Assembly: GCF_008727865.1 (NCBI RefSeq)
Contig: NZ_VTWU01000010.1
Location: 1 to 64,000 of the forward strand
Direction of reading: 5' to 3'
Source of the DNA: Hymenobacter busanensis
Lineage (GTDB): Bacteria > Bacteroidota > Bacteroidia > Cytophagales > Hymenobacteraceae
Length of the DNA: 64,000 bases
Numbering within the stretch: position 1 is the stretch's first letter; every line of letters starts with the position of its first letter. The notes below the pieces were generated by a model that had not been told where the DNA came from, made no database searches, and worked only from the letters and a program-made list of their open reading frames with translations. Position numbers and translations under genes: made by a program. Positions 1-64,000 of this stretch are shown piece after piece.

Positions 1-180
1 CCCCCCCGCTGGTCCCGCCCGGACCCGAGCGGGGGGGCGCGGCCCGTTTACACCCACCCCGCCCCGGCACTGCGGCTGCGTCAAGGGCCCGCAGCTCCCC
101 GGCGGCGTAGGAAGTAACTGGACTGTATTGGATAGGAGATTCGTCGCATGTAGTATCCATCACGATGATGACGTAACACA
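1..180. other. non-coding left edge, GC-rich
   Basis: No convincing reading frame is seen in this stretch. The first 100 bases are very rich in G and C, and the rest is of mixed composition. It lies beyond the terminator of the minus-strand operon that ends at 260, so it may belong to the next transcription unit outside the window. I see no RNA gene in it. Confidence 0.4.
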
Positions 181-186
181 TTGGCA

Positions 187-254
187 GCTTCTCACAGCAC
201 ACAAAAATGCCCCTGGTAAAGATACCAGGGGCATTTTTGTGTGCTGTGAGAGGC
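187..254. terminator. 28-bp perfect hairpin terminator
   Basis: Positions 191-218 and 223-250 are exact reverse complements (28 bp) around a 4-base AAGA loop. Pairing continues outward at 190/251 and, after a G-U pair, at 187-188/253-254. A-runs and T-runs inside the arms (AAAAATG / CATTTTTG) give a U-tract on both strands, so it can stop transcription from either side. It lies 9 bases past the stop codon of the M16-like gene. Sequence symmetry is seen directly; terminator function is inferred. Confidence 0.85.
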
Positions 255-259
255 AACTT

Positions 260-1546
260 TTAGGTCAAAACTGTGGTAGGACCGGCTACGACCTCGATTA
301 GTTCGTTGGTAGATAAATAGTGCTTAGCTAGCTCTTGCAGGGCTTTCGGCTCAATGCTATTCACTGTGGAAAGGTAATGGCTATAGAAGTTGAGGGGAAG
401 ATTAAAAAGGATCAGCGTTTTGTATTTGTCACATTGCTCGAAGACAGTGCCTAGTTCATTTAAGAATTTGCCGGTAGTGTAATTCCTTACAGTTTCAAGC
501 TCTTCATCAGGAATCAATTCGTTTTGTAGGCGAGCTAATTCCACGTTAATCTCATGGATTGCGGCTGAGGCATTTGCTGCATTGACATCAGAACCAATAA
601 CAATATTGGTTGCGTGCTCCCGTGGCGCTATACTGGCGTAGATACCGTAAGTGAGGCCTTTGTCTTCGCGGATATTCTTCATTAACCTCGATCCGAAATA
701 CCCGCCTAACACCTTTACCAGCACTTGCAGGGCGTGGTAATCGGGATGTGATGGAGGAGGGGAAAGTCGGCCTAATCGAAGTGTTGCCTGCAGGCTCTCT
801 TTGACCGTCACATAGTCTGTGGCTTGCTGGGTAACTGGCGCTACAGCAGGAATGGAACGGGGTTGCTGTTCAGCGACGGTTTCGCCTAAGAGTTTGCTTA
901 AGCTGCTTATGTGACTTTCCTCAACATCTCCGCAAAGGAAGACCTCGGCTTGGCTTAAGCTGTAGTTGTGACGATAGAAATCCTGGACAGCTTTAGCAGA
1001 TAGTAGAGCAAAGGCCTGCTCGTCGAAGGAAATGCCGTAGGGGTGCTCTGGGCCGAAGAGGTTACGCGATAAGCGTTCGGCGGCGAGGTAGCTGGTCTTC
1101 TGCCGCTCAACGCGAATGTTCTGGATAGTACGGGTCTTAATCAGTTCCAGCTCCGCCTCGGGAAAGGTAGCGTTGAGTAAGACGTCCTGAACCAAGGGCA
1201 GCAGTTGCGGCAGGTATTTGCTGAGGCAATACAGCGTGAGGGTACTGCGGTCGAAGCCCTGCTCACAATCGAGCGAGGCACCGTAGAACGCAACTTCATC
1301 GGCAATCTGACGCGCGGTGCGGGTGGTAGTGCCTTCTAACAGCGCACGGGCGGTTAGTAACGAAACGCCGGGCGTTGGATCGTACCAACGCCCGGCGGGA
1401 AATACTACTTGCAAGCGGATGACGGGCTGTGCGGTGTTTGCCAGCACGTGTAAGCGTGCGCCATTTGAAAGTCGGGTGACTTCCGCCGTGGGTAGGGCAA
1501 CTTGCTCTACAGGACGGGATGGAGGCGCAATAACGCGGTTGAGCAT
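260..1546 (-). CDS. M16-family peptidase-like protein without zinc motif
   Basis: A 428-residue protein with the M16 (insulinase/pitrilysin-like) fold: an N-terminal M16 domain (about residues 20-170) and a C-terminal M16_C domain (about 180-370). The place where active enzymes carry HxxEH reads TARALLEGT, so it cannot bind zinc there. The C-terminal half keeps an R..GLTYGIY stretch (REDKGLTYGIY), like the R/Y motif of the non-catalytic subunit in two-chain M16B peptidases. It probably works as the partner of an HxxEH subunit, which is not next to it. It starts with ATG 9 bases after porV, so it is likely the last gene of the porU-porV operon. The gene is noticeably richer in A and T than its neighbours. 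No signal peptide is seen, so a cytoplasmic location is likely. Confidence 0.88.
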   Translation of the reverse strand: MLNRVIAPPSRPVEQVALPTAEVTRLSNGARLHVLANTAQPVIRLQVVFPAGRWYDPTPGVSLLTARALLEGTTTRTARQIADEVAFYGASLDCEQGFDRSTLTLYCLSKYLPQLLPLVQDVLLNATFPEAELELIKTRTIQNIRVERQKTSYLAAERLSRNLFGPEHPYGISFDEQAFALLSAKAVQDFYRHNYSLSQAEVFLCGDVEESHISSLSKLLGETVAEQQPRSIPAVAPVTQQATDYVTVKESLQATLRLGRLSPPPSHPDYHALQVLVKVLGGYFGSRLMKNIREDKGLTYGIYASIAPREHATNIVIGSDVNAANASAAIHEINVELARLQNELIPDEELETVRNYTTGKFLNELGTVFEQCDKYKTLILFNLPLNFYSHYLSTVNSIEPKALQELAKHYLSTNELIEVVAGPTTVLT

Positions 1547-1555
1547 ACGGAAAGG

Positions 1556-2773
1556 TTAGTTCGACGGGATGCCGCTGTCAACGGGCGACGAGTTGTCTTG
1601 GCCGTTGAAGTTGAAGTGCAGTGATACACGTACTGTGTTGGAGAGCGGGTTGTTGCGGGAATTGGGTACCAAGTAGGCCGCATCGACCCCAAATACCTGG
1701 TAACGCAGGCCCAGGCCCAAGCTCAGGTATTGCCGGTCGCCCTTTACAGGGTTTTCGTAGAAGTACCCGACACGGGCGGCCAACAGGTCGTTGTACCAGT
1801 ATTCGGCACCAGCAGAAAGGTTGATTTCGCGTAATTCCTCTTTGAAACCTCCGGGAGCATCCGTAAACGAGCTCAGCATGCCGCTAAAGACGGGCTTGCG
1901 CGCAATGGCGTCGTTCTTTTCTTTGATCTGCAGGTCAGTAGCGGCGTTAGAGCCCCGGATGTATCCGTCGATGTAGTAAGGCGTGGGCACCAACAGCTTG
2001 TTGGCGTCGACGGTCAAAGTGATTTTGTTATAGGCGTCCAGCTCGCGCGTGATGGCCGTGCCGAGGCGCAGGTTGGTGGGCAGAAAGTCGGCCTGGTCGG
2101 CTTTGGTGTAGGCAATCTTGTTGCCCATGTTGGTAATGGCGCCGCCCAAGGCGAGGTTGTACTCGCTCGCGCCAAGCGAAAGGTCGGTGTTGTAATACAC
2201 GCCCAGATCAACGGCGGCGGCATTGCCGGGACGCGAATCGGTGGTGGCGCCGTTGGCCACACTCAGGTTGGAGTGAATGAAGCGCGCGGCCACTCCGATA
2301 CCGAATTTCTCGCTCAATTGCTGCCCGTAAGCCAAGCTGAAGGCATATTCCTTGGGGTTGAAGTTGCCCAAGTCGTCGTTTTTCTCGCCGCGGAAATTGA
2401 TAGTGCCGAGGTCAAAGTACATCAAGGAAGCTGCGAGGGCGCCACGCTCTCCGAACTTCTTATAACCCGACAGGCCAGCAAGGCCCATGTCGTCGGTAAT
2501 GGCGCGCAGCCACGGCGAATAGGAGGCCGATACGCCGTAGGGGGCCGTTTCGAACCCGAGCTTGCCGGGGTTGTAGAAAGCCGCGTTGGCATCGGGCGAG
2601 GTAGCTACGCCGGCATCACCCAGAGCTGCACCGCGCGAGTCGGGGCTGACGGTGAGAATGGGCACAGCCGTGGTAATGGCGTTGGCTGACTGTTGAGCGT
2701 GGGCGGCAAGCGAGGCACCCAACACGAGGGCTGGTACCAGAACCCGACGTACAGTAGACGGTGAAGCAGTCAT
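1556..2773 (-). CDS. porV: T9SS outer-membrane shuttle protein PorV
   Basis: A 405-residue PorV/LptO-family barrel of the FadL superfamily. In the type IX system PorV collects cargo from the translocon and delivers it to the PorU sortase at the cell surface. I chose ATG 2773 because it gives a clean signal peptide (charged start, hydrophobic core, cleavage near AHAQQ); an in-frame TTG at 2800 would add nine poorly fitting residues. After the signal comes the family-typical opening with TAVPILTVSPDSRGAALGDAG and NAAFYNPGKL. The gene lies 44 bases downstream of porU on the same strand, the usual porU-porV pairing in Bacteroidota, and 9 bases before the M16-like gene. Family assignment is firm; regulation is not visible. 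Confidence 0.95.
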   Translation of the reverse strand: MTASPSTVRRVLVPALVLGASLAAHAQQSANAITTAVPILTVSPDSRGAALGDAGVATSPDANAAFYNPGKLGFETAPYGVSASYSPWLRAITDDMGLAGLSGYKKFGERGALAASLMYFDLGTINFRGEKNDDLGNFNPKEYAFSLAYGQQLSEKFGIGVAARFIHSNLSVANGATTDSRPGNAAAVDLGVYYNTDLSLGASEYNLALGGAITNMGNKIAYTKADQADFLPTNLRLGTAITRELDAYNKITLTVDANKLLVPTPYYIDGYIRGSNAATDLQIKEKNDAIARKPVFSGMLSSFTDAPGGFKEELREINLSAGAEYWYNDLLAARVGYFYENPVKGDRQYLSLGLGLRYQVFGVDAAYLVPNSRNNPLSNTVRVSLHFNFNGQDNSSPVDSGIPSN

Positions 2774-2817
2774 AGAAAACAAGAAAATGCGGGAAGACAA
2801 GGGAAACGGGGAGCCGC

Positions 2818-5800
2818 CTAGTTGAGCAGCACGAGTTTTTCAAATTTACTAACCTGCGAACTGCCGGTACGCACGCTCACACGGTACACGTACACGCCAC
2901 GCGCCAGCTGGTCGTTGTACTCGTCACGACCGTTCCATTCGACGTCTTTCACGTGCGATTGGCTGGCCGGCACAACGGCCGACAAGGTACGCACGAGCTT
3001 GCCCGAAACGGTGAAGATTTGTACCTGCACGTCGAGGGCTTCGCCGGGGCGGTTGTGGTCGAAATGGAAGGTGGTGTGGGTGGCGAAGGGGTTGGGGTAA
3101 TTCAGCACGTGCTCAATGGCCAGCTTTTCGTCTTTGGCCACCACAAACTCGACGGTGCGCTCGGCGGAGTTATTGAACGTGTCCCACGCTTTCACTTTGA
3201 GCGCGTGCGGGCCCGTGGTCAGGCCCTTGAACAGGTACCGCACCCGGCCGCTGGTGAACTTGTCGACATCGGCCGTGTAGTACTCGTTGAGAACGGTGAG
3301 CTTAGATGGGTCGCCGTCGAGCGTGGCCGTCAGCTCGTGGCCGATGCCCGTGCCGGCGGTGTTGATGCCGCTGTCGTCGCTCAGGGAAGCCAGCAGGGTG
3401 GTGTTGGGGCGGGTGAGGCCACCGAACACGAAGCCCTCGGTGTCCATAGCCAGCGAAATGACCGGCGGGATGGTGTCGGAAAGCGCCGTAGCGGCAGCGC
3501 CGCCCACGTTGATGCCGTGGTAGCCGTGCGCGTCGATGTTCTGGGTGGGGTCGGCGGCGTAGAGGCTGATCTTGCCGATACCGAACTGGTAATTGATGTC
3601 CTTGGGCACCACGAAGTCGACTTTGAAGCGCCCGTTGGTAACGGAGGCTTGGCCGTCGTACACCACGTCTTTCTGCACCGGAATCGACACAATTGGGTCG
3701 CCTTCGTCGCCCAGGGTTTGCACCTTGGTGGGTTTCTCGTACACCGTAACCTGCACGGTGCCGTTGAAGGTCGAGGCCACGCCGCTTGAGTTCGTTACGT
3801 CGCCTTCGAGCTGGATGCGCTGCAGGGCCCGAATGGTATCGGGCGGCGTGGCGGCGAGGTTGCGGCCGTTGATTTTGCGCACCTGGGCCGACAGTTCCGG
3901 CATGGCCAAACGCATGGACGGGTCGCCGAGCAGCGCGTAGTTGCGGTTGTTTACGTCGACGCCGTCGTTGTTTTTACCGGCTATTACGGCGTCGCCCAGG
4001 CGCGGCCAGCGGCCGGTGGTAGGGTTGCGGTTAAACAAGGCCGGGTAGAATTGCAGAGCCAATGCTTGGCTGTAGCCAGCATCGGCGAGGCGGGTGGTGG
4101 TCAGCAGGCCAATGGCGCCGCCTTCGGTATCCGTCAGCACCTGTTCGCCGGCCGAGTTAAAGAGCGGGTCGTCGTACCAGGCAAAGTCGCAGGTGCCGGT
4201 AAACATAAACGTGAGGCGCTGGTGGTTCTGCAGCTGCAGCACCGAGGCGTTGGAGAGAATCTGCTCGTCGGTCCAGCCGCGCGGGCCACCGTGGCCGGCG
4301 TAGCCCACAAACAACGAGCCTTGTTCTATGGCGGCGTCGAGGGCGGCGTTGGTTTCGGCGGAACGCTGGCCGCCGGCCGTGCTCTGCTGCGGGTACAGCG
4401 CCAGGTACACGCGGTTGTCGTTGAAAGCCGGCTGGTAGGACGCAATGCCGTTGGCCGCTGCCTCGGAGTTGCCGGTGTGCAGGCCGAAGTTGCCGTCGTC
4501 GGCCACGAACGTGAGGCGGTTGCGCCACTTGCCCTGCGCGGCCGGTTTGTCGTAGTCGATGAGCTTGTTGACCACCGTGGCGGCCATTTCGGTGGAGGTA
4601 GGCTTGCCCTTGGGCGTACGCACCGGCAAGCGTCCCACGGCGGCGTCCATCAGGTCGCCGGTATAGTTGTCGGGCCAGGCGCCCTCTTCGTCATCCAGAA
4701 TGCCGAAGTAATCGTCCGAGCAATACGAGGCATCGGAGCCGTTGGCGCGGGTGGGGTAGATGCGGGCAAACGACTCCTGCGACTCGTAGGTGGGCACGAA
4801 GTTCTGGTTTTCGCTGTCCTTGATGGGCCGCTTGCTCCACCAGTCTTTGGGCACCTGGTTGGGGTCGTTCGACGGGTCGCTTTTGTAGTCGTACGAGGCG
4901 TCGCCGAACAACAGCACGTAGAGGTTGTCGTTGTTGCGGTCGTAGAGCATCTTCACGAAGTCGCGAATGGCCGATACGTCCTGGCCGCCCGAGCTGAACT
5001 CGTTGTAAATCTGGTTGGTGGTAACCACCACCGTAGCCAGGTTGTCGTGCTGACGACGGTGCGCGGCCAGCTTTTCGGCTTCGGCCTTAAACAGCGGGTG
5101 CGTAACGATGACCAGGTTGACGGAATTGGGCGTTTTGCCCATTGCGTGCAGGTTCTGGTTGGCCACTCGGCCAAAGCCCCGCGGCGAATCGAAGGAAGAA
5201 CCGGCAAACGCCACGTACTCGCGCACGGTGTCGGTGCGGGCCACGAAGCTGTTGCCGGTCAAGGCTACTTCCTGCGGCTTGCGCGGGTCGGTCACGTCCC
5301 ACACCGTGGCCCCGGCGGGCAGGTTGCTAAAGGTAAACGTGCTGACGGCGCCGGGCGCTATGTTTTCGAGGGAACGGAAACCAAGCTGGCCGCTGCTGAG
5401 CGTGAGGTTGCGCTGGGCCTGCAGCTCCACGTAGTCGAGGTAGCCGGAAGCCGTTTGGTCGCCGCGGCCGTCATAGGTCAGGCCCACGCGGATGTCGGAT
5501 GGGGCACTGGCTGGTATGGTCCAGCGCTGCGTTTTGATGGAGGTATTGGCGGCCTCGGGGTAGCAGAGGCCACAACCGCTGCCGCAGCTCAGGTTGTATA
5601 CATCCTGGGGCTGCAGCGTCGAGCCGTTGAGCTGCAGCCGAAAAGTCGTTACCTCGTTGGGGTCGGGGTACACGTTGCAGGTGCGGGGCAGCGCCGTAGC
5701 AGCCACCGAAGTGGTCAGCTGCAGGGCCGAGTTGGGCACCAGGTCACTGACCGCAAAGCGTACCTCCTTCTGAGTGCCGTTGTTGAAGCCTTCGCCCAGC

Positions 5801-6816
5801 CACTGCCGCCCGGAGTGCAGCAGGTTGGTCAGCTCCAGCTCGTAGAACTGCCGCTCGACCGACTGCCGAATGGTAGCCGTGGGCGTGCCGCTGACGGCCG
5901 GTGCCGCGGCCACGCGTAAACCAGCGGAATTGCCCACCGTGAGGAAATAGTAGGCCGTATCGGCGTACAGGTTCAGCACGTGGCGGAACTGCGTGGGCGT
6001 GGCGGCGTCGCGCACCCAAGTGTGCGGGCCGCGCCCGTACATCAGGAAATATTCGTTGTCATCGAACGTGTTATCTGGGTTGCCCACAAACAGCAGCGGG
6101 TTCTGCGTCAAATCGTCCGGCCGCTTGATGTTGTTGGCTTGCGGCAGCATGCCCAGGGCATTGCCGTAGAGCTGTAGATTGCGCGGGTTGAGGGATTGTA
6201 CCGGCACGCCCAGTCCCTGCAAAAAGGCTTTGCTGAGCTTGTAGATGCCGCTGCCGTCGCTGCCGCCAGCTACATTGCCCGCAATGCCGATTTTGTACCA
6301 TTCGCCCTGGTTCAGAACGGAATTGGGAGCGTAAACCCGCGTGCCGCGGCGGGCTTGGGGCGCGGTGCCTAGCGTGTAGGTGTAGCTGAAGCTCGTCAGC
6401 TTCTCGGGCTGGCCGGATTGGGCGCTGCGCCGCACCGGCGTGATGGAAACGAGCGTCACAGTGCGGTGCTTCTCGTAGCCGTAGCGCAATTCGGGCACCA
6501 CCACCGTTGGTAGCGTAGCCGAGGCATAGGCCTTGGCTTCTTGCGGGGTGAAGGCCCCAAACACAACTTCCGGCAGCTGCACCTCGGTTACGTAGCCGTC
6601 GATGCGAAACGTGTAGCGCGGCAGGCGTTGACCGGCCGGGCCGGCGGGAAAAGCAGCTCCGTCGAACGTCGGTACCGCTACCTCGCGGCCGGGAGCGTAA
6701 AGCGTTGCTTGGCCGTGCCAGTTCAGGCTCAGGCGTTTTTCGGCCTGCTGAGCCCACGCCGAAGACGCGAAAACGGGCAGCAGCAGTACCAAGAGCAGCG
6801 CAGTAGAAAGTCGCAT
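2818..6816 (-). CDS. porU: T9SS C25-type sortase PorU
   Basis: A 1332-residue gingipain-like (peptidase C25) sortase. PorU cuts the C-terminal signal from T9SS cargo on the cell surface and joins the cargo to its anchor. ATG 6816 gives a signal peptide ending near AWAQQ. A long N-terminal beta-rich region precedes the C25 domain, which starts around LVIVTHPLFKAEAEKLAAHR. The catalytic pair is visible: His842 in GYAGHGG and Cys876 in FTGTCDFAW. An Ig-like domain follows, then a FlgD/T9SS-type C-terminal domain starting at LNYPNPFATHTTF and ending KFEKLVLLN. PorU itself is known to carry such a domain. It heads the porU-porV-M16 unit; pssA lies 125 bases upstream on the same strand. I found no clear TAnnTTTG box in that gap. 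Confidence 0.95.
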   Translation of the reverse strand: MRLSTALLLVLLLPVFASSAWAQQAEKRLSLNWHGQATLYAPGREVAVPTFDGAAFPAGPAGQRLPRYTFRIDGYVTEVQLPEVVFGAFTPQEAKAYASATLPTVVVPELRYGYEKHRTVTLVSITPVRRSAQSGQPEKLTSFSYTYTLGTAPQARRGTRVYAPNSVLNQGEWYKIGIAGNVAGGSDGSGIYKLSKAFLQGLGVPVQSLNPRNLQLYGNALGMLPQANNIKRPDDLTQNPLLFVGNPDNTFDDNEYFLMYGRGPHTWVRDAATPTQFRHVLNLYADTAYYFLTVGNSAGLRVAAAPAVSGTPTATIRQSVERQFYELELTNLLHSGRQWLGEGFNNGTQKEVRFAVSDLVPNSALQLTTSVAATALPRTCNVYPDPNEVTTFRLQLNGSTLQPQDVYNLSCGSGCGLCYPEAANTSIKTQRWTIPASAPSDIRVGLTYDGRGDQTASGYLDYVELQAQRNLTLSSGQLGFRSLENIAPGAVSTFTFSNLPAGATVWDVTDPRKPQEVALTGNSFVARTDTVREYVAFAGSSFDSPRGFGRVANQNLHAMGKTPNSVNLVIVTHPLFKAEAEKLAAHRRQHDNLATVVVTTNQIYNEFSSGGQDVSAIRDFVKMLYDRNNDNLYVLLFGDASYDYKSDPSNDPNQVPKDWWSKRPIKDSENQNFVPTYESQESFARIYPTRANGSDASYCSDDYFGILDDEEGAWPDNYTGDLMDAAVGRLPVRTPKGKPTSTEMAATVVNKLIDYDKPAAQGKWRNRLTFVADDGNFGLHTGNSEAAANGIASYQPAFNDNRVYLALYPQQSTAGGQRSAETNAALDAAIEQGSLFVGYAGHGGPRGWTDEQILSNASVLQLQNHQRLTFMFTGTCDFAWYDDPLFNSAGEQVLTDTEGGAIGLLTTTRLADAGYSQALALQFYPALFNRNPTTGRWPRLGDAVIAGKNNDGVDVNNRNYALLGDPSMRLAMPELSAQVRKINGRNLAATPPDTIRALQRIQLEGDVTNSSGVASTFNGTVQVTVYEKPTKVQTLGDEGDPIVSIPVQKDVVYDGQASVTNGRFKVDFVVPKDINYQFGIGKISLYAADPTQNIDAHGYHGINVGGAAATALSDTIPPVISLAMDTEGFVFGGLTRPNTTLLASLSDDSGINTAGTGIGHELTATLDGDPSKLTVLNEYYTADVDKFTSGRVRYLFKGLTTGPHALKVKAWDTFNNSAERTVEFVVAKDEKLAIEHVLNYPNPFATHTTFHFDHNRPGEALDVQVQIFTVSGKLVRTLSAVVPASQSHVKDVEWNGRDEYNDQLARGVYVYRVSVRTGSSQVSKFEKLVLLN

Positions 6817-6941
6817 AGTGGTGTAGGCCAAGCAGCTAGGTGTTAATGAGCGGAGGGGTGGCACGTCAACAGTAGAAAAAGGTTCGCCGTTCAATGAATC
6901 GTCCTTCTAAACTGCTGCCTCGGTAAAATATTGTGTTGCCG

Positions 6942-7709
6942 CTATCCGCGGGCCGGCCGCAATACCGACAAGGCCACGTACAACAGGATGATGAGCGGCA
7001 CGGCCGCCGCTTGCAGCAGCACCAGCAACACCACCGCCAATGCTAGAAACACAAAACGCAGCGAATTGTCTTGCCACTTGAAGTTCTTGAATTTCAGCGC
7101 AAACAGCGGCAGCTCGGCCACCAGCAGGCCCGACATGACGAAGGTAAGGCCTAGCAGCACCCACGGATTGAGAATGTATCGGCTTAGCCCAAACCGGTCG
7201 GCGGCCAAAATGACCGGCAGCGACATGATGAGCATGGTATTGGCCGGCGTGGGCACGCCAATAAACGAGTCGGATTGCCGGGTGTCGTTGTTGAACTTGG
7301 CCAGGCGCAGGGCCGAGAAGATGCTCACCACAAAGCCCAGGTAGGCCAAGCTTTCGGGCAACTGCGTCGAGGGCAGCACGTGCTGAAGCAGCTTAAACAG
7401 AATGGCGCCCGGCACTACTCCAAACGATACCATGTCGGCCAGCGAATCGAGGTCTTTGCCGATGGGCGAAGACACGCGCAGCGCCCGCGCCACCAGACCG
7501 TCGAAGAAATCGGCTATGGCGGCAATGCCGATGAGGTAAGCCGCCGGCAGCAGCAGCGCCCAGGGCGAGGAACCGGGGGCGGTGGAAAGCTCTTTGCCGT
7601 GGACGATAAAGTCGTCGGCGCCGTAGCTCAAGATAATGCTGAGGGCCACGCAGCCGCAAAGCAGGTTCAGGCAGGTGAGGGCGTTGGGTAGGTGTTGTTT
7701 GATGGCCAC
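6942..7709 (-). CDS. pssA: CDP-diacylglycerol-serine O-phosphatidyltransferase
   Basis: A 255-residue integral membrane enzyme that makes phosphatidylserine from CDP-diacylglycerol and serine, the step before phosphatidylethanolamine. The CDP-alcohol phosphatidyltransferase signature DGxxARx8GxxxDxxxD is complete, from Asp70 to Asp92 (D70G, R75, G84, D88, D92). About six to eight hydrophobic helices follow the fold of the family, and the last residues are basic. The length is normal for Bacteroidota PssA. It begins 12 bases after the MBL-fold hydrolase gene, so the two are probably co-transcribed. Other CDP-alcohol transferases share the motif; the serine enzyme is preferred from overall resemblance and the N-terminal PNALTCLNLLCG stretch. 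Confidence 0.92.
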   Translation of the reverse strand: MAIKQHLPNALTCLNLLCGCVALSIILSYGADDFIVHGKELSTAPGSSPWALLLPAAYLIGIAAIADFFDGLVARALRVSSPIGKDLDSLADMVSFGVVPGAILFKLLQHVLPSTQLPESLAYLGFVVSIFSALRLAKFNNDTRQSDSFIGVPTPANTMLIMSLPVILAADRFGLSRYILNPWVLLGLTFVMSGLLVAELPLFALKFKNFKWQDNSLRFVFLALAVVLLVLLQAAAVPLIILLYVALSVLRPARG

Positions 7710-7721
7710 GAAACGATGGAT

Positions 7722-8360
7722 CTAACGCAAAAAAGGATTGGAAACGCGCTCGGCACCTACGGTTGTGGCCGGGCCGTGGCCGGGGTACACGGTGGTGTCG
7801 TCGGGCAGGGTGAGTAGTTGCTCCCGAATGCTGCGGATGAGCGTGGCGTAGTCGCCGCCCGGCAAATCGGTGCGGCCGATGCTGCCCTGGAATAGCACGT
7901 CGCCGCCGATGACAACGTGTGTGGGGGCGTGGTAGAACACCACGTGGCCGGGCGCGTGGCCAGGGGCAAAGCGCACTTCCAGCTCGGTTTCGCCGAAACG
8001 CACCGCCTGCTCGGGGGCGAGAAAGCCCGTCGGCTCGGCCGGGTTGTAGAGCGGGAATCCGTAGCTGGGCGCGTAGGTAGGTACGGCGCGCAGCGTGGCC
8101 AGGTCGGCCTGGTGAATCAGAAACGGCGTGCCGGGCCAGGTGTCGAGCACAAACTGGTTCCCGAAAACGTGGTCGATGTGGCAGTGCGTGTTCAGAAGCA
8201 GTTCCACGCGCAGGTTCTGGGCTTCGATAAACTGGCGGAGGGCCTGCTGTTCGGCTTTGTCGTAGCAGCCGGGGTCGACGATGGCGCAGGCACCGGTGGC
8301 GTCGTGTAGCAGGTAGGTATTCTCGGAAAAGGCGTTGAACGTGAAGCCCGAAACGGTCAT
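7722..8360 (-). CDS. MBL-fold metallohydrolase, glyoxalase II-like
   Basis: A 212-residue cytoplasmic metallo-beta-lactamase-fold hydrolase. Motif HCHIDH at residues 59-64 gives the first metal ligands. A later GHAPGHVVFY supplies another His, GGDVLFQGSIGRTDLPGGD the bridging Asp, and VYPGHGPATT the last His. This arrangement is typical of the short YcbL-type relatives of hydroxyacylglutathione hydrolase, which lack the long C-terminal glutathione-binding domain. The substrate therefore cannot be named. It is the first gene of a probable operon with pssA (12-base gap) and is divergent from the FAD oxidoreductase at 8450. A GC-rich inverted repeat (CCCGC/GCGGG) lies in the 89-base divergent gap. 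Confidence 0.9.
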   Translation of the reverse strand: MTVSGFTFNAFSENTYLLHDATGACAIVDPGCYDKAEQQALRQFIEAQNLRVELLLNTHCHIDHVFGNQFVLDTWPGTPFLIHQADLATLRAVPTYAPSYGFPLYNPAEPTGFLAPEQAVRFGETELEVRFAPGHAPGHVVFYHAPTHVVIGGDVLFQGSIGRTDLPGGDYATLIRSIREQLLTLPDDTTVYPGHGPATTVGAERVSNPFLR

Positions 8361-8449
8361 GCAGCTATGAAAAGGCCCGCAACTGGCGCGGGCAGATAAG
8401 AGGGGGTAAGTTACGCAATCAGCCCCGGAAAGTGCGTATTTTGCCCGCC

Positions 8450-9565
8450 ATGCTGCCTTCCGCCGACTTACTTGACGCCGATTACCTCATCATTGGCCAC
8501 GGCCTGGCCGGCGCCCTGCTGGCCTGGGAGCTGCGGCAGCGCGGCCAGCGCGTGCTGGTGCTCGACGCCGGACTGCCCAACGCGGCCTCGCGCGTAGCGG
8601 CCGGCCTCATCAACCCCGTGGCCGGCAAACGCTTTGCTCTGTCGTGGCGCATCGACGAGCTATTGCCCGCCGCCGCCGCCACGTACCGGGCGCTGGAAGC
8701 CGAATTCGGCCAGCCGTTTTTTCACGAGCTGCCCATTCTGAAGCTGTTTTCGTCGGTGCGCGAGCAGAACGACGTGCTGGCCCGCTCGGCCGACGGCCGC
8801 TGGGGCGACTACGTGCGCGACCCCGCCCAACCCTTGCCCGACGTGCCCCTGCTCAAACAGCCGTTTGGTGGCCTGGTGCTGCAGCACGGCGGCTGGGTCG
8901 ATACCAGCGCGCTGCTCGATGCGCTGACCGCCGACGGGCTGCAAAAAGGCTGGCTGCGCGCCGAAACTTTTGCGCCCGAGCTGCTTGTTGCCGAGGCATC
9001 CGGCGCCACCTACGCCGGGCGGGTGCGCGTGCGGCGCGTGGTGTTCTGCGAAGGGGCTGCCGCGGTGCGCAATCCGTGGTTTGGGTGGCTTCCTATTACT
9101 CCTAACCAAGGCGAAGTGCTCGACGTGGAAGCTCCAACGCTACCAACCGACTACGTGCTCAACCGCGGGGCCTACGTGGTGCCCGTGGGCGACGGCGGCC
9201 GGGTGCGTGTGGGTGCTACCTACCGCTGGCCGCCCTTCGCCGAAGAACCCACCCCCGAAGCCCGCGAGGAGCTAGCCGAGCGCCTGCGCGAGCTGACCGA
9301 AGCGCCGTTCCGCATTACGGGCCAGCGCGTGGGGGTGCGGCCCGCCGTGCGCGACCGAAAACCGCTCTTGGGCCTGCATCCCCAGCTGCCTGCCTTGGCT
9401 GTTTTCAACGGCTTGGGCTCGAAGGGCGTGCTGCTGGCGCCGCGCCTGGCGGGCTTGCTGGCCGACGCGCTGGAAAATGGCGCGGAGCTGTGGCCGGAAG
9501 TCAATATTCTGCGTTATCATGCGTTGTATCCTGTCGCACCCGCGGCTTCGGTACCCGCGCCCTGA
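8450..9565 (+). CDS. FAD-dependent oxidoreductase, DAO family
   Basis: A 371-residue flavoprotein of the D-amino-acid-oxidase (DAO) superfamily. The N-terminal dinucleotide-binding fold is clear: DYLIIGHGLAGALLAWEL with the GxGxxG-like glycines at 16-21, followed by an acidic end at VLVLDAG. The C-terminal GVRPAVRDRKPLLGLHP and NGLGSKGVLLAP match the second FAD-contact region. Such enzymes oxidize amines or amino acids; the substrate is unknown. ATG 8450 is preferred over the upstream in-frame GTG 8432 because a near-consensus -7 box (TATTTTG, 8437-8443) lies between them. That box ends only 6 bases before the ATG, so the mRNA may have almost no leader. Roughly 30 bases separate it from the next gene, so they may be co-transcribed. 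Confidence 0.88.
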   Translation: MLPSADLLDADYLIIGHGLAGALLAWELRQRGQRVLVLDAGLPNAASRVAAGLINPVAGKRFALSWRIDELLPAAAATYRALEAEFGQPFFHELPILKLFSSVREQNDVLARSADGRWGDYVRDPAQPLPDVPLLKQPFGGLVLQHGGWVDTSALLDALTADGLQKGWLRAETFAPELLVAEASGATYAGRVRVRRVVFCEGAAAVRNPWFGWLPITPNQGEVLDVEAPTLPTDYVLNRGAYVVPVGDGGRVRVGATYRWPPFAEEPTPEAREELAERLRELTEAPFRITGQRVGVRPAVRDRKPLLGLHPQLPALAVFNGLGSKGVLLAPRLAGLLADALENGAELWPEVNILRYHALYPVAPAASVPAP

Positions 9566-9595
9566 TTCTCACCTGTTTCTGCCCTTTCTGGCTTT

Positions 9596-12500
9596 ATGAA
9601 GCACTTGTCCTTTTCGTATAACCGCCTGCGCGGCCTGCTGCCTACGGCGGTCGGGCTGCGGGGGGCCGCCGTGGCGGTGGCTTGCGTGCTGGCCGCGGTT
9701 GGCAGCGCCCGTGCCCAAACGGCGCAGGAAAGCTTTGGCCGCGTCCGTATCCAGTACAAGAATTTCGACTGGCAGCTGCTAAGCACGCAGAACTTCAACG
9801 TGTACTACTACGCCGGCGGTGAGCTGGCGGCGCGGCGTGCGGCCGAGTATGCCGAGAAAGAGCTGCAGCGCATCACGGCGCTCATTGGCTACTACCCGTA
9901 CTCGAAAACCACCCTGATGCTCTACAACTCGGTGGGGGATTTGCGCCAGAGCAACGTGGGCCTCGATGCCGACAAGTTCAGCACCGGCGGCGAAACCTCG
10001 CTGCTGCGCATGACCAAGGTGCAGCTGGCGTTTGGCGGCGAGCAAACCACCTTCAAGCGCGACCTGAGCTACCAGATTACCCGCGTGCTGCTCAACGACA
10101 TGATGTACGGCGGCTCGCTTAAGGAAGTCATCCAGAGCAGCTACCTGCTGCAGCTACCCGACTGGTTTGTGGCCGGCGCTGCGGGCTACGCCGCCGAGGG
10201 CTGGAGCGTGGAAATGGACGACTACATGCGCGACATGACGCAGAAGGTCGACAAGGACCGCGCCCCGCAGTTTTTCCTGCGCAACCCCGAGCTGGCGGGC
10301 CAAAGCCTCTGGAACTACATTGCCGAGCGCTACGGCTACACCAGTATTCAGAACATTCTGAACCTGACGCGCATCACGCGAGACGTGGAAACCGGCATCA
10401 GCTCGTCGCTGAACGTGCCCTACAAAACCTTCCTGAAAGACTGGCTGGGTTACTACCGCCAGCTCAACAGCCAGCCCGAAACCACCTACCAACTGCCCGA
10501 CGAGCCGCACCAGGTAATGGCGCGCAACCGCCGCAACGTGCATTTCGCCGAGCCGGTGATTTCGCCCAACGGCCGCCTGCTGGCCTACACCGAAAACGAC
10601 CGCGGCCGCTACCGCGTGACCGTGACCAACGCCGACGGCACCGGCGGCAGCCACACCATTTACCGCGGCGGCTACAAAACGCCCGACCAGGAAGTAGAGC
10701 GGCAATTGCCGGTGCTGGCGTGGCGCAACAACAGCCAGCTGGCCGTCGTCGACGAAAGCAAAGGCTTGCTCACGCTGCGGCTGATTGCGGCCGACGGCGG
10801 GGCCTCGGGCCTGCTGACGCGGGTGAAAGACGCCCTGCCGTTCAGCGCCAACAAAGGCTCGTCCTTGCTCAACAGCTTCAGCCAGGTGCTCGATCTGGAT
10901 TACTCGGCCGATGGCAAGGCGCTGGCTTTTACCGGCGTGCGCAATGGCCAAGCCGATATTTACGTGCTGCGCGCCGGCAGCCGGCAGCCCGAGCAATTGA
11001 CCAAAGACGTGTTTGACGACGTGCAGCCGGTGTTTTTGCCTGATGGCGAAACGCTGGTATTCAGCTCCAACCGTTGGCTCGACTCAACCGGCACGGCCAA
11101 AGGCGGCTTCGATGCCGTGGTAAACAACTACGACCTGTTTGCCTACCACCTCGACGGCCGCGCCAAGCCCATTGAGCAGTTGGTGGCTACCATTTCCAAC
11201 GAAACCCGGCCCCGCGCTTTGTCGCAGGACGAGGTGTTGTTTCTGAGCGAAGAAAGCGGCGTGCGCAGCGTGTTCCGATACAACTTGGCTACCCGCCAGC
11301 GCACCGCCATCAGCTCGTTCCTCAACAACCTCGCGAACTTCGACTACAACGCCACCACCGGCGCGCTGGGCTTTGTGGCGGCCGATAAGGCCCGCGAGTT
11401 TGTGTATGCTTACCCCAAATACGAGCTGCCGCAGGACCTAAAACTGTACAAAACGGCCCGCCAGGAAATTCTGGAAGACCGTTCGGCGGCGCAGGTTAAG
11501 GCAGCGCAGCGGCCGGCCCAATCGGCAGCCACCACGCCCGACGCGCCCGCTACCAAACAAGCGGCGCCCAAAAAAAGCCAGGGCATCGACCTGAGCGACT
11601 ACCAGTTTGAAGAAGATGCGCCCAAGCAGCGCCCGCAGCGCCGCAGCACCGTGGTGGCCAAGCCGCAAGGCGTTACGCCCGGCCTCACAATTGGCGGGCC
11701 CCAGCGCTACGATACCCGGTTTAGCCTCGACAACGTGGTGTCGTCGCTCTACGCCGACCCGCTGCTGGGTATCGGGCTGATTGCGCAGGCCAACATGTCG
11801 GACCTGTTTGAAGACCAGCGCATTCAGGCCGGCATCTTCGCCCTGACCGACTTGCGCACCAACCGCCTCTACGGCGAGTACACCAACCTCAAACGCCGCT
11901 ACGACTGGAGCCTGCGCTTCGAGAAGCAGAGCTATTTTCTGGCCGCCAAAGACGGCAGCGAAGTGCGCCTGGGACGCTACGAAGTGACGCCGGGCATCGT
12001 GTACCCGCTCACGCACAACATTAGTGTGCGGGCCAACCTGCGCTACGTCAACATCCGGACGGTGCTGGTGGAGCGGCTGCTGATTCCCGACGTGCGCGAC
12101 CAGTACTACGGCGGCAGCTCGGAGCTGGTGTTCGACAACGCCATTTCCACCGGCGTGAACATGCTGGAAGGCACCCGCTTCAAGCTGGGCGTGCTGAAAA
12201 TGAACTCGGTAAGCGACAACAGCCAGGACTTCGGCAAGCTCTACATGGATTTCCGGCATTACCAGAAAGTGTACCGGCAAATTGTGTGGGCCAACCGCGC
12301 CAGCTACGGGCAGTTTTTTGGCAACTCCAAGAAGCAGTTCCGCCTGGGGGGCATGGACAACTGGCTGAACGCCAAGTACGAGAATTCGGACGACCTGCGC
12401 TACGACCAAGTCGATAACACGGCTACCGACATCTTCTACCAGCAGTTTGCCACCAACCTGCGCGGCTTCAACTACAACCAGCGCAACGGCCCCAAGTACG

Positions 12501-12856
12501 TGTTGTTCAACTCCGAGCTGCGCGTGCCCATCATTCAGGTGTTGTCGCGCAAGCCCATCTACTCGGGGTTCTTCCGCAACCTGCAACTCACGGCTTTCGG
12601 CGACGCGGGCACGGCTTACTCGGGCTCCAACCCTTTCAACGAAAATAACTCCTACAATACCCAGCCCATTTTCAAGCCGGGTAACGCCTTTTCGGCCACG
12701 GTTATCAACTTCCGCAATCCGCTGCTGCTTGGCTACGGCTTCGGGGCCCGCACCACGCTCCTGGGCTTCTACGGCAAGCTCGATGTGGCCTGGGGCCAGG
12801 AAGACTACGTGGAGAAAGGCCCCAAATTTTACCTGACGCTGGGCTACGACTTCTAA
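9596..12856 (+). CDS. large exported peptidase-MA-like / TolB-propeller / barrel protein
   Basis: A 1086-residue exported protein with three parts. A signal peptide ends near GSARAQ. Residues about 40-290 resemble the peptidase-MA (gluzincin) fold, with LPDWFVAGAAGYAAEGW matching the conserved 'LPxWFxEGxA' strand, but the expected HExxH helix reads YQITRVLLNDMM, so the zinc site is missing. Residues about 300-600 carry WD40/TolB-like propeller repeats (ISPNGRLLAYTEND, DLDYSADGKALAFTG, PVFLPDGETLVFSSN). After a charged linker, the last 350 residues look like an outer-membrane barrel ending in aromatic KFYLTLGYDF. This architecture recurs in Bacteroidota as a 'TolB-like translocation protein' without known role. 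An outer-membrane location is inferred. Confidence 0.8.
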   Translation: MKHLSFSYNRLRGLLPTAVGLRGAAVAVACVLAAVGSARAQTAQESFGRVRIQYKNFDWQLLSTQNFNVYYYAGGELAARRAAEYAEKELQRITALIGYYPYSKTTLMLYNSVGDLRQSNVGLDADKFSTGGETSLLRMTKVQLAFGGEQTTFKRDLSYQITRVLLNDMMYGGSLKEVIQSSYLLQLPDWFVAGAAGYAAEGWSVEMDDYMRDMTQKVDKDRAPQFFLRNPELAGQSLWNYIAERYGYTSIQNILNLTRITRDVETGISSSLNVPYKTFLKDWLGYYRQLNSQPETTYQLPDEPHQVMARNRRNVHFAEPVISPNGRLLAYTENDRGRYRVTVTNADGTGGSHTIYRGGYKTPDQEVERQLPVLAWRNNSQLAVVDESKGLLTLRLIAADGGASGLLTRVKDALPFSANKGSSLLNSFSQVLDLDYSADGKALAFTGVRNGQADIYVLRAGSRQPEQLTKDVFDDVQPVFLPDGETLVFSSNRWLDSTGTAKGGFDAVVNNYDLFAYHLDGRAKPIEQLVATISNETRPRALSQDEVLFLSEESGVRSVFRYNLATRQRTAISSFLNNLANFDYNATTGALGFVAADKAREFVYAYPKYELPQDLKLYKTARQEILEDRSAAQVKAAQRPAQSAATTPDAPATKQAAPKKSQGIDLSDYQFEEDAPKQRPQRRSTVVAKPQGVTPGLTIGGPQRYDTRFSLDNVVSSLYADPLLGIGLIAQANMSDLFEDQRIQAGIFALTDLRTNRLYGEYTNLKRRYDWSLRFEKQSYFLAAKDGSEVRLGRYEVTPGIVYPLTHNISVRANLRYVNIRTVLVERLLIPDVRDQYYGGSSELVFDNAISTGVNMLEGTRFKLGVLKMNSVSDNSQDFGKLYMDFRHYQKVYRQIVWANRASYGQFFGNSKKQFRLGGMDNWLNAKYENSDDLRYDQVDNTATDIFYQQFATNLRGFNYNQRNGPKYVLFNSELRVPIIQVLSRKPIYSGFFRNLQLTAFGDAGTAYSGSNPFNENNSYNTQPIFKPGNAFSATVINFRNPLLLGYGFGARTTLLGFYGKLDVAWGQEDYVEKGPKFYLTLGYDF

Positions 12857-12887
12857 CCGCAACTGCTGGCACACGCGTAGGCAGCCG

Positions 12888-12923
12888 CAAAAAAGCCGTT
12901 CGGTGAATACCGGGCGGCTTTTT
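12888..12923 (+). terminator. intrinsic terminator after the barrel protein gene
   Basis: AAAAAGCCG (12888-12896) pairs with CGGCTTTTT (12915-12923), with an inner CGGT/ACCG stem in the loop. It lies 31 bases past the stop of the preceding gene. Confidence 0.8.
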
Positions 12924-12937
12924 CGTTGCCGGGCGGT

Positions 12938-12945
12938 TACCTTCG
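12938..12945 (+). promoter_or_regulatory. -7 promoter element TACCTTCG
   Basis: TACCTTCG differs at one position from the Bacteroidota -7 consensus TAnnTTTG. It lies 33 bases before the ATG of the beta-helix cargo gene and just after the preceding terminator, where a new promoter is expected. Confidence 0.6.
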
Positions 12946-12978
12946 CGGTAGTTCACACCTTTTTACTTCAGCTGCGCC

Positions 12979-14496
12979 ATGAGAAAGTATTACCTCCTGT
13001 TGCTGCTGCTCGGGCTGAGCCTGAGCCACAGCTTTGCCCAGTTCCAAACGGCCGGCACCAACCGCCGCTACACGTTGGCTCAACTGGCGGCGGCCTCCGG
13101 CGGCTACGTTACCCAAGTAGGCACCGGATGGCAAATCAACGACACCATTCGCCTGGCCGCCACCGACACGCTGAGCATCACCACCAACGAAACCATTCGG
13201 TTGGCCGCCGCCGCGCTGGTGTACGTCGACGGCACGTTGCTCATCAACCCGCCCGATTCGGTGAAATTTACGGCCATAAATACGGCCACGCCCTGGCATA
13301 GCTTCACGTTTTCGACGACCGGCAGCGCCTCGCGCCTGCGCAAAACGGTGATTGAATACTGCGCCGGCGTGCGCCTGATCAGCTCCGATATTCAACTGTT
13401 CAACTGCGAAATCCGCCGTTGCGTGCCCACCATCAACGGCCGCCTCATTGGGAGCGGCGCGCTGAACGCCTCGAGCAGCAGCCCGCTGATCCAGGGCTGC
13501 CGGTTTGTGCGCAATGCCCGCTCGGCCATTGCCTCGCCGGCCAACGGCGGTGCGTCGCCCACCATTCGCAACTGCCAGTTTCTGCTCAACAACGTGGAAA
13601 ACGGCAACTACCCACAAATCAACCTCGGTCCCGGCAACCCCGCGCAAACCATTCTGATTCAGAATTGCCTCGTGGTGGGGAACGTTTCCACCAACGTGGG
13701 CGGCGGCATTGGCCTCTCCAATCTGTTGGGCAGCGGCGGCGTAACCAAAGCCGAGGTGCGCGGCAACATCATCCGCAACAACCGCTACGGCATCACCGTC
13801 ACGGGTTCGAACTACAACACGCTCATCACCCGCAACCTGATTCAGGACAACAACACGAACCCGAACGCGGCAACCGGCGGTAGCGGTATCAACTTCACCG
13901 GCAACACCCAAACCGGCGTGGTGTCGCGCAACGTCATCAGCGGCAACCTTTGGGGCGTGACGATGGTGAAATCGGGCACGACCACCAACGGCATGCTCAT
14001 CAGCTTCGGCGACGCCACCAGCACCGACTCGACCAACGTGGGCCGCAACCGCCTCGTGAACAACGGCAACGGGGGCACCATTTACGACTTCTACAACAAC
14101 GCCCCCGACGCGCTGAAGGCTGAAAACAACGACTGGGGCACCAACGTGGCCGCTACCGTGGAAGCCCACATCGTGCACAACCCCGACAACGCCACGCTGG
14201 GCCTGGTAGATTACCAGCCGTTCCTGACGCCGCTGGCCGCCCGCACGGCCGCACCGCTCACGGCCGCGCTCTACCCCAACCCCGCCCGCAACCAGGCTAC
14301 GCTGCAACTGCCAGCCGCCGGCCGGGTGCACGTAGCCCTGCGCGACGTAGCCGGCCGCCTCGTGCGCGAAGCCGATGTAACGGCCACGCCCGACGGCCGC
14401 GCCGTCCTGGTGTTGGCCGGGCTGAAGCCGGGCCTGTACGTGTACCAGGCCGAGCAAAACGGCCGCCTTGCCTCGGGCCGCCTGGCGGTGGAGTAA
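12979..14496 (+). CDS. T9SS cargo: right-handed beta-helix protein
   Basis: A 505-residue secreted protein. A signal peptide (MRKYYLLLLLLGLSLSHSFAQ) leads into repeated short beta-coils rich in Asn and Gly (RLISSDIQLFNCEIRRC, PLIQGCRFVRNA, PTIRNCQFLLNN, EVRGNIIRNNRYGI, TLITRNLIQDNN). These are typical of right-handed parallel beta-helix (pectate-lyase-like) repeats. The last 80 residues form a T9SS type A sorting domain: LYPNPARNQATLQL ... DVAGRLVREA ... GLKPGLYVYQAEQNGRLASGRLAV. It is therefore expected on the cell surface or outside. No catalytic residues of a polysaccharide lyase can be assigned, so substrate and activity are unknown. It has its own -7 box at 12938. Confidence 0.88.
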   Translation: MRKYYLLLLLLGLSLSHSFAQFQTAGTNRRYTLAQLAAASGGYVTQVGTGWQINDTIRLAATDTLSITTNETIRLAAAALVYVDGTLLINPPDSVKFTAINTATPWHSFTFSTTGSASRLRKTVIEYCAGVRLISSDIQLFNCEIRRCVPTINGRLIGSGALNASSSSPLIQGCRFVRNARSAIASPANGGASPTIRNCQFLLNNVENGNYPQINLGPGNPAQTILIQNCLVVGNVSTNVGGGIGLSNLLGSGGVTKAEVRGNIIRNNRYGITVTGSNYNTLITRNLIQDNNTNPNAATGGSGINFTGNTQTGVVSRNVISGNLWGVTMVKSGTTTNGMLISFGDATSTDSTNVGRNRLVNNGNGGTIYDFYNNAPDALKAENNDWGTNVAATVEAHIVHNPDNATLGLVDYQPFLTPLAARTAAPLTAALYPNPARNQATLQLPAAGRVHVALRDVAGRLVREADVTATPDGRAVLVLAGLKPGLYVYQAEQNGRLASGRLAVE

Positions 14497-14527
14497 GCGC
14501 CGAAGTATCACATTACGGGGTCTGACT

Positions 14528-14562
14528 GCGGGCCGGTTTCTCTGCGCGAGGAGCCGGCCCGC
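14528..14562 (+). terminator. GC-rich hairpin after the beta-helix gene
   Basis: GCGGGCCGG (14528-14536) pairs exactly with CCGGCCCGC (14554-14562). There is no T-run after it, so terminator function is uncertain. Confidence 0.4.
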
Positions 14563-14606
14563 TCACATATTCGGGTGGGCATGACCCGCTTCCGGCCCGT
14601 GGGTTG

Positions 14607-14614
14607 TATCTTTG
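14607..14614 (+). promoter_or_regulatory. -7 promoter element TATCTTTG (ccm operon)
   Basis: An exact match to TAnnTTTG, 26 bases before the GTG start proposed for ccmB. It rules against ATG codons further upstream as the ccmB start and probably drives the whole ccmBCDEF unit. Confidence 0.7.
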
Positions 14615-14640
14615 CCGTCCCGTTCACCCACCGACCGGCC

Positions 14641-15303
14641 GTGCAGCTGTTACGCGAGATTTGGTATCTGATGCAGAAGGACTTCCGTTTGGAATGGCGC
14701 CAGCGTGCGGCTCTGAACGGCATGCTGCTGTACGTGGGCAGCACTGTATTTGTGTGCTACCTGAGCTTCGTGCGCGGCGGGGTGCTGCCGGCCCCGGCCT
14801 GGAACGCGCTCCTCTGGATTATCCTGCTCTTCACGGCCATCAACGCGGTGGCGAAAAGCTTCCTGCAGGAAAGCCGCGGCCGCCTGCTCTACTACTACGC
14901 CCTGGTGCGGCCCGAGGCGGTAATCCTGGCCAAAATTGCCTACAACGCCATTCTGCTGCTGGGCTTGGGTCTGGTGGCATTCGGCGCCTACTCGCTCGTG
15001 CTGGGCAACCCCGTGCAGCAGCCTGGCCGCTTCACGCTGGTGGTAGCCCTGGGCGCGTTGGGTTTTGCTTCGTCGCTGACGCTGATTTCCGGCATTGCCG
15101 CCAAGGCCCAAAACAGCAACACCCTGATGCCGGTGCTGGGTTTTCCGGTGGTCATTCCCATTCTGCTCCAGCTCATCAAAGCCGCCAAAAACGCCCTCGA
15201 CGGCCTCGATGCCTCGCCGCAGCCCATCTACATGCTGCTGGGCCTGAACCTGATGGTGGTGGCGGTTTCCTATTTGCTCTACCCGTTTTTGTGGCGAACG
15301 TGA
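14641..15303 (+). CDS. ccmB: heme exporter subunit CcmB
   Basis: A 220-residue, six-helix inner-membrane permease of the CcmABCD heme-release complex for cytochrome c maturation. GTG 14641 is chosen: the protein then begins MQLLREIWYLMQKDFRLEWRQ, the standard Bacteroidota CcmB opening, and the TATCTTTG box at 14607 excludes an earlier start at 14575. Family features include the amphipathic KDFRLEWRQ before helix 1, the conserved region around NAVAKSFLQESRG, and PVLGFPVVIPILL near the C-terminus. The ATPase partner CcmA is not encoded in the window. It is followed after 79 bases, holding an inverted repeat, by ccmC. Confidence 0.93.
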   Translation: MQLLREIWYLMQKDFRLEWRQRAALNGMLLYVGSTVFVCYLSFVRGGVLPAPAWNALLWIILLFTAINAVAKSFLQESRGRLLYYYALVRPEAVILAKIAYNAILLLGLGLVAFGAYSLVLGNPVQQPGRFTLVVALGALGFASSLTLISGIAAKAQNSNTLMPVLGFPVVIPILLQLIKAAKNALDGLDASPQPIYMLLGLNLMVVAVSYLLYPFLWRT

Positions 15304-15313
15304 AGACGCTTTT

Positions 15314-15367
15314 GGCTGATAGCTGCTGGCTATTGGCTTTTTACCCCAACGCTAACAGCTAACAGCC
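15314..15367. repeat. imperfect inverted repeat in the ccmB-ccmC gap
   Basis: The 17-mer at 15314-15330 pairs with 15351-15367 at 14 of 17 positions. Both arms are built from a short iterated word (GCTGATAGCTGCTGGC against GCTAACAGCTAACAGC). The right arm ends 15 bases before the ccmC ATG. It resembles in design the repeats at 16846 and 38290, but shares no sequence with them. Confidence 0.6.
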
Positions 15368-15382
15368 ATTGGCCAACAGCTT

Positions 15383-16051
15383 ATGAAAAATTGGTGGAAA
15401 GTGCTGGCTGCGGTTCTGCTGCTCTACACGGTCGTCATGGGCCTGTTGGGGCCGGCGCCGCGCTTGCCCATTCTCAACGAAACCATCCGCAACCTGTACT
15501 TCCACGTGCCCATGTGGTTCGGGATGACCATCATCCTGACCGCCTCGGCCGTCAATTCGGCGCGCTACCTCTACAAGCCCTCGTACCGTTTGGATGTGCT
15601 GGCTTACGAGTCGGCGCAAACCGGGATTCTGATGGCGGTGCTGGGTTTGGCCACCGGCAGTCTGTGGGCCCGCTTTACCTGGGGCACGTGGTGGACCTCC
15701 GACCCGCGCCTGAACGGGGCAGCCATTGCCGTGCTCATTTACGGGGCCTATCTGGTGCTGCGCTCTTCCATCACCGATGAGCAGCAGAGTGCCCGCATTG
15801 GTGCGGTGTACAACATTTTCGCCTACTGCGCGGCCATTCCGCTGCTGTTTATCCTGCCGCGCCTCACCGATTCCTTACACCCCGGCGCCGGCGGCAACCC
15901 CGGCTTCAGCAAGTACGACCTCGACAACAACATGCGCCTGGTGTTCTACCCGGCCATTATCGGCTGGACGCTCCTCGGCGTCTGGATTACGCAGGTGGCC
16001 GTGCGGTTCACCCTCGTCAAACACAAGCTGTATGAAAAACAACTGGCCTAA
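15383..16051 (+). CDS. ccmC: heme exporter / holo-CcmE forming protein CcmC
   Basis: A 222-residue six-helix membrane protein of the heme-handling (CcmC/CcmF/CcsA) family. CcmC binds heme in the membrane and attaches it to CcmE. The conserved His in helix 2 lies in RNLYFHVPMWFGM. The tryptophan-rich periplasmic heme-binding segment reads WGTWWTSDPRLN, so the usual second W before the Asp is Ser here. A second conserved His is seen in TDSLHPGAG. ATG 15383 starts a short basic N-terminus MKNWWK. The 3' end overlaps the ccmD-like gene by 20 bases, which points to translational coupling. A weak four-base SD-like run is absent, as is usual here. Confidence 0.92.
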   Translation: MKNWWKVLAAVLLLYTVVMGLLGPAPRLPILNETIRNLYFHVPMWFGMTIILTASAVNSARYLYKPSYRLDVLAYESAQTGILMAVLGLATGSLWARFTWGTWWTSDPRLNGAAIAVLIYGAYLVLRSSITDEQQSARIGAVYNIFAYCAAIPLLFILPRLTDSLHPGAGGNPGFSKYDLDNNMRLVFYPAIIGWTLLGVWITQVAVRFTLVKHKLYEKQLA

Positions 16052-16298
16052 CCTGCTCTCCGAAGCGCTGCGCCACATTGGTCGCCGCGCCGTGCTGCTG
16101 CTTGCGGCCGTGCTGCTGCCCGCGCTGGCGGCCGTAGCCCAGCAACCCGCCGGCCCCGAAATGGCCGACCAATTCCGCCAGGACGGCAAAATCTACGTCG
16201 TGGTGGGCGTCATCGTCATCGTGCTGCTGGGCCTGCTGGCCTACCTCGTTTCCATCGACCGCAAAGTGGGCCGCCTAGAGCGGGAACTGCGCGACTAA
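16032..16298 (+). CDS. CcmD-like small membrane protein
   Basis: An 88-residue protein overlapping the end of ccmC by 20 bases. It has two hydrophobic stretches: residues about 19-38, which look like a signal peptide or first helix ending near AVAQQ, and residues about 54-73 (IYVVVGVIVIVLLGLLAYLV). A charged tail IDRKVGRLERELRD follows. A single periplasm-to-cytoplasm helix with a basic, coiled tail is typical of Bacteroidota 'CcmD family' proteins, and the position between ccmC and ccmE fits. CcmD is needed in other bacteria to release holo-CcmE from the CcmABC complex. Sequence similarity to the proteobacterial CcmD is weak, so the name rests mostly on context and topology. Confidence 0.8.
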   Translation: MKNNWPNLLSEALRHIGRRAVLLLAAVLLPALAAVAQQPAGPEMADQFRQDGKIYVVVGVIVIVLLGLLAYLVSIDRKVGRLERELRD

Positions 16299-16406
16299 CA
16301 AAAATCATTGCTTCGGGGCGGATTTTTTTGCCTCGTTGCGGTTGTTTCAATGGGCTGGCTGCCGAGCGGTTGGTCCAATTTTTCGGCGGCTTTTGCCTCT
16401 GCTACC

Positions 16407-16832
16407 ATGAAAAAAACGCATTTACTCGCCCTCGTCGTCATTGCCATTGCCATTGGCATCGTTATGGCCACCGCCGGCGACGCTTCGGTGTACGTCTCCT
16501 TCAAAGAAGCCAAAGAGCTGGCCGCCGACGGCGACCTGCGCAAGGTGCACGTGGTGGGCCGCCTGCCGCACGACGCGCAAGGCAACCCCGCCAGCCTGCA
16601 GTATAACCCCACGCTCGACCCGAACTACTTCTCCTTCACGCTGGTGGATACCAACCGCATTGCCCAGCAGGTGGTGTACTTCAACCCCAAGCCGCAGGAT
16701 TTCGAGAAGTCGGAGCAGATTGTGATTACCGGCAACATGCGCAACGACGTATTCGTGGCCGACAAAATCCTGCTTAAGTGCCCGTCGAAGTACGTGGAGA
16801 ACGAAGTGAAGGGCGCTACCGCCGCGCGCTAG
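16407..16832 (+). CDS. ccmE: heme chaperone CcmE, Cys-type (CxxxY)
   Basis: A 141-residue periplasmic heme chaperone held by one N-terminal helix (residues about 4-21). An OB-fold beta-barrel follows (VYVSFKEAKEL ... KVHVVGRL ... FTLVDTN ... VVYFNPKP ... IVITGNM ... FVADKILLKC). In E. coli-type CcmE the heme is bound covalently by His in HxxxY. Here the matching motif is C125-P-S-K-Y129, so Cys replaces His. This variant is known from other Ccm systems, for example in Desulfovibrio. ATG 16407 was chosen because it gives a normal membrane anchor; an in-frame upstream start at 16308 would add 33 unlike residues. ccmF follows after a gap filled by an inverted repeat. Confidence 0.92.
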   Translation: MKKTHLLALVVIAIAIGIVMATAGDASVYVSFKEAKELAADGDLRKVHVVGRLPHDAQGNPASLQYNPTLDPNYFSFTLVDTNRIAQQVVYFNPKPQDFEKSEQIVITGNMRNDVFVADKILLKCPSKYVENEVKGATAAR

Positions 16833-16845
16833 TGCGCCCAATTAC

Positions 16846-16944
16846 GAATTCTGAATGTTGAGTTCTGAATTGCGTCGCTCTCTTCAAGGGCCGGAATTTG
16901 GGATGAACGCCAATTCAGAATTCCGAATTTATCATTCAGAATTC
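16846..16944. repeat. nested inverted repeat in the ccmE-ccmF gap
   Basis: Two nested arm pairs are exact: GAATTCTGAATG (16846-16857) with CATTCAGAATTC (16933-16944), and TTCTGAATTG (16863-16872) with CAATTCAGAA (16911-16920). The word TTCTGAAT/ATTCAGAA occurs four times. The outer arm ends 8 bases before the ccmF ATG, so folding of the mRNA would place a hairpin next to the ribosome-binding region. Confidence 0.75.
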
Positions 16945-16952
16945 AAGAAGAA

Positions 16953-19529
16953 ATGAACATCGGCGACTGGGGACATTTGAGCGTCATTGTAGCCTTTGCC
17001 GCGGCCATGGTGGCGGCGTTGGGCTACTTCATGGCGGCTCGGCAACGCCCCTTGGGCGAGGCTGACGAATCGTGGCTGCGGCTGGGCCGGACCGCGTTTA
17101 TCGTGCACGGCCTGGCTGTGGTGGGCGTGATTGTGGCCCTGTTCGGCATCATTCACGGGCACCGCTACGAGTACTACTACGCTTGGTCGCACTCCAGCAA
17201 CCACCTGCCGGTGTACTACATGATTTCCTGCTTCTGGGAAGGGCAGGAGGGCTCGTTCCTGCTCTGGATTTTCTGGCACGTGGTACTGGGCGCGTTCATC
17301 ATCCGCGGTTCGCGGCAATGGGAAGCGCCCGTCATGGCCGTATTCGCCTTCGTGCAGCTGTTCCTCGTGTCCATGATTCTGGGCGTGGTGATAGGCAGCC
17401 TCAAGCTGGGTTCGTCGCCGTTTATTCTGATGCGCGAGTTTATGCCCGATCTGCCGGTCTACAAGCTCAACCCCGATTGGGTGCCCGAGGACGGCAAAGG
17501 CCTGAATGCCCTGCTGCAGAACTACTGGATGGTGATTCACCCGCCCACGCTGTTCCTGGGCTTTGCTCTCACGCTGGTGCCTTTCGCCTACGCCATTGCC
17601 GGTCTTTGGAAGGGCGAGCTGACCAAATGGGTGCAGCCGGCCATTCGCTGGAGCTTAGTGGGCGGCGGCGTGCTGGGCGTGGGCGTGATGATGGGGGCTT
17701 ATTGGGCCTACGAAACCCTCAACTTCGGTGGTTACTGGAACTGGGACCCGGTCGAAAACGCCGTGTACATTCCGTGGCTGGTGCTGGTGGCCGCGTTGCA
17801 CGCGCTGGTGCTCTGGCAGCGCGGCCGCACCGGCCTGCGCACGGCCTATTCGCTCGTCATTGCCACCTTCCTGCTGATTCTCTACGCAACGTTCCTCACC
17901 CGCTCGGGTGTGCTGGGCAACGCCTCGGTGCACTCCTTCACCGACCTCGGCCTTTCTGGCCAACTGCTGCTGTACCTCGGGGCTTTCGTGGTGCTGAGCG
18001 TGGCCATGCTGGTGTGGCGCTGGAAGCAGATTCCGGTATCGGAGAAAGAGCTGACGATGTACAACGCCGAGCTGTGGGTGTTCATCGGCGCTACGGTGCT
18101 GTGCTTAGGCGCGTTTCAGGTGCTCGTGACGACCAGCATTCCGGTTTACAACGCGCTGATGGGCCTGTTTGGCGTGAAAACCAACGTGGCCCTGCCCGCC
18201 GACCAGATTGCCCACTACACCAAAATTCAGCTCTGGATGGGCGTGTTCGTGGCCTTGTTCTCGGGCATTGCGCAGCTGCTTTGGTGGCAGAAGAACTCCA
18301 AGGAAACCATCAGCAACACGCTCACGATTCCCACGATTCTGACGCTGCTGTTCGCCAGCCTGTTTATTCTGCTGGTGCGCAACAACGGCCTGCCCATGTC
18401 GCTGCCCTTCATTGCAGTACTCACCACGGGCTTGTTCGGGGTGCTGGCCAACCTGAGCATGCTGCTGCAACTCATCCGGCGCGGCGTGCGCATTTCGGGC
18501 GGCGCGGTGTCGCACATTGGCATTGCGCTGATGCTGCTGGGCATTCTGGCTTCGGCCGGCTACTCCAACATCATTTCCAAGAACACCTCCGGTTTGCTTT
18601 ACTCGCGCGAGTTCCCCGACGACCTGAACCGCGACAACGTGCTGCTGTGGCGCAACCAAGCCGCCGAAATGGGCCCCTACAAGCTCACCTACACTGGCCA
18701 GTTCTACGATGTGCCCGGCGTGCCCGGCTACGTCAACAAGGAGCTGCTCTTCCGCACCGCCGACGAATACAAGGCCCTAGCCCGCGCCGACATCAAGCAG
18801 GAAGACGGCAAGACCTACTACAAAGCCGGCGACACGCTTGAAATCCGCCCCGAAGACACCTACTACCGCGTCGAGTACAAGCATAAGGAGTCGGGCAAGC
18901 AGTTCGTGCTCTACCCGCGCGCCCAGGTCAACCAGGAAATGGGGGGCCTGCTCGCCTCGCCCGACATCAAGCTGTTTTGGGACCACGACATCTACTCGCA
19001 CGTGTCCTCCGTGCCCGACCCCTCGAAAGAGAAGGACTGGAGCGAAGTGAAAGAGTACACCGTGAGCATGGGCGACACGCTCATTCTCAACGACTACGTG
19101 GCCGTGTTCAAGGAAGCCGAGCCGGCAACCAACCTCGCCGGTCTAGGGCTGAGCAAGGACGACATTGCCGTGCAAGCCGACCTAATTGTGTCGGGCGAAG
19201 GCGGCAAGCAGTACCACGCCCACCCCATTTTTGTGGTAAAGGACCGTCTGGTGGGCCGCGTGCCCGACGAAATCGAAGCCCTTGGCCTGCGCATCTCCTT
19301 CAACAACCTTGACCCGACGAGCGGCAAGTTCACCTTCGGCGTGAGCACCACCCAGAAGGATTACGTCATCCTGAAGGCCATGGAAAAGCCCTTCATCAAC
19401 CTGCTCTGGAGCGGCACGCTGCTCATGGGCCTCGGCTTCGGCATGGCCGTATGGCAGCGTGGCCGCAAGCCCCGGCCGGCGCCGGCCACCAAGGTACCGC
19501 GCACCTCAAAGGCTCCGCAAGTCGCTTAA
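16953..19529 (+). CDS. ccmF: cytochrome c heme lyase subunit CcmF
   Basis: An 858-residue polytopic membrane protein with about 14-15 helices. It transfers heme from CcmE to apocytochrome c. The tryptophan-rich heme-contact motif is intact: FGGYWNWDPVENAVYIPWLVL. Other family stretches include GSFLLWIFWHVVLG, MVIHPPTLFLGF and FLTRSGVLGNASVHSF. A large soluble periplasmic domain (about residues 545-800) precedes the last helix. The length exceeds that of proteobacterial CcmF (about 650) but is usual for Bacteroidota. No CcmG or CcmH thioreduction gene follows; the operon ends here with two terminators. The Cys-type CcmE upstream suits systems lacking CcmH. Confidence 0.94.
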   Translation: MNIGDWGHLSVIVAFAAAMVAALGYFMAARQRPLGEADESWLRLGRTAFIVHGLAVVGVIVALFGIIHGHRYEYYYAWSHSSNHLPVYYMISCFWEGQEGSFLLWIFWHVVLGAFIIRGSRQWEAPVMAVFAFVQLFLVSMILGVVIGSLKLGSSPFILMREFMPDLPVYKLNPDWVPEDGKGLNALLQNYWMVIHPPTLFLGFALTLVPFAYAIAGLWKGELTKWVQPAIRWSLVGGGVLGVGVMMGAYWAYETLNFGGYWNWDPVENAVYIPWLVLVAALHALVLWQRGRTGLRTAYSLVIATFLLILYATFLTRSGVLGNASVHSFTDLGLSGQLLLYLGAFVVLSVAMLVWRWKQIPVSEKELTMYNAELWVFIGATVLCLGAFQVLVTTSIPVYNALMGLFGVKTNVALPADQIAHYTKIQLWMGVFVALFSGIAQLLWWQKNSKETISNTLTIPTILTLLFASLFILLVRNNGLPMSLPFIAVLTTGLFGVLANLSMLLQLIRRGVRISGGAVSHIGIALMLLGILASAGYSNIISKNTSGLLYSREFPDDLNRDNVLLWRNQAAEMGPYKLTYTGQFYDVPGVPGYVNKELLFRTADEYKALARADIKQEDGKTYYKAGDTLEIRPEDTYYRVEYKHKESGKQFVLYPRAQVNQEMGGLLASPDIKLFWDHDIYSHVSSVPDPSKEKDWSEVKEYTVSMGDTLILNDYVAVFKEAEPATNLAGLGLSKDDIAVQADLIVSGEGGKQYHAHPIFVVKDRLVGRVPDEIEALGLRISFNNLDPTSGKFTFGVSTTQKDYVILKAMEKPFINLLWSGTLLMGLGFGMAVWQRGRKPRPAPATKVPRTSKAPQVA

Positions 19530-19540
19530 AGCATCAATCC

Positions 19541-19584
19541 AAGCAAAAAGCCCCGCAGCTATTCGGCCGCGGGGCTTTTTGCTT
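19541..19584. terminator. intrinsic terminator after ccmF
   Basis: AAGCAAAAAGCCCCGC (19541-19556) is the exact complement of 19569-19584, giving a 16-bp stem with a 12-base loop and a T-run on both strands. Confidence 0.9.
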
Positions 19585-19665
19585 GCCATCAGAATCATTG
19601 GCTCTGGAAAGCGTCGGCCGGCATCTGGCAGGTGTTGCGCGGTTTCATGGCTGCATCATAGCATG

Positions 19666-19701
19666 CAAAAGGGCGGCCTGCCGCAGCAGACCGCCCTTTT
19701 G
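19666..19701. terminator. terminator between convergent ccmF and cargo gene
   Basis: CAAAAGGGCGG (19666-19676) pairs exactly with CCGCCCTTTTG (19691-19701). It lies 26 bases past the stop of the minus-strand cargo gene and serves that gene on the minus strand. Confidence 0.85.
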
Positions 19702-19726
19702 TTATGCGTGTGGATTGAGTTAGCCG

Positions 19727-21631
19727 TTACTTCTGAACCGAGATATTGCGGATGCTGAACTCGCTGCCCGACTGCACCTTCAGCACATACATGCCGTTGG
19801 CCAGGGCCGAGAGGTCGAGCTTGTTCTCGAAGTTGTCGCGCACGGTAGCCGTGTGCACGCGCTGGCCCAGCATGTTGGTTACTTCTACCTGCAGGCCGTT
19901 TTTGGCACTGGCGCCGCGCACGTCCAGCGTTACCACGCCCGTGCTCGGGTTCGGGTACACACTGATGGCGCGGTCGAGAGCCGCCGACGTAGCCGACACC
20001 GGCGTGGCGGTGATTTCCAGGTCGTCAACGGCCAGGAAGAACTTGTCGGCGGCGCTGATGGCGTGGAAGCCGATGTAGTACAGGCCGTTGGCCGTGGGCG
20101 TGATGCTCGTTACCGGCAGCATGCCGGTACCGTTGGCCGTAACGTAAGCCGGGTTGGTGATGCTGTTGTTGAGCCACAGCAGGTTTGTCTGATCGGCCGC
20201 CGTCATGCCGGTGCCGTATTTCACCTCCAGGCCTTCGGCGTAGCTGGCACCGCTCGAGCGGTACTTAAACGACAACTGGTAGCGGAAACCGGTGCGCAGC
20301 AGGAGCTGCGGCGTGAAGAACCAGTCGTTGGCCGCCGTGGTGCCGTTGGTGTTCCAGAAGTACACCATGGCGTTCGGGTTCGAAGCGCTAATGGACACTT
20401 CCCCGGCCGAAGTGGGCACGGTGCTGCGGTTGATCCACGGGTTCGAGTCGGCGTTGGCATCAAGCGTGGTGATGCCGCAGGGCAGCGTGCCGTTCACGGC
20501 GGCATCGAAGTTCTGGGTGTAGGGGAACGTGGCTACGGCCGTAGCAGCGCCGCAGCTGGTCGTAATCGTAAACGGCCCCGACAAGGCGCTCTGGTCGGTA
20601 GCGCCGCAGTTGGCGCGCAGGTACACGTCGTAGGCCGTGCCCACCGCCAGGCCCGAGATGTTGACGGGCGAAGCCGTGGGCGCCGGAGTAATGGTGGTGC
20701 CCGCCGAAGCCGGGTTGAAGCCCGTCGGACCGTAGATAACGGTGTACGACGTGCCGTTGGCCGGGCCTGTAAAGTTCAGGGCTGTGGATGTGGTGGTAGT
20801 GCCCGTGAAGGTAACCGAGGAAGGCGGCGAGCAGCTGGCCGGCGTGAAGCGGAACGTGCGGCCCGCATCGGCCAGCGTCGTCTTGTCAAAGTCAAACGTC
20901 TGGTTGAGTGGATCGGGGTAGTACGTGTTTAGGAACGTAGCCGCCGACCATGCCTGGCCGACCGATTTGGTGGCAACAACCAGCTGCCCGGCGTTGCTGC
21001 CCGAGCCTTTCAGGCCCACCCCAATGGCGTAAGTCAGCGCGGCCGGACCCGTGCCCGGCGTGGAAGGACCGTACACAAACTCCACGCGGTTGCTGGTTTC
21101 GTAGAGCTTGGTTTGGAACGCGAAGCCGGTGAACTGCGGCTGGGTCGAGCCGTCGGTGTACTCGGTCATGTTGCTCCATTCCACGGTGCACACGCGGTTG
21201 GGAGCCGTACCCGTGGTGGCTACCTTAAAGCTGGTAGCCGTGCCTACCAGGTCGCCCAGGAACGGCAGCAGCATGTTGCGGTCAAGCGGGTCGGTGCTGC
21301 TCACGAAATCGTCCAGGTCGGAGCTGGGAGCGGTGTTGCCGAGCTTGAGCGCGCCGTTGGTGTTGAGCACGAACTGCGTAAACGACTGCCCGTTGAAAAC
21401 GAACGTGAAACCGATGTTCTGCGCGGCCGAGTTATCATCGTCCGGGTCGCCCACCGCAATGGCGGTGCCGGTGGCACCCAGCGCGCTGAAGGTGCCGGCG
21501 GTGTTGACGGCTCCGGCCGCCGAGTAGTTTAGGGCTTGGCCCTGAGCCCCCAACACGCCAAAACCCAGCACAGCGGCCAGGGTGAGCGTGGGGCGGCGCA
21601 GAAGCCGCTGAAACAAGTAAGACTGCGTCAT
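19727..21631 (-). CDS. T9SS cargo protein with Fn3-like and MAM-like domains
   Basis: A 634-residue exported protein. ATG 21631 gives a signal peptide ending near GAQGQ. The N-terminal third (about 30-270) is a beta-sandwich found in many Bacteroidota cargo proteins (GFTFVFNGQSFTQFVLNTNGALKLG). Next comes a fibronectin-type-III-like domain (SSVTFTGTTTTSTALNFTGP ... GTAYDVYLRANCG), then a MAM/jelly-roll-like domain (PCGITTLDANADSNPW ... NDWFFTPQLLLRTGFRYQLSFKYRSS). The end is a T9SS sorting domain (ISVYPNPSTGVVTLDV ... MLGQRVHTA ... LANGMYVLKVQ). A binding or adhesive role at the surface is inferred. It is a paralog of the gene at 21824-24268 and shares a 156-bp identical block with it. Confidence 0.88.
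   Translation of the reverse strand: MTQSYLFQRLLRRPTLTLAAVLGFGVLGAQGQALNYSAAGAVNTAGTFSALGATGTAIAVGDPDDDNSAAQNIGFTFVFNGQSFTQFVLNTNGALKLGNTAPSSDLDDFVSSTDPLDRNMLLPFLGDLVGTATSFKVATTGTAPNRVCTVEWSNMTEYTDGSTQPQFTGFAFQTKLYETSNRVEFVYGPSTPGTGPAALTYAIGVGLKGSGSNAGQLVVATKSVGQAWSAATFLNTYYPDPLNQTFDFDKTTLADAGRTFRFTPASCSPPSSVTFTGTTTTSTALNFTGPANGTSYTVIYGPTGFNPASAGTTITPAPTASPVNISGLAVGTAYDVYLRANCGATDQSALSGPFTITTSCGAATAVATFPYTQNFDAAVNGTLPCGITTLDANADSNPWINRSTVPTSAGEVSISASNPNAMVYFWNTNGTTAANDWFFTPQLLLRTGFRYQLSFKYRSSGASYAEGLEVKYGTGMTAADQTNLLWLNNSITNPAYVTANGTGMLPVTSITPTANGLYYIGFHAISAADKFFLAVDDLEITATPVSATSAALDRAISVYPNPSTGVVTLDVRGASAKNGLQVEVTNMLGQRVHTATVRDNFENKLDLSALANGMYVLKVQSGSEFSIRNISVQK
19962..20117 (-). repeat. 156-bp direct repeat, copy 1
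   Basis: Identical at all 156 positions to 22056-22211. It encodes the hinge between the MAM-like domain and the T9SS sorting domain (TSITPTANGLYYIGFHAIS through ALDRAIS). Flanking sequence on both sides differs between copies. Confidence 0.95.
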
Positions 21632-21632
21632 A

Positions 21633-21650
21633 AAAAGAAAAGGGTGAAAA
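21633..21650 (-). promoter_or_regulatory. shared pyrimidine-rich leader, copy 1
   Basis: On the minus strand this reads TTTTCACCCTTTTCTTTT, one base before the ATG at 21631. The same 18 bases precede the paralog's start (24277-24294). It may be a translation-enhancing or regulatory leader, or simply inherited from duplication. Confidence 0.5.
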
Positions 21651-21757
21651 GAGGCAAGGGTAAAGAATGACGTTCGGGCACGCCACCGGATGATGCGGCA
21701 AGATGCCAAATTCTGCCCGCATGGCGGCAACCAAGCCTGGTTCTGCCGCCCCAAAAA

Positions 21758-21793
21758 CAAGTGGGCGACCTGCTTGCGCAGACCGCCCACTTG
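21758..21793 (-). terminator. terminator after the 21.8-kb cargo gene
   Basis: CAAGTGGGCG (21758-21767) pairs exactly with CGCCCACTTG (21784-21793). On the minus strand a T-run follows (TTTTT at 21757-21753). It lies 31 bases past the stop of the upstream cargo gene, so the two cargo genes are probably separate transcripts. Confidence 0.8.
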
Positions 21794-21823
21794 CTGGTTT
21801 CGGCCGAAGCCGTCAGACAAAAA

Positions 21824-24268
21824 TTACTTCTGAATGGCAATGGTACGCGTCATGTACTCGCTGCCGTTCGTCACGCGCATCTGGTACATGCCGTTGGCCA
21901 GGTTCGATACGTTGATCGTGCTCTGCAGCTTGTCTACCGAAGTGCTCAGAACTTTCTGACCGAGCATGTTCGTGATGTCAATCTGCAGGCCGTTTTTCAC
22001 GTTCACACCCTGCACGGCCACCGTCAGCTCGCCTTTCGAGGGGTTCGGGTACACGCTGATGGCGCGGTCGAGAGCCGCCGACGTAGCCGACACCGGCGTG
22101 GCGGTGATTTCCAGGTCGTCAACGGCCAGGAAGAACTTGTCGGCGGCGCTGATGGCGTGGAAGCCGATGTAGTACAGGCCGTTGGCCGTGGGCGTGATGC
22201 TCGTTACCGGCGTGGCACCAGCTACACCCGTGGTGGCGTAGGCCGAGTTGTTGATAGCCGTGTTGGTCCAGATGGTCGTCGTTTGGTCGGCCGGCGTAGC
22301 GCCGGTGCCGTACTTCACTTCCAGGCCCTCGGGGTACGAGCCGCTCGAACGGTATTTGAAGGCCAGCTGGTAGCGGAAACCGGTGCGCAGCAGCAGGGCC
22401 GGCGTGAAGAACCAGTCGTTGGCTGCCGTGGTGCCGTTGGTGTTCCAGAAGTACACCATGGCGTTCGGGTTCGAGGCGCTAACCGGCGTTTGGCCGGCCG
22501 TAGTGGGCACAGTGCTGCGGTTGATCCACGGGTTCGAGTCGGCGTTGGCGTCGAGCGTGGTGATGCCGCAGGGCAGGTTGCCGCTGGTCACACCGTCGAA
22601 ATTCTCGGTGTAGGGGAACGTAGCAATGGTGGTAGAACCGGGGCTGCAGGCCGCCAGGGGAGCCAGCGTAGCTTCGAAGCGCAGACGGCCGGTTTTGCTT
22701 TCCGTAGCCGAGGCAATACCGCCAGCAGCCGGGAATACAAAGTACGACGGATCGGGACGTACGGGCGTTTCAGCCTGAATGCTTACCGGGTAGAAAGCCG
22801 TACCACCGGTGGGAACCACAATGCCCATACCGATGAAGAAGTCACCAGCGGGAATGATGGGCGAGGTGGGGAACGTGAACGTTACCTGTGCTCCGTTGTC
22901 GGCAGCGGCAAGTACACGGTCGGTCGAGCGGGCTACGATAGTGCCCTGGGCATCCAATACCACACCGTACACCGAGCGGCCGTTGTTGCGGGCTGCGTCG
23001 TTGGTGATGTCGGCTTTCACCTGCGTAATGGTAGCCGACTGCGTGAGCGTGTGGCGGCTGGCGTAGATGATGTTGCCCGAGCCGCCCAGGATGAAGGCAC
23101 CGGCGGGGGTGTTGGGGTCCACGTAGGTTATAGCGTCGGAGGTTACGGCTTGCGTTACCACCTTCGAGTTGTTGTTGGCGTTGTCGTCGCCGGCCACGCT
23201 CACCGTTACCGTGTTAGTGCCGGTGGTAGTGGGCGTGTAGGGGGCGAAGGTCACCAGCGCCGAGTCACCGGCGGCCAGGGTGGCCACGGTTTGGGTGTTG
23301 GTGAAGGTCGTAGCGCCCGATACCGTCAGCGTCACGGCCAGCGCGGTGCGGCCGTTGGTGCCAGCGTTGGTTACACGGGCTTTCACCACGTGCGGAACAG
23401 CGTACGGAATGGGCAGCTTGCCCAGGGTGTACACGTTGATAACCCCAGCGTCGTTGGCCTGACGTGGCAGGAAGCGGTAAGTGCGGCCAGCGTCCGGCGA
23501 AACCGTGCGGCGGAAGTTGTTGCCGTTGCCCGCCAGCGGGCCTACCTGAAACTGGGTGTTCGACCACGCATCGGCCGAGGGCTTAACGGCGAGGATGGTT
23601 TGGGCAATGGAGTTGCCTTTGATACCCACACCAGCCACTTTGGCGCCGTCGGTGCCGGCGCCGGGCGTCGCGGCGCTGTACACAAACTCCACCGCGTTGG
23701 TGGTTTCGTAGAGCTTCAGCTGGAAGCTGAAGTTGGCGTACTGCTGCTGCGCCGTCTTGTCGGCTACGTTTTTCCACTGCACCGTGCACACCCGGTTCGG
23801 GGCCGTGCCGGTGGTGGCCACGCGGTATTCGGCGGGGCTGGAGCCGGCCGTCAAATCGTGGTTGAAGGGCAACAGCAGGTTCACGTCGGCCGCGTCGGTG
23901 CTGTTGATGGGGCCACCGGTAACCACGGCCGGGCCCGAGAAGAACAGGGCGGCTGCGCTGGGCGCTGCCGTGCCCAGGCGCACGAAACCGTTCGTGTTCA
24001 GCACGAAATCGGTAAAGGCTTGGCCGTTGTAGTTGAAGGTGAAGCCGATGGGTGTAGCGGCCGAGTTGGCGTCGTCGGTGTTGGCCGTGGAAATGGCCGT
24101 ACCGGCGGTGCCCAGGTCGGTGTAGGTGCCGGCCACAGAGCCCGCGCCCGACACGAAATAGTTAAACGCCTGTGCATGCGCCGAGGTGGCGCCCACGGCC
24201 AGCAACGCGGCCAGGGCCAGGCCGCGCCAGCGGCCTGTGTTCCGACCCCGAGAGTAGGAATGTGTCAT
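21824..24268 (-). CDS. T9SS cargo protein, paralog of the next gene
   Basis: An 814-residue exported protein. ATG 24268 gives a signal peptide ending near ATSAHAQ. The N-terminal domain (GFTFNYNGQAFTDFVLNTNGFVRLG) and the MAM-like domain (CGITTLDANADSNPWINRS ... NDWFFTPALLLRTGFRYQLAFKYRSS) match the neighbouring paralog. The middle differs: instead of Fn3 it carries a CARDB-like Ig domain (VKARVTNAGTNGRTALAVTLTVSG ... NTVTVSVAGDDNANNNSKVVTQ) and a further beta domain. It ends in a T9SS sorting domain (ISVYPNPSKGELTVAV ... MLGQKVLSTS ... LANGMYQMRVTNGSEYMTRTIAIQ). Surface exposure is expected; ligand and function are unknown. Confidence 0.88.
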   Translation of the reverse strand: MTHSYSRGRNTGRWRGLALAALLAVGATSAHAQAFNYFVSGAGSVAGTYTDLGTAGTAISTANTDDANSAATPIGFTFNYNGQAFTDFVLNTNGFVRLGTAAPSAAALFFSGPAVVTGGPINSTDAADVNLLLPFNHDLTAGSSPAEYRVATTGTAPNRVCTVQWKNVADKTAQQQYANFSFQLKLYETTNAVEFVYSAATPGAGTDGAKVAGVGIKGNSIAQTILAVKPSADAWSNTQFQVGPLAGNGNNFRRTVSPDAGRTYRFLPRQANDAGVINVYTLGKLPIPYAVPHVVKARVTNAGTNGRTALAVTLTVSGATTFTNTQTVATLAAGDSALVTFAPYTPTTTGTNTVTVSVAGDDNANNNSKVVTQAVTSDAITYVDPNTPAGAFILGGSGNIIYASRHTLTQSATITQVKADITNDAARNNGRSVYGVVLDAQGTIVARSTDRVLAAADNGAQVTFTFPTSPIIPAGDFFIGMGIVVPTGGTAFYPVSIQAETPVRPDPSYFVFPAAGGIASATESKTGRLRFEATLAPLAACSPGSTTIATFPYTENFDGVTSGNLPCGITTLDANADSNPWINRSTVPTTAGQTPVSASNPNAMVYFWNTNGTTAANDWFFTPALLLRTGFRYQLAFKYRSSGSYPEGLEVKYGTGATPADQTTTIWTNTAINNSAYATTGVAGATPVTSITPTANGLYYIGFHAISAADKFFLAVDDLEITATPVSATSAALDRAISVYPNPSKGELTVAVQGVNVKNGLQIDITNMLGQKVLSTSVDKLQSTINVSNLANGMYQMRVTNGSEYMTRTIAIQK
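22056..22211 (-). repeat. 156-bp direct repeat, copy 2
   Basis: Exact copy of 19962-20117. The sorting domains that follow are only moderately similar, so the identity is local rather than a sign of a very recent whole-gene duplication. Confidence 0.95.
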
Positions 24269-24276
24269 GTGGTAAG

Positions 24277-24294
24277 AAAAGAAAAGGGTGAAAA
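24277..24294 (-). promoter_or_regulatory. shared pyrimidine-rich leader, copy 2
   Basis: Minus-strand TTTTCACCCTTTTCTTTT, 8 bases before the ATG at 24268, identical to the leader of the paralog at 21633-21650. Confidence 0.5.
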
Positions 24295-24313
24295 CAGCGT
24301 TGAGAAAAGACTT

Positions 24314-24333
24314 CCGGACGAACGGGCGTCCGG
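24314..24333. repeat. short palindrome upstream of the cargo gene
   Basis: CCGGACG (24314-24320) and CGTCCGG (24327-24333) are exact complements around a 6-base spacer, 46 bases before the minus-strand ATG. It could be an operator or a leader hairpin; nothing more can be said. Confidence 0.4.
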
Positions 24334-24445
24334 GAATATGATTTCGCGAGTTCAAGTTGCTAATTTTTTGGCAAACGCCCGTTCGGCAAACCCACCAAAA
24401 ATCGACCGTAATTTGCCGCTGCACCTTCTGAGCGTGTATTATAGT

Positions 24446-25258
24446 ATGGCTATATCTTCTCCGGTGGCCTTGCGCATTGCCTTGTTGGGAGCCGGCCGCG
24501 TAGCAGCTCAGCTAGCCCCGGCGCTGCGCCAGGCGGGCCACCACGTAACGGCCGTGTGGAGCCGCACCGCCGCCAGCGCCCAGCCGCTGGCGGCAGCCGT
24601 GGGTGCCGTTGCCCTCAGCGGCCCGGCGCCCGCGTGGCCCCTGCCATCCGCCGACCTCTTCCTGCTCTGCCTGCCCGATGATGCCGCGCCCGCCGTGCTG
24701 GCAACCCTGCCTTTGCCTGCTGGCGCGCTGGTCGCTCATACCTCGGGGGCCCTACCGTTGGCCGTGTTCGATGCGCGTCCCGATATCCGCGGCGGGGTGT
24801 TCTATCCGCTCCAAACCTTCAGCCCCGGCCGCACCATCGACTGGGCGACCGTGCCGCTGTGCCTGGAAGCCACCAACGCCGCCGATTTGGCCGTGCTGAC
24901 GGGCCTGGCGCATACCCTGAGCGGCAAAGTGGTAAACGTGGCTTCGGGCCAGCGCCGGGAACTGCACGTAGCGGCGGTGTTTGCCTCCAACTTCACCAAC
25001 CACCTGCTGGGCATTGCCGACGCGCTGCTGGCCGAAGCCGGCCTGCCCGCCGATATGCTGGCCCCGCTGGTGCGCGAAACCGTAGACAAAGCCTTGCAAA
25101 ACCCGCCGTTTGCGGTTCAAACCGGGCCGGCCGTGCGCCGGGATGCATCGACGCTGGCCGCTCACCAACGGCTGCTGGCCGCGCATCCCGGTTGGCAGGC
25201 CTTGTACGCTCACCTGACGGATAGTATTCAGGCCCAGGCCGCGGCCCAGCCGGATTAA
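24446..25258 (+). CDS. Rossmann-fold protein with DUF2520
   Basis: A 270-residue cytoplasmic protein. The N-terminal half is an NAD(P)-binding Rossmann domain (RIALLGAGRVAAQLAPAL, glycines at GAGRVA) resembling pyrroline-5-carboxylate or 3-hydroxyisobutyrate dehydrogenases. The C-terminal half is a helical DUF2520 domain (RRELHVAAVFASNFTNHLLGIADALL ... RDASTLAAHQRLLA). The reaction is not known for this family. ATG 24446 is the first codon after the divergent intergenic region; in-frame sequence further upstream is only the antisense of the cargo gene. It stands at the head of a plus-strand run with ferredoxin, iscX and kdsC; in other Bacteroidota DUF2520 and KdsC-like genes are also neighbours. 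Confidence 0.88.
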   Translation: MAISSPVALRIALLGAGRVAAQLAPALRQAGHHVTAVWSRTAASAQPLAAAVGAVALSGPAPAWPLPSADLFLLCLPDDAAPAVLATLPLPAGALVAHTSGALPLAVFDARPDIRGGVFYPLQTFSPGRTIDWATVPLCLEATNAADLAVLTGLAHTLSGKVVNVASGQRRELHVAAVFASNFTNHLLGIADALLAEAGLPADMLAPLVRETVDKALQNPPFAVQTGPAVRRDASTLAAHQRLLAAHPGWQALYAHLTDSIQAQAAAQPD

Positions 25259-25313
25259 CGGTGGAGGTTCCGCAAACATTAGGGCCGGTTCGGGCATTGT
25301 GCAACGGCGTGCC

Positions 25314-25321
25314 TACCTTTG
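25314..25321 (+). promoter_or_regulatory. -7 promoter element TACCTTTG
   Basis: An exact TAnnTTTG match, 35 bases before the GTG start of the ferredoxin gene. A TTG at 25297-25299 is 14 bases upstream, closer than the usual spacing. Confidence 0.65.
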
Positions 25322-25356
25322 CAGCCGCATTTCGCCCGTTTTAATACTTCCTGCCT

Positions 25357-25686
25357 GTGAAAGCCATTAACATCACCTTCAAGTTCTCGGATGGTCAGCC
25401 CGAACAGACCCACGTGGCGGCCGAAGGAGAATCGGTGCTCGACGTGGCCCTCAACAACGGCATTCAGCTCCAGCACAACTGCGGGGGCGTGTGCGGCTGC
25501 AGCACCTGCCACATCTACGTGCACGGCGGCGCCGACGACCTGCCGGAAATCAGCGACAAAGAAGAGGACTTCATCGACCGCGCCGTAAACCCGCGCCTCA
25601 ACTCCCGCCTTGCCTGCCAGTGCGTAACGCAGGGCAACGAGGACCTGGTAGTGGAAATACCCAAGCAGGATTTCCTGGGCCATTAA
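25357..25686 (+). CDS. 2Fe-2S ferredoxin, Isc type
   Basis: A 109-residue plant/adrenodoxin-like ferredoxin that carries electrons to iron-sulfur assembly or hydroxylases. Ligands follow C-x5-C-x2-C-x35-C: Cys42, Cys48, Cys51 and Cys87. Additional cysteines at 46 and 89 lie next to ligands. The loop NCGGVCGCSTCHIYV and the C-terminal RLACQ match Isc-type ferredoxin. GTG 25357 follows directly from the TACCTTTG box and gives a normal N-terminus MKAINITFKF; no ATG is available nearby. It is followed after 128 bases by iscX, which usually partners Isc ferredoxin in Proteobacteria, although no iscSUA genes are in the window. Confidence 0.92.
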   Translation: MKAINITFKFSDGQPEQTHVAAEGESVLDVALNNGIQLQHNCGGVCGCSTCHIYVHGGADDLPEISDKEEDFIDRAVNPRLNSRLACQCVTQGNEDLVVEIPKQDFLGH

Positions 25687-25695
25687 TTTTTACTG

Positions 25696-25787
25696 TGCTG
25701 CTGTGCGAAGGTGGGCATTGCGCTGATGCGGTAAGCAACACCGTTTGATTGGCGCACCAGCACGTTTCCCCCATTCGCACAGCAGCA
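25696..25787. repeat. 14-bp inverted repeat before iscX
   Basis: TGCTGCTGTGCGAA (25696-25709) is the exact complement of TTCGCACAGCAGCA (25774-25787), 64 bases apart. It fills the ferredoxin-iscX gap and may form a long-range RNA hairpin ending 27 bases before the iscX ATG. Confidence 0.5.
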
Positions 25788-25814
25788 TATTCCCCACATC
25801 AGCCCCTTACATAC

Positions 25815-26057
25815 ATGACGCATTTCGAGCCGCCCATGCACTGGCAAGACCACGAGGACATTGCCATGGCCCTGTACGAAAAGTTTGGCGACGACTTCGG
25901 CGAAGCCCGCATCTACCGCATCCGCTTCACCGATTTGCTGGACTGGGTGCTGAGCTTGCCCAACTTCAAAGGCACCCGCGAGCAAGCCAACGAAGGCCAC
26001 CTGGAGCAAATTCAGGCCAAGTGGGTGTACGAGTGGCGCGACAACCAGAAAGGCTAG
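25815..26057 (+). CDS. iscX: Fe-S assembly protein IscX
   Basis: An 80-residue acidic protein of the IscX (YfhJ) family, which binds iron and the desulfurase IscS and tunes iron-sulfur cluster assembly. The family pattern is clear: MHWQDHEDIAMALYEKFGD, then RIRFTDLLDWVLSLPNFKG, then the C-terminal LEQIQAKWVYEWRD. Several Asp and Glu residues form the acidic iron-binding face. ATG 25815 was chosen because the family begins close to the MHW segment; an in-frame start 22 codons upstream would cross the inverted repeat. kdsC begins 8 bases after its stop, so they are likely co-transcribed. It is unusual to see iscX without the isc operon. Confidence 0.88.
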   Translation: MTHFEPPMHWQDHEDIAMALYEKFGDDFGEARIYRIRFTDLLDWVLSLPNFKGTREQANEGHLEQIQAKWVYEWRDNQKG

Positions 26058-26065
26058 CCCCCGGC

Positions 26066-26551
26066 ATGGTTGATCTGTCCGCCATTCAGGCTTTTATTTT
26101 CGACGTCGACGGGGTACTCACCGATGGCACGCTGCTGGCGCTCAACACCGGCGAGCAGGCCCGCGCCTTCCACATCCGCGACGGATACGCCATCCGGCAC
26201 GCGCTGGCCAAGGGCTACCGCATCATCGTTATTTCGGGGCGCGAAGAAGTGGGCGTGCGCAAGCGCCTAGAGTCGCTCGACGTGCAGGACATCTACCTCG
26301 GCGTCGACGACAAGATGAAAATCTTCAACACCTACATCAACCTGCACCGCCTCGACCCGGCCCGCATTGCCTACATGGGCGACGACGTGCCCGACCTGGA
26401 GGTGATGCGCCGCTGCGCCGTTGCCGCTTGCCCCGCCGATGCCGCCGCCGACGTGTACGCCATCAGCAACTACGTGGCCACGCTGCCCGGTGGGCGCGGC
26501 GCGGTGCGCGAGCTGGTAGAAGCCGTAATGAAAGCCCAAGGCACCTGGTAG
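26066..26551 (+). CDS. kdsC: 3-deoxy-D-manno-octulosonate 8-phosphate phosphatase
   Basis: A 161-residue HAD-superfamily phosphatase of the small, cap-less KdsC class. It hydrolyses KDO 8-phosphate, a step in making the inner core sugar of lipopolysaccharide; the enzyme is usually a tetramer. Motif I is D13-V-D-G-V-L-T-D, motif II lies in VISGRE, the conserved Lys in DKMKIF, and motif IV is GDDVPDLEVM. The C-terminal GGRGAVRELVEAVMKAQGTW matches the tail that reaches into neighbouring active sites. It starts 8 bases after iscX. YrbI-like relatives and CMP-sialate-type phosphatases are alternatives, but KdsC fits best. Confidence 0.92.
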   Translation: MVDLSAIQAFIFDVDGVLTDGTLLALNTGEQARAFHIRDGYAIRHALAKGYRIIVISGREEVGVRKRLESLDVQDIYLGVDDKMKIFNTYINLHRLDPARIAYMGDDVPDLEVMRRCAVAACPADAAADVYAISNYVATLPGGRGAVRELVEAVMKAQGTW

Positions 26552-26600
26552 CGGCGGCTGGGGTCATCATTTGGTAACGCAGCGCCCGGCCGAAGAGGGG

Positions 26601-26630
26601 TTGGAGGTTTGAGATATTCCGATATTTTTA
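26601..26630 (+). promoter_or_regulatory. candidate cold-shock gene promoter
   Basis: TTG (26601-26603), 19 bases, then TATTTTTA (26623-26630), one mismatch from TAnnTTTG. The spacing equals that of the mreB promoter. It would give a leader of about 35 bases, much shorter than the long cold-sensing cspA leader of E. coli. Confidence 0.5.
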
Positions 26631-26670
26631 CCCCTGCATCCATTCACCTCTTCACCCCCGTTAGCTTGCC

Positions 26671-26865
26671 ATGAAAACAGGAACCGTCAAATTCTTTAAT
26701 GATTCGAAAGGCTTCGGATTCATTACGGAAGACGCCACGAAAGAAGACTTCTTCGTGCACATAACTGGCCTGAGCGGTCTGCAGCTTCAGCAGCACGACC
26801 GCGTGGAGTTCGACACCCGCGAAGGCCGCAAAGGCATCAATGCCGTCAACGTAAAGAAGCTATAA
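26671..26865 (+). CDS. cold-shock domain protein (CspA family)
   Basis: A 64-residue single cold-shock domain. It binds single-stranded RNA or DNA and acts as an RNA chaperone. RNP1 (KGFGFIT) and RNP2 (DFFVHI) are both intact, with the aromatic residues at the binding face (F9, F10, F17, F27, F28, H30). The C-terminal KGINAVNVKKL is standard. The gene is alone between kdsC and a strong terminator, and has its own candidate promoter. Whether it responds to cold cannot be told from sequence, since several paralogs usually exist. Confidence 0.95.
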   Translation: MKTGTVKFFNDSKGFGFITEDATKEDFFVHITGLSGLQLQQHDRVEFDTREGRKGINAVNVKKL

Positions 26866-26904
26866 GGGGCACATTCTCTACACGATAAATTGCCTTGACT
26901 TCGG

Positions 26905-26936
26905 AAAACCCCTTCTGCCAGTGCAGAAGGGGTTTT
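26905..26936 (+). terminator. intrinsic terminator after the cold-shock gene
   Basis: AAAACCCCTTCTGC (26905-26918) pairs exactly with 26923-26936, leaving a 4-base loop and a run of six T. Confidence 0.92.
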
Positions 26937-26970
26937 TTGCTTCTGATGCCGTTGCCCCGGCGCGGGCGGC

Positions 26971-26978
26971 TACCTTTG
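26971..26978 (+). promoter_or_regulatory. -7 promoter element TACCTTTG
   Basis: An exact TAnnTTTG match, 27 bases before the UbiA-family ATG. A TTG lies 16 bases upstream (26952-26954). It directly follows the cold-shock terminator. Confidence 0.7.
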
Positions 26979-27005
26979 TGCCCACCGCATTCTGGTTTCA
27001 GTCCC

Positions 27006-27914
27006 ATGCCCGCGTCAGGTTCCTCTGCTCTTGCTGCTGCCCCGCCTGCCGGGCGTGCCGGTACCATGCTGGCCCGGTTGGTGCGCCTTCCCAACCTGCT
27101 CATCATGGCCTTGTGCATGGCCCTGACGCAAACCTGCCTGCTGGTGCCCACCGACCCGCTGGCGGCACTGCTGTCGGTGCGCTTTGCCCTGCTGCTGCTG
27201 GCTACCTTGTGCGTGGCCGCCGCCGGCTACATCATCAACGACTACTACGACGTCAAGATTGACACCATCAACCGGCCGGGGCAACTGGTGGTGGGCCCGG
27301 TAGTAGGGCGGCGCCCGGCTATGCTGGCGCACTTGCTGCTCTCGTTTGAAGGCATTGTGGTGGCCGGAACGTTGGCGCCCGCAGTGGGCGTGGTAACGGT
27401 GGGCGCGGCGCTGCTGCTGTGGGGCTATTCGGCCCGTTTCAAGCGGGTGGCGCTGGTGGGCAACCTCAGCATTGGGCTGCTTACGGCGGCGCTGGTACTG
27501 CTGCCCGAGCTGCTGCTGCGCACCGGCCACACGGCCGTGTGGGGCTATGCGCTAGCCGCGTTTCTGCTCACAGTGGTGCGCGAAATCATCAAGGACGTGG
27601 AAGACATGCGCGGCGACGCCCAGCACGACTGCCGCACGCTGCCCATTGTGGTGGGCGTGGCGCGCAGCAAGTGGGTGGTGGCCGTGTTTCTGCTGAGTTT
27701 GCTCTGGGTGGTAGCCGTGGCCATCGGCCAGGGCTTTGCCGAGGGGCAATGGCGCTTGGCCCTTTGGCTACTGGGCACGGTGCTCGGGCCGCTGGTGCTG
27801 CTGGGCGTGCGCCTCGCCCGCGCCGACCGCCGCCGCGACTTTGCCCGCCTCAGCACCTTGTGCAAGCTCATCATGCTGGGCGGCGTACTCTCAATGCTGG
27901 TGATTGGGCGCTAA
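27006..27914 (+). CDS. UbiA-family prenyltransferase
   Basis: A 302-residue integral membrane protein with about eight helices. UbiA enzymes move a prenyl group onto an aromatic or polar acceptor. Both Asp-rich metal-diphosphate motifs are present: NDYYDVKID at residues 78-86 and KDVEDMRGD near residue 200. The first motif with the following INRPGQLVVG resembles the Bacteroidota branch annotated as geranylgeranylglycerol-phosphate geranylgeranyltransferase-like; the real acceptor is unknown. ATG 27006 is used because the TACCTTTG box at 26971 lies downstream of the earlier in-frame start. The 3' end meets the convergent minus-strand gene with only 2 bases between stop codons. Confidence 0.88.
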   Translation: MPASGSSALAAAPPAGRAGTMLARLVRLPNLLIMALCMALTQTCLLVPTDPLAALLSVRFALLLLATLCVAAAGYIINDYYDVKIDTINRPGQLVVGPVVGRRPAMLAHLLLSFEGIVVAGTLAPAVGVVTVGAALLLWGYSARFKRVALVGNLSIGLLTAALVLLPELLLRTGHTAVWGYALAAFLLTVVREIIKDVEDMRGDAQHDCRTLPIVVGVARSKWVVAVFLLSLLWVVAVAIGQGFAEGQWRLALWLLGTVLGPLVLLGVRLARADRRRDFARLSTLCKLIMLGGVLSMLVIGR

Positions 27915-27916
27915 GC

Positions 27917-28771
27917 CTACCGGGCGCGGTGCCAGTACTTGCGGTGAATGCGCCGGCCATCGGTCTGTTGCGCGCTGATTACATAAAGCCCTTCTGCCCA
28001 ATTAGTAGTGGGCAACCGCACGGTAGCTGCAGGGGAGCCGAGCGCAGCTACGCAAGTGCCGGTGAGGGTGCTGACGGTGAGGTTGGCCAGGGGCTGACCG
28101 GCCGTTACAAGCAGTGCGTCCTCGGTAGGCGCTAGACGCAACACGGGGACTGCGGCGGCGCCAACTGCCGCGTTCAGGATAAGCGGGCAGCCAGTGGCAA
28201 AGGCATTAGAGTAGAAGCGCTGCGCGCCCCGGTAAGCACATTGCACCTGCGGGCTGGGGTCGGTTGCGGTTGCATCGGCTTGGTATACCGGGGAGTGGGT
28301 GTCGCCCATGCCTTCGATCCACTCGAGCGAACCGCTTGGGGAACCTGACAAGAGGATACGGCGGCGGTAACCGGCGTCGGTCAGAACCGAATCGGTCCGC
28401 ACGACTTGGCAGGTCCGGATAAAGCCGGTCCCTGGACCAAAAGTGAGCGAAACCTGTTGCCCCACGTTTACGCGAAAGTCGTAGAGCAGCCGCTCGGTGT
28501 GGTCGTTTGGGAAAATGACATACACCCGCTGCGCGACAGAATCTTCGCGAACCAAAAAGGGCCCGATGCCACCCAGTAGAGTTGAGTAAGTGGTGCCATT
28601 GCGGATGACCTGTCCGCCGAGGGAGTAGCTAAACGGATACCGCGTCTGGAAATCATACATCATGCAGTTCCATTTGGTGGTGCGTAGCAGCGGGTCGTAG
28701 GGCCGGGCTTGGAGCGACACTGCGCCAGCCAGCAGCAGCATAATCAACTGAAAACGGAAGACTAAAAGCAT
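27917..28771 (-). CDS. secreted protein with degenerate T9SS-like tail
   Basis: A 284-residue exported protein I do not recognise. A signal peptide (MLLVFRFQLIMLLLAGAVSLQA) leads to a beta-rich body with several cysteines (CMMYDF, IRTCQVV, VQCAYRG, ATGCPLI). The stretch LEWIEGMGDTHSPVY resembles a motif seen in other Bacteroidota T9SS cargo ('wieGiGs...'). The final 75 residues follow the shape of a type A sorting domain (APTEDALLVTAG ... LTVSTLTGTCVAAL ... NWAEGLYVISAQQTDGRRIHRKYW), but without the YPNP start, so it may be a diverged sorting signal. It is convergent with the UbiA gene, with no room for a terminator. Confidence 0.72.
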   Translation of the reverse strand: MLLVFRFQLIMLLLAGAVSLQARPYDPLLRTTKWNCMMYDFQTRYPFSYSLGGQVIRNGTTYSTLLGGIGPFLVREDSVAQRVYVIFPNDHTERLLYDFRVNVGQQVSLTFGPGTGFIRTCQVVRTDSVLTDAGYRRRILLSGSPSGSLEWIEGMGDTHSPVYQADATATDPSPQVQCAYRGAQRFYSNAFATGCPLILNAAVGAAAVPVLRLAPTEDALLVTAGQPLANLTVSTLTGTCVAALGSPAATVRLPTTNWAEGLYVISAQQTDGRRIHRKYWHRAR

Positions 28772-28923
28772 GTCGTAGGGAATGAATAGAACTTTCGTGG
28801 GTCAATATAGTAGTTAGGAGCACTCTAGGCTCCCGCGTATGCAATAACCCGAACGTGCCCAAGGCCGTTAGGCGGGTAGTGGGTGCGGCGCTGTCGCCGT
28901 GGCCTTTCCAGTTGCCGTACTGC

Positions 28924-30105
28924 ATGACTTTTCGCTACCTTCTCCTCACCGGCGCCCTGGCCGTTGGCCTGTTGACGGCTGCCTCCGCCCAAACGCCCGA
29001 TACGGCTTCGGCCAAGCGCACAGAGCGCGACATTCGGCTGGGCCAGCCGGCCAAGAACCCCGAAGACCGCCCCAGCTTTATTCCGGCCCCGGTCATTTTC
29101 TACGAACCCGAAACCGGCTTTGCGGCCGGCGCCACCTTTCTGCCTACCTGGCGCCACGGCCGCGACACCACCGTGCGCAAGTCCAACGGTCGCATCGGCG
29201 GGTGGTACTCGCAGAAAAAGCAGCTGAACCTGCAGCTGAGCCACACCATCTTCACCCGCCGCGAAGCCTGGCTGGTGAGCGGCGACCTGCTGTTCTACGA
29301 CTACCCGATTTTTTTCTACGGCATCGGCAACGACACCGATATCGACGACGAAAGCGAAATTTCCTACAAGGTCCTCACCTTCAACCAGCGCGGGCTGAAG
29401 CAGGCCTTCATTCCCGGCCTGTTTCTGGGCCTGACCTACCGCTACACCGACACGCGCGACATCATCGCCGACAAGCCCACCGTGAACGACGGCGACAAAG
29501 CCAACCTGCTGCTCACTCAGGTGCCCGCCGAACAGCGCCTGGATACCCGCATTTCGGGCCTGGGCCCGGCCGTGGTGTACGACACCCGCGACAACGTGCT
29601 GAGCACGTTTCGCGGCAATTACGTGGACGTGCAGGCCCTGCTGAACCGTTCCGGCCTGGGCAGCGACTACAACTTCACCCGCTACCAGCTGGACGCCCGC
29701 CACTTTCAGCCGCTGCGCAAAGGCTCCAACCGCACCATTCTGGCCGGGCAAGTGCTGGGCCAGTTCAACCGCGGCAACGTGCCCTTCCGCGAGCTGGCCG
29801 GCCTGGGCGGCATCACCGTGCTGCGCGGCATCTACGAGGGCCGATTCCGCGACCGGCAGCTGCTGATGGGCCAGGCCGAACTGCGCCACCACTTGTTCTG
29901 GCGCCTCAACGGGGCCGTGTTTGCCGGCGTCGGGCAAGTAGCGCCTCGCTTCCGCGACTTCGGCCTGAGCGACTTCAACTACGCGGCCGGCGGCGGCCTG
30001 CGCTTCCAGTTCAACCGCCGCGACCGGATCAACATCCGCTTCGATTACGGCGTGGGTTCGGGCGGATCGAGCGGGCTGTATTTCGGCGTAAACGAAGCGT
30101 TTTAG
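28924..30105 (+). CDS. Omp85-like outer-membrane barrel protein (first of pair)
   Basis: A 393-residue exported protein with a signal peptide (ending near TAASAQ) and a 16-strand-like barrel of the Omp85/bacterial surface antigen (D15) type. No POTRA repeats precede the barrel. The conserved strand turn reads GLGGITVLRGIYEGRFRDR, matching the LRGY/VRGF lock segment of BamA/TamA relatives. FFYGIGNDTD and VVYDTRDNVLSTFRGNYV are also typical, and the C-terminus ends in aromatic GLYFGVNEAF. It may help insert or move lipids or proteins, but stand-alone barrels of this kind have no assigned role. It is followed by a paralog 110 bases downstream. Confidence 0.85.
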   Translation: MTFRYLLLTGALAVGLLTAASAQTPDTASAKRTERDIRLGQPAKNPEDRPSFIPAPVIFYEPETGFAAGATFLPTWRHGRDTTVRKSNGRIGGWYSQKKQLNLQLSHTIFTRREAWLVSGDLLFYDYPIFFYGIGNDTDIDDESEISYKVLTFNQRGLKQAFIPGLFLGLTYRYTDTRDIIADKPTVNDGDKANLLLTQVPAEQRLDTRISGLGPAVVYDTRDNVLSTFRGNYVDVQALLNRSGLGSDYNFTRYQLDARHFQPLRKGSNRTILAGQVLGQFNRGNVPFRELAGLGGITVLRGIYEGRFRDRQLLMGQAELRHHLFWRLNGAVFAGVGQVAPRFRDFGLSDFNYAAGGGLRFQFNRRDRINIRFDYGVGSGGSSGLYFGVNEAF

Positions 30106-30174
30106 CAGGCAATCCGGGCTGGCAAAATCTGCCCAGCCTCCGTCGTTCAAGCTCGACTTCTATTCAGTACATTG

Positions 30175-30206
30175 AGCAGCCATCCGCCCCGGGTGGCTGC
30201 TTTTTT
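30175..30206 (+). terminator. terminator ending 9 bases before the next ATG
   Basis: AGCAGCCATCC (30175-30185) pairs with GGGTGGCTGCT (30191-30201) with one U-G pair, and a run of six T follows (30201-30206). The second barrel gene starts at 30216. No room remains for a normal promoter after it, so it may act as an attenuator or leaky terminator. Confidence 0.8.
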
Positions 30207-30215
30207 ATTGCGTCG

Positions 30216-31367
30216 ATGCGTAGCCACTGTTTGTTGCTAGCCTTGGGTGTGCTGGCCGCACCTGTTTTCTGCAAAGCCCAAGCCCGGGTCGTGCCGGCCG
30301 ATTCCGCCGCGGCCCGCCCTGCCAAGCCGGCCCGCAAGGTGAAGGTGGCCGCGCTGCCCATCGTGTTTTCGCAGCCCGAAACCGGCATTGCCTACGGCGC
30401 GGCCGTGCTGCCGGTGTGGCGCTTCGGCACCGACACAGCCACGCGCAGCTCCACGGCCCGCCTGCTGGGCTACTACACCCAGCGCAAGCAGTCGAGCGTG
30501 TCGCTGACCTACACCATTTTCACGCCCGGCGAAAGGTGGGCACTCAACGGTGAGGCCTTCTACTTCAACTTTCCCTATTACTACTACGGCGTCGGCAACG
30601 ACACCCGGAAGGCCGAGAAGAGCGACATTTCCTACAAGGTGGTCATCGTCACGCAACGGGTGCTCAAGAACCTGCGCCCGCACACCTTCGCCGGCCTCAG
30701 TTTCCGCCTCACCGACCTCCACCACATTCGCCTCGACGACCCGCTGACCGACGACGGCCAAAAGCCCAACCTGCTGCTGGAACGCCCGGCCCGCGAGCGG
30801 CAAACCACCCTCACCTCCGGCCTCGGCCCCACGTTTCTCTACGACAGCCGCGACAACGTGCTCAGCACCTGGCGCGGCAGCTACCTCGAAACCACCGCGC
30901 TGCTGATGGGCCGCTACCTCGGCAGCGACAATAATTTCACCCGTTTTCAGCTCGATGCGCGCCATTTCAGGCCACTAAGGCGCGGCAACACCAACACGGT
31001 GCTGGCGGGGCAGGTGCAAGGGCAGTTTCACACCGGCACGGTACCGTTTCGCGAGCTGGCCAATCTCGGCGGCGAGAAGATGCTGCGCGGCATTTACGAA
31101 GGCCGGTTCCGCGACCGGCAGATGGTGGCCGCCCAGCTGGAGCTGCGCCAAAAACTATTCTGGCGCCTCGGCGGCGTGGTATTCGGCGCCGCCGGGCAGG
31201 TGCACAATAGCCTCGGCGACTTCCGCCCGAACGACTTTAACGTGGCCGCCGGGGCGGGCCTGCGCATCGCCGTCAACAGGCAGGACCGCCTGGCTATTCG
31301 CATCGACTATGCGGTGGGCTCGGGGCAATCGAGCGGGCTGTATTTCGCCTTCAACGAGGCATTTTAG
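30216..31367 (+). CDS. Omp85-like outer-membrane barrel protein (second of pair)
   Basis: A 383-residue paralog of the preceding gene. The signal peptide is MRSHCLLLALGVLAAPVFCKAQ. The barrel shares most landmarks: IVFSQPETGIAYGAAVLPVWRFG, YYYYGVGNDTRKAEKSDISYKV, FLYDSRDNVLSTWRGSYLET, NLGGEKMLRGIYEGRFRDR, and a C-terminal GLYFAFNEAF. No POTRA repeats are seen. It differs from its twin mainly in surface-loop segments. The ATG lies 9 bases after the T-run of a hairpin terminator, so its expression may depend on read-through from the first gene, or on a promoter overlapping the hairpin. Function unknown, outer-membrane location inferred. Confidence 0.85.
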   Translation: MRSHCLLLALGVLAAPVFCKAQARVVPADSAAARPAKPARKVKVAALPIVFSQPETGIAYGAAVLPVWRFGTDTATRSSTARLLGYYTQRKQSSVSLTYTIFTPGERWALNGEAFYFNFPYYYYGVGNDTRKAEKSDISYKVVIVTQRVLKNLRPHTFAGLSFRLTDLHHIRLDDPLTDDGQKPNLLLERPARERQTTLTSGLGPTFLYDSRDNVLSTWRGSYLETTALLMGRYLGSDNNFTRFQLDARHFRPLRRGNTNTVLAGQVQGQFHTGTVPFRELANLGGEKMLRGIYEGRFRDRQMVAAQLELRQKLFWRLGGVVFGAAGQVHNSLGDFRPNDFNVAAGAGLRIAVNRQDRLAIRIDYAVGSGQSSGLYFAFNEAF

Positions 31368-31381
31368 CCCCGGCCGCGGCA

Positions 31382-31389
31382 TACCTTTT
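31382..31389 (+). promoter_or_regulatory. possible -7 element TACCTTTT
   Basis: One mismatch from TAnnTTTG, 41 bases before the GT2 ATG and 14 bases after the preceding stop codon. Confidence 0.4.
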
Positions 31390-31430
31390 TTCTTGTGCGG
31401 TGCGTACATGCTAGCCAGTTGCCGCACCGT

Positions 31431-32624
31431 ATGCCCCTACCTCTACCTGCCCGATTTCTCCAGGCCATCGGCGCCTCCTTTGCGCGCGCCCCCCGCGAGT
31501 TGCAAATACCCGCGCCACCGGCCGCCGAGCTCGAAATCTGCGTGATTGTGCCGGCCAAAGACGAGGCCGACCGGGTAGAAGCCACCTTGCTGGCGCTGGC
31601 CCAGCAGGTAACAGCCGCTGGCCAGCCGTTTGCACCCGAACGCTACGAAATTCTGCTGCTGGCCAACAATTGCAGCGACGACACCGCCGCCGTGGCCCGC
31701 CGCTTTGCCGCCCGGCACCCGCACCTCGCGCTCCACGTGCTCGAAACCACGCTGCCGCCCGCCGAAGCCCACGTGGGCCGCGCCCGGCGCCTGCTGATGG
31801 ACGCTGCCTGCCGCCGCCTCGAAGCCGTGGGGCGTCCGCTCGGTCTCATTGCCTCCACCGACGCCGACACCCGCGTAGCCGCCACCTGGCTGGCCGCTAC
31901 TCTGGCCGAAGTAGCCGCCGGGGCCGATGCCGTGGGCGGGCGCATTCTGCCCGAAACCACTGCCCCCGGCTGCCCCACCCGCCGCCTGCACCTGCGCGAT
32001 GCCGCCTACCGCCTGCTCTGCGCCCGTCTCGAAGTCCTCATCGACCCCCTCGACCACGACCCGTGGCCGCGCCACCACCAGCACTTCGGGGGCAGCCTTA
32101 CCCTCACCGCCGCGGCCTACCGCCGCGTAGGCGGCCTGCCTGTAGTCCCGTTTCTGGAAGACGAGGCGCTGTGCCGCCTGCTTCGCCACCACGATTTGCG
32201 CTTGCGTCACAGCCCGCACGTGCGGGTTGTTACCTCGGCCCGGCAGCAGGGGCGCGTGGCCGTAGGACTTTCGTGGCAACTGCGCGAATGGGCCCAGTAC
32301 TGCGCCGAGGGCCGGGAGCCGCTCGTCGACAACCCGGTGCGGCTGCTGGCCGAATGGACGCTGCGCCGTCAGTTGCGGCAGCTGTGGCAATTCCCCTCCG
32401 AAAACCACGCCGAGGCTTCCGGCCGTGTTCTGGAACTGGCCGCCGCGCTGAACCTAACGCCCACGGCCTTGCTTGCGCACCTGGGCAGCGGCCTAACGTT
32501 CGGGACGATGTGGGAACAACTCATGCTCGCGGCGCAGCCCGCCTGGCAGCTACGCTGGCCCGCGCTGCCTCTGTCAGCAGCAACCGCTGAATTGCGGAAG
32601 CTGGTTGCGGTATTCGGCCGCTAA
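31431..32624 (+). CDS. GT2-family glycosyltransferase of a Nod-like cluster
   Basis: A 397-residue GT-A glycosyltransferase. The nucleotide-binding start is EICVIVPAKDEADRVEATL (residues about 35-53), the metal-binding DxD is STDADTR (Asp144, Asp146), and the likely acceptor/base region is HFGGSLTLTAAAYRRVGGLPVVPFLEDEALCRLL (EDE at 243-245). No membrane helix is obvious, unlike NodC or hyaluronan synthase. It would transfer a sugar from a nucleotide sugar; donor and acceptor are unknown. It points toward a minus-strand set encoding a NodS-like methyltransferase, a PIG-L deacetylase and an acyl-CoA-dehydrogenase-like protein, and is separated from them by 48 bases. The four enzyme types parallel sugar transfer, N-deacetylation, methylation and acyl chemistry in Nod-factor synthesis; this link is my inference. 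Confidence 0.85.
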   Translation: MPLPLPARFLQAIGASFARAPRELQIPAPPAAELEICVIVPAKDEADRVEATLLALAQQVTAAGQPFAPERYEILLLANNCSDDTAAVARRFAARHPHLALHVLETTLPPAEAHVGRARRLLMDAACRRLEAVGRPLGLIASTDADTRVAATWLAATLAEVAAGADAVGGRILPETTAPGCPTRRLHLRDAAYRLLCARLEVLIDPLDHDPWPRHHQHFGGSLTLTAAAYRRVGGLPVVPFLEDEALCRLLRHHDLRLRHSPHVRVVTSARQQGRVAVGLSWQLREWAQYCAEGREPLVDNPVRLLAEWTLRRQLRQLWQFPSENHAEASGRVLELAAALNLTPTALLAHLGSGLTFGTMWEQLMLAAQPAWQLRWPALPLSAATAELRKLVAVFGR

Positions 32625-32672
32625 GCAGGAAACATTGCCGAAAATACTGGCCCTTAGTAATCTATGCGGCGT

Positions 32673-33269
32673 CTAGCGGAGTTCCAGCAAATCGAGGCGG
32701 TACGTATCGGCCCGGTGACCGTGGAGGTGGCGTAGCGGGCCGGCGTCGCCGGTGAGGGAGAGAAAATAATCGTGCACTTCGTCGCCGGTGAGGGGGTAGT
32801 CGTGCACCTCGGGCGTCCAATGCACTAGAAGCAGGTGCGCCCCGGCGGGCATGGCCGCGAGCATGGCGTTAGCGGCGCGATGTAAGGTTGGTTCGTCCCA
32901 GTAGTAGCCGACCTCGGAAAGCAGAATCAGGTCGAAGTGGCCGGCGGGAAACGCGTCGGGCACCTGCAGGCGTTGCACCCTTACCTGCGGCAAGGCGGCG
33001 CACCGCTGCCGCGCCCGCATCAAGGCCGCTTCCGACACGTCGACAGCCAGCAGGTGCCCGCACCGCGAAGCCAGTTGCGCCGTGAGCACGCCCAGTGAGC
33101 AGCCAATTTCAAACGCTCGTTCGTAGCGCGGCCGCGGCAGCGCGGCCAGGGTGTCGGCGTACTTGGCGTGCTCGTAGGGGCTGGTTTCGAAGTGCCACGG
33201 GTCGGCGTTGGCGCGGTATACGTCGTCGAAGTAGCCGGGTCCGAGCGTGTGGGGCTGGTTGGGATTCAT
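32673..33269 (-). CDS. NodS-like SAM-dependent methyltransferase
   Basis: A 198-residue class I methyltransferase. Motif I is FEIGCSLGVLTAQLA (residues 53-67), followed by the acidic end of strand 2 (LLAVDVSEAAL) and a DLILLSEVGYYW motif. The N-terminus YFDDVYRANADPWHFETSPYEHAKY closely fits the NodS family, whose members N-methylate the non-reducing glucosamine of chito-oligosaccharides after deacetylation. ATG 33269 is used; the TTG at 33278 would add three residues. It is the last gene of the minus-strand unit, 94 bases after the PIG-L deacetylase. The real acceptor is unknown, but an amino sugar freed by that deacetylase is a sensible guess. Confidence 0.88.
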   Translation of the reverse strand: MNPNQPHTLGPGYFDDVYRANADPWHFETSPYEHAKYADTLAALPRPRYERAFEIGCSLGVLTAQLASRCGHLLAVDVSEAALMRARQRCAALPQVRVQRLQVPDAFPAGHFDLILLSEVGYYWDEPTLHRAANAMLAAMPAGAHLLLVHWTPEVHDYPLTGDEVHDYFLSLTGDAGPLRHLHGHRADTYRLDLLELR

Positions 33270-33363
33270 AAGCAGCAAACAGAAGAGCAGAAACTAGTTC
33301 GGCGGTGGCGGGCGGGACCAAACACAGGCGTGGCCTCCACGAACCGGCGAAGGGGGAGTGGGT

Positions 33364-34137
33364 TTACAAGGAAGGTTTGGCCCCTTCGAAGTACGTTTCG
33401 AAAGGCTGCGCGAAATGAGCCAGCATCTGCGAACTGAGCCGGAAGCCGCTGGGGTCGTCGTCAATTAAATTGGTGAGCTGCGAGCGGTGCGCCGCCATGG
33501 CCTCTTGCTTCTGGCCGAGCACCGGGCTGATGTCGAGGCGCCAACCGGTGGCTTCGTCGGGGCGGGGCAGGTCATCCGGCGCGGCTCGTTCCCAGGCCCA
33601 CACCACGTACTCCAGCACGCGCGGCGGGTGCGGGAAGTCCGCCAAAGCAGCGTGAGTCAAATAGTAAGTCGCGCGGTGGTCGGGGTGCGGGTCGCGCCGC
33701 CAGGGCAAGAGCAGTGTGGCCGGTCGATGCCGGAGCAACCACTGACGCAGGCAATTTGTGGGGTTTTCGCTGCTCAAATCGGCGGCAAAAGCGGCGGCGT
33801 TGCCGTCGGGCAGGTTGAGCAACAGCAGATAGTCGTCGGCGACGCCCAAGATGCGCAGGGCCTCGCGCAGCTCCTGTTCCCGCAGCTGCCGCCGGGCATC
33901 GGGCGGAAAGCGCACGGAGTGGGGGTGCGACATGGTGCCATCGGTTACCAGGCAGGCCACCACGCGCTGCCCGGCTTGGCGGAGCAGCGCCAGCAGCCCG
34001 CCGCAGCCCAACGACTCGTCGTCGGGGTGAGGAATGATGACAGCCGTGGTGCCGAGCGAAGCGGCGTAGCCAGGGGGACGCAACGGTAAGTCGAGCAGCG
34101 CCGCGGGGCGCAACGGGGGCGGGGAATCAAAACCCAT
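33364..34137 (-). CDS. PIG-L/LmbE-type deacetylase
   Basis: A 257-residue zinc-dependent N-deacetylase of the LmbE/PIG-L fold, which removes acetyl from N-acetylglucosamine in small glycosides. The first metal motif is PHPDDE (36-41) and the second PHPDHR (150-155); the strand VVACLVTDGTMSHP and LPDGN also fit. No signal peptide is seen, so it acts in the cytoplasm. It starts 15 bases after the acyl-CoA-dehydrogenase-like gene and is almost certainly co-transcribed with it. In bacillithiol and mycothiol synthesis related enzymes deacetylate GlcNAc-malate or GlcNAc-inositol, but the surrounding genes do not match those pathways. In the cluster it would play the part NodB plays for Nod factors, with an unrelated fold. 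Confidence 0.9.
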   Translation of the reverse strand: MGFDSPPPLRPAALLDLPLRPPGYAASLGTTAVIIPHPDDESLGCGGLLALLRQAGQRVVACLVTDGTMSHPHSVRFPPDARRQLREQELREALRILGVADDYLLLLNLPDGNAAAFAADLSSENPTNCLRQWLLRHRPATLLLPWRRDPHPDHRATYYLTHAALADFPHPPRVLEYVVWAWERAAPDDLPRPDEATGWRLDISPVLGQKQEAMAAHRSQLTNLIDDDPSGFRLSSQMLAHFAQPFETYFEGAKPSL

Positions 34138-34152
34138 GCAAGCAAGAATGAA

Positions 34153-35322
34153 TTAGTCGACGTGCCACAACTCGTGAGCCGGAGCGGTTTGGAGCAGCGC
34201 GAAGCGGCCCGCATCGGCCAGGGCGGCATCGGGGGCGGGCTGACGTAGGTAGTGCGTCAGGTCGCGGTGCAGACGCTCCAGCGGGTGCGGGCGCAGCAGG
34301 CCCCGGGCGCCCACGCTGCGCTCAGCCAGCTGCAGCACGCGCAAACACACCTCTTCGATGGCGGTGCGCACCATGTTCGCGTAGGCCACGGTGGCTTCGG
34401 CTTGCTCTATGGCGGCCGGCCGGCCGGCGTGTGCAGCCGCGCCGTGCAGCCACTGGTGGCCGCTTTCCACCAGAATGGCCATTTCGCCGAGGCGCTGGCG
34501 CTGGTAGGGGTCATCGGTGCGGCCCAGGCCGCGCAGAAAGTCGCGGGCGGTGTCGAACAAGGCCTCGGCCGCGCCCAGCTGCACGGCCGCAAATCGGATG
34601 GCCCCGCCGCTGAACCACGGCTGCCGGTAATAGTCGCCGGGCTGGCCCAGTAAATCGTCGGAACCGATTTCCAGCCCGCTCAAATCGACCCGAAAACTGG
34701 CCGAAGCCCGCATGCCCAGCGGCTGCCAGAAGCTGGCATCGTAAGTGGGCGGTTGCGCATCGGCGGGCAGTACCAGCATCTGCCAGCCGCCATCGGGCAG
34801 GGCTGCCGTGAGCAAGGGGCGGGTAACGTGCCCGGCCCCCGAGCCGAAGGTTTTGCTGCCCTGCAGGCGGTAACGGCCGCCGGGCAGCGGCTCCAGTTTC
34901 ACGCCGTCGGCTGCTTCGGTGTTCCAAACGCCGAAAAGGTGGCCGGCGTGGGCATCGGCGGCGTAGCGCTGCTGTTGCGCCGGGGTGCCGAAACGGCCGA
35001 TGAGCTGCAGGGCGTTGGTGTGGCCTTCGTACACGCGGCCCACTGCCAGATTGCCGCGCCCCAGGTGCTTGAGCAGCATCAGCAGCGGGAGGGTGTGCTC
35101 GGGCTGCACCAGGCTGGCACCACCAAGAGCCGCCGGCAACGGGCCCGTCAACAGGTCCGCCGCGCGCAGCCAGTCAAACTCGCGGCTGGGAAACCCGCCG
35201 TCGTAATCAGATTCGGCGGCGTGTGCGGCCAAGCGGGGCACCAGGTGTGCAGCGGCGGCAACAAGTGCAGCCGGCAGCGTTGCCGAAATGGGCGACGCAG
35301 CAGCGGAAACGGAATCGAACAT
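34153..35322 (-). CDS. acyl-CoA-dehydrogenase-like flavoprotein
   Basis: A 389-residue member of the acyl-CoA dehydrogenase fold. It has the N-terminal helical domain (LGGASLVQPEHTLPLLMLLKHLGRGNLAVGRVYEGH), the beta domain (FGVWNTEAADGVKLEPLPGGRYRLQGSKTFGSGAGH) and the C-terminal four-helix bundle (YANMVRTAIEEVCLRVLQLAERSVGARGLLRPHPLERLHRDLTHYLRQPAPD). The FAD-facing 'T/S' strand is recognisable, but the usual catalytic Glu of the helix bundle cannot be placed with confidence. The substrate could be a carrier-bound acyl chain or a sugar intermediate. It is the first gene of the ACAD-deacetylase-methyltransferase unit facing the GT2 gene. Confidence 0.85.
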   Translation of the reverse strand: MFDSVSAAASPISATLPAALVAAAAHLVPRLAAHAAESDYDGGFPSREFDWLRAADLLTGPLPAALGGASLVQPEHTLPLLMLLKHLGRGNLAVGRVYEGHTNALQLIGRFGTPAQQQRYAADAHAGHLFGVWNTEAADGVKLEPLPGGRYRLQGSKTFGSGAGHVTRPLLTAALPDGGWQMLVLPADAQPPTYDASFWQPLGMRASASFRVDLSGLEIGSDDLLGQPGDYYRQPWFSGGAIRFAAVQLGAAEALFDTARDFLRGLGRTDDPYQRQRLGEMAILVESGHQWLHGAAAHAGRPAAIEQAEATVAYANMVRTAIEEVCLRVLQLAERSVGARGLLRPHPLERLHRDLTHYLRQPAPDAALADAGRFALLQTAPAHELWHVD

Positions 35323-35469
35323 GCGGAATGCGGCAACGGTGTGGTGGTGTAACGCCGAGCGTACTCTTTCGGTTGGAAAAAACCGCCCTATTGAGCGTTG
35401 AAGGCCTTATCTAGCTGGTGGTAACAATTCGGTAACGTGGCCCAGCGCCTGCGGCCCGGCGCCAAGGCC

Positions 35470-35477
35470 TACCTTCG
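35470..35477 (+). promoter_or_regulatory. -7 promoter element TACCTTCG (purH)
   Basis: One mismatch from TAnnTTTG, 28 bases before the purH ATG. It argues against the in-frame ATG at 35437, which lies upstream of it. Confidence 0.6.
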
Positions 35478-35505
35478 CCCAGCATTTCACCCAAGCCTGT
35501 TGCCC

Positions 35506-37083
35506 ATGTCACTTGCCCCCGCGCCCGCCCAAGAGGCAGCCGAAACCGCCGCCCAGCAGCCCATTCGCGCCGCCCTTGTTTCCGTGTACTACAAAGACCG
35601 GCTCGAGCCGCTCGTGCGCCTGTTGCACGAGCAGGGCGTGAAGCTCTACTCCACCGGCGGCACGCTCAAATTCATCCAGGAGCTGGGCGCCGAAGTCACC
35701 GCCGTCGAGTCGCTGACGGGCTTCCCGGAAGTGTTCGGTGGCCGCGTGAAAACCCTGCACCCGAAGGTGTTCGGCGGCATTTTGCACCGCCGCCACGAAG
35801 CCGGCGACCTGCAGGAAGCCGAGCAGCACCAGATTCCGCCCATTGATTTGGTGGTAGTCGACTTGTACCCCTTCGAGGAAACCGTGGCCAGCGGCGCCGC
35901 CGAAGACGATGTCATCGAGAAAATCGACATCGGCGGCATTTCGCTGCTGCGCGCCGCCGCCAAAAACTACCGCGACGTGCTCGTTGTCAGCAGCCGCGAC
36001 CAGTATGCGGCCGTAACCGAGCTGCTGCAGGCCCAAAACGGCGCCACCACGCTGGAACAGCGCCGCCACTACGCCGCCGCCGCCTTCGAGCAAACCTCGC
36101 ACTACGACACCCACATCTTCGGCTACCTCAGCCAGGGAACCGACGTGGCCGGCAGCACCCTGAAAGTGAGCCAGCGGCAGGCCACGCCGCTGCGCTACGG
36201 CGAAAACCCCCACCAGCAAGGCGCCTTCTACGGCGACTTTGCGGCCCTTTTCGACCAGCTTCACGGCAAGCAGCTCAGCTACAACAACCTGGTAGATGTG
36301 GACGCGGCCGTGCTGCTGATGCAGGAATTTCAGGACGGCCCGGCCGCCTGCGCCATTCTCAAGCACACCAACGCGTGCGGCGTGGCCCAGGCCGATACGC
36401 CGCACGCGGCCTACCTGAATGCCCTGGCCTGCGACCCGATTTCCGCCTTCGGCGGCGTCATCATTGTCAACAAAGAAGTGGATGCTGCCACGGCCGAGGA
36501 GCTGAACAAGCTGTTCTTCGAGGTGCTCATTGCGCCCGGCTTTGCCGCCGATGCCCTGCCGACGCTGCAGAGCAAGAAAAACCGCATTCTGCTGCGCCAA
36601 AAGCCGGTAAGCTTCCCGCAGAAACAAATCAAGACCCTGCTCAACGGCATCATCGAGCAGGACTTCGACCGCGCCATGGAAGGCCGCGCCGAGTTCCGCA
36701 ACGTAACGGCTACCGCGCCCACGGCCGCCGAAACCGCCGCGCTGGAATTTGCCCTCAAAGTCTGCAAGCACACCAAGAGCAACACCATTGTGCTGGCGCG
36801 GGAAGGCCAGCTGCTGGCTTCGGGCGTGGGTCAAACTTCCCGCGTCGATGCCCTCAAGCAGGCCATTGAAAAAGCCCGCGCCTTCGGCTTCGACCTGCAG
36901 GGCGCGGTCATGGCCTCCGATGCGTTCTTCCCCTTCCCCGACTGCGTCGAAATTGCCGGCGAGGCGGGCATCCGGGCCGTGGTGCAGCCCGGCGGCTCCA
37001 TCAAAGACCATGACAGCATCGACGCCTGCAACCGCCTCGGCATGGCCATGGTCCTGACCGGCGTGCGGCATTTTAAGCACTAA
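35506..37083 (+). CDS. purH: bifunctional AICAR transformylase / IMP cyclohydrolase
   Basis: A 525-residue enzyme catalysing the last two steps of purine synthesis: formylation of AICAR and ring closure to IMP. The N-terminal MGS-like cyclohydrolase domain (about 20-165) shows ALVSVYYKD, LYSTGGTLKFI, FGGRVKTLHPKVFGGIL and IDIGGISLLRAAAKNY. The C-terminal transformylase domain contains the catalytic Lys-His pair in CAILKHTNACGVA and ends QPGGSIKDHDSIDACNRLGMAMVLTGVRHFKH. The length is normal. ATG 35506 is chosen from the promoter box at 35470; the family also starts close to this residue. The gene stands alone between the divergent acyl-CoA-dehydrogenase-like gene and a strong terminator. Confidence 0.97.
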   Translation: MSLAPAPAQEAAETAAQQPIRAALVSVYYKDRLEPLVRLLHEQGVKLYSTGGTLKFIQELGAEVTAVESLTGFPEVFGGRVKTLHPKVFGGILHRRHEAGDLQEAEQHQIPPIDLVVVDLYPFEETVASGAAEDDVIEKIDIGGISLLRAAAKNYRDVLVVSSRDQYAAVTELLQAQNGATTLEQRRHYAAAAFEQTSHYDTHIFGYLSQGTDVAGSTLKVSQRQATPLRYGENPHQQGAFYGDFAALFDQLHGKQLSYNNLVDVDAAVLLMQEFQDGPAACAILKHTNACGVAQADTPHAAYLNALACDPISAFGGVIIVNKEVDAATAEELNKLFFEVLIAPGFAADALPTLQSKKNRILLRQKPVSFPQKQIKTLLNGIIEQDFDRAMEGRAEFRNVTATAPTAAETAALEFALKVCKHTKSNTIVLAREGQLLASGVGQTSRVDALKQAIEKARAFGFDLQGAVMASDAFFPFPDCVEIAGEAGIRAVVQPGGSIKDHDSIDACNRLGMAMVLTGVRHFKH

Positions 37084-37104
37084 ATTGCGAGGCACTTAGC
37101 AGAA

Positions 37105-37140
37105 AACCGGGCCGGCTGGGGAATACCAGTCGGCCCGGTT
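37105..37140 (+). terminator. intrinsic terminator after purH
   Basis: Positions 37105-37119 pair with 37126-37140 (AACCGGGCCGGCTGG type arm, one G-U pair). The T-run is short (TT only, then GCGTTT), so efficiency is uncertain. Confidence 0.75.
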
Positions 37141-37182
37141 GCGTTTAGGGGCCCGATCGGCAAAGCGGCTTACCGGAAAGGG

Positions 37183-37212
37183 TTGGGCTTCGCCGAAGCT
37201 TGCTTACCTTTG
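37183..37212 (+). promoter_or_regulatory. mreB operon promoter (TTG-N19-TACCTTTG)
   Basis: TTG at 37183-37185 and TACCTTTG at 37205-37212 are 19 bases apart, fitting the Bacteroidota -33/-7 promoter. The start codon follows 52 bases later. This is the best promoter match in the window. Confidence 0.8.
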
Positions 37213-37264
37213 CCGGACTTTTCCAAGCGCAACCCGCGCTGCTTTTCCAATTCGCCGCAACTCA

Positions 37265-38290
37265 ATGGGATTCTTCAATTTCCTTACCAGCGACATCGCC
37301 ATTGACCTGGGCACGGCCAACACGCTCATCATCCACAACGACAAGATTGTGGTCGACGAGCCGAGCATCATTGCCAAGGACCGTACAACCAATAAAATCA
37401 TTGCCGTGGGCCGGCAAGCGCAGCAAATGCACGAAAAGACCCACGACAACATCAAAACCATTCGTCCGCTGAAAGACGGCGTTATTGCCGACTTCCACGC
37501 CGCCGAGGAAATGATCAAGGGCCTGATTCGGATGATTGACACCCGCACGCGCCTGTTTCAGCCATCGCACCGCATGGTTATCTGCATTCCTTCGGGCATT
37601 ACGGAAGTGGAGAAACGCGCCGTGCGCGACTCCGCCGAGCACGCCGGCGCCAAGGAAGTCTGGATGATTCAGGAGCCCATGGCCGCCGCCATCGGCATCG
37701 GCATCGACGTGGAGCAGCCTGTGGGCTCGATGATCATCGACATCGGGGGCGGCACCACCGAAATTGCGGTTATTGCCCTGTCGGGTATCGTCTGCGACCA
37801 GTCCATCAAAACGGCCGGCGACGTGTTCAACCAGGACATCCTCGACTACATGCGCCGCCAGCACAACCTGCTGATCGGCGAGCGGTCGGCCGAGAAAATC
37901 AAGATTGAAGTCGGCGCGGCTCTCACCGAGCTCGACGTAACCCCGCCCGACTACGAAGTGCGCGGCCGCGACCTGATGACCGGCATTCCGAAGGTTATCA
38001 AGGTTACCTCGGCCGAAATTGCCATTGCCTTGGATAAGTCGGTGGCCAAAATCGAGGAAGCCGTGCTCAAGGCCCTGGAAATTGCCCCGCCCGAGCTGTC
38101 GGCCGACATCTACGACAACGGCATCCACCTGACCGGTGGGGGTGCCCTGCTGCGTGGCCTCGACAAGCGCCTGGCCGTGAAAACCAAGCTGCCGATTCAC
38201 GTGGCCGAAGACCCGCTGCGCGCCGTGGTGCGCGGCACCGGCGCCGCCATCAAAAACATCGTCGGCTTCCGCAGCGTGCTGCTGACGTAA
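37265..38290 (+). CDS. mreB: rod-shape actin homolog MreB
   Basis: A 341-residue actin-like ATPase that forms membrane-bound filaments and places the cell-wall elongation machinery. The phosphate-1 loop DIAIDLGTANTLI, phosphate-2 IDIGGGTTEIAVI and adenosine motif LTGGGALLRGLDKRL are complete. The short hydrophobic N-terminus MGFFNFL is the usual membrane anchor. ATG 37265 is fixed by that segment and by the promoter upstream. It is the first gene of mreB-mreC-mreD-mrdA-rodA. An unusually regular 24-bp inverted repeat lies directly after its stop codon and before mreC, so it may set the ratio of MreB to the lower-abundance downstream proteins. Confidence 0.97.
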   Translation: MGFFNFLTSDIAIDLGTANTLIIHNDKIVVDEPSIIAKDRTTNKIIAVGRQAQQMHEKTHDNIKTIRPLKDGVIADFHAAEEMIKGLIRMIDTRTRLFQPSHRMVICIPSGITEVEKRAVRDSAEHAGAKEVWMIQEPMAAAIGIGIDVEQPVGSMIIDIGGGTTEIAVIALSGIVCDQSIKTAGDVFNQDILDYMRRQHNLLIGERSAEKIKIEVGAALTELDVTPPDYEVRGRDLMTGIPKVIKVTSAEIAIALDKSVAKIEEAVLKALEIAPPELSADIYDNGIHLTGGGALLRGLDKRLAVKTKLPIHVAEDPLRAVVRGTGAAIKNIVGFRSVLLT

Positions 38291-38369
38291 ATGGCCGAAT
38301 GGCTGAATGGTTAAATGGCTGATTGTTCTGATGCGCTAGAACGACCAGCCATTTAACCATTCAGCCATT
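38290..38369. repeat. 24-bp perfect inverted repeat of 8-nt words
   Basis: The left arm 38298-38321 consists of the words AATGGCTG, AATGGTTA and AATGGCTG, preceded by AATGGCCG at 38290. The right arm 38346-38369 is its exact complement. The 24-base spacer holds a further GTTCT/AGAAC stem. There is no T-run, so it does not look like an ordinary terminator; a role in mRNA processing or stability is a guess. Confidence 0.9.
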
Positions 38370-38385
38370 TGACAATTCTTCACCC

Positions 38386-39315
38386 ATGCGTAACCTGCTC
38401 ACTTTCCTCTTCCGCTACCGGGGCATCCTGGTATTCGTGCTGTTGGAAATTGTGAGCCTGGTGCTGCTGATTCGCAACAGCGCCTATCAGCGGGCGGCGT
38501 TCTTCAACTCGGCCAATGCCTACACCGGCCGCGTGCTGGAAGTGCGCACCCAGATCTACGACTACTTCCGGCTCGTAGACGTGAACAAAGCCCTGGTGAC
38601 CGAAAACGCCCAGCTGCGCCAGCAACTTTACCATTCCGAGCTCAGCAGCCGCATGCCCGACAGCCTGGCTATGCCCGGTGACTCAACGGGCACACGCCTG
38701 AAGGCCGACAGCCTGATGCTGGGCTTGCGCCTGCTGCCGAGCCGCCCCACGGAATACCCGCTGATTCCGGCCCGCGTCATCAACCAAAGTCTGCGGCGCG
38801 TGGACAACTACCTGACCCTGAACGTGGGCAGCGCCCAGGGCGTGCAGCCCGGCATGGGCGTGCTCACGACGGCGGGCGTGGTGGGCCGGGTGCGGCAGGT
38901 GAGCGAGCATTACGCCACCGTCACGTCGTTGCTGCACTCCAAAACCACCATTTCGGCCAAGCTCAAGCGCGACGGCACCTTTGGCACCATCCGCTGGCTG
39001 GGCGACGACCCCACACACGCCTCGCTCGACTACATTCCGCGCCAGAACGTGCTGGTGCGCGGCGACACGGTGGTTACCTCCGGCTACAACGCTATTTTCC
39101 CCGAAGGCGTGATGATCGGGACGGTGGACCGCTTCACGAAAGAGCCCGACAAGAACTTCTGGACGGTGCAGGTGCACCTGGCCGTCAATTTTTCGAACCT
39201 GTCCTACGTGTACGTTATCGGGCCGCAGCCACGGGCGGCCGAGCGCGACACGCTGGAAACCCGCTCGGGCATGCGACCCGCGGCTGCGGCAAAGGGAGAG
39301 GAGGAGCAGCCATGA
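38386..39315 (+). CDS. mreC: rod-shape-determining protein MreC
   Basis: A 309-residue inner-membrane protein with one N-terminal helix (residues about 13-28, GILVFVLLEIVSLVLLI), a coiled-coil stretch (about 45-85, ending ALVTENAQLRQQLYHSEL) and a periplasmic double beta-barrel domain (from about residue 125: YPLIPARVINQSLRRVDNYLTLNVGSAQGVQPGMGVLTTAGVVGRV). MreC links MreB and PBP2 in the elongasome. The PDxGVxxGM-type turn and GVVGRV are the family landmarks. ATG 38386 lies 16 bases after the inverted repeat. Its 3' end overlaps mreD by 4 bases, so the two are translationally coupled. Confidence 0.93.
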   Translation: MRNLLTFLFRYRGILVFVLLEIVSLVLLIRNSAYQRAAFFNSANAYTGRVLEVRTQIYDYFRLVDVNKALVTENAQLRQQLYHSELSSRMPDSLAMPGDSTGTRLKADSLMLGLRLLPSRPTEYPLIPARVINQSLRRVDNYLTLNVGSAQGVQPGMGVLTTAGVVGRVRQVSEHYATVTSLLHSKTTISAKLKRDGTFGTIRWLGDDPTHASLDYIPRQNVLVRGDTVVTSGYNAIFPEGVMIGTVDRFTKEPDKNFWTVQVHLAVNFSNLSYVYVIGPQPRAAERDTLETRSGMRPAAAAKGEEEQP

Positions 39316-39842
39316 TGCAGGGCTTGGGAACCATAGTGGTGCAGGTGCTGCGCTTTTTGCTGTACGTGCTGGTGCACATGCTCATTGTGAGCCGGCTGCC
39401 GTCGTTGTTTGGCGTGGGCTGGTGCTTTTTCTACGTGGGCTTTCTGTTGTTTCTGCCCATTGCCACGCCCATTGTGGCGCTGCTGGTGCTCAGCTTTGCC
39501 ACCGGCTTTGCCATGGATTTGTTCTACGACACCGGCGGCGTGCACGCGGCGGCGGCCGTGCTGCTGGGCTACCTGCGCCCCTGGGTGCTGCGCCTGCTCA
39601 CCCCGCGCGACGGCTACGACGCGCAGGATTCGGTGAACATTCACCAGATGGGCTGGCAGTGGTACCTCGTGTACACGGCCCTGCTGCTGGTGCTGCACCA
39701 CACTGTTTTTTTCTTCCTGGAGCTGGGCAGCCTGCGCGTGGTGGGCCTTACGCTGCTCAAAATCCTGGTCAGCACGCTCTTTACGGGCATTACGCTGCTG
39801 ATTGTGCAGCTGGTGTTCTTCCCGGCCCGCCGCCGGCGCTAA
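39312..39842 (+). CDS. mreD: rod-shape-determining protein MreD
   Basis: A 176-residue hydrophobic protein with about five to six helices, the membrane partner of MreC. It starts inside the end of mreC (ATGATGCAG, 4-base overlap). The only strongly charged segment is a cytoplasmic loop near LRPWVLRLLTPRDGYDAQDSVN, which is usual for Bacteroidota MreD. GFAMDLFYDTGGVHAAAAVLLGYLRPWVL matches the family region with a conserved Asp. Assignment rests on this segment, size and position between mreC and mrdA. Confidence 0.9.
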   Translation: MMQGLGTIVVQVLRFLLYVLVHMLIVSRLPSLFGVGWCFFYVGFLLFLPIATPIVALLVLSFATGFAMDLFYDTGGVHAAAAVLLGYLRPWVLRLLTPRDGYDAQDSVNIHQMGWQWYLVYTALLLVLHHTVFFFLELGSLRVVGLTLLKILVSTLFTGITLLIVQLVFFPARRRR

Positions 39843-39978
39843 GGGCTGCCGCGGCCTGCGGGCACGCTGAACCGGAACAAACCCGGCCTTGCAATTCGTT
39901 TGGGCGGCAGGGTCGGCAGCGGGTGCTGGCTGGGCGCAAAACCCAAAACGACCGTTCGGAAGCCGGGCCCAAGCATCG

Positions 39979-39986
39979 TACCTTTG
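39979..39986 (+). promoter_or_regulatory. -7 promoter element TACCTTTG (mrdA)
   Basis: An exact TAnnTTTG match within the 195-base mreD-mrdA gap, 51 bases before the TTG start of mrdA. A TTCG lies about 21 bases upstream. It suggests that mrdA-rodA can be transcribed apart from mreBCD. Confidence 0.7.
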
Positions 39987-40037
39987 TGAGTCCGGCAGGG
40001 GCCGGGCAGTTGGCTCACTTTCAGTTCTTCACGCGTC

Positions 40038-41879
40038 TTGCAGTATTTAGAAGGTCGCAAATACGTGGTGCAGGGAATTTTCCTGTCGGTGGCGTTGGTG
40101 TTTGCGGTGCGGCTCTTCCACATTCAGGTGCTCGACGGCAGCTACAAGCTGGCCGCCGACAAAAACACCTTGCAGCGCATTGTGCAGGTGCCCTACCGCG
40201 GCCTCATCTACGACCGGAAGGGGCAGCTGCTGGTGCAGAACACGCCGGTGTACGACCTAATGGTGATTCCGCGCGAGGTTAAAAACCTCGATTCGGCGCG
40301 GTTCTGCCAGCTTCTGCAGATGCCCATTGAGGAGCTGCGCACCGGCCTGCACGCGGCCAAGGTGTATTCCCGCTCCAAGGCCTCGCCGCTGGTGCAAAAC
40401 CTGAGCACGCCCGAACTGGCCGCTATTCAGGACAACCTCGTCGACTTCCCGGGCTTCAGCATCAAGGCCCGCATGGCCCGCGCTTACCGCACCGAAAACA
40501 TGGCCCACGCGCTGGGCTACGTGGGCTCCATCACGCCCGTGATGCTGGAGAAAGAAAAGTACGCCAAGTACATAGCTGGCGACTTTCTGGGCATTACGGG
40601 GTTGGAATCGTTCTACGAGAAGGAAATGATGGGCCGTCGCGGCGTGCAGTACCGCATGGTGAACGTGCGCGGCGTGGAGAAAGGCGCTTTCCGCGACGGG
40701 GAGTTCGACACGCTCTCGGTAGCCGGCAAAGACCTGCACCTTAGCATCGACACCGAACTGCAGCAGTACGGTGAGTACCTGATGCAGGGCAAGCGCGGCT
40801 CCATTGTGGCCCTCGACCCCAAAACCGGCGAAATCCTGGCCTTCGTGTCGGCGCCCACGTTCAATCCGGCCACGCTCACGGGCAAAGGCTCGGGCAACCG
40901 CTACATGGCGTTGCTCAACGATACCACCAAGCCGTTGTTCGACCGCCCACTGGCCGCTACCTACCCGCCGGGCTCGGTGTTCAAGCTCGTCAACGAAGCC
41001 ATTGCGCTGCAGGAAGGCGTGGTGACGCCCTACACCGGTTTTCCGTGTAACTGGAAGCTGGTGCGCTGTACCCACCGCCACGAGTACCCGGCCAACTCCA
41101 CACTGGCCATCAAGAACAGCTGCAACCCCTACTTCTACCAGGTGATGTTTGCCACGGTGCGGCGCGGGCGCTCCACCAGCAAGTTCCGCGACGTGGCCTT
41201 GGGCCTGGAAGACTGGCGCAGGCACGTCGTCACGTTTGGGCTGGCCCAGCACCTGGGCGTCGATTTGCCGGGCGAGCGGATGGGGCTGATACCTTCGCCC
41301 AATTTCTACGACAAGCGCTACGGCAAAAACCGCTGGAGCTACAAAACCATCTATTCGCTCAGCATCGGGCAGGGCGAAATCGGCATTACGGGCCTGCAAA
41401 TGGCCAACCTGATGGCCATTTTTGCCAACCGCGGCTGGTACTACGCGCCTCATTTTGTGCGCGGTATCGGCAACGGCGGCCCGCTGCCGCAGTACCTGCA
41501 AAAGCACTACACTTCCGTCGATTCCAGCCACTTCAACGCCATCGTGCCCGGCATGCAGGCCGTGGTGGACGGGCGCGGCGGCACCGGCAACCTCGCCAGC
41601 CTGCTCGACGTGGGCATTTCGGTAGCGGGCAAAACCGGCACCGTGCAAAACGCCCACGGCGACGACCACGCCACCTTCGCCGCCTTTGCCCCGGCCGAAG
41701 ACCCCAAAATTGCCATTGCCGTGTTCATCGAAAACGCCGGGTTCGGGGGCAGCTCGGCCGCGCCGCTGGCCGGCCTGATGATGGAGAAATACCTACGCGG
41801 CCACATTGCACCGTGGCGCAAACGCTGGGAGTACTGGCTGCCCGGCCCCGCCAGCCGCTTTATCACGCACCGCCGCTAA
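40038..41879 (+). CDS. mrdA: penicillin-binding protein 2 (elongasome transpeptidase)
   Basis: A 613-residue class B penicillin-binding protein, which cross-links new peptidoglycan during side-wall growth. It has one N-terminal helix, a pedestal/dimerisation domain (RGLIYDRKGQLLVQNTPVYDLMVIP) and the transpeptidase domain. Motifs: SxxK in PGSVFK (Ser313, Lys316), SxN in NSCNP, KTGT at 532-535. The start is TTG 40038, giving MQYLEGRKYVVQGIFL, which matches Bacteroidota PBP2; no ATG fits. The rodA start lies 31 bases after its stop. The 195-base gap from mreD holds its own promoter box. Confidence 0.95.
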   Translation: MQYLEGRKYVVQGIFLSVALVFAVRLFHIQVLDGSYKLAADKNTLQRIVQVPYRGLIYDRKGQLLVQNTPVYDLMVIPREVKNLDSARFCQLLQMPIEELRTGLHAAKVYSRSKASPLVQNLSTPELAAIQDNLVDFPGFSIKARMARAYRTENMAHALGYVGSITPVMLEKEKYAKYIAGDFLGITGLESFYEKEMMGRRGVQYRMVNVRGVEKGAFRDGEFDTLSVAGKDLHLSIDTELQQYGEYLMQGKRGSIVALDPKTGEILAFVSAPTFNPATLTGKGSGNRYMALLNDTTKPLFDRPLAATYPPGSVFKLVNEAIALQEGVVTPYTGFPCNWKLVRCTHRHEYPANSTLAIKNSCNPYFYQVMFATVRRGRSTSKFRDVALGLEDWRRHVVTFGLAQHLGVDLPGERMGLIPSPNFYDKRYGKNRWSYKTIYSLSIGQGEIGITGLQMANLMAIFANRGWYYAPHFVRGIGNGGPLPQYLQKHYTSVDSSHFNAIVPGMQAVVDGRGGTGNLASLLDVGISVAGKTGTVQNAHGDDHATFAAFAPAEDPKIAIAVFIENAGFGGSSAAPLAGLMMEKYLRGHIAPWRKRWEYWLPGPASRFITHRR

Positions 41880-41910
41880 GCCGCCGCGCCCTTACCACCG
41901 CTACCACCCC

Positions 41911-43206
41911 ATGCCCGCTTCTCCCGCTCGCTACAGCCGCAGCATCGACTGGTTTACCCTCGGGCTCTACGTCCTGTTGGTAGGGCTGGGCCTGCTCAAC
42001 GTATACGCGGCTTCGTATTCGGCCGAGGTGCCGTTTTCGCGCGTGTTTGCCGCCGACTGGAGCGGGCTGATGGCCTTCAACTGGTTTAAGCAGTTGGTCT
42101 GGATCGGCGTCAGCGTGCTGCTCATCGGCGTACTGCTCGTCATCGACTACAAGGCCTACGACACATTTGCCTACGTGCTCTACGGGGGTATGATTGTGCT
42201 GCTGCTCGTTACGCTGGTCGTGGCCCGGCCCATTGCGGGCTCCCGCTCGTGGCTGGAGCTGGGGCCCATGCGCCTGCAGCCGGCCGAGTTTGCCAAGTTC
42301 ACCACGGCGCTGGCGGCCTCGCGCTTCATGGCAGGCATCAACCTGCGCCAGCAGGCTTTTCAGCAGCAGCTGGTGCTGGCGGGCCTCACGCTCTTGCCGC
42401 CGCTGCTCATCATTGCTTCCAACGAAACCGGCCAAGCCCTAGTGTTCGGCGCCTTCCTGCTGGCGTACTTCCGCGAAGGCATGTCGCCGCTCATTCTGCT
42501 GATTCTGGCTGCCGCCGGCGTGGTGCTTATCCTGTCGCTGCTGGTGCCCAAAGTCTGGCTCGTGGGCGCCTTCACCATCATTCTGGTGCTGGTGTTCGTG
42601 TTCAACACCCGCGTGCTGCGCCACCATTTGCCCTTGGCCGTGAGCGTGTGGGCCGTGGTGCTGGGCATGGTTTTCGGCGTCGATTTCTTCTACAACAGCG
42701 TGCTGCAGCCCCACCAGCGCAAGCGCATCGAGGTGCTGCTGAACCCCTCGGCCGACCCCTTGGGCGTGGGCTGGAACGTCACGCAGTCGAAAATTGCCAT
42801 CGGCTCGGGCGGCTTGCTGGGCAAGGGCTTCCTCGAAGGCACCCAAACGCGCTTCGATTTCGTACCCGAACAAAGCACCGACTTCATTTTCTGCACCGTG
42901 GGCGAGGAGTGGGGCTGGCTGGGCACCATGACGCTTATCATCCTCTTTATGACGCTGCTGGGCCGCATCATTTTCGTGGCGGAGCGCCAGAAATCCGTTT
43001 TTGGCCGCACGTACGGCTACTGTGTGGCCAGCATCATTTTCTTTCACTTTGTGGTGAACGTGGGCATGACCATCGGCCTGGCGCCCGTGGTGGGCATTCC
43101 GCTGCCGTTTTTCAGCTACGGCGGCTCGTCGTTGTGGTCATTCACCATCCTGCTCTTCATCCTGCTGGCCATCGACGCCTACCGCAAGCAGGACTTGGTA
43201 CGCTAG
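41911..43206 (+). CDS. rodA: peptidoglycan glycosyltransferase RodA
   Basis: A 431-residue SEDS-family glycan polymerase, partner of PBP2. Ten hydrophobic helices are visible. Family landmarks are SRSWLELGPMRLQPAEFAKF, where the conserved helix and Glu lie, the catalytic-loop region with VLLNPSADPLGVGWNVTQSKIAIGSGGLLGKGFLEGTQT, and FVPEQSTDFIFCTVGEEWGWLG. ATG 41911 follows the mrdA stop by 31 bases and gives MPASPARYSRSIDWFTLGLYV, a normal cytoplasmic N-terminus. It ends the mre/rod set; the next gene has its own promoter box. Confidence 0.95.
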   Translation: MPASPARYSRSIDWFTLGLYVLLVGLGLLNVYAASYSAEVPFSRVFAADWSGLMAFNWFKQLVWIGVSVLLIGVLLVIDYKAYDTFAYVLYGGMIVLLLVTLVVARPIAGSRSWLELGPMRLQPAEFAKFTTALAASRFMAGINLRQQAFQQQLVLAGLTLLPPLLIIASNETGQALVFGAFLLAYFREGMSPLILLILAAAGVVLILSLLVPKVWLVGAFTIILVLVFVFNTRVLRHHLPLAVSVWAVVLGMVFGVDFFYNSVLQPHQRKRIEVLLNPSADPLGVGWNVTQSKIAIGSGGLLGKGFLEGTQTRFDFVPEQSTDFIFCTVGEEWGWLGTMTLIILFMTLLGRIIFVAERQKSVFGRTYGYCVASIIFFHFVVNVGMTIGLAPVVGIPLPFFSYGGSSLWSFTILLFILLAIDAYRKQDLVR

Positions 43207-43227
43207 CATCGGGTTGAGGCCGTAGCG

Positions 43228-43235
43228 TACCTTCG
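43228..43235 (+). promoter_or_regulatory. -7 promoter element TACCTTCG, leaderless spacing
   Basis: One mismatch from TAnnTTTG and only 6 bases before the ATG at 43242. If used, transcription would start at or within a few bases of the start codon. Confidence 0.5.
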
Positions 43236-43241
43236 CCGCCG

Positions 43242-44588
43242 ATGTCTGCCGCGCCATTTTCCGTACCCGCTCCCGCCGCCCGCACTATCGCGGCACCGGT
43301 ACCGCGTTGGGTATGTATGGTACTGGTGCTGCTGCACGCCGCGGGTCTGCTCTATCAGTTGCAGCAGCACCACTATCTATTCCCCGATTCCGACCGTTAC
43401 CTCGCCGAGGCAGCCAATATTACGCGCCACGGCGAGTTCTATGCTTCGCCGCTCACCGAGCCCATTCGGGCGCAAGAATACACCATTCGGACGCCGGCAT
43501 ACCCGCTGTTGCTGGCCGCGTTGGGTACGCCGCAGGGCTACGTGGTGTGGATGCTGCTGGCGCAAAACCTGCTCAGCTTGCTCAATCTGGCGGCGGTGGC
43601 GCGGCTGGCGGCACGCTATACCCCGCCGCGCTGGGGCTGGTGGCTGGCCTTAGTGGTTACCTTTCCAGCTCAACTGATATACGCCAACGTGCTGATGAGC
43701 GAAATGCTGCTGCAAACGGCCGTGGTGGGGCTGTGCAGCAGCGGCTTCGCCTTTTGGCAAACGCGCCGCTGGCCTCAACTGGCAGGCGTAGCTGCGTGGG
43801 CAACGGCTGCCATGCTCATCAAGCCGGTATTTTATCCGTTTTGCTTGGTCGTGCTGCTGGCTGGGCTGTATGCCGCTTGGCAGCAGCGGCGCGTGGCCCT
43901 GGCCGCGGTGGCGGCCGTGCCGCTGGTGCTGGCCTTGCTCTACCAAGGCTGGAATTGGCAGCGCACGGGCTACTTCCACTTCTCCAGCATCGCCGAAATC
44001 AACCTGCTGCGTTACAACGTGCGGGGTGCCCTGCGCAAAGCCGAAGGCCCGGAAGTGGCCGAGCGGGTAGTGCTGGGCATAATCCGGGCGGCGGAAAACC
44101 AACTTGGTTTTGCCGCGCAGCAGCGCTACATCAAAGAGCAAAGCCTGGCGGTGCTGCGCGAGCATCCGGTGGCTTACGGTGTACTGCACGCGCAGGGTAT
44201 GGCCAACTTCTTCCTCGACCCCGGCCGTTTCGATGTGGTGCATTTTCTGGCCGTGCCCGAGCCGCCCGGCCAAGGCTTGCTGGCGCGTTTCAATGCCGAA
44301 GGCTACGCCGCTATCTGGCACTTCCTGCGCACGGCACCGGTGGGGCTTTTGGCGCTGCTGTTGGCGGTGGCCGTTGCCAATTTGGTGCGACTGGGCGCTT
44401 TCCTGGCGTTTCTGACGAGTAGTGCGGCGCCCCGAACGCTTCGTATTACCGCGGGGGCTTTGGTATTCTACGTGGCGTTTCTGACCGGCCCGCTGGGGGC
44501 AGCCCGCTTCGCCGTTCCCGTCTTTCCGCTGCTGCTGCTCGCCGTGCCGTTTGCCTTAGACCGTTGCAAAAGCCTGCGTCTTCGGTAA
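43242..44588 (+). CDS. GT-C-fold glycosyltransferase-like membrane protein
   Basis: A 448-residue membrane protein with about ten to twelve helices. The first periplasmic loop carries HHYLFPDSDRYLAEAANITRHGEFY and later RTPAYPLLLAAL. These match the ArnT/PMT-like (GT39/GT83) fold, where an Asp in the first loop is catalytic and a lipid-linked sugar is the donor. The 'SD..Y...A' element and 'R.P.YP' are the recognisable landmarks. No soluble C-terminal domain is present. A lipid-carrier-dependent sugar transfer is inferred; substrate unknown. ATG 43242 lies right after the promoter box; an in-frame Met at residue 26 is an alternative if the box is functional. Confidence 0.78.
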   Translation: MSAAPFSVPAPAARTIAAPVPRWVCMVLVLLHAAGLLYQLQQHHYLFPDSDRYLAEAANITRHGEFYASPLTEPIRAQEYTIRTPAYPLLLAALGTPQGYVVWMLLAQNLLSLLNLAAVARLAARYTPPRWGWWLALVVTFPAQLIYANVLMSEMLLQTAVVGLCSSGFAFWQTRRWPQLAGVAAWATAAMLIKPVFYPFCLVVLLAGLYAAWQQRRVALAAVAAVPLVLALLYQGWNWQRTGYFHFSSIAEINLLRYNVRGALRKAEGPEVAERVVLGIIRAAENQLGFAAQQRYIKEQSLAVLREHPVAYGVLHAQGMANFFLDPGRFDVVHFLAVPEPPGQGLLARFNAEGYAAIWHFLRTAPVGLLALLLAVAVANLVRLGAFLAFLTSSAAPRTLRITAGALVFYVAFLTGPLGAARFAVPVFPLLLLAVPFALDRCKSLRLR

Positions 44589-44606
44589 AGCGCACCGAGA
44601 AACCAG

Positions 44607-45683
44607 CTACATGGCAGGCTCAGTAGCCGCGCCCAGCCGCAGCCACGCAAACCACGGATGGTAGGTGAGCAAGCGGCTGAAGGCTACGGTAAACGCCGGG
44701 GCCGCCAGGTAGCCCATGCGGGCTAGGTCGCCGGAAAGCAGCATGTGCACCAGCACCACCGCCACCAAGCCCAGGCACGCCCACGTGAGCGGCTGCGGCC
44801 AGCGCCGCCACGCGGCCCTGCCACCTTGCAGACCGGCCACCAGCGCCAGGCTGAAGAAGCCGAAGATGCTGAACAGCTCACCTGCACCTTTCGGTGAAAA
44901 CAGGCGCCGCAGTGAGTAGCCCAGGTTTTCGAGGTGCGCCAGCGCATTGGTCACGCTTTCCTGCGGCGGCGCACCCACCTGCGCGTCGATGTAGTTCCGC
45001 ACCCCATACGCCACGGCCAACGACCCAGCCAGCCACGCCAGCTGCACCGGCCAGCGCACCGCGCCGCGGCCAAAAACCAGCAGCCACGGAATCAGAAACA
45101 CAAACGACTCCTTGGCGTGCGGACCGAGCACGATGCACGCCACCAGCGCCACCGCCGAGCCGCTGACACTGGCATACAGCGCCAACGCAAACACCAGCAT
45201 GTAAAGGCTGTCGACGAGGGGCAGGCCGGCAATGTACACGGCCCAGCGGCTGCTGAGCACGGCCGCCAGCGCCAAAGCCGCTGCGCCCGGCGAAGCGCCA
45301 CCCAGCAGGCAGGTGCGGAACATGAGCAGGCCGGCGCCGGCCAGCAGCAGGGTATTCACGAGGTAAAAGCCCAACCGCACCGGCCACTCGGTGGCGGCCC
45401 GCTGCGGCCACAGGCGGGCGTATACCATCTCCACGGGCGCAGCAACGGCGGCAGCAGCCAGCGGCACCAGCACGCGGTAGCGGTGCGTAATGCGCACACT
45501 CTTGAATTCGCCGCGGGCCATGCGCAGGTAGCTGCGCGTGTCGGGCGAGTGGGAGAAGTCGAAATGCACGTACATGGTGTAGGCGCTGCCGGCCAGCAAG
45601 CCCACGGCCAGCGTGTACACCAGCACCAGCTGCCGCCACGTCAGGCGCGCCCGAGCTCCGGGGGGGGCAAATTTGGTAGGCAC
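44607..45683 (-). CDS. multispanning membrane protein, GT-C-like
   Basis: A 358-residue hydrophobic protein with about nine or ten helices. The first loop contains FSHSPDTRSYLRMARG, reminiscent of the 'D..Y...A' loop of GT-C enzymes and of the neighbouring convergent gene, but no close family can be named. GTG 45683 is the likely start (MPTKFAPPGARARLTWRQLVLVYTLAV). The stop codon is 18 bases from that of the convergent gene at 44588. It lies 9 bases after the Pro/Ala-rich gene on the same strand and is probably co-transcribed with it. The two facing GT-C-like proteins may serve one surface-glycan process, but this is only suggested by position. Confidence 0.7.
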   Translation of the reverse strand: MPTKFAPPGARARLTWRQLVLVYTLAVGLLAGSAYTMYVHFDFSHSPDTRSYLRMARGEFKSVRITHRYRVLVPLAAAAVAAPVEMVYARLWPQRAATEWPVRLGFYLVNTLLLAGAGLLMFRTCLLGGASPGAAALALAAVLSSRWAVYIAGLPLVDSLYMLVFALALYASVSGSAVALVACIVLGPHAKESFVFLIPWLLVFGRGAVRWPVQLAWLAGSLAVAYGVRNYIDAQVGAPPQESVTNALAHLENLGYSLRRLFSPKGAGELFSIFGFFSLALVAGLQGGRAAWRRWPQPLTWACLGLVAVVLVHMLLSGDLARMGYLAAPAFTVAFSRLLTYHPWFAWLRLGAATEPAM

Positions 45684-45692
45684 CCGCTTGGC

Positions 45693-46961
45693 TTAAGCAA
45701 ACTTCCGGTCGATGAGGCGAAGGAGCTTGTTCAAGTGCTCGTCTTTGCGCACCCACTGGTAGCGGTTGGTCAGGTCTTCCTGCACGTAGCGGCGGGCTGC
45801 GTCGGCCGTGGGCAGCGTGTCGAGGTGCTCGATGGCGGCGTGGTATTCCATGTTTTCGCCATTGAACAGCTCGTTGATAAAGCTGAAACGCTGGTTGATG
45901 GAAATGGCGTTGCGCAACGATTCCACCTTGGGCTGCACATCGGCCAGCGTGGAGGCCGCCGGAGCCGATTGCGCCAGCTTGTCGGCCAGCGTACTGGTTT
46001 TGGCCGTAGCCGCCAGCTTCTCGGCCAGCGTGGGCACCGGTGCCGCCGGTTCGGCTGAGAAAACACGCTCCACCGGTTTGGCGGGAGCAGCTTCGGTCGT
46101 TGCGACGGGCGTTGGCACTGGCGCCGGCGCGGGTGCAACTTCGGCTACCACGGGCTCAGCAGGCTGTGCTTCTGGTACTTCCGCTGGCTTGGCAGCTGGC
46201 GCAGGGGCAGCTGCCGGTTCGGGAGCAGCGGCAACGGGCGCAGGTGCCGCTGCCGGCGCTGGGGCTGCTGGAACCTGAGCTGGTTTCGGGGCGGAGGCTT
46301 CAGTGGCCTTGGCCGGTGCCGCGGCGGGTTCGCGCAGATCGGCGGCGTACACGGGCAGCAGGGCGCTCAGCTCGTGCAACACCTGGTCGACGCTCTGCAG
46401 CTCTTTGTAGTGCGCTTCGGTGTGCAAGCGGAAGCGGTTCAGAAGGTAGTCGCGCTCCTGGGCTACGTCGGCGGGCAGGCTCTCGATAAACGACTCGAAC
46501 AGCGGCTTGTTGATGTCCACGTAGCGCAGTGCGTCGCGCAGTTGCGTAGGCGTGGCCGACGGCTGCTCGACCGGGAAGAGCTTGTCGGCAAACGTGGCGG
46601 CGGGGTCGAGCACGGCTCGCAGCGTGTCGGTAGCGGCCTGGGCCAGCAGCGGCTCGTAGGTGGCACGCGTGAGCCGGATGCGGCGCGACAACAGGTTCAT
46701 CAGCTGGGTGAGGGCCTGGCGCACGGCGGCGTCCTCAAAATCGAAGTAGGGGCTGCGCAGCTGGGCCATTTCGCGCGTCCACTGGGCCAGCAACTGCTGC
46801 ACCACAAAGAGGTTGAGCTGGCGCACGGGCGTCAGCCGCAGCACGGCCGGGCCGTCGAGCGTCGCGCCCACGGGCTGGGCCGAAAAGTGGGCGTCGCACA
46901 CGCGGGCCGCGAGGCGGCGGCCGTAATCCTGCAGCTGCGCGCTGCTGTATGTATCTTGCAT
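45693..46961 (-). CDS. cytoplasmic protein with long Pro/Ala linker
   Basis: A 422-residue soluble protein that I recognise only as a Bacteroidota-type conserved hypothetical. Residues about 1-210 form a helical domain (DYGRRLAARVCDAHFSAQP ... RQLNLFVVQQLLAQWTREM ... RDYLLNRFRLHTEAHYKELQSVDQVLHELSALLPVY). Residues about 215-315 are a low-complexity linker of Ala, Pro, Glu and Val. The last 100 residues are again helical (TLADKLAQSAPAASTLADVQPKVESLRNAISINQRFSFINELFNGENMEYHAAIEHLDTLPTADAARRYVQEDL). The NQRFSFINELFNG segment looks highly conserved. ATG 46961 is used over the in-frame start ten codons upstream, since the gene faces the divergent ferredoxin start at 47002. A tethering or scaffold role is a guess. 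Confidence 0.75.
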   Translation of the reverse strand: MQDTYSSAQLQDYGRRLAARVCDAHFSAQPVGATLDGPAVLRLTPVRQLNLFVVQQLLAQWTREMAQLRSPYFDFEDAAVRQALTQLMNLLSRRIRLTRATYEPLLAQAATDTLRAVLDPAATFADKLFPVEQPSATPTQLRDALRYVDINKPLFESFIESLPADVAQERDYLLNRFRLHTEAHYKELQSVDQVLHELSALLPVYAADLREPAAAPAKATEASAPKPAQVPAAPAPAAAPAPVAAAPEPAAAPAPAAKPAEVPEAQPAEPVVAEVAPAPAPVPTPVATTEAAPAKPVERVFSAEPAAPVPTLAEKLAATAKTSTLADKLAQSAPAASTLADVQPKVESLRNAISINQRFSFINELFNGENMEYHAAIEHLDTLPTADAARRYVQEDLTNRYQWVRKDEHLNKLLRLIDRKFA

Positions 46962-47001
46962 CACTCCTGAAAAACCTGCTTTAGCAGGCAATTTACGCCA
47001 A

Positions 47002-47322
47002 ATGGCTTCATTGACGGTTCAAAATCTGCCCGGTGCGCCCATTCCGGTTCAAGCCGGCCAGACGCTCCTGCAAGCCTTACACGCAGCCGGTCACGATTGG
47101 ATGCACGCCTGCGGGGCCCGCGGCCGCTGCACCACCTGCCGCCTCGACGTGCTCGGCGGCGCCGAAAGCCTGGCCCCGCCCACGGCCGCCGAACAGCGCT
47201 ACCACGAACGCGGCCGCCTCGCCCTCACCGCGCGCCTCACCTGCCAGGCCCAGCTACCTAGCGGCGACGTAGTGGGCCGCGTGCCCGAAGCCACCAAGCT
47301 GCCGCACGTGCGGTACTGTTGA
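47002..47322 (+). CDS. 2Fe-2S ferredoxin (second)
   Basis: A 106-residue ferredoxin of the plant-type fold. Ligands are Cys37, Cys43, Cys46 and Cys81 in the pattern C-x5-C-x2-C-x34-C (HACGARGRCTTCRLDV and RLTCQAQ). A final Cys at the C-terminus is unlikely to be a ligand. It differs from the ferredoxin at 25357, with more basic residues around the cluster, so the two probably serve different partners. It is divergent from the Pro/Ala-linker gene with only 40 bases between starts, and convergent with recO (11 bases). No partner reductase or oxygenase is adjacent. Confidence 0.9.
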   Translation: MASLTVQNLPGAPIPVQAGQTLLQALHAAGHDWMHACGARGRCTTCRLDVLGGAESLAPPTAAEQRYHERGRLALTARLTCQAQLPSGDVVGRVPEATKLPHVRYC

Positions 47323-47333
47323 ACAGTGGGGTG

Positions 47334-48050
47334 TTATTCCGCCAGCACGTCCGACAGCACGTCCAACGAACGAATGTCACCGAGGCCCTCGACGTGCAGC
47401 TGGTAGTAGCGCAGCAGAATGTTCAGGAGGTCGCGGCGCACGCGGCCGTTCGGAATAGTCGGGCTGGGCGTCTTGCTCAGCAGCTCGTCGAAGTGGTGCT
47501 CGAACTCCTGGAAACGCAGCACCGTGCTGCGGGCCGTGGTCGACTGGTTGATGTCGGTGGCAAAGGCTACCTGCTCGGTAATTTCGCGGCCCGACTCGGG
47601 GCCGAAGCCCAGGTAGCTGGCCAGGTGCAGCAAAAAGAGCAGGGCGAAGTTCTCGTAGTGCTCCTGTTGCGCGTCGTAGGCCAGCAGCGAGTCGTGCAGG
47701 AAGGCGAATAGCTCGGGGTTTTCCTCCTCCTCGCGCAACGAGCGGCCCACCACTTCGGAGAGAAACAGCAGCACGCTGCTCTTGCTGAAATCGTAGGGAA
47801 TGGTGCGGTAGGGGTGGGCGCAACGGAACTCGGAGAGGCGCGTCAGGCCGCCGCGCGGCGACACGTACGCCACCAGATCAAGCAAGGTAAACGGCTGAAA
47901 CAGCGCGATGCGGCCCGGCGGTTTGGCCCGCCGCACCCCGTTCACGATGTACGACTGCACCCCGCGCCGCTCGGTGTACACGCGGGCAATGATGCTGGTT
48001 TCGCGGTACTTCAGGTAGTTCAGGACGATGCCCCGGGTTTTTATCAGCAT
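47334..48050 (-). CDS. recO: DNA repair protein RecO
   Basis: A 238-residue recombination mediator. With RecR it loads RecA onto SSB-coated single-stranded DNA in RecF-pathway repair. The N-terminal OB-fold is plain: LIKTRGIVLNYLKYRETSIIARVYTERRGVQSYIVNGVRRAK. The C-terminal helical domain (KSSVLLFLSEVVGRSLREEEENPELFAFLHDSLLAYD ... FALLFLLHLASYLGFGP) is complete in length. The zinc-binding cysteines found in some RecO proteins are absent, as is normal for Bacteroidota. ATG 48050 is followed directly by the family start LIKTRGIVL. A terminator separates it from porZ upstream. Confidence 0.93.
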   Translation of the reverse strand: MLIKTRGIVLNYLKYRETSIIARVYTERRGVQSYIVNGVRRAKPPGRIALFQPFTLLDLVAYVSPRGGLTRLSEFRCAHPYRTIPYDFSKSSVLLFLSEVVGRSLREEEENPELFAFLHDSLLAYDAQQEHYENFALLFLLHLASYLGFGPESGREITEQVAFATDINQSTTARSTVLRFQEFEHHFDELLSKTPSPTIPNGRVRRDLLNILLRYYQLHVEGLGDIRSLDVLSDVLAE

Positions 48051-48096
48051 AGCCGAAAGCTAGGAAAGGCGGAAAACACTCAACAATGCAAACGGC

Positions 48097-48134
48097 AAAA
48101 AAGCGCCGGCAACCAAAGCTGCCGGCGCTTTTTT
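48097..48134. terminator. intrinsic terminator after porZ
   Basis: AAAAAAGCGCCGGC (48097-48110) and GCCGGCGCTTTTTT (48121-48134) are exact complements with a 10-base loop. It lies 18 bases past the porZ stop on the minus strand and isolates porZ from recO. Confidence 0.92.
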
Positions 48135-48152
48135 GGGCGGTATTGCGGGCTA

Positions 48153-50465
48153 TTAGCGGCCGTTCACCACGGCCACCTTGGCAATGCAGCCGTTTTCGCC
48201 TTCCGCGTCGGAGGTCATGACCAAGTACACGCCCGACTGCACTTTGCGGCCGTTGTAGTCAGCCAGGTTCCAGGTGACGGTGCCGCCGGTGGCGCGCGTT
48301 TGGTACACCAGCGTGCCGCTCACGTCGGTGATTTTGACCTCGGCGTTGTTGGCAATACCGGTGATGCCCACCTGGCCGGCAAAATCCTGCCGCACGGGGT
48401 TCGGGAATACCTTGGCGCAGCTCACTTTGCCCTCGGTAACGGTGGCCGAGCCGCGGTACACCACCACGCCGCCGTCGGTGGCCACCCACACTTCGCCGGT
48501 GCGGTCGTTCACGGCCACGTCCAGCACTTTGTTGGAGGGCAAGGGGCTGTTGGCGGTGGTGAAATGCAGCAGGCCTTCGTCGCCGTTTTCGTTGAACAGC
48601 CACAGGCCGTTGTTGGTGCCGAACCACTTGCGGTTGCCGCCGTCCACGGCAATGGCGTTTACCACATCGGAATACAAGAGCTGAAAACCGCTGCCTTCGC
48701 CGCGCAGCACGGTGGGCGTGGTGAAGCCCGAAGTGCTGTTGAATACGTCGGACGGGTCTTCGTTATAATAGGCCACCCCGGCTTCGGTAGCCACCCAAAT
48801 GTAGCCGCGGCGGTCCTTCGCAATGTCGTAGAACGTGGTATTGGGCAGCCCCTCGGTGGTGCCGAAGGAGCGGGCGTTGCCATCTAGGTTCACCACCGTC
48901 ACGCGGGGCACGTCGGCGCGGCGGTCCGAGGCCACCCAGGCTTGGCCGTAATCGTCGACGGCAATGCGGCCCAGGCTCTGCGAGCCGCTGAAGTACGGAA
49001 CGGTGCGCCAGGTGTTGGTGCTGGGCGTGAACCGGAACAGGCCCGACACGCTGCCCGCCAGCTGGTGGCGGTTGAGCACCCACACGTTGCCGTCGGCGTC
49101 GCTGGCCACGTCGGTTACGCGGGTGTAGTTGGGGTTCGAGGGGATGGTGCTGAGCAGCGGCACACCGGGGGTGCCTTGGGTAAATTGCCGAAACTCGCCG
49201 GGGCCTTTCCACTCCAGCAGCCCGTTGCCGTAGCTGGCCACGTAGAGGGTGCCGTCGGGCGTGCGGGTGCCGTGCAGCAGGTCCTGCACGCGGGGAAACT
49301 GCGCGGGCGGCAGCCGCGCGGGGTCGTACGTGGTCCAGCGTCCGTCGGCGTCAAACTCGTAGAAACCGGCGTAGCTGTCCAGTTGCTCCAGGCTGAGCTT
49401 GTAGCCGCCGGTGAAAATGTCCACCAGGCCGCCGTCGGTGGAAATGCCAAAAGCACTGGTGCTGGCTGGGGCGTTGGCGGCGTACGTAGCTGCGTTCTGA
49501 CCGTTGAGGTCTACCTGCACCAGCCCACTGCCCAGGTTTGCCACATAAGCCGGCCCGCTCCGGGCCCGCACGGCATCAAAGGCATTGGTAACGGCTGGCC
49601 CTTGCACTTGGTAGCGCACGGCGCCGGTGTTGCCGTCGAGTACGGTCAGCTTGGCTGGCTCGGTAAGCAGCAAACCCGCCGCCGACGACCGCAGCCGCCG
49701 AATGTCGTCCGTGCTGTAGCTCATGCGCGTCCAGCGGCCCGTGGTGCTGCGCTGGTATACTTCCCCGTTGACGGTGCCGTACACGCGGCCGGCGTGCGTC
49801 ACCAGCCACCGCAGCTGGGTGGGCGTGGTGCGGCGCCACTGCTTGAAGTCGAGCAGGTTGGTGTTGAGGCGGCCGCCCAGCACGCCGACACTGGTGGCGG
49901 CAAACAGGGTGTCGCCCACTACGGCAGTGGCAAACACGCGCGGAATGGTGCCACCCGGCCCAATGTTGATGTACGTGTCGCGGATTTCGAGGCGTTGCAT
50001 GTCCAGCGCCACCAAGCCAAACGGCGTAACCAAGTACGCCAAGCGGCCGCTGAAATTTACCTCCGAAATTTCCTTGCCCCCCTGAATGGGCTTGCGCTGA
50101 ATGTCGGAAATGCTGGTAACCAAGCGGCCGTCGGGCCGCAAAATATCGACGGTGCCGGTGCGGTAGCCCACCACCACCAGCTTGCTCACCGAATCGTAGG
50201 CCACGGTGCTCACGCCCACGTCGCTCAGGCCGTCGCGCCGCGAGAGCAGCTGCACGGTCTTCAGGTCTTTGTCGAAGACGTAGAAGGAATTGTCGGCAGC
50301 CACGTAGAGCCGGTCGCCGGCGTCGGCAATGGTGCGGCTGGCCGTGGTGGGCAGGTGCAACTGCCAGTCGCCAAAGCCGGCGGTGCGCTGTGCCCGGGCG
50401 GGCAGGGCCAGCAAACTCGCCATGGCCACCAGAACCAACAGGAGCGCGCGTAGCGGAGAAATCAT
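48153..50465 (-). CDS. porZ: T9SS surface protein PorZ
   Basis: A 770-residue surface protein. In the type IX system PorZ works with PorU at the outer membrane, probably presenting the LPS-linked anchor during cargo attachment. ATG 50465 gives a signal peptide ending near LPARAQ. Two seven-bladed propellers follow: one from WQLHLPTTASRTIADAGDRLYVAADNSFYVFDKD onward, then repeats of the two-component-regulator-propeller type (FYDIAKDRRGYIWVATEAGVAYYNE, AIAVDGGNRKWFGTNNGLWLFNENG, DVAVNDRTGEVWVATDGGVVVYRG). The end is a T9SS-type domain (CAKVFPNPVRQDFAGQVGI ... GVYLVMTSDAEG). It lies 59 bases after tdk on the same strand. Confidence 0.9.
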   Translation of the reverse strand: MISPLRALLLVLVAMASLLALPARAQRTAGFGDWQLHLPTTASRTIADAGDRLYVAADNSFYVFDKDLKTVQLLSRRDGLSDVGVSTVAYDSVSKLVVVGYRTGTVDILRPDGRLVTSISDIQRKPIQGGKEISEVNFSGRLAYLVTPFGLVALDMQRLEIRDTYINIGPGGTIPRVFATAVVGDTLFAATSVGVLGGRLNTNLLDFKQWRRTTPTQLRWLVTHAGRVYGTVNGEVYQRSTTGRWTRMSYSTDDIRRLRSSAAGLLLTEPAKLTVLDGNTGAVRYQVQGPAVTNAFDAVRARSGPAYVANLGSGLVQVDLNGQNAATYAANAPASTSAFGISTDGGLVDIFTGGYKLSLEQLDSYAGFYEFDADGRWTTYDPARLPPAQFPRVQDLLHGTRTPDGTLYVASYGNGLLEWKGPGEFRQFTQGTPGVPLLSTIPSNPNYTRVTDVASDADGNVWVLNRHQLAGSVSGLFRFTPSTNTWRTVPYFSGSQSLGRIAVDDYGQAWVASDRRADVPRVTVVNLDGNARSFGTTEGLPNTTFYDIAKDRRGYIWVATEAGVAYYNEDPSDVFNSTSGFTTPTVLRGEGSGFQLLYSDVVNAIAVDGGNRKWFGTNNGLWLFNENGDEGLLHFTTANSPLPSNKVLDVAVNDRTGEVWVATDGGVVVYRGSATVTEGKVSCAKVFPNPVRQDFAGQVGITGIANNAEVKITDVSGTLVYQTRATGGTVTWNLADYNGRKVQSGVYLVMTSDAEGENGCIAKVAVVNGR

Positions 50466-50524
50466 AAGTCGAAGAAAGACGGCGACGAGAGAAGTAGCCC
50501 GCGCATAACGTCGCCGGGCCGCAA

Positions 50525-51148
50525 TTAGTGCTTGAGGGCGTCGGCGGCGTGCAGCTCGGTTTTTTCCTGCTGCCCTTCCAGAAAGCAGTGGCGGCAGCGC
50601 GCTTCGTAGGAGTCGGTTTCGCCCAGCAGCACCTGCTCGGCCGAGGCGGCCTTGCGGAACGAGTACGTGGCAATTTCGCCGCAGCACACGCACACGGCGT
50701 GCACCTTGGTCACGTATTCGGCCACGGCCATGAGGGCGGGCATGGGCCCGAAGGGCTTGCCGCGGTAGTCCATGTCGAGCCCGGCCACGATGACGCGCAC
50801 CCCGTGGTCGGCCAGCTGGTTGCACACTTCCACCAACGACTCGTCGAAAAACTGGCCTTCGTCGATGCCCACCACGTCGCAGCTGCTGGCCGGCAGCAGA
50901 ATTTCGTTCGGAAACGTGACGGGCGTGGAGCGGATGCTGGTGGCGTTGTGCGACACCACGTCCAGCTCGTGGTAGCGGGTATCGAGGGCCGGTTTGAAGA
51001 TTTCGACGCGCTGCCGGGCAATTTTGGCCCGGTTCAGGCGCCGGATCAGCTCTTCGGTCTTGCCCGAAAACATCGAGCCGACGACCACTTCAATCCAGCC
51101 GCGGCGAGCGGCGTCGCGGCCGTTGCCAACGCGGGGTTCTATAAACAT
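50525..51148 (-). CDS. tdk: thymidine kinase
   Basis: A 207-residue type II (TK1-like) thymidine kinase of the nucleoside salvage pathway. The P-loop is GSMFSGKT (residues 24-31), the lid/magnesium segment [13 protein letters not shown] holds the catalytic Glu, and the structural zinc cysteines are in [15 protein letters not shown] and YEARCRHCF. The tail is slightly longer than usual. ATG 51148 is the first codon after the FKBP-region terminator. It precedes porZ by 59 bases, so they may share a transcript, although the functions are unrelated. Confidence 0.95.
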
Positions 51149-51278
51149 GGAAAGCGAAAATGCAGGGCGGGTTCAACGGACTAAGTTACACCCGCCCGGC
51201 CGGGTTTGGCAAACGCGGCGGCAACTATCGGCCGCACTCGGGCGGCCAACCAACGGCCGGCATTGCCCCCAAAAGCCA

Positions 51279-51310
51279 CCGGCCGGAACGCTAAGTAGCA
51301 TTCCGGCCGG
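51279..51310 (-). terminator. hairpin after the FKBP gene array
   Basis: CCGGCCGGAA (51279-51288) pairs exactly with TTCCGGCCGG (51301-51310). Only a short T-run follows on the minus strand (after TGGC, TTTT at 51274-51271). It lies 3 bases past the last FKBP stop. Confidence 0.65.
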
Positions 51311-51313
51311 CAG

Positions 51314-51751
51314 TTAGTTCACGCGCACTATTTCCAGCTCAAACAGCAAATCGGTGTTGGGCGGCACGCGGTATTCCCGGTCGTTGTCGGGGTCGCGCTG
51401 GCCGAGCGGGCCGTAGGCCAGCGCGGCCGGTACCCGCGCCCACACCCGCGCGCCGGCCGACAGCAGGGGCAGGAGTTCTTCCCAACCCGGAATGACTTCG
51501 CCCCGCCCCAGCCGCAGGCGCAGGGGCCGCCCGTCGGTAGCCGACGAATCGAACAGCCGGCCGTCGGGCATGAACGCGGAGTAGTGCACCACCACGCGGG
51601 CCCCGGGGCCCGCAGCCGGACCAATGCCGGGGTGGTGCAGCACGTAGCGCACACCGTTGGGCGTGCGCAGGGTATCGGGTAGCGAAACCAAGGCTTGGGC
51701 AGAAGCCAGCAACGGCAGCAGCCACAGCCCCAGCAGGAAAAACGGCCTCAC
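51314..51751 (-). CDS. FKBP-type prolyl isomerase, periplasmic
   Basis: A 145-residue exported FKBP-type peptidyl-prolyl cis-trans isomerase. Signal peptide: FFLLGLWLLPLLASAQ. The single FKBP domain has VVVHYSAFMPDGRLFDSSA, GRGEVIPGWEELLPLLSAGARVWARVPAALAYGP and the final LLFELEIV strand. The start is GTG 51751, 5 bases after the upstream gene's stop, so it is tightly co-transcribed. The active-site aromatic residues (Tyr in HYSA, Phe in LFDSS, Trp in PGWEE, Tyr in AYGP) are all present, so it should be active. It is the last of three FKBP genes in a row. Confidence 0.9.
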   Translation of the reverse strand: MRPFFLLGLWLLPLLASAQALVSLPDTLRTPNGVRYVLHHPGIGPAAGPGARVVVHYSAFMPDGRLFDSSATDGRPLRLRLGRGEVIPGWEELLPLLSAGARVWARVPAALAYGPLGQRDPDNDREYRVPPNTDLLFELEIVRVN

Positions 51752-51756
51752 AGCGG

Positions 51757-52308
51757 CTATTTCACTACGTCGGCCACCACCACGTCGAACATGATGGGCG
51801 TGTAGGGCGGAATGCTACCGGTGCCCGAGGGACCGTAGGCCAGGTGCGAGGGCACCAGGAGTTTGGCTTCCTCGCCCTTGCGCAGCTGCGGAAAAGCTTC
51901 TTCCCAGCCTTTGATGACGGTGCCGGCTCCTACCTGGAACCCGTAGCACTGGCAAATGGAGTTGTCGTAGGACGAGTCGAAGGTGTTGCCGTTGAGAAAC
52001 TGCCCCACGTACTGGGCCTTCACTTTGTTGCCTACCTGCACCTGCACGGCGTTGGGGTTGCGCTTGGTGTAGATGATGTACAGGCCCGATTCGCGGCGCA
52101 CCACATCGGCCGGCGAGTAGTTCTGCTTGGCCAGGTAATCCTTGAACGCCTGCTCGTCGAGGGCTTTGTGCTCCTCGATAAGCTTGGTGTAGGTGTCATC
52201 GTCTTTTTTGCAGGAGGCCGTCAGCAGAGCCAGCGGCAGCAGCAAGGCCAGCAACCCACAAAGTGAGCGGCTGAGGGACGGGAAAGGAAATGGGAAAAGC
52301 GTACGCAT
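51757..52308 (-). CDS. FKBP-type prolyl isomerase lipoprotein
   Basis: A 183-residue lipoprotein with one FKBP domain. ATG 52308 gives a lipoprotein signal ending LLTASC-KKDDD; Cys followed by charged residues is the normal Bacteroidota pattern. An acidic and helical linker (EEHKALDEQAFKDYLAKQNYSPADVVRRESGLYIIY) precedes the domain: KVKAQYVGQFLNGNTFDSSYD, VIKGWEEAFPQLRKGEEAKLLVPSHLAYGPSGTGSIPPYTPIMFDVVV. The insertion SICQCYGFQVG in the middle carries two unusual cysteines. A terminator-like hairpin ends 9 bases before its start codon. It is expected to fold secreted proteins in the periplasm. Confidence 0.92.
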   Translation of the reverse strand: MRTLFPFPFPSLSRSLCGLLALLLPLALLTASCKKDDDTYTKLIEEHKALDEQAFKDYLAKQNYSPADVVRRESGLYIIYTKRNPNAVQVQVGNKVKAQYVGQFLNGNTFDSSYDNSICQCYGFQVGAGTVIKGWEEAFPQLRKGEEAKLLVPSHLAYGPSGTGSIPPYTPIMFDVVVADVVK

Positions 52309-52317
52309 GAGAGTAAG

Positions 52318-52357
52318 AAAAAAAGCGGGCGGCTGGCCAGAAGAGCCGGCCGCCCGC
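52318..52357 (-). terminator. terminator ending 9 bases before the next start
   Basis: GCGGGCGGCTGGC (52325-52337) pairs with GCCGGCCGCCCGC (52345-52357) with one G-U pair. On the minus strand a T7 run follows (52324-52318), and the ATG of the next FKBP gene is at 52308. It has the same layout as the hairpin at 30175. Confidence 0.85.
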
Positions 52358-52380
52358 CTATTGGTTGCATGCAACGCCGG

Positions 52381-53406
52381 TTAGTTGGCCGGGTTGCCTT
52401 GAGGAGCGCCTTGCGGCATGCCGGGCGCGGGGGCCGGCGCAGCCTTCACGTCTACCAGCTCCACGTCGAAGCGCAGCACGGCATCGGCCGGAATATCGGC
52501 CCCGGCACCGCGCTGGCCGTAAGCCAGGCCCGAGGGAACCAGCAGCACGGCTTTGGAGCCTTTATTGAGCAGGGCAATGCCTTCGTCCCAGCCGGGAATT
52601 ACGGCGCCCACGCCCAGCGGGAATTCAATGGGCTTGCCGCCGTTGCCTTTGGCCGACGAGTCGAACTCCTTGCCGCTGAGCAGCGTACCGCGGTAGCCCA
52701 CGGCCACCGTCTGGCCCTGGGTGGGCTTGGCACCGGTGCCGGGCTGCGTCACGGCGTAGTACAGGCCCGAAGCAGTTTTTTGCGCCGTCAGGTTGTTTTT
52801 CTTCAGGTATTCCTGAATGATGGCGTCGTCTTTGGGCTTCTGGGCTTCGCCGTGCTGCTGCTGCTTCACCTGCATTTCCTGCATGGCTTTCTGCTGCGCG
52901 GCCATGGCGTCGGCCTGGCTCTGAATGGCGTCTACTTTCACGTAGAGCGTCATGGTGTTGCCGTGCTTTTTGATGGGCGCGGGAGCCGGCTGGCCGGTGG
53001 TCTTAATCGAGAGCGAGTCGGCGTTGAAGCGGAACACGGCCGAGTCGCCGGCTTGCAGCAGCGAAATAGCCTCTTCCAGGCCGCCTTTGCGGGCTACAGC
53101 CTGCAGCGGCACGCGCACCGGGTAGCCCATCTGCTGCTTGCGCGACTGGAACAAGACCGAGTCCTTGGCCGTGCGGTACTCCACGTGCAGGGCAATAATC
53201 TGGCCCAGGCGCTTGCGGTAGCCCGCCGTGTCGCCGTCGGCCGCAATGGTGCGGCTGGTGTACTTGCCGCCTTCGTTTTTGAAGACTTTGTACTCGATGC
53301 CCGATTTGGTTTTGGCGAAGTTGGCGCCGCCGGCGTTGTCGCAGGACTGCAGGCTAAGGGCACCGGCCACCAAGGCGGGCCACAACAGAAGGGATGTGCG
53401 GAGCAT
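52381..53406 (-). CDS. FKBP-type prolyl isomerase lipoprotein, two-domain
   Basis: A 341-residue lipoprotein (signal ending LSLQSC-DNAGG). Residues about 30-160 form a degenerate FKBP-like domain (KSGIEYKVFKNEGGKYTS ... GLEEAISLLQAGDSAVFRFNAD). A helical, Gln-rich linker follows (QSQADAMAAQQKAMQEMQVKQQQHGEAQ), then a complete FKBP domain (VAVGYRGTLLSGKEFDSSAKG ... VIPGWDEGIALLNKGSKAVLLVPSGLAYGQRG ... LRFDVELVDV) and a Pro-rich tail. It sits next to nrnA; in gliding Bacteroidota the lipoprotein isomerase GldI is of this type, so it is a GldI candidate. The two-domain form suggests chaperone as well as isomerase activity. The first domain lacks several active-site aromatics. Confidence 0.9.
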   Translation of the reverse strand: MLRTSLLLWPALVAGALSLQSCDNAGGANFAKTKSGIEYKVFKNEGGKYTSRTIAADGDTAGYRKRLGQIIALHVEYRTAKDSVLFQSRKQQMGYPVRVPLQAVARKGGLEEAISLLQAGDSAVFRFNADSLSIKTTGQPAPAPIKKHGNTMTLYVKVDAIQSQADAMAAQQKAMQEMQVKQQQHGEAQKPKDDAIIQEYLKKNNLTAQKTASGLYYAVTQPGTGAKPTQGQTVAVGYRGTLLSGKEFDSSAKGNGGKPIEFPLGVGAVIPGWDEGIALLNKGSKAVLLVPSGLAYGQRGAGADIPADAVLRFDVELVDVKAAPAPAPGMPQGAPQGNPAN

Positions 53407-53512
53407 GAAAAAGAGAAGGGATGAAAAAAAGCGGAGGCGAAGGTAGCAAGCGGTGAGTTGGCGGGCCGAGTGCCCTACGGGGCGTTTCCCCGGCCAACGA
53501 CTCCCGCCGTGC

Positions 53513-54553
53513 TTACTGGGGCGGGGCCACGGCCAGCGGCGCCGTCACCAGGTCGGCCTGGTAGTCGGGCAGCAAGCTCAGGAATTTCTGCACGGTGGCT
53601 TCCAGCGGCTCGTGGCTGATGCCACCGGCGGCGTTGTGGTGCCCGCCGCCGTTGAAGTGGCGGCGCGAAAACTCGCTCACCGAGAACGAGCCCACCGAGC
53701 GGAAGGAAATCTTGACGGCCTGCACCCGGTCGATGAGGATGGCGGCAAACACAATGCCCTCGATGCTCAGGGCGAAGTTTACCAGCCCCTCGGTGTCGCC
53801 GGTTTTGGAGTGATACTGCTTCAGCTCGTCGGCCGTAATGGCAATGTAGGCCGTGTTGTACTCGCGCAGCACCCGCAGCTTGTCCTTCAGCACAAAGCCC
53901 AGGAAGCGCAGCCGCTCCTCGGAGTGCGAGTCGTAGATGCGGCGGTGCACCGACGAGAGGTCAATGCCCGCGTCGAGCAGCTCGGCAATAATCAGGTGCA
54001 CGTTGCGCGAGGTGCTCGGGTGCCGGAACGAGCCCGTATCCGTCATGATGCCCGCGTAGAGGCATTCCCCAATGGCCGGCGTAATCAGCGCCTGGTCGCC
54101 CAGGTCGCGGATAATTTCGAAGATCAGCTCGGCCGTGGCTGCCGCCGTCGGAAACGAAAAGGCAATGTCGGCGAAAGGCTCGGGCTGCTCGTGGTGGTCG
54201 ACGAGCACCTTGGTTCCCGGTGCCTGGCGCACGTATTCGCCCAGCTCGTGAATCCGGCTCAGGGCCGAGAAATCGAGGCAGAACAGCACCTCGGCCGTGC
54301 CAATGATTTCGCGCACCTGCCGGTCGTTGCGGCGTGGGTCGTACACCACCACGTCCTCGTTGCCGGGCATCCAGCTCAGAAAATCGGGGTAGTCCGAAGG
54401 CGTGACCACCGTCACGTGGTGGCCCTTCTTGCGCAGGTAGCCTGCCAAGCCCAGCGACGAGCCCAGGGCATCGGCGTCGGGCTTGTGATGGGTAGTGATG
54501 AAAACGTGCTTCGGCTCCCGCAGAAGCTCTTTCAGCGCCGTGACGTCGTGCAT
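53513..54553 (-). CDS. nrnA: DHH/DHHA1 phosphoesterase, NrnA type
   Basis: A 346-residue cytoplasmic phosphoesterase. NrnA enzymes degrade very short RNA oligomers and dephosphorylate pAp (3'-phosphoadenosine 5'-phosphate). Metal-binding motifs: THHKPDADALGSSLG, the Asp in LFCLDFSAL, and VDHHEQP. The C-terminal DHHA1 domain has the substrate motif HFNGGGHHNAAGG. ATG 54553 is used; the upstream in-frame start would lie at a possible -7 box (minus strand CAACTTTG at 54633-54626). It is divergent from ndk. Cyclic di-AMP phosphodiesterases share the fold, but no GGDEF or PAS domain is attached. Confidence 0.92.
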   Translation of the reverse strand: MHDVTALKELLREPKHVFITTHHKPDADALGSSLGLAGYLRKKGHHVTVVTPSDYPDFLSWMPGNEDVVVYDPRRNDRQVREIIGTAEVLFCLDFSALSRIHELGEYVRQAPGTKVLVDHHEQPEPFADIAFSFPTAAATAELIFEIIRDLGDQALITPAIGECLYAGIMTDTGSFRHPSTSRNVHLIIAELLDAGIDLSSVHRRIYDSHSEERLRFLGFVLKDKLRVLREYNTAYIAITADELKQYHSKTGDTEGLVNFALSIEGIVFAAILIDRVQAVKISFRSVGSFSVSEFSRRHFNGGGHHNAAGGISHEPLEATVQKFLSLLPDYQADLVTAPLAVAPPQ

Positions 54554-54717
54554 TGTCGGCTGATAGTTGACTGACTTTGCGGGTCTTAAATGACGCGCAA
54601 GGGGGTAAATTTCGGGAATGATTTGCAAAGTTGTGTTGGGTGAACACCGCGCCGGCTACGCTTGGTTCGACGCGGCGGCTATTTGAGCCGTTGCGTGGCG
54701 CTTTCGGGCGTAGCTGC

Positions 54718-54725
54718 TACTTTTG
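54718..54725 (+). promoter_or_regulatory. -7 promoter element TACTTTTG (ndk)
   Basis: An exact TAnnTTTG match, 72 bases before the ndk ATG. Confidence 0.65.
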
Positions 54726-54797
54726 CGGCCGCAAAACTTTTTTCCTGAAGCCGATTGGCCACTGCCGGCCAATCTTCACATAACCCCCCTTATCCCC

Positions 54798-55217
54798 ATG
54801 GCCACGAACCGCACGTTCACCATGATTAAGCCCGACGCTGTGCAAGACGGCCACGCCGGCGCCATCCTCGCCGACATCGAGAAAGCCGGCTTCCGCATCG
54901 TTGCCCTCAAGAAAACCCTGCTGACGCCCGAGCGCGCCGGCGAGTTCTACGCCGTGCACAAGGAGCGCCCGTTCTACGGCGACCTGGTGAAGTACATGTC
55001 GTCGGGACCCATCTACGCTGCCATTCTGGAGAAAGACAACGCCGTAGCTGCATTCCGCGAGCTGATCGGTGCCACCAACCCGGCCCAGGCCGCCGAAGGC
55101 ACCATCCGGAAGAAGTATGCCAAGAGCATCGAAGCCAACGCCGTACACGGCTCCGACTCCGACGAAAACGCCCAGATCGAAGGCGACTTCTACTTCCCCG
55201 CCAACGAGCAATTCTAG
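54798..55217 (+). CDS. ndk: nucleoside-diphosphate kinase
   Basis: A 139-residue enzyme that moves the terminal phosphate from ATP to other nucleoside diphosphates by a phospho-His intermediate. The catalytic His is His117 in NAVHGSDS. The N-terminal [11 protein letters not shown], the Kpn-loop region and the C-terminal [12 protein letters not shown] are typical. ATG 54798 gives the normal start [13 protein letters not shown]; the in-frame sequence upstream crosses the promoter box. The gene stands alone with its own promoter and a strong bidirectional terminator. Confidence 0.97.
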
Positions 55218-55250
55218 CTGCCGGCCGCTGCTCGGCCGCACTAAATGCAG

Positions 55251-55285
55251 AAAAACCCGCTTTGCACTGTGCAAAGCGGGTTTTT
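55251..55285. terminator. bidirectional terminator, ndk / nucleoside transporter
   Basis: AAAAACCCGCTTTGCA (55251-55266) and 55270-55285 are exact complements with a 3-base loop CTG. T-runs occur on both strands. It serves both convergent genes. Confidence 0.93.
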
Positions 55286-55361
55286 ATTTATGCTGTTTTT
55301 GTACTGGTTTTATACTGCCGAGCTTGCCATAAGCGGTGTGCCGCTGGCGAGTAACGTCGGC

Positions 55362-56648
55362 CTAAGCTTGCTCAACCGACAGCACCGGCTCGGTATGTTC
55401 GGCGTTGCGCACCTCCTGCGGGTTGTGCTTGTGGCGGAACAAAAGAACAAAGAGCACGGCAATTCCCAAAGCGTACAGGGCAAACGTCAACCAGATGTTG
55501 TGCCAGTCCTTGCTTTGGTCGGCGTTGGTGAAAAAACGCTCGATGACTTCGCCGCTTACCAAGCTACCCAGCACGGCCCCGAAGCCGTTGGTCATCATCA
55601 TAAACAGGCCCTGCGCACTGGCGCGGATAGAAGGAGCCGTTTGCGTCTCGACGAACAACGACCCGGAGATGTTGAAGAAGTCGAAGGCCATGCCGTACAC
55701 GATGCAGGACAGGATGATCATCCACAGGCCACCGCCGGGGTTGCCGTAGGCGAACAAACCGAAGCGCAGCACCCAGGCAATCATGCTGAACAGCATCACC
55801 TGCTTGATGCCGAAGCGGCGCAGGAAAAACGGAATGGCCAGGATAAACAGCGTTTCCGAAATCTGGGAAATCGACATGATGATGGCCGGGTACTTCACTG
55901 CCAAGGTGTCTTGGTAGGCCGGGTTGCCAGCGAAATCGTGCAGAAAGGTGTCGCCGTAGGCATTGGTGAGCTGCAGCGCCGCGCCCAGCAGCATGGCAAA
56001 CAGGAAGAAGGTGAGCATCTTTCTGTCGCGCAGCAGGGCGAAGGATTTCAGGCCCAGCACATCAACCAAAGAGCGGCTCGGGGTGTCGCGCGCGGTGGGC
56101 GGGCACTTGGGCAGCGTGAAGGAGTAGATACCCAGCAGGAAGGCCGCGCCGGCGGCTACGTAGAACTGGTTGGCCGACTTCTCGATGCCCAGCAAACTCA
56201 CCGTCCACATGGCGGCAATGAAGCCGATGGTGCCCCATACGCGGATGGGCGGGTAGTCTTTCACCACGTCCAGCCCCTCGCGTTTCAGCACCGAGTACGA
56301 CACGGCAATGGACAGCGCCAGCGTGGGCATGTAGAAAATCATGTTTAGCAGCATCACCCAGAACATGGTGCTGGGGTTGTCGACGAGCGGCACCGCACAC
56401 AGCACCGCGCCGCCCAGAATGTGCAGCACACCGTAGAGCTTCTCGGCATTTACCCACTTGTCGGCCACAATGCCCATGAGCGAGGGCATGAAGATGGACG
56501 CAATGCCCATGGTGGAGAAGATGGCGCCAAATTCGCCACCCGACCATTGCTTGGTTTGAAACCAGTACGCGCCAATCGTTATCAGCCAGGAACCCCAGAT
56601 AAAGAACTGGAGGAAACTTAGTACAGTAAGGCGCAGCTTTGTGCTCAT
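55362..56648 (-). CDS. nucleoside:H+ symporter, NupG-like MFS protein
   Basis: A 428-residue major-facilitator protein with 12 helices. It fits the nucleoside:H+ symporter family (NupG/XapB): the start LRLTVLSFLQFFIWGSWLITIGAYWF, then MGIASIFMPSLMGIVADKWVNAEKLYGVLHILGGAVL, VWGTIGFIAAMW, and DFFNISGSLFVETQTAPSIRASAQGLFMMMTNGFGAVLGSLVSG. Nucleoside uptake would supply the salvage enzymes Tdk and Ndk encoded nearby. ATG 56648 is the natural start. A long leader of nearly 300 bases is possible, since an exact -7 box on the minus strand lies at 56931; a nearer candidate (TATCTTTA, minus strand 56695-56688) also exists. Confidence 0.9.
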   Translation of the reverse strand: MSTKLRLTVLSFLQFFIWGSWLITIGAYWFQTKQWSGGEFGAIFSTMGIASIFMPSLMGIVADKWVNAEKLYGVLHILGGAVLCAVPLVDNPSTMFWVMLLNMIFYMPTLALSIAVSYSVLKREGLDVVKDYPPIRVWGTIGFIAAMWTVSLLGIEKSANQFYVAAGAAFLLGIYSFTLPKCPPTARDTPSRSLVDVLGLKSFALLRDRKMLTFFLFAMLLGAALQLTNAYGDTFLHDFAGNPAYQDTLAVKYPAIIMSISQISETLFILAIPFFLRRFGIKQVMLFSMIAWVLRFGLFAYGNPGGGLWMIILSCIVYGMAFDFFNISGSLFVETQTAPSIRASAQGLFMMMTNGFGAVLGSLVSGEVIERFFTNADQSKDWHNIWLTFALYALGIAVLFVLLFRHKHNPQEVRNAEHTEPVLSVEQA

Positions 56649-57035
56649 GCGGGCCAGTTGTTAGGGCGGAGGTTGAAATCCCAATCCTAAAGATACAGGA
56701 TTTCGGTCCGGGGAAATGGTTGGGGAAAAGGGAAAAAAGGGCAGAATAGCGGGGCAAAGGCCGGCCAGTTGGGGTTGCGGCCGTCTTTGCCCAAGGTCAT
56801 GGTTTCTGTGCCTCCGCCTGAGCCAGGAACGCGGCGCAGTGGAGCCCAGCGGCCAACCCCACAGCCCCTCGCCCTACGCAAGAAGAAGCAACAGAAACGC
56901 CAATGCCCGGCAGCGCCGGGCAGAGGGCTTCAAATATAAGTAAATTCCGAAAGCGCATAACCGCTCCGGCGCACCCGCCCCGCGCCTTGCGCCACCGCCT
57001 GTCGGGCCTAACTTGAGCCCTCAAACCGCCGTGCC
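56649..57035. other. 387-base divergent intergenic region
   Basis: This is the only gene-free stretch longer than 300 bases inside the window. It holds an exact minus-strand -7 box (TATATTTG, 56938-56931), an 8-bp hairpin (TGCCCGGC 56904-56911 with GCCGGGCA 56915-56922), and a near -7 box (TATCTTTA, 56695-56688). Short open frames on both strands have no coding character I can support. It may hold a long nupG-like leader or a small RNA. Confidence 0.5.
56931..56938 (-). promoter_or_regulatory. -7 promoter element TATATTTG, minus strand
   Basis: An exact TAnnTTTG match reading toward the transporter gene, about 280 bases before its ATG. A GC-rich hairpin starts 9 bases downstream, as for a structured leader or small RNA. 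Confidence 0.5.
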
Positions 57036-57677
57036 ATGCAACTGCCCAATCCTTTTTCCCTGGCTCCCATGCGCTCCGAGCAGGAACTGCAGGCTGCCGA
57101 GCCGGAACGCGCCGCCAGCTACCGGGTGGTGCAGCGCATGATTGACACCACCAAAGCCAACCTCGGAGACAACTCTTTTGATTTTTTGCTCTGGGGCTGG
57201 CTGGTGCTGGTGGCGGCTTTGGGCCACTACGCGCTGCTCTGGGGGCACACGGCGCAGCCCTGGCTGCCGTGGGCCGTGCTTATGCCGCTGGGTGGCGTGG
57301 TGGCCGCCGTGCACAACTTCCGGCGCGAACGGCGCACCACCGTTCCTACTTACCTCGACGACCTGCTGGGCTACCTGTGGCTGGGCTTCACGGTGCTGCT
57401 GGTGGCGCTGCTGGCCCTTATGCTCACGGGCCGCATCAGTTTCCAAAGCGGCTTTATTCTCTTCATGACGCTCTACGGGCTGGGCACGTTTGCCTCGGGC
57501 GGCGCCCTGCGGTTCCGGCCACTCGTCTACGGCGGGCTAGGAGCTTGGGCGTTTGCCCTATTGGGGTGGTGGGCCAGCTACAGCCAGCTGCTGCTGCTGA
57601 TAGCCGCCACCGTAACGGTGAGCTACATCGTGCCGGGGTACCTGCTGCGGCGCGGGCATCGGCGCGGAGCCAGCTAG
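57036..57677 (+). CDS. four- to six-helix membrane protein
   Basis: A 213-residue membrane protein without known function. A soluble N-terminal part (SEQELQAAEPERAASYRVVQRMIDTTKANLGDNSFDFLLWGWLVLVAALGHYALL) leads into about six hydrophobic helices and a basic end RRGHRRGAS. The segment 'ANLGDNSFDFLLWGWLVL' looks conserved. In other Bacteroidota proteins of this kind often precede a small winged-helix regulator gene, but here the next gene is convergent, so no regulator is attached. ATG 57036 is the first start after the divergent region. Confidence 0.78.
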   Translation: MQLPNPFSLAPMRSEQELQAAEPERAASYRVVQRMIDTTKANLGDNSFDFLLWGWLVLVAALGHYALLWGHTAQPWLPWAVLMPLGGVVAAVHNFRRERRTTVPTYLDDLLGYLWLGFTVLLVALLALMLTGRISFQSGFILFMTLYGLGTFASGGALRFRPLVYGGLGAWAFALLGWWASYSQLLLLIAATVTVSYIVPGYLLRRGHRRGAS

Positions 57678-57694
57678 TAGCCGAGGGAGCCGGG

Positions 57695-58516
57695 CTACCA
57701 ACGCGGCGTAGCCGAAGCGGGGCGCGTGAGCGAGGCTTTGCGAATTCCCGCGGCGTCGGGTTCGGCGGGCGCGGGGCGGCGCTTCCATTCCCGGTGCGCC
57801 GCTAGGTGGTTGCCGCCGCCGAGGGTGTAGCCGATGGAAGCCATGCCGTTGAACACGGAGCCCGGCCCAATCAGGTACCACTGCACATCGGCGTCGAAGG
57901 CGTCCCACTCGGTAACGGTGCGGCGGCCCGACGGCTCGCGCACGGTTTCGGAATACGAGCCCACGGTGCGCGGCAGGGGCGTGTACTGCAGGCCCGCGTA
58001 CACATCAATAACCACGCGGTGGGCGCGGCCGGCCCGAAACTGGTAGCCTACGCCCGCTCCGCCGCCCACGGCATCGAAGCGGCGCGTGATGGGCAGCTCG
58101 TATTCGGCGGTAATGCTTTCCAGAAACCCATCGGGGCGGTACACGGTGGCGGTGCGGTCGTAGTTGAACGTGGAGGTGAAGCGGCCGAAGCTCACTTTGC
58201 CCTGCACGTAGAAACCGTGGCCGAAACGCTTCGGCGAAGTATAGAAGCGCAAGTAAGGCTCCAGTTTGGGACCGGTTACGTCGCCGAGGTAGTAATAGGA
58301 GCCGACCAGACCCAGCCCAAACTGCCGCCCCAGCCCCACCTCCGCTTGCCCGCGCACCTTGTTTATCAGCCCCAGTGGGTTGAAACGCAGGGTAAGTCCC
58401 AGGGGAGCCGGGCCCGCAGCCGGCGTGTCGTCAGCGGGCGCGTCCTGAGCCGCGGCGTTCAGGCTAAAAATCAGGAAAGAGAATCCCAGGAGTCGGCGTA
58501 CTACCCCACCATGCAT
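57695..58516 (-). CDS. outer-membrane beta-barrel protein, unknown
   Basis: A 273-residue exported protein. Signal peptide: VRRLLGFSFLIFSLNAAAQ. Alternating hydrophobic strands follow (LGLTLRFNPLGLINKVRGQAEVGLGRQFGLGLVGSYYYLGDVTGPKLEPYLRFYTSPKRFGHGFYVQGKVSFG ... DAVGGGAGVGYQFRAGRAHRVVIDVYAGLQYTP ... FNGMASIGYTLGG). These resemble small outer-membrane barrels of the DUF3575 or OmpW-like kind. The last 35 residues are Pro- and Arg-rich and not barrel-like. Function unknown. It is convergent with the membrane protein gene at 57036. Confidence 0.75.
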   Translation of the reverse strand: MHGGVVRRLLGFSFLIFSLNAAAQDAPADDTPAAGPAPLGLTLRFNPLGLINKVRGQAEVGLGRQFGLGLVGSYYYLGDVTGPKLEPYLRFYTSPKRFGHGFYVQGKVSFGRFTSTFNYDRTATVYRPDGFLESITAEYELPITRRFDAVGGGAGVGYQFRAGRAHRVVIDVYAGLQYTPLPRTVGSYSETVREPSGRRTVTEWDAFDADVQWYLIGPGSVFNGMASIGYTLGGGNHLAAHREWKRRPAPAEPDAAGIRKASLTRPASATPRW

Positions 58517-58584
58517 AAGGACAAGCTATAAGCAGCGGCCCACGGTGGCCGAACGTTAAAAGTAGCCAACCGCCGCCGGGGTGC

Positions 58585-58617
58585 AAAAAAATACCTCCGG
58601 CCACAAAGCCGGAGGTA
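58585..58617 (-). terminator. intrinsic terminator after the OYE gene
   Basis: TACCTCCGGC (58592-58601) pairs exactly with GCCGGAGGTA (58608-58617), with a 6-base loop. On the minus strand it is followed by T7 (58591-58585). Confidence 0.9.
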
Positions 58618-58682
58618 GTGCTGCTGGGCTGCTACACGCGCAAGCCCGAGCAAGCGGAGCCCAATGAAAGCGGCCAACGCAG

Positions 58683-59792
58683 TTAGCGCACCGCTTCCAC
58701 TTCTGCCAGGGCGGGGTAGTCGGTAAAGCCTTGGTGGAAGCCCTCGGGACCGGGAGCGTAGAGCGTAGCCGGGTCAAGCGGGCTGAGCTCGGCGCCGGTG
58801 CGCAGGCGCTCCACCAGGTCGGGGTTGGCAATAAACGGCCGGCCAAAGGCCACGAGGTCGGCGCGGCCGCTTTGCAGGGCTTCTTCGGCGCGGGCGGCAT
58901 CGTAGCCGCCGCTCAAAATGAGGGTGTTGGTGAAGCGCTGCCGCACGGCCGCTACCGTAGCCTCGGGCACGGCCGGCGCGCCCATTGCGCTGTGGTCAAC
59001 GAGGTGGAGGTACACCAGGTTCAGGCGCTGCAGCTCGGTGGCGAGGTACTCGTAAGTCGCGTCGATTTCGGGGTAGTGCGGCATGTCGGAGGCCATACCC
59101 CAGGGCGAGAGCCGGATGCCGGTGCGCTCGGGCCCGATGGCTTCGGCTACGGCCTTGGCTACTTCCAGCACAAACCGGGCGCGGTTTTCCACCGAGCCGC
59201 CGTACTCGTCGGTGCGCTGGTTCGATACGGGATTCAGGAACTGCTCCAGCAGGTAGCCGTTGGCGCCGTGCAGCTCCACGCCGTCGAAACCGGCTTCGAT
59301 GGCCAGTTTGGCGCTGTGCACAAACTCCTGCAGCAAGCCGGGCAGCTCGTCGGGGCGCAGGGCGCGGGGCTGGGGGTGGTCCTGCATCTGCTGCTGGTCG
59401 GTCCACATGGTGCCGGCGGCCTGCACGGCCGAGGGGGCCACGACTTCGGCGCCCTCGGGCAGGTTGAGTGCGTGGCCAATGCGGCCGGTATGCATCAGCT
59501 GCACGAAAATGTGGCCGCCTTTGGTGTGCACGGCCTGCGTGGTCAGGCGCCAGCCTTCTACCTGCTCCTGGGTAAACAAACCCGGAATGCGGGCGTAGCC
59601 GAGGCCGTTGGGCGAGGGCGACACGCCTTCGGAGATGATGAGACCGGCCGAGGCGCGCTGGGCGTAGTACTCGGCAATCAGCGAATTGGCCACGTTGCCG
59701 AGGGCGCGGCTGCGCGTCATCGGGGCCATTACCACGTGGTTCTGGAGCGTGTAGGGGCCCAGCTGGGCCGGCGAAAAGAGTTTCTGGGACAT
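58683..59792 (-). CDS. Old Yellow Enzyme-family ene-reductase
   Basis: A 369-residue FMN-dependent NADPH ene-reductase of the N-ethylmaleimide/GTN reductase (NemA/XenB) class. It reduces activated C=C bonds and electrophiles. The FMN-binding barrel begins LFSPAQLGPYTLQNHVVMAPMTRSRALGN. The substrate-binding His and Asn lie in ELHGANGYLLEQFLNP, with NQRTDEYGGSVENRARF next to them. FMN-phosphate motifs LSGGYD and AFGRPFIANPDL are complete. It follows an ArsR-type regulator by 82 bases on the same strand, and the pair suggests induction by electrophiles. The gap contains a near -7 box (minus strand AACTTTTG). Confidence 0.95.
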   Translation of the reverse strand: MSQKLFSPAQLGPYTLQNHVVMAPMTRSRALGNVANSLIAEYYAQRASAGLIISEGVSPSPNGLGYARIPGLFTQEQVEGWRLTTQAVHTKGGHIFVQLMHTGRIGHALNLPEGAEVVAPSAVQAAGTMWTDQQQMQDHPQPRALRPDELPGLLQEFVHSAKLAIEAGFDGVELHGANGYLLEQFLNPVSNQRTDEYGGSVENRARFVLEVAKAVAEAIGPERTGIRLSPWGMASDMPHYPEIDATYEYLATELQRLNLVYLHLVDHSAMGAPAVPEATVAAVRQRFTNTLILSGGYDAARAEEALQSGRADLVAFGRPFIANPDLVERLRTGAELSPLDPATLYAPGPEGFHQGFTDYPALAEVEAVR

Positions 59793-59874
59793 GAATGGTA
59801 GTGCTTAAGGGCGAACGGTAGGCCCTATAAAGCATCTAAGCATTCAAAAGTTTGGATTGATTGCCGGAATTTTT

Positions 59875-60144
59875 TTAGCCCAGCTCCCCCAGAAACGCCG
59901 ACAGCCCGCGCAGGGCTTCGCGGTTGAGGCGCACCAGCACGCAGCGGCCCTGTTTTTGGGTTTCCACCAGCCCGCTGTCGGCCAGCACTTTTAGGTGGTG
60001 CGAGGTGCAAGGCTGCGAGAGGCCGGTGAGCTGCTGCACTTCGGCAAACGCCAGCGGCTCGCGCTGGCTGAGGGCCAGCACAATGCCGAGCCGGTATTTG
60101 TCGGCCAGGGCGTTGGTGGTTTTGGTGACGAGGGCAGCATCCAT
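59875..60144 (-). CDS. ArsR-family transcriptional repressor
   Basis: An 89-residue winged-helix DNA-binding protein. The recognition helix region is FAEVQQLTGLSQPCTSHHLKVLADSGLVETQKQGRCVLVRLN. A Cys in the recognition helix (QPCTSHHLK) sits where ArsR and NemR-like sensors often carry a reactive thiol; another Cys lies in the wing (QGRCVLV). No standard metal-site motif (ELCVCDL) is seen. It may sense electrophiles through these cysteines and control the OYE gene immediately downstream. The protein is short, without a dimerisation extension beyond SAFLGELG. Confidence 0.9.
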   Translation of the reverse strand: MDAALVTKTTNALADKYRLGIVLALSQREPLAFAEVQQLTGLSQPCTSHHLKVLADSGLVETQKQGRCVLVRLNREALRGLSAFLGELG

Positions 60145-60172
60145 GCGGCAAGCAAGTTAGGCAGTAAACAAA

Positions 60173-60206
60173 CCGCAGCCAGCCTTGGGAACAAGACTGG
60201 CTGCGG
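60173..60206 (-). terminator. hairpin between sod and arsR
   Basis: CCGCAGCCAG (60173-60182) pairs exactly with CTGGCTGCGG (60197-60206). A weak T-run (TTTGTTT) follows on the minus strand, 42 bases after the sod stop. Confidence 0.65.
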
Positions 60207-60247
60207 AAAAAGTTTGCCGCCGGTGTCGTAACTCCGGCCAAGCGGTA

Positions 60248-60862
<615 letters not shown>

Positions 60863-60963
60863 AGTGCTATGGGTTTTGGGGGTTGGAACGAAAAGAAAGG
60901 TCAGGGTATAACCGCCGAAGGGGGCCGCGGGTTGCGCCGCCGGGCGGAGGCGGCCAAAAGTAG

Positions 60964-61416
60964 CTATTTCCGCCGCTCGGCAAAGAAGCGCTGCATGAGG
61001 GCGGCGCACTCGTCGGCCAGCACGCCCGTTACCAGCTCGCAGCGCGGGTGCAGCAGCTGGCCGTGGCGGCGGTAACCGAACTTCTCTTCGGGGGCACCGA
61101 ACACCACGCGCGGCACTTGTGCCCAGGCGGCAGCGCCGGCGCACATCACGCAGGGCTCCACGGTCACGTAGAGGGTGCAGTCGTGCAGGTATTTGTTGCC
61201 GAGGTGGTTGGCGGCGGCCGTCAGGGCCAGCATTTCGGCGTGGGCCGTCACGTCGCGCAACTGCTCGGTTTGGTTGTGTCCGCGCCCGATTACCTGGCCG
61301 GTGGCGGTGAAGGCTACGACGGCCCCGATGGGAATTTCGCCGAGCTGGTAGGCCAGTTCGGCTTCGCGCAGGGCGTGGCGCATCAGGCGCTGGTCGTGGG
61401 CAGGAGGGGTGGACAT
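60964..61416 (-). CDS. tadA: tRNA adenosine(34) deaminase
   Basis: A 150-residue zinc deaminase that makes inosine at the wobble position of tRNA-Arg. The zinc and proton-transfer motif is HAE (59-61), and the second motif PCVMC (88-92). DEKxG-like [10 protein letters not shown] and the C-terminal [20 protein letters not shown] are typical of Bacteroidota TadA. A guanine deaminase of the same fold is less likely. ATG 61416 lies 7 bases after a minus-strand TACCTTCG box, so the in-frame codon at 61458 is not the start and the mRNA may be nearly leaderless. Confidence 0.9.
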
Positions 61417-61423
61417 GGGCGGG

Positions 61424-61431
61424 CGAAGGTA
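61424..61431 (-). promoter_or_regulatory. -7 promoter element TACCTTCG (tadA)
   Basis: On the minus strand TACCTTCG ends 7 bases before the tadA ATG (61416). It is one mismatch from TAnnTTTG. Confidence 0.55.
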
Positions 61432-61458
61432 GCGGAGAAGTGGGGCAGATTCGCACAA

Positions 61459-61489
61459 AAAAGCCCCACCGGATAAGGGCAGGGCTTTT
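61459..61489 (-). terminator. terminator after the M1 aminopeptidase gene
   Basis: AAAAGCCC (61459-61466) pairs exactly with GGGCTTTT (61482-61489), and the minus strand continues with T-rich sequence (TTTTTT to 61457). It lies 25 bases past the stop at 61514. Confidence 0.65.
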
Positions 61490-61513
61490 CTGGTTGGGAA
61501 GATGAATTACGAA

Positions 61514-64000
61514 TTACGCCTTTTTCTCCTCCGGTATCTTCACGTTGTCGTCGGGGTTGCGGTCGACGAGCTTGTTGAAGGGGTCAATGCCGGCGCGCTC
61601 GGGCTTGGTGGGCACGGTGAATTCGAGGCGGTTGCGGCCGGGCTTCAGGCGGCGCTTTTCCACCAGCAGGGGCACATCCTGCCACTTGCCGTTCACCTTT
61701 TTGCGGCCCAGCACGCCCACGTCAATCAGGTCGCGCGACTTCAAATCGGGCGTTTCGTTGCCCAGGGAGTCGGCGTAGAGCTTCTTGGTATCGACAGTGA
61801 GCATGACGCGGTACTGGCCGTTGGGCAGCTTGCGGTAGGAGGCCGAATCGACCTTGTTTTCGTAGAGGGTAATCTTCTCAAACAGGTCCGTGACCAGGTA
61901 CTGCAAGGAGTCGGGCGTGTGCTTGCGGATGTAGCTCAGGAACTCGATGGAGTTGGTGAAGGGGGCGCGCTGGTAGGCCACTTTGTCGCGGTATTCCTTG
62001 ATGGCGCTGTTCACGGCGGCTTCGCCGATGTAGTCCTGCAGGGCGTACATTACCAAGGAACCCTTGCGGTAGTGGATGTAGGGCTGGTTTTCGACCAGGT
62101 ACAGCGGCACCTCCTTCTTCTGCTCAAACGAGCGGCCCTGCAGGTAGTCGTCGAGCTCGAAGCGCAGGAACTTCTTCATTTTGTCGGCGCCGTAGAGGTG
62201 CTTCATCACCATCAGGGCCCCGTACTGGCTCAGGGTTTCGGCCATGAGCGTGCTGCCCTGCACGTTGCCGCCAATGATTTGGTGGGCAAACCACTGGTGG
62301 GCCACCTCGTGGGCCGTCACGTAGAGCGGGTAGTCGATGTCCTTGGGGTCGGTCGAGTCCACGTCGGCCACGAAGCCGATGCTTTCGGAGAACGGAATGG
62401 TGTTGGGGAACGACTGCGCAAACGACGAGTAGCCCGGAAACTCCAGGATGCGCACCTGCCGGTGCTGGTAGGGGCCGAAGTGGGCGGTGTAGTAGTCGAG
62501 ACCGAGCTGCACGCCGCGCACCATGCGCTGGAGGTTGTACTCGTGGCCGGGCTGGTAGTAAATCTCGATGGGCACGCCTTTCCACTGGGCCTTGTGCACG
62601 GCGTAGCGGGCCGAGAGGAAGGAGTAGAAGTTGAGAATGGGCGCGTCCATCTTGTAGTGGAAGTAGCGGCGGCCATCCTTCGTCCATTCCTTTTGCAGGT
62701 AGCCCGGCGCAATGGCTATCTGGTCGGGCGAGGTGCTGACGGTGGTTTCAAAGCGAATCCAGTCGGCGTCGTTGCTGATGTAGGTGTTCATGCGCGCCGC
62801 CGAGTCGCGCACCGAGGCCATGCGCGGTTTGGGCTTCAGGCCTTGCTCTTTACGCGTGTCGTCGTCGTCGAGCTCCCAGTTGGGCTGGTAGCCGATGTGC
62901 GGCAGCATTTCGGAGTTCATGAACGTGCCGTTGTAGACGACGGCCGTGCTGGAGCCGCGGTTGGGGAAGCCGGGGTTGGTGTAGCGCAGGTCGAAGTTCA
63001 GCTGCACCGAGTCGCCGGGCTGCAAGGGCTGCTGGAGGCGCAGAATGCGGTAGTCGGCGTCGCCGATTTCGTCGTGCAGCACCTCTTTGGCCGGGCGGCC
63101 CAGGGTCAGCTGCTTCACCTCGGCGTCGGTCTGGCCCATCAGATGTACCGAGTCGATGGGCTGGCGGGTGCGGTTGACGAGCCAGTAGAAGCCGTGGAAC
63201 CGCACGTCGCGCTGCTCGGGGAAGATGTCCACGTTCACATTAGCCGCCGTGATGCGCGGCTGCGGCGCCTTCTCAAAGCGCTTGTACTTCTTCTCAAAGT
63301 CGGCCGTCAGCTTCTCGCTCTCGTCGGAGGTGCGGTAGGTATTCAGCACGTTGGTGTTGTAGAAAATATAGCCGCCCAGGCCCACGAAAGCCAGCAGCGC
63401 CACGCCCGCCACCACGCGCAGCCCCGGCGAAAAGCCGAAGCGGGCCTGCTGCCAGCGCCAGGAAAAGCGGGTTTCGGTGCCGCGCGGCCACAGCAGCGAC
63501 GAAGCCAGCGCCAACAGCACCGCAAACGCGCCCCAGTAGAGCTTGAAGGCGAAGAACGGCCACACGAAATGTCCGTAGCCGTTCATGGCCGAGTAGGGCG
63601 TGCCCGGCGCGCCGTTGAAGGAGTACAGGTTGTGCTCCAGGCCCAGCGTGCCTTTGAAGATGTTGAACACGTAGTAGATGACCATGATGAAATGGCCGAT
63701 GTACTTGTTGTTGCAGAGCACCTGAATGAGCATGGCCAGCACGCACATCAGCAACATGCCGATGAGGCGGAAGCCGAACAGCTCCTTCACGTACACGTCC
63801 AGCTCGTAGTTGAAATAGCCCTTGAAAGTTTGCAGCAGCAGCCCGCACACCATCACCACGGCCAGCAGCACCACCTGAATGCCCATCAGGGCCAGCAGCT
63901 TGGCCACGAAGGGCACCCACGAAGGCATGGGCATGGCGTCGTAAATCTGGTTGACTTTGCTGTCCCGCTCGCGCCACACCAGCTCGCCCGAGTAGAACGT
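61514..64000 (-). CDS. ABC-2 permease / M1 aminopeptidase fusion, 5' end outside
   Basis: At least 828 residues; the open frame runs through the right edge (reading TFYSGELVWRERDSKV), so the start is outside the window. Six or so membrane helices (for example WVPFVAKLLALMGIQVVLLAVVMV, FRLIGMLLMCVLAMLIQVL, VVAGVALLAFVGLGGYIF) resemble the permease part of ABC-2 transporters. They are followed by an extracytoplasmic M1-type domain: an N-terminal beta region, then the zinc motif HEVAHQWFAHQIIGG with the third ligand Glu in LMAETLSQYGALMVMKHLYG. The exopeptidase GxMEN motif is not evident. Fusions of this design occur across Bacteroidota, usually beside an ABC ATPase gene, which may lie just beyond the edge. 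Its substrate is unknown. Confidence 0.88.
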   Translation of the reverse strand, partial: TFYSGELVWRERDSKVNQIYDAMPMPSWVPFVAKLLALMGIQVVLLAVVMVCGLLLQTFKGYFNYELDVYVKELFGFRLIGMLLMCVLAMLIQVLCNNKYIGHFIMVIYYVFNIFKGTLGLEHNLYSFNGAPGTPYSAMNGYGHFVWPFFAFKLYWGAFAVLLALASSLLWPRGTETRFSWRWQQARFGFSPGLRVVAGVALLAFVGLGGYIFYNTNVLNTYRTSDESEKLTADFEKKYKRFEKAPQPRITAANVNVDIFPEQRDVRFHGFYWLVNRTRQPIDSVHLMGQTDAEVKQLTLGRPAKEVLHDEIGDADYRILRLQQPLQPGDSVQLNFDLRYTNPGFPNRGSSTAVVYNGTFMNSEMLPHIGYQPNWELDDDDTRKEQGLKPKPRMASVRDSAARMNTYISNDADWIRFETTVSTSPDQIAIAPGYLQKEWTKDGRRYFHYKMDAPILNFYSFLSARYAVHKAQWKGVPIEIYYQPGHEYNLQRMVRGVQLGLDYYTAHFGPYQHRQVRILEFPGYSSFAQSFPNTIPFSESIGFVADVDSTDPKDIDYPLYVTAHEVAHQWFAHQIIGGNVQGSTLMAETLSQYGALMVMKHLYGADKMKKFLRFELDDYLQGRSFEQKKEVPLYLVENQPYIHYRKGSLVMYALQDYIGEAAVNSAIKEYRDKVAYQRAPFTNSIEFLSYIRKHTPDSLQYLVTDLFEKITLYENKVDSASYRKLPNGQYRVMLTVDTKKLYADSLGNETPDLKSRDLIDVGVLGRKKVNGKWQDVPLLVEKRRLKPGRNRLEFTVPTKPERAGIDPFNKLVDRNPDDNVKIPEEKKA

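Follow-up and report, generated by a model that had tools for sequence, protein, structure and literature searches.

A co-inherited four-enzyme gene cluster of Hymenobacter busanensis that may make a small N-methylated amino-sugar glycoside

Within the 64,000-nucleotide stretch of Hymenobacter busanensis DNA that was analysed (the window), four enzyme genes lie together whose families recall the synthesis of rhizobial Nod factors, and the question is whether they form one functional unit and what such a unit would produce. The gene encoding a GT2 glycosyltransferase is located on the plus strand (gene position 31,431–32,624; 397 aa from ATG; Glycos_transf_2 Pfam, 9e-7), and its reading frame is open from a GTG at 31,395. 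It converges on three minus-strand genes, namely those for a NodS-family class I SAM methyltransferase (MT; 32,673–33,269; 198 aa from ATG, with TTG at 33,278 as a possible alternative start; NodS Pfam, 1.5e-14), a PIG-L/LmbE zinc de-N-acetylase (33,364–34,137; 257 aa; PIG-L Pfam, 4e-26) and an ACAD-fold flavoprotein, probably of the DszC/nitrososynthase-like monooxygenase type (34,153–35,322; 389 aa; Acyl-CoA_dh Pfam), whose gene is the first of the minus-strand set. The stop codons of the GT2 and MT genes are separated by a convergent gap of 48 bases (32,625–32,672); the MT and PIG-L genes are 94 bases apart, and the PIG-L and flavoprotein genes 15. The ORF coordinates bear out the layout described in an earlier note on this DNA (four ORFs at 31,431–35,322 with gaps of 48 and 15 bases). 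Pfam concurs with its label for each of the four families and with its statement that the deacetylase has the PIG-L fold and not that of NodB.

No transmembrane segment was found in any of the four proteins, their hydrophobic stretches being well below those of two membrane-protein controls. In the Hymenobacter group the cluster is flanked by purH, mreBCD and Omp85-like genes, i.e., by conserved chromosome. No stress genes adjoin it in the window or in the window's own genus, and no dedicated flavin reductase gene was found beside the flavoprotein gene in the window. The defence-system search returned a generic methyltransferase match only, and no relatives turned up in viral contigs.

The inheritance of the four genes was followed across 120 family genomes, of which 43 contained the MT. 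Separate searches for the flavoprotein, GT2 and PIG-L revealed the identical 43 genomes each time, the other 77 containing none of the four. All four genes are adjacent in the positive genomes, with one cluster split by a contig break, and one genome of the family carries two complete copies. The MT and GT2 genes share a contig in 43 of 44 copies; in the exception each has a contig of its own, the MT lying at the end of its contig. The gap between these two genes has a median of 53 bases (43 measurable family copies), and the convergent order GT2> <MT <PIG-L <ACAD was kept in all 20 relatives examined. In the window's own genus, four species have all four genes and four have none. In Bacteroidota at large the cluster is rare: a strong MT match was present in 4 of 198 genomes, and the same four contained the flavoprotein. 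The adjacency of the four genes is far beyond chance, and they are one functional unit, which genomes retain or lose as a whole.

A scan of 84,980 bacterial and archaeal species revealed at least 565 MT relatives, and all four genes were present in 71 of the best 80 loci among these, which are the closest MT matches and thus a sample biased to near relatives. The full-set loci among the best 80 include Spirosoma, Fibrella, Dyadobacter and Flavobacterium of the Bacteroidota and many Cyanobacteria, while one Chloroflexia and one Verrucomicrobia locus had three genes, without PIG-L. The set also occurs in Nostoc and in plasmid records of Deinococcus, Methylobacterium, Bradyrhizobium, Komagataeibacter, Novosphingobium, Sulfitobacter, Paracoccus, Comamonas and Acinetobacter. 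Co-occurrence of the four families within 10 kb, in both related and distant genomes, which the earlier note had proposed to look for, was thereby confirmed in the family genomes, the best 80 loci and the plasmids. Several variants were found: the GT2 and flavoprotein are fused in a single ORF in Methylobacterium, PIG-L is absent from some loci (L088, L091 and L094), and in Rubrobacter it is missing and a gene for a NodB-type polysaccharide deacetylase lies directly before the flavoprotein gene. With the Rubrobacter variant and the loci without PIG-L included, the set is present in at least six phyla, so it is not peculiar to the H. busanensis genome, and its patchy distribution suggests horizontal transfer.

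Clustering of neighbouring ORFs from 45 diverse loci revealed no fifth gene common across phyla, and therefore four genes suffice. In the same analysis no flippase, polymerase or transporter was conserved with the set, and no acyltransferase, including NodA, belonged to the conserved genes. The literature on this gene set was found to consist of incidental mentions only, in which no function is assigned. Published gene maps of Acinetobacter place a gene run DUF2171-ACAD-PIG-L-MT-GT beside BLUF photoreceptors (PMC9020721, PMC6240043). This run comprises the same four families as the cluster but differs in that its GT gene has the orientation of the other genes and is shorter (214 aa in L116) and in that the sequences are distant, the MT showing 37% identity.

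The flavoprotein, which the earlier note had assigned to acyl chemistry, appears to be an enzyme of another kind. A 29-row profile of it gave DszC as the best match (4.7e-33), with TdsC and MsuC next and every true ACAD ranking below them, and the same profile also matched the nitrososynthases 3mxl, KijD3 and DnmZ. Alignments for the structure searches were built from loci without plasmid-derived rows. In the fold search with the AlphaFold model (pLDDT 87), DszC/TdsC made up the 15 best matches and nitrososynthases held ranks 19–21, although true ACADs fitted the model nearly as well (TM ~0.8 for both). The position that we take, from printed alignments and known ACAD motifs, to be that of the MCAD catalytic Glu is occupied throughout the 29 rows by P, A, H or S, and the position taken to be that of the isovaleryl-CoA dehydrogenase (IVD) Glu by G in 28 rows and by D in one. 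Since the flavoprotein is nearest to DszC/TdsC and the nitrososynthases and both ACAD glutamate positions are replaced, acyl chemistry is unlikely. Profile and modeled fold together indicate that the protein is probably a DszC/nitrososynthase-type monooxygenase and not an acyl-CoA dehydrogenase, and the database name "acyl-CoA dehydrogenase" in these clusters would need to be corrected accordingly.

The MT is a member of the NodS family by Pfam (54.8 bits against PF05401; cut-off 24) but not NodS itself, as it scored 72 bits against the NodS equivalog model NF041650, for which the cut-off is 300 and true NodS reaches 333; the earlier "NodS-like" label needs correcting to that extent. A DPW N-terminal motif is common to the MT and the NodS structure 3ofj, which was the second nearest solved structure after the methyltransferase 4isc. 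In the phylogenetic tree of MTs, a single branch (support 97/95) unites two NodS domains with three from trifunctional proteins and is attached among the alphaproteobacterial cluster MTs (93/97 for the wider alphaproteobacterial group). This tree is unrooted and drawn with a midpoint root, and the direction of descent between NodS and the cluster MTs cannot be read from it because NodS is on a long branch. There are three further contexts in which a NodS-type MT accompanies a GT2 and a de-N-acetylase: nod operons, single-chain GT2-NodS-NodB proteins and the Rubrobacter variant, whose deacetylase is of the NodB type and replaces PIG-L. NodS methylates the freed amine on chito-oligosaccharides, and the recurrence favours deacetylation of an amino sugar followed by its methylation. 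The methylated, possibly acylated amino-sugar product that had been proposed for the cluster is therefore retained in its methylated part, while the acylated part is not, as the flavoprotein is DszC-like and has no catalytic Glu.

The motifs of the remaining two enzymes are intact. The PIG-L of the window contains PHPDDE and HPDH, and of the 40 homologous ORFs examined all have HxDH and 38 have PHxDDE. A DxD motif (T143-D144-x-D146) and E243-D244 are invariant in the GT2 of 30 cluster members. The GT2 of the window has Pfam matches to Glycos_transf_2 families only and not to NodC. Its AlphaFold model (pLDDT 88), consulted for clues to donor or acceptor, gave generic GT2 matches only, in loose Foldseek alignments (TM ~0.4).

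Some of the loci lie in a stress-related setting. In several plasmids the cluster is beside catalase, Ku/LigD, trehalose synthesis or ferritin-like genes, and in Comamonas it is located between otsA and otsB. Stress-type genes accounted for 8 of ~48 flanking genes versus 2 of 177 control genes (Fisher p = 8e-5), in a hand count from annotation tables that used keywords picked after the loci had been seen and, as controls, 50-kb stretches taken from four of these plasmids. An EcfG-type promoter precedes 2 of 11 alphaproteobacterial cluster genes (background 1.2%, p = 0.007), which is too few to claim general-stress control, and this candidate was set aside. In A. baumannii the four genes are listed as one operon, and colistin-dependent mutants show a joint repression of 31- to 62-fold (PMC5660220). 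For the photoreceptor BlsA, a STRING analysis reported gene-neighbourhood links to LmbE, the MT and the GT, while KatE and OtsB were indirect partners (PMC9948694).

All these characteristics allow us to assume, with about even confidence, that the cluster encodes an uncharacterised cytosolic four-enzyme module for a small soluble N-methylated and oxidised amino-sugar glycoside, perhaps a stress-protective one. The unit travels across several phyla with its PIG-L metal/base and GT2 donor motifs intact. The GT2 would use a nucleotide-bound N-acetylamino sugar, GlcNAc being the most likely one, to glycosylate a small acceptor, and PIG-L would remove the acetyl group from the resulting glycoside. 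The MT would then methylate the freed amine in the manner of NodS, a step proposed because of the recurrence described above, and the flavoprotein, as a reduced-flavin monooxygenase or oxidase, may oxidise the compound so formed, perhaps on its amine. The gene run of Rubrobacter includes an internal pyridine-nucleotide oxidoreductase gene, an observation in favour of the oxidation step. What counts against the model is that PIG-L and NodS-family enzymes could take other substrates, that PIG-L is missing in some loci and that in sequence and structure the flavoprotein scores almost as well against true dehydrogenases. Its stress part is weakened by the choice of keywords after the loci had been seen, by the absence of neighbouring stress genes in the window's own genus and by the low count of EcfG-type promoters (2 of 11).

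A bolder version is offered tentatively, as we consider it rather unlikely in full: the cluster would represent a widespread new pathway whose N-methylated, N- or C-oxidised amino-sugar glycoside acts against oxidative, radiation or drying stress, and rhizobial NodS would be derived from the MT of such a stress cluster. A set that is kept or lost block-wise in Bacteroidota, Cyanobacteria, Deinococcus and Proteobacteria, and that has variant forms in Chloroflexota and Actinomycetota, probably yields a useful product. Solving its function would put a name to a metabolite common among bacteria and may explain the origin of the Nod-factor methyltransferase, and four small soluble enzymes should be easy to reconstitute.

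Other explanations of the cluster have to be weighed against the cytosolic module. In cell-envelope decoration a lipid or polymer would receive an amino sugar from the GT2, and deacetylation and methylation of this sugar would follow. The fold matches of the GT2 do include polymer and teichoic-acid glycosyltransferases, extra glycosyltransferases and a UDP-galactopyranose mutase adjoin some Deinococcus, Spirosoma and Novosphingobium loci, and such a role would agree with the lowered expression of the genes in LPS-deficient A. baumannii mutants (PMC5660220). However, the GT2 alignment in Foldseek is loose, the four proteins have no transmembrane segment and the 45 diverse loci share no flippase, polymerase or transporter, and we regard a role in the envelope as rather unlikely. 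A bacillithiol-like route, in which the GT2 and PIG-L would yield a glucosaminyl acid on the way to a low-molecular-weight redox cofactor, appears improbable. Its first two steps would be as those of BshA/BshB, the stress settings on plasmids speak for it and PIG-L weakly matches the bacillithiol models, but at 59.8 bits for BshB1 (cut-off 182.5) and 58.4 bits for BshB2 (cut-off 195.25). The genome encodes a separate BshB1 elsewhere (284 bits; cut-off 182.5) as well as BshC, which makes the cluster PIG-L unlikely to be a bacillithiol enzyme, and no cysteine ligase belongs to the cluster.

An independent lipo-chito-oligosaccharide pathway, in which the flavoprotein would shape the acyl chain, is the reading towards which the earlier note points, and a GT2 that has a deacetylase and an MT of the NodS family as neighbours agrees with it. 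It is nevertheless very improbable in view of the DszC-like flavoprotein without the ACAD catalytic base, the conserved gene set without an acyltransferase, the GT2 without membrane helices, the score of the MT far under the NodS model and the wide occurrence of the set in bacteria other than known plant symbionts. PF02474 (NodA) had no match in the genome, a weak test as the control genomes were silent too. Finally, the four genes could be unrelated neighbours, adjacent by chance or sharing regulation without shared chemistry, given that each family is large and diverse and PIG-L is dispensable in some loci. This is scarcely credible: it is contradicted by the all-or-none pattern in the 120 genomes, the gene order conserved across phyla and the GT2-flavoprotein fusion.

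A comparison of the proposed module with known systems indicated partial likeness to several of them. The bacillithiol (BshA/BshB) and mycothiol (MshA/MshB) pathways also employ a glycosyltransferase, and the small GlcNAc conjugate is then deacetylated by a PIG-L enzyme; however, their glycosyltransferases are of the GT4 type, whereas the cluster has a GT2 together with the MT and flavoprotein and is without a cysteine ligase. DszC/TdsC/MsuC and the nitrososynthases KijD3 and DnmZ have the same ACAD fold as the flavoprotein, in their case used for reduced-flavin monooxygenation, at only 20–25% identity. Rhizobial nodC-nodB-nodS shares with the cluster a GT2, a de-N-acetylase and an N-methyltransferase of the NodS family, and thus the same presumed middle chemistry of deacetylation followed by N-methylation. 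NodC is a membrane enzyme, while the GT2 of the cluster is soluble and not of the NodC type; the cluster further differs in having PIG-L instead of NodB, an MT at 72 against 300 bits and an added DszC-like flavoprotein. The trifunctional proteins of R. leguminosarum, Mesorhizobium and Gloeothece unite a GT2, a NodS-type MT and a deacetylase in one chain, but their deacetylase is of the NodB type, no flavoprotein is fused to them and their gene neighbourhoods are different. As a label, "Nod factor" applies by analogy to two or three of the cluster's steps.

A pair of neighbouring paralogous outer-membrane (Omp85-like) genes was found immediately ahead of the GT2 gene in the window (position 28855-31367), and this pair is kept across the Hymenobacter group. 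In Spirosoma and Deinococcus gobiensis, a GT-B glycosyltransferase gene is located close to the cluster (compared loci L080, L087, L090, L094 and L110), accompanied in D. gobiensis by a gene for UDP-galactopyranose mutase. The GT2 and methyltransferase genes are parted by insertions of approximately 2.5 to 3.5 kb in some Hymenobacter and one cyanobacterium (L045, L066, L068, L071 and L101). In D. radiodurans, the four-gene set is interrupted by a helicase gene and the GT2 gene is located about 175 kb from the rest of the set.

The Deinococcus flavoproteins (L110:5558-7906 and L109:11201-13540) carry an additional N-terminal domain of about 400 residues. Sequence comparison of this domain with Pfam and PDB revealed no match; on visual inspection, the domain looks similar to a TIM-barrel glycosidase.

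In the Rubrobacter locus (L008:3186-9479), the position of the PIG-L deacetylase is taken by a NodB-type deacetylase, and the gene run includes a pyridine-nucleotide oxidoreductase. In Gloeothece, R. leguminosarum and Mesorhizobium, GT2, a NodS-type methyltransferase and a NodB-type deacetylase are fused in one chain of about 1000 residues (L120:4582-8058, L121:6378-9380 and L122:6498-9410).
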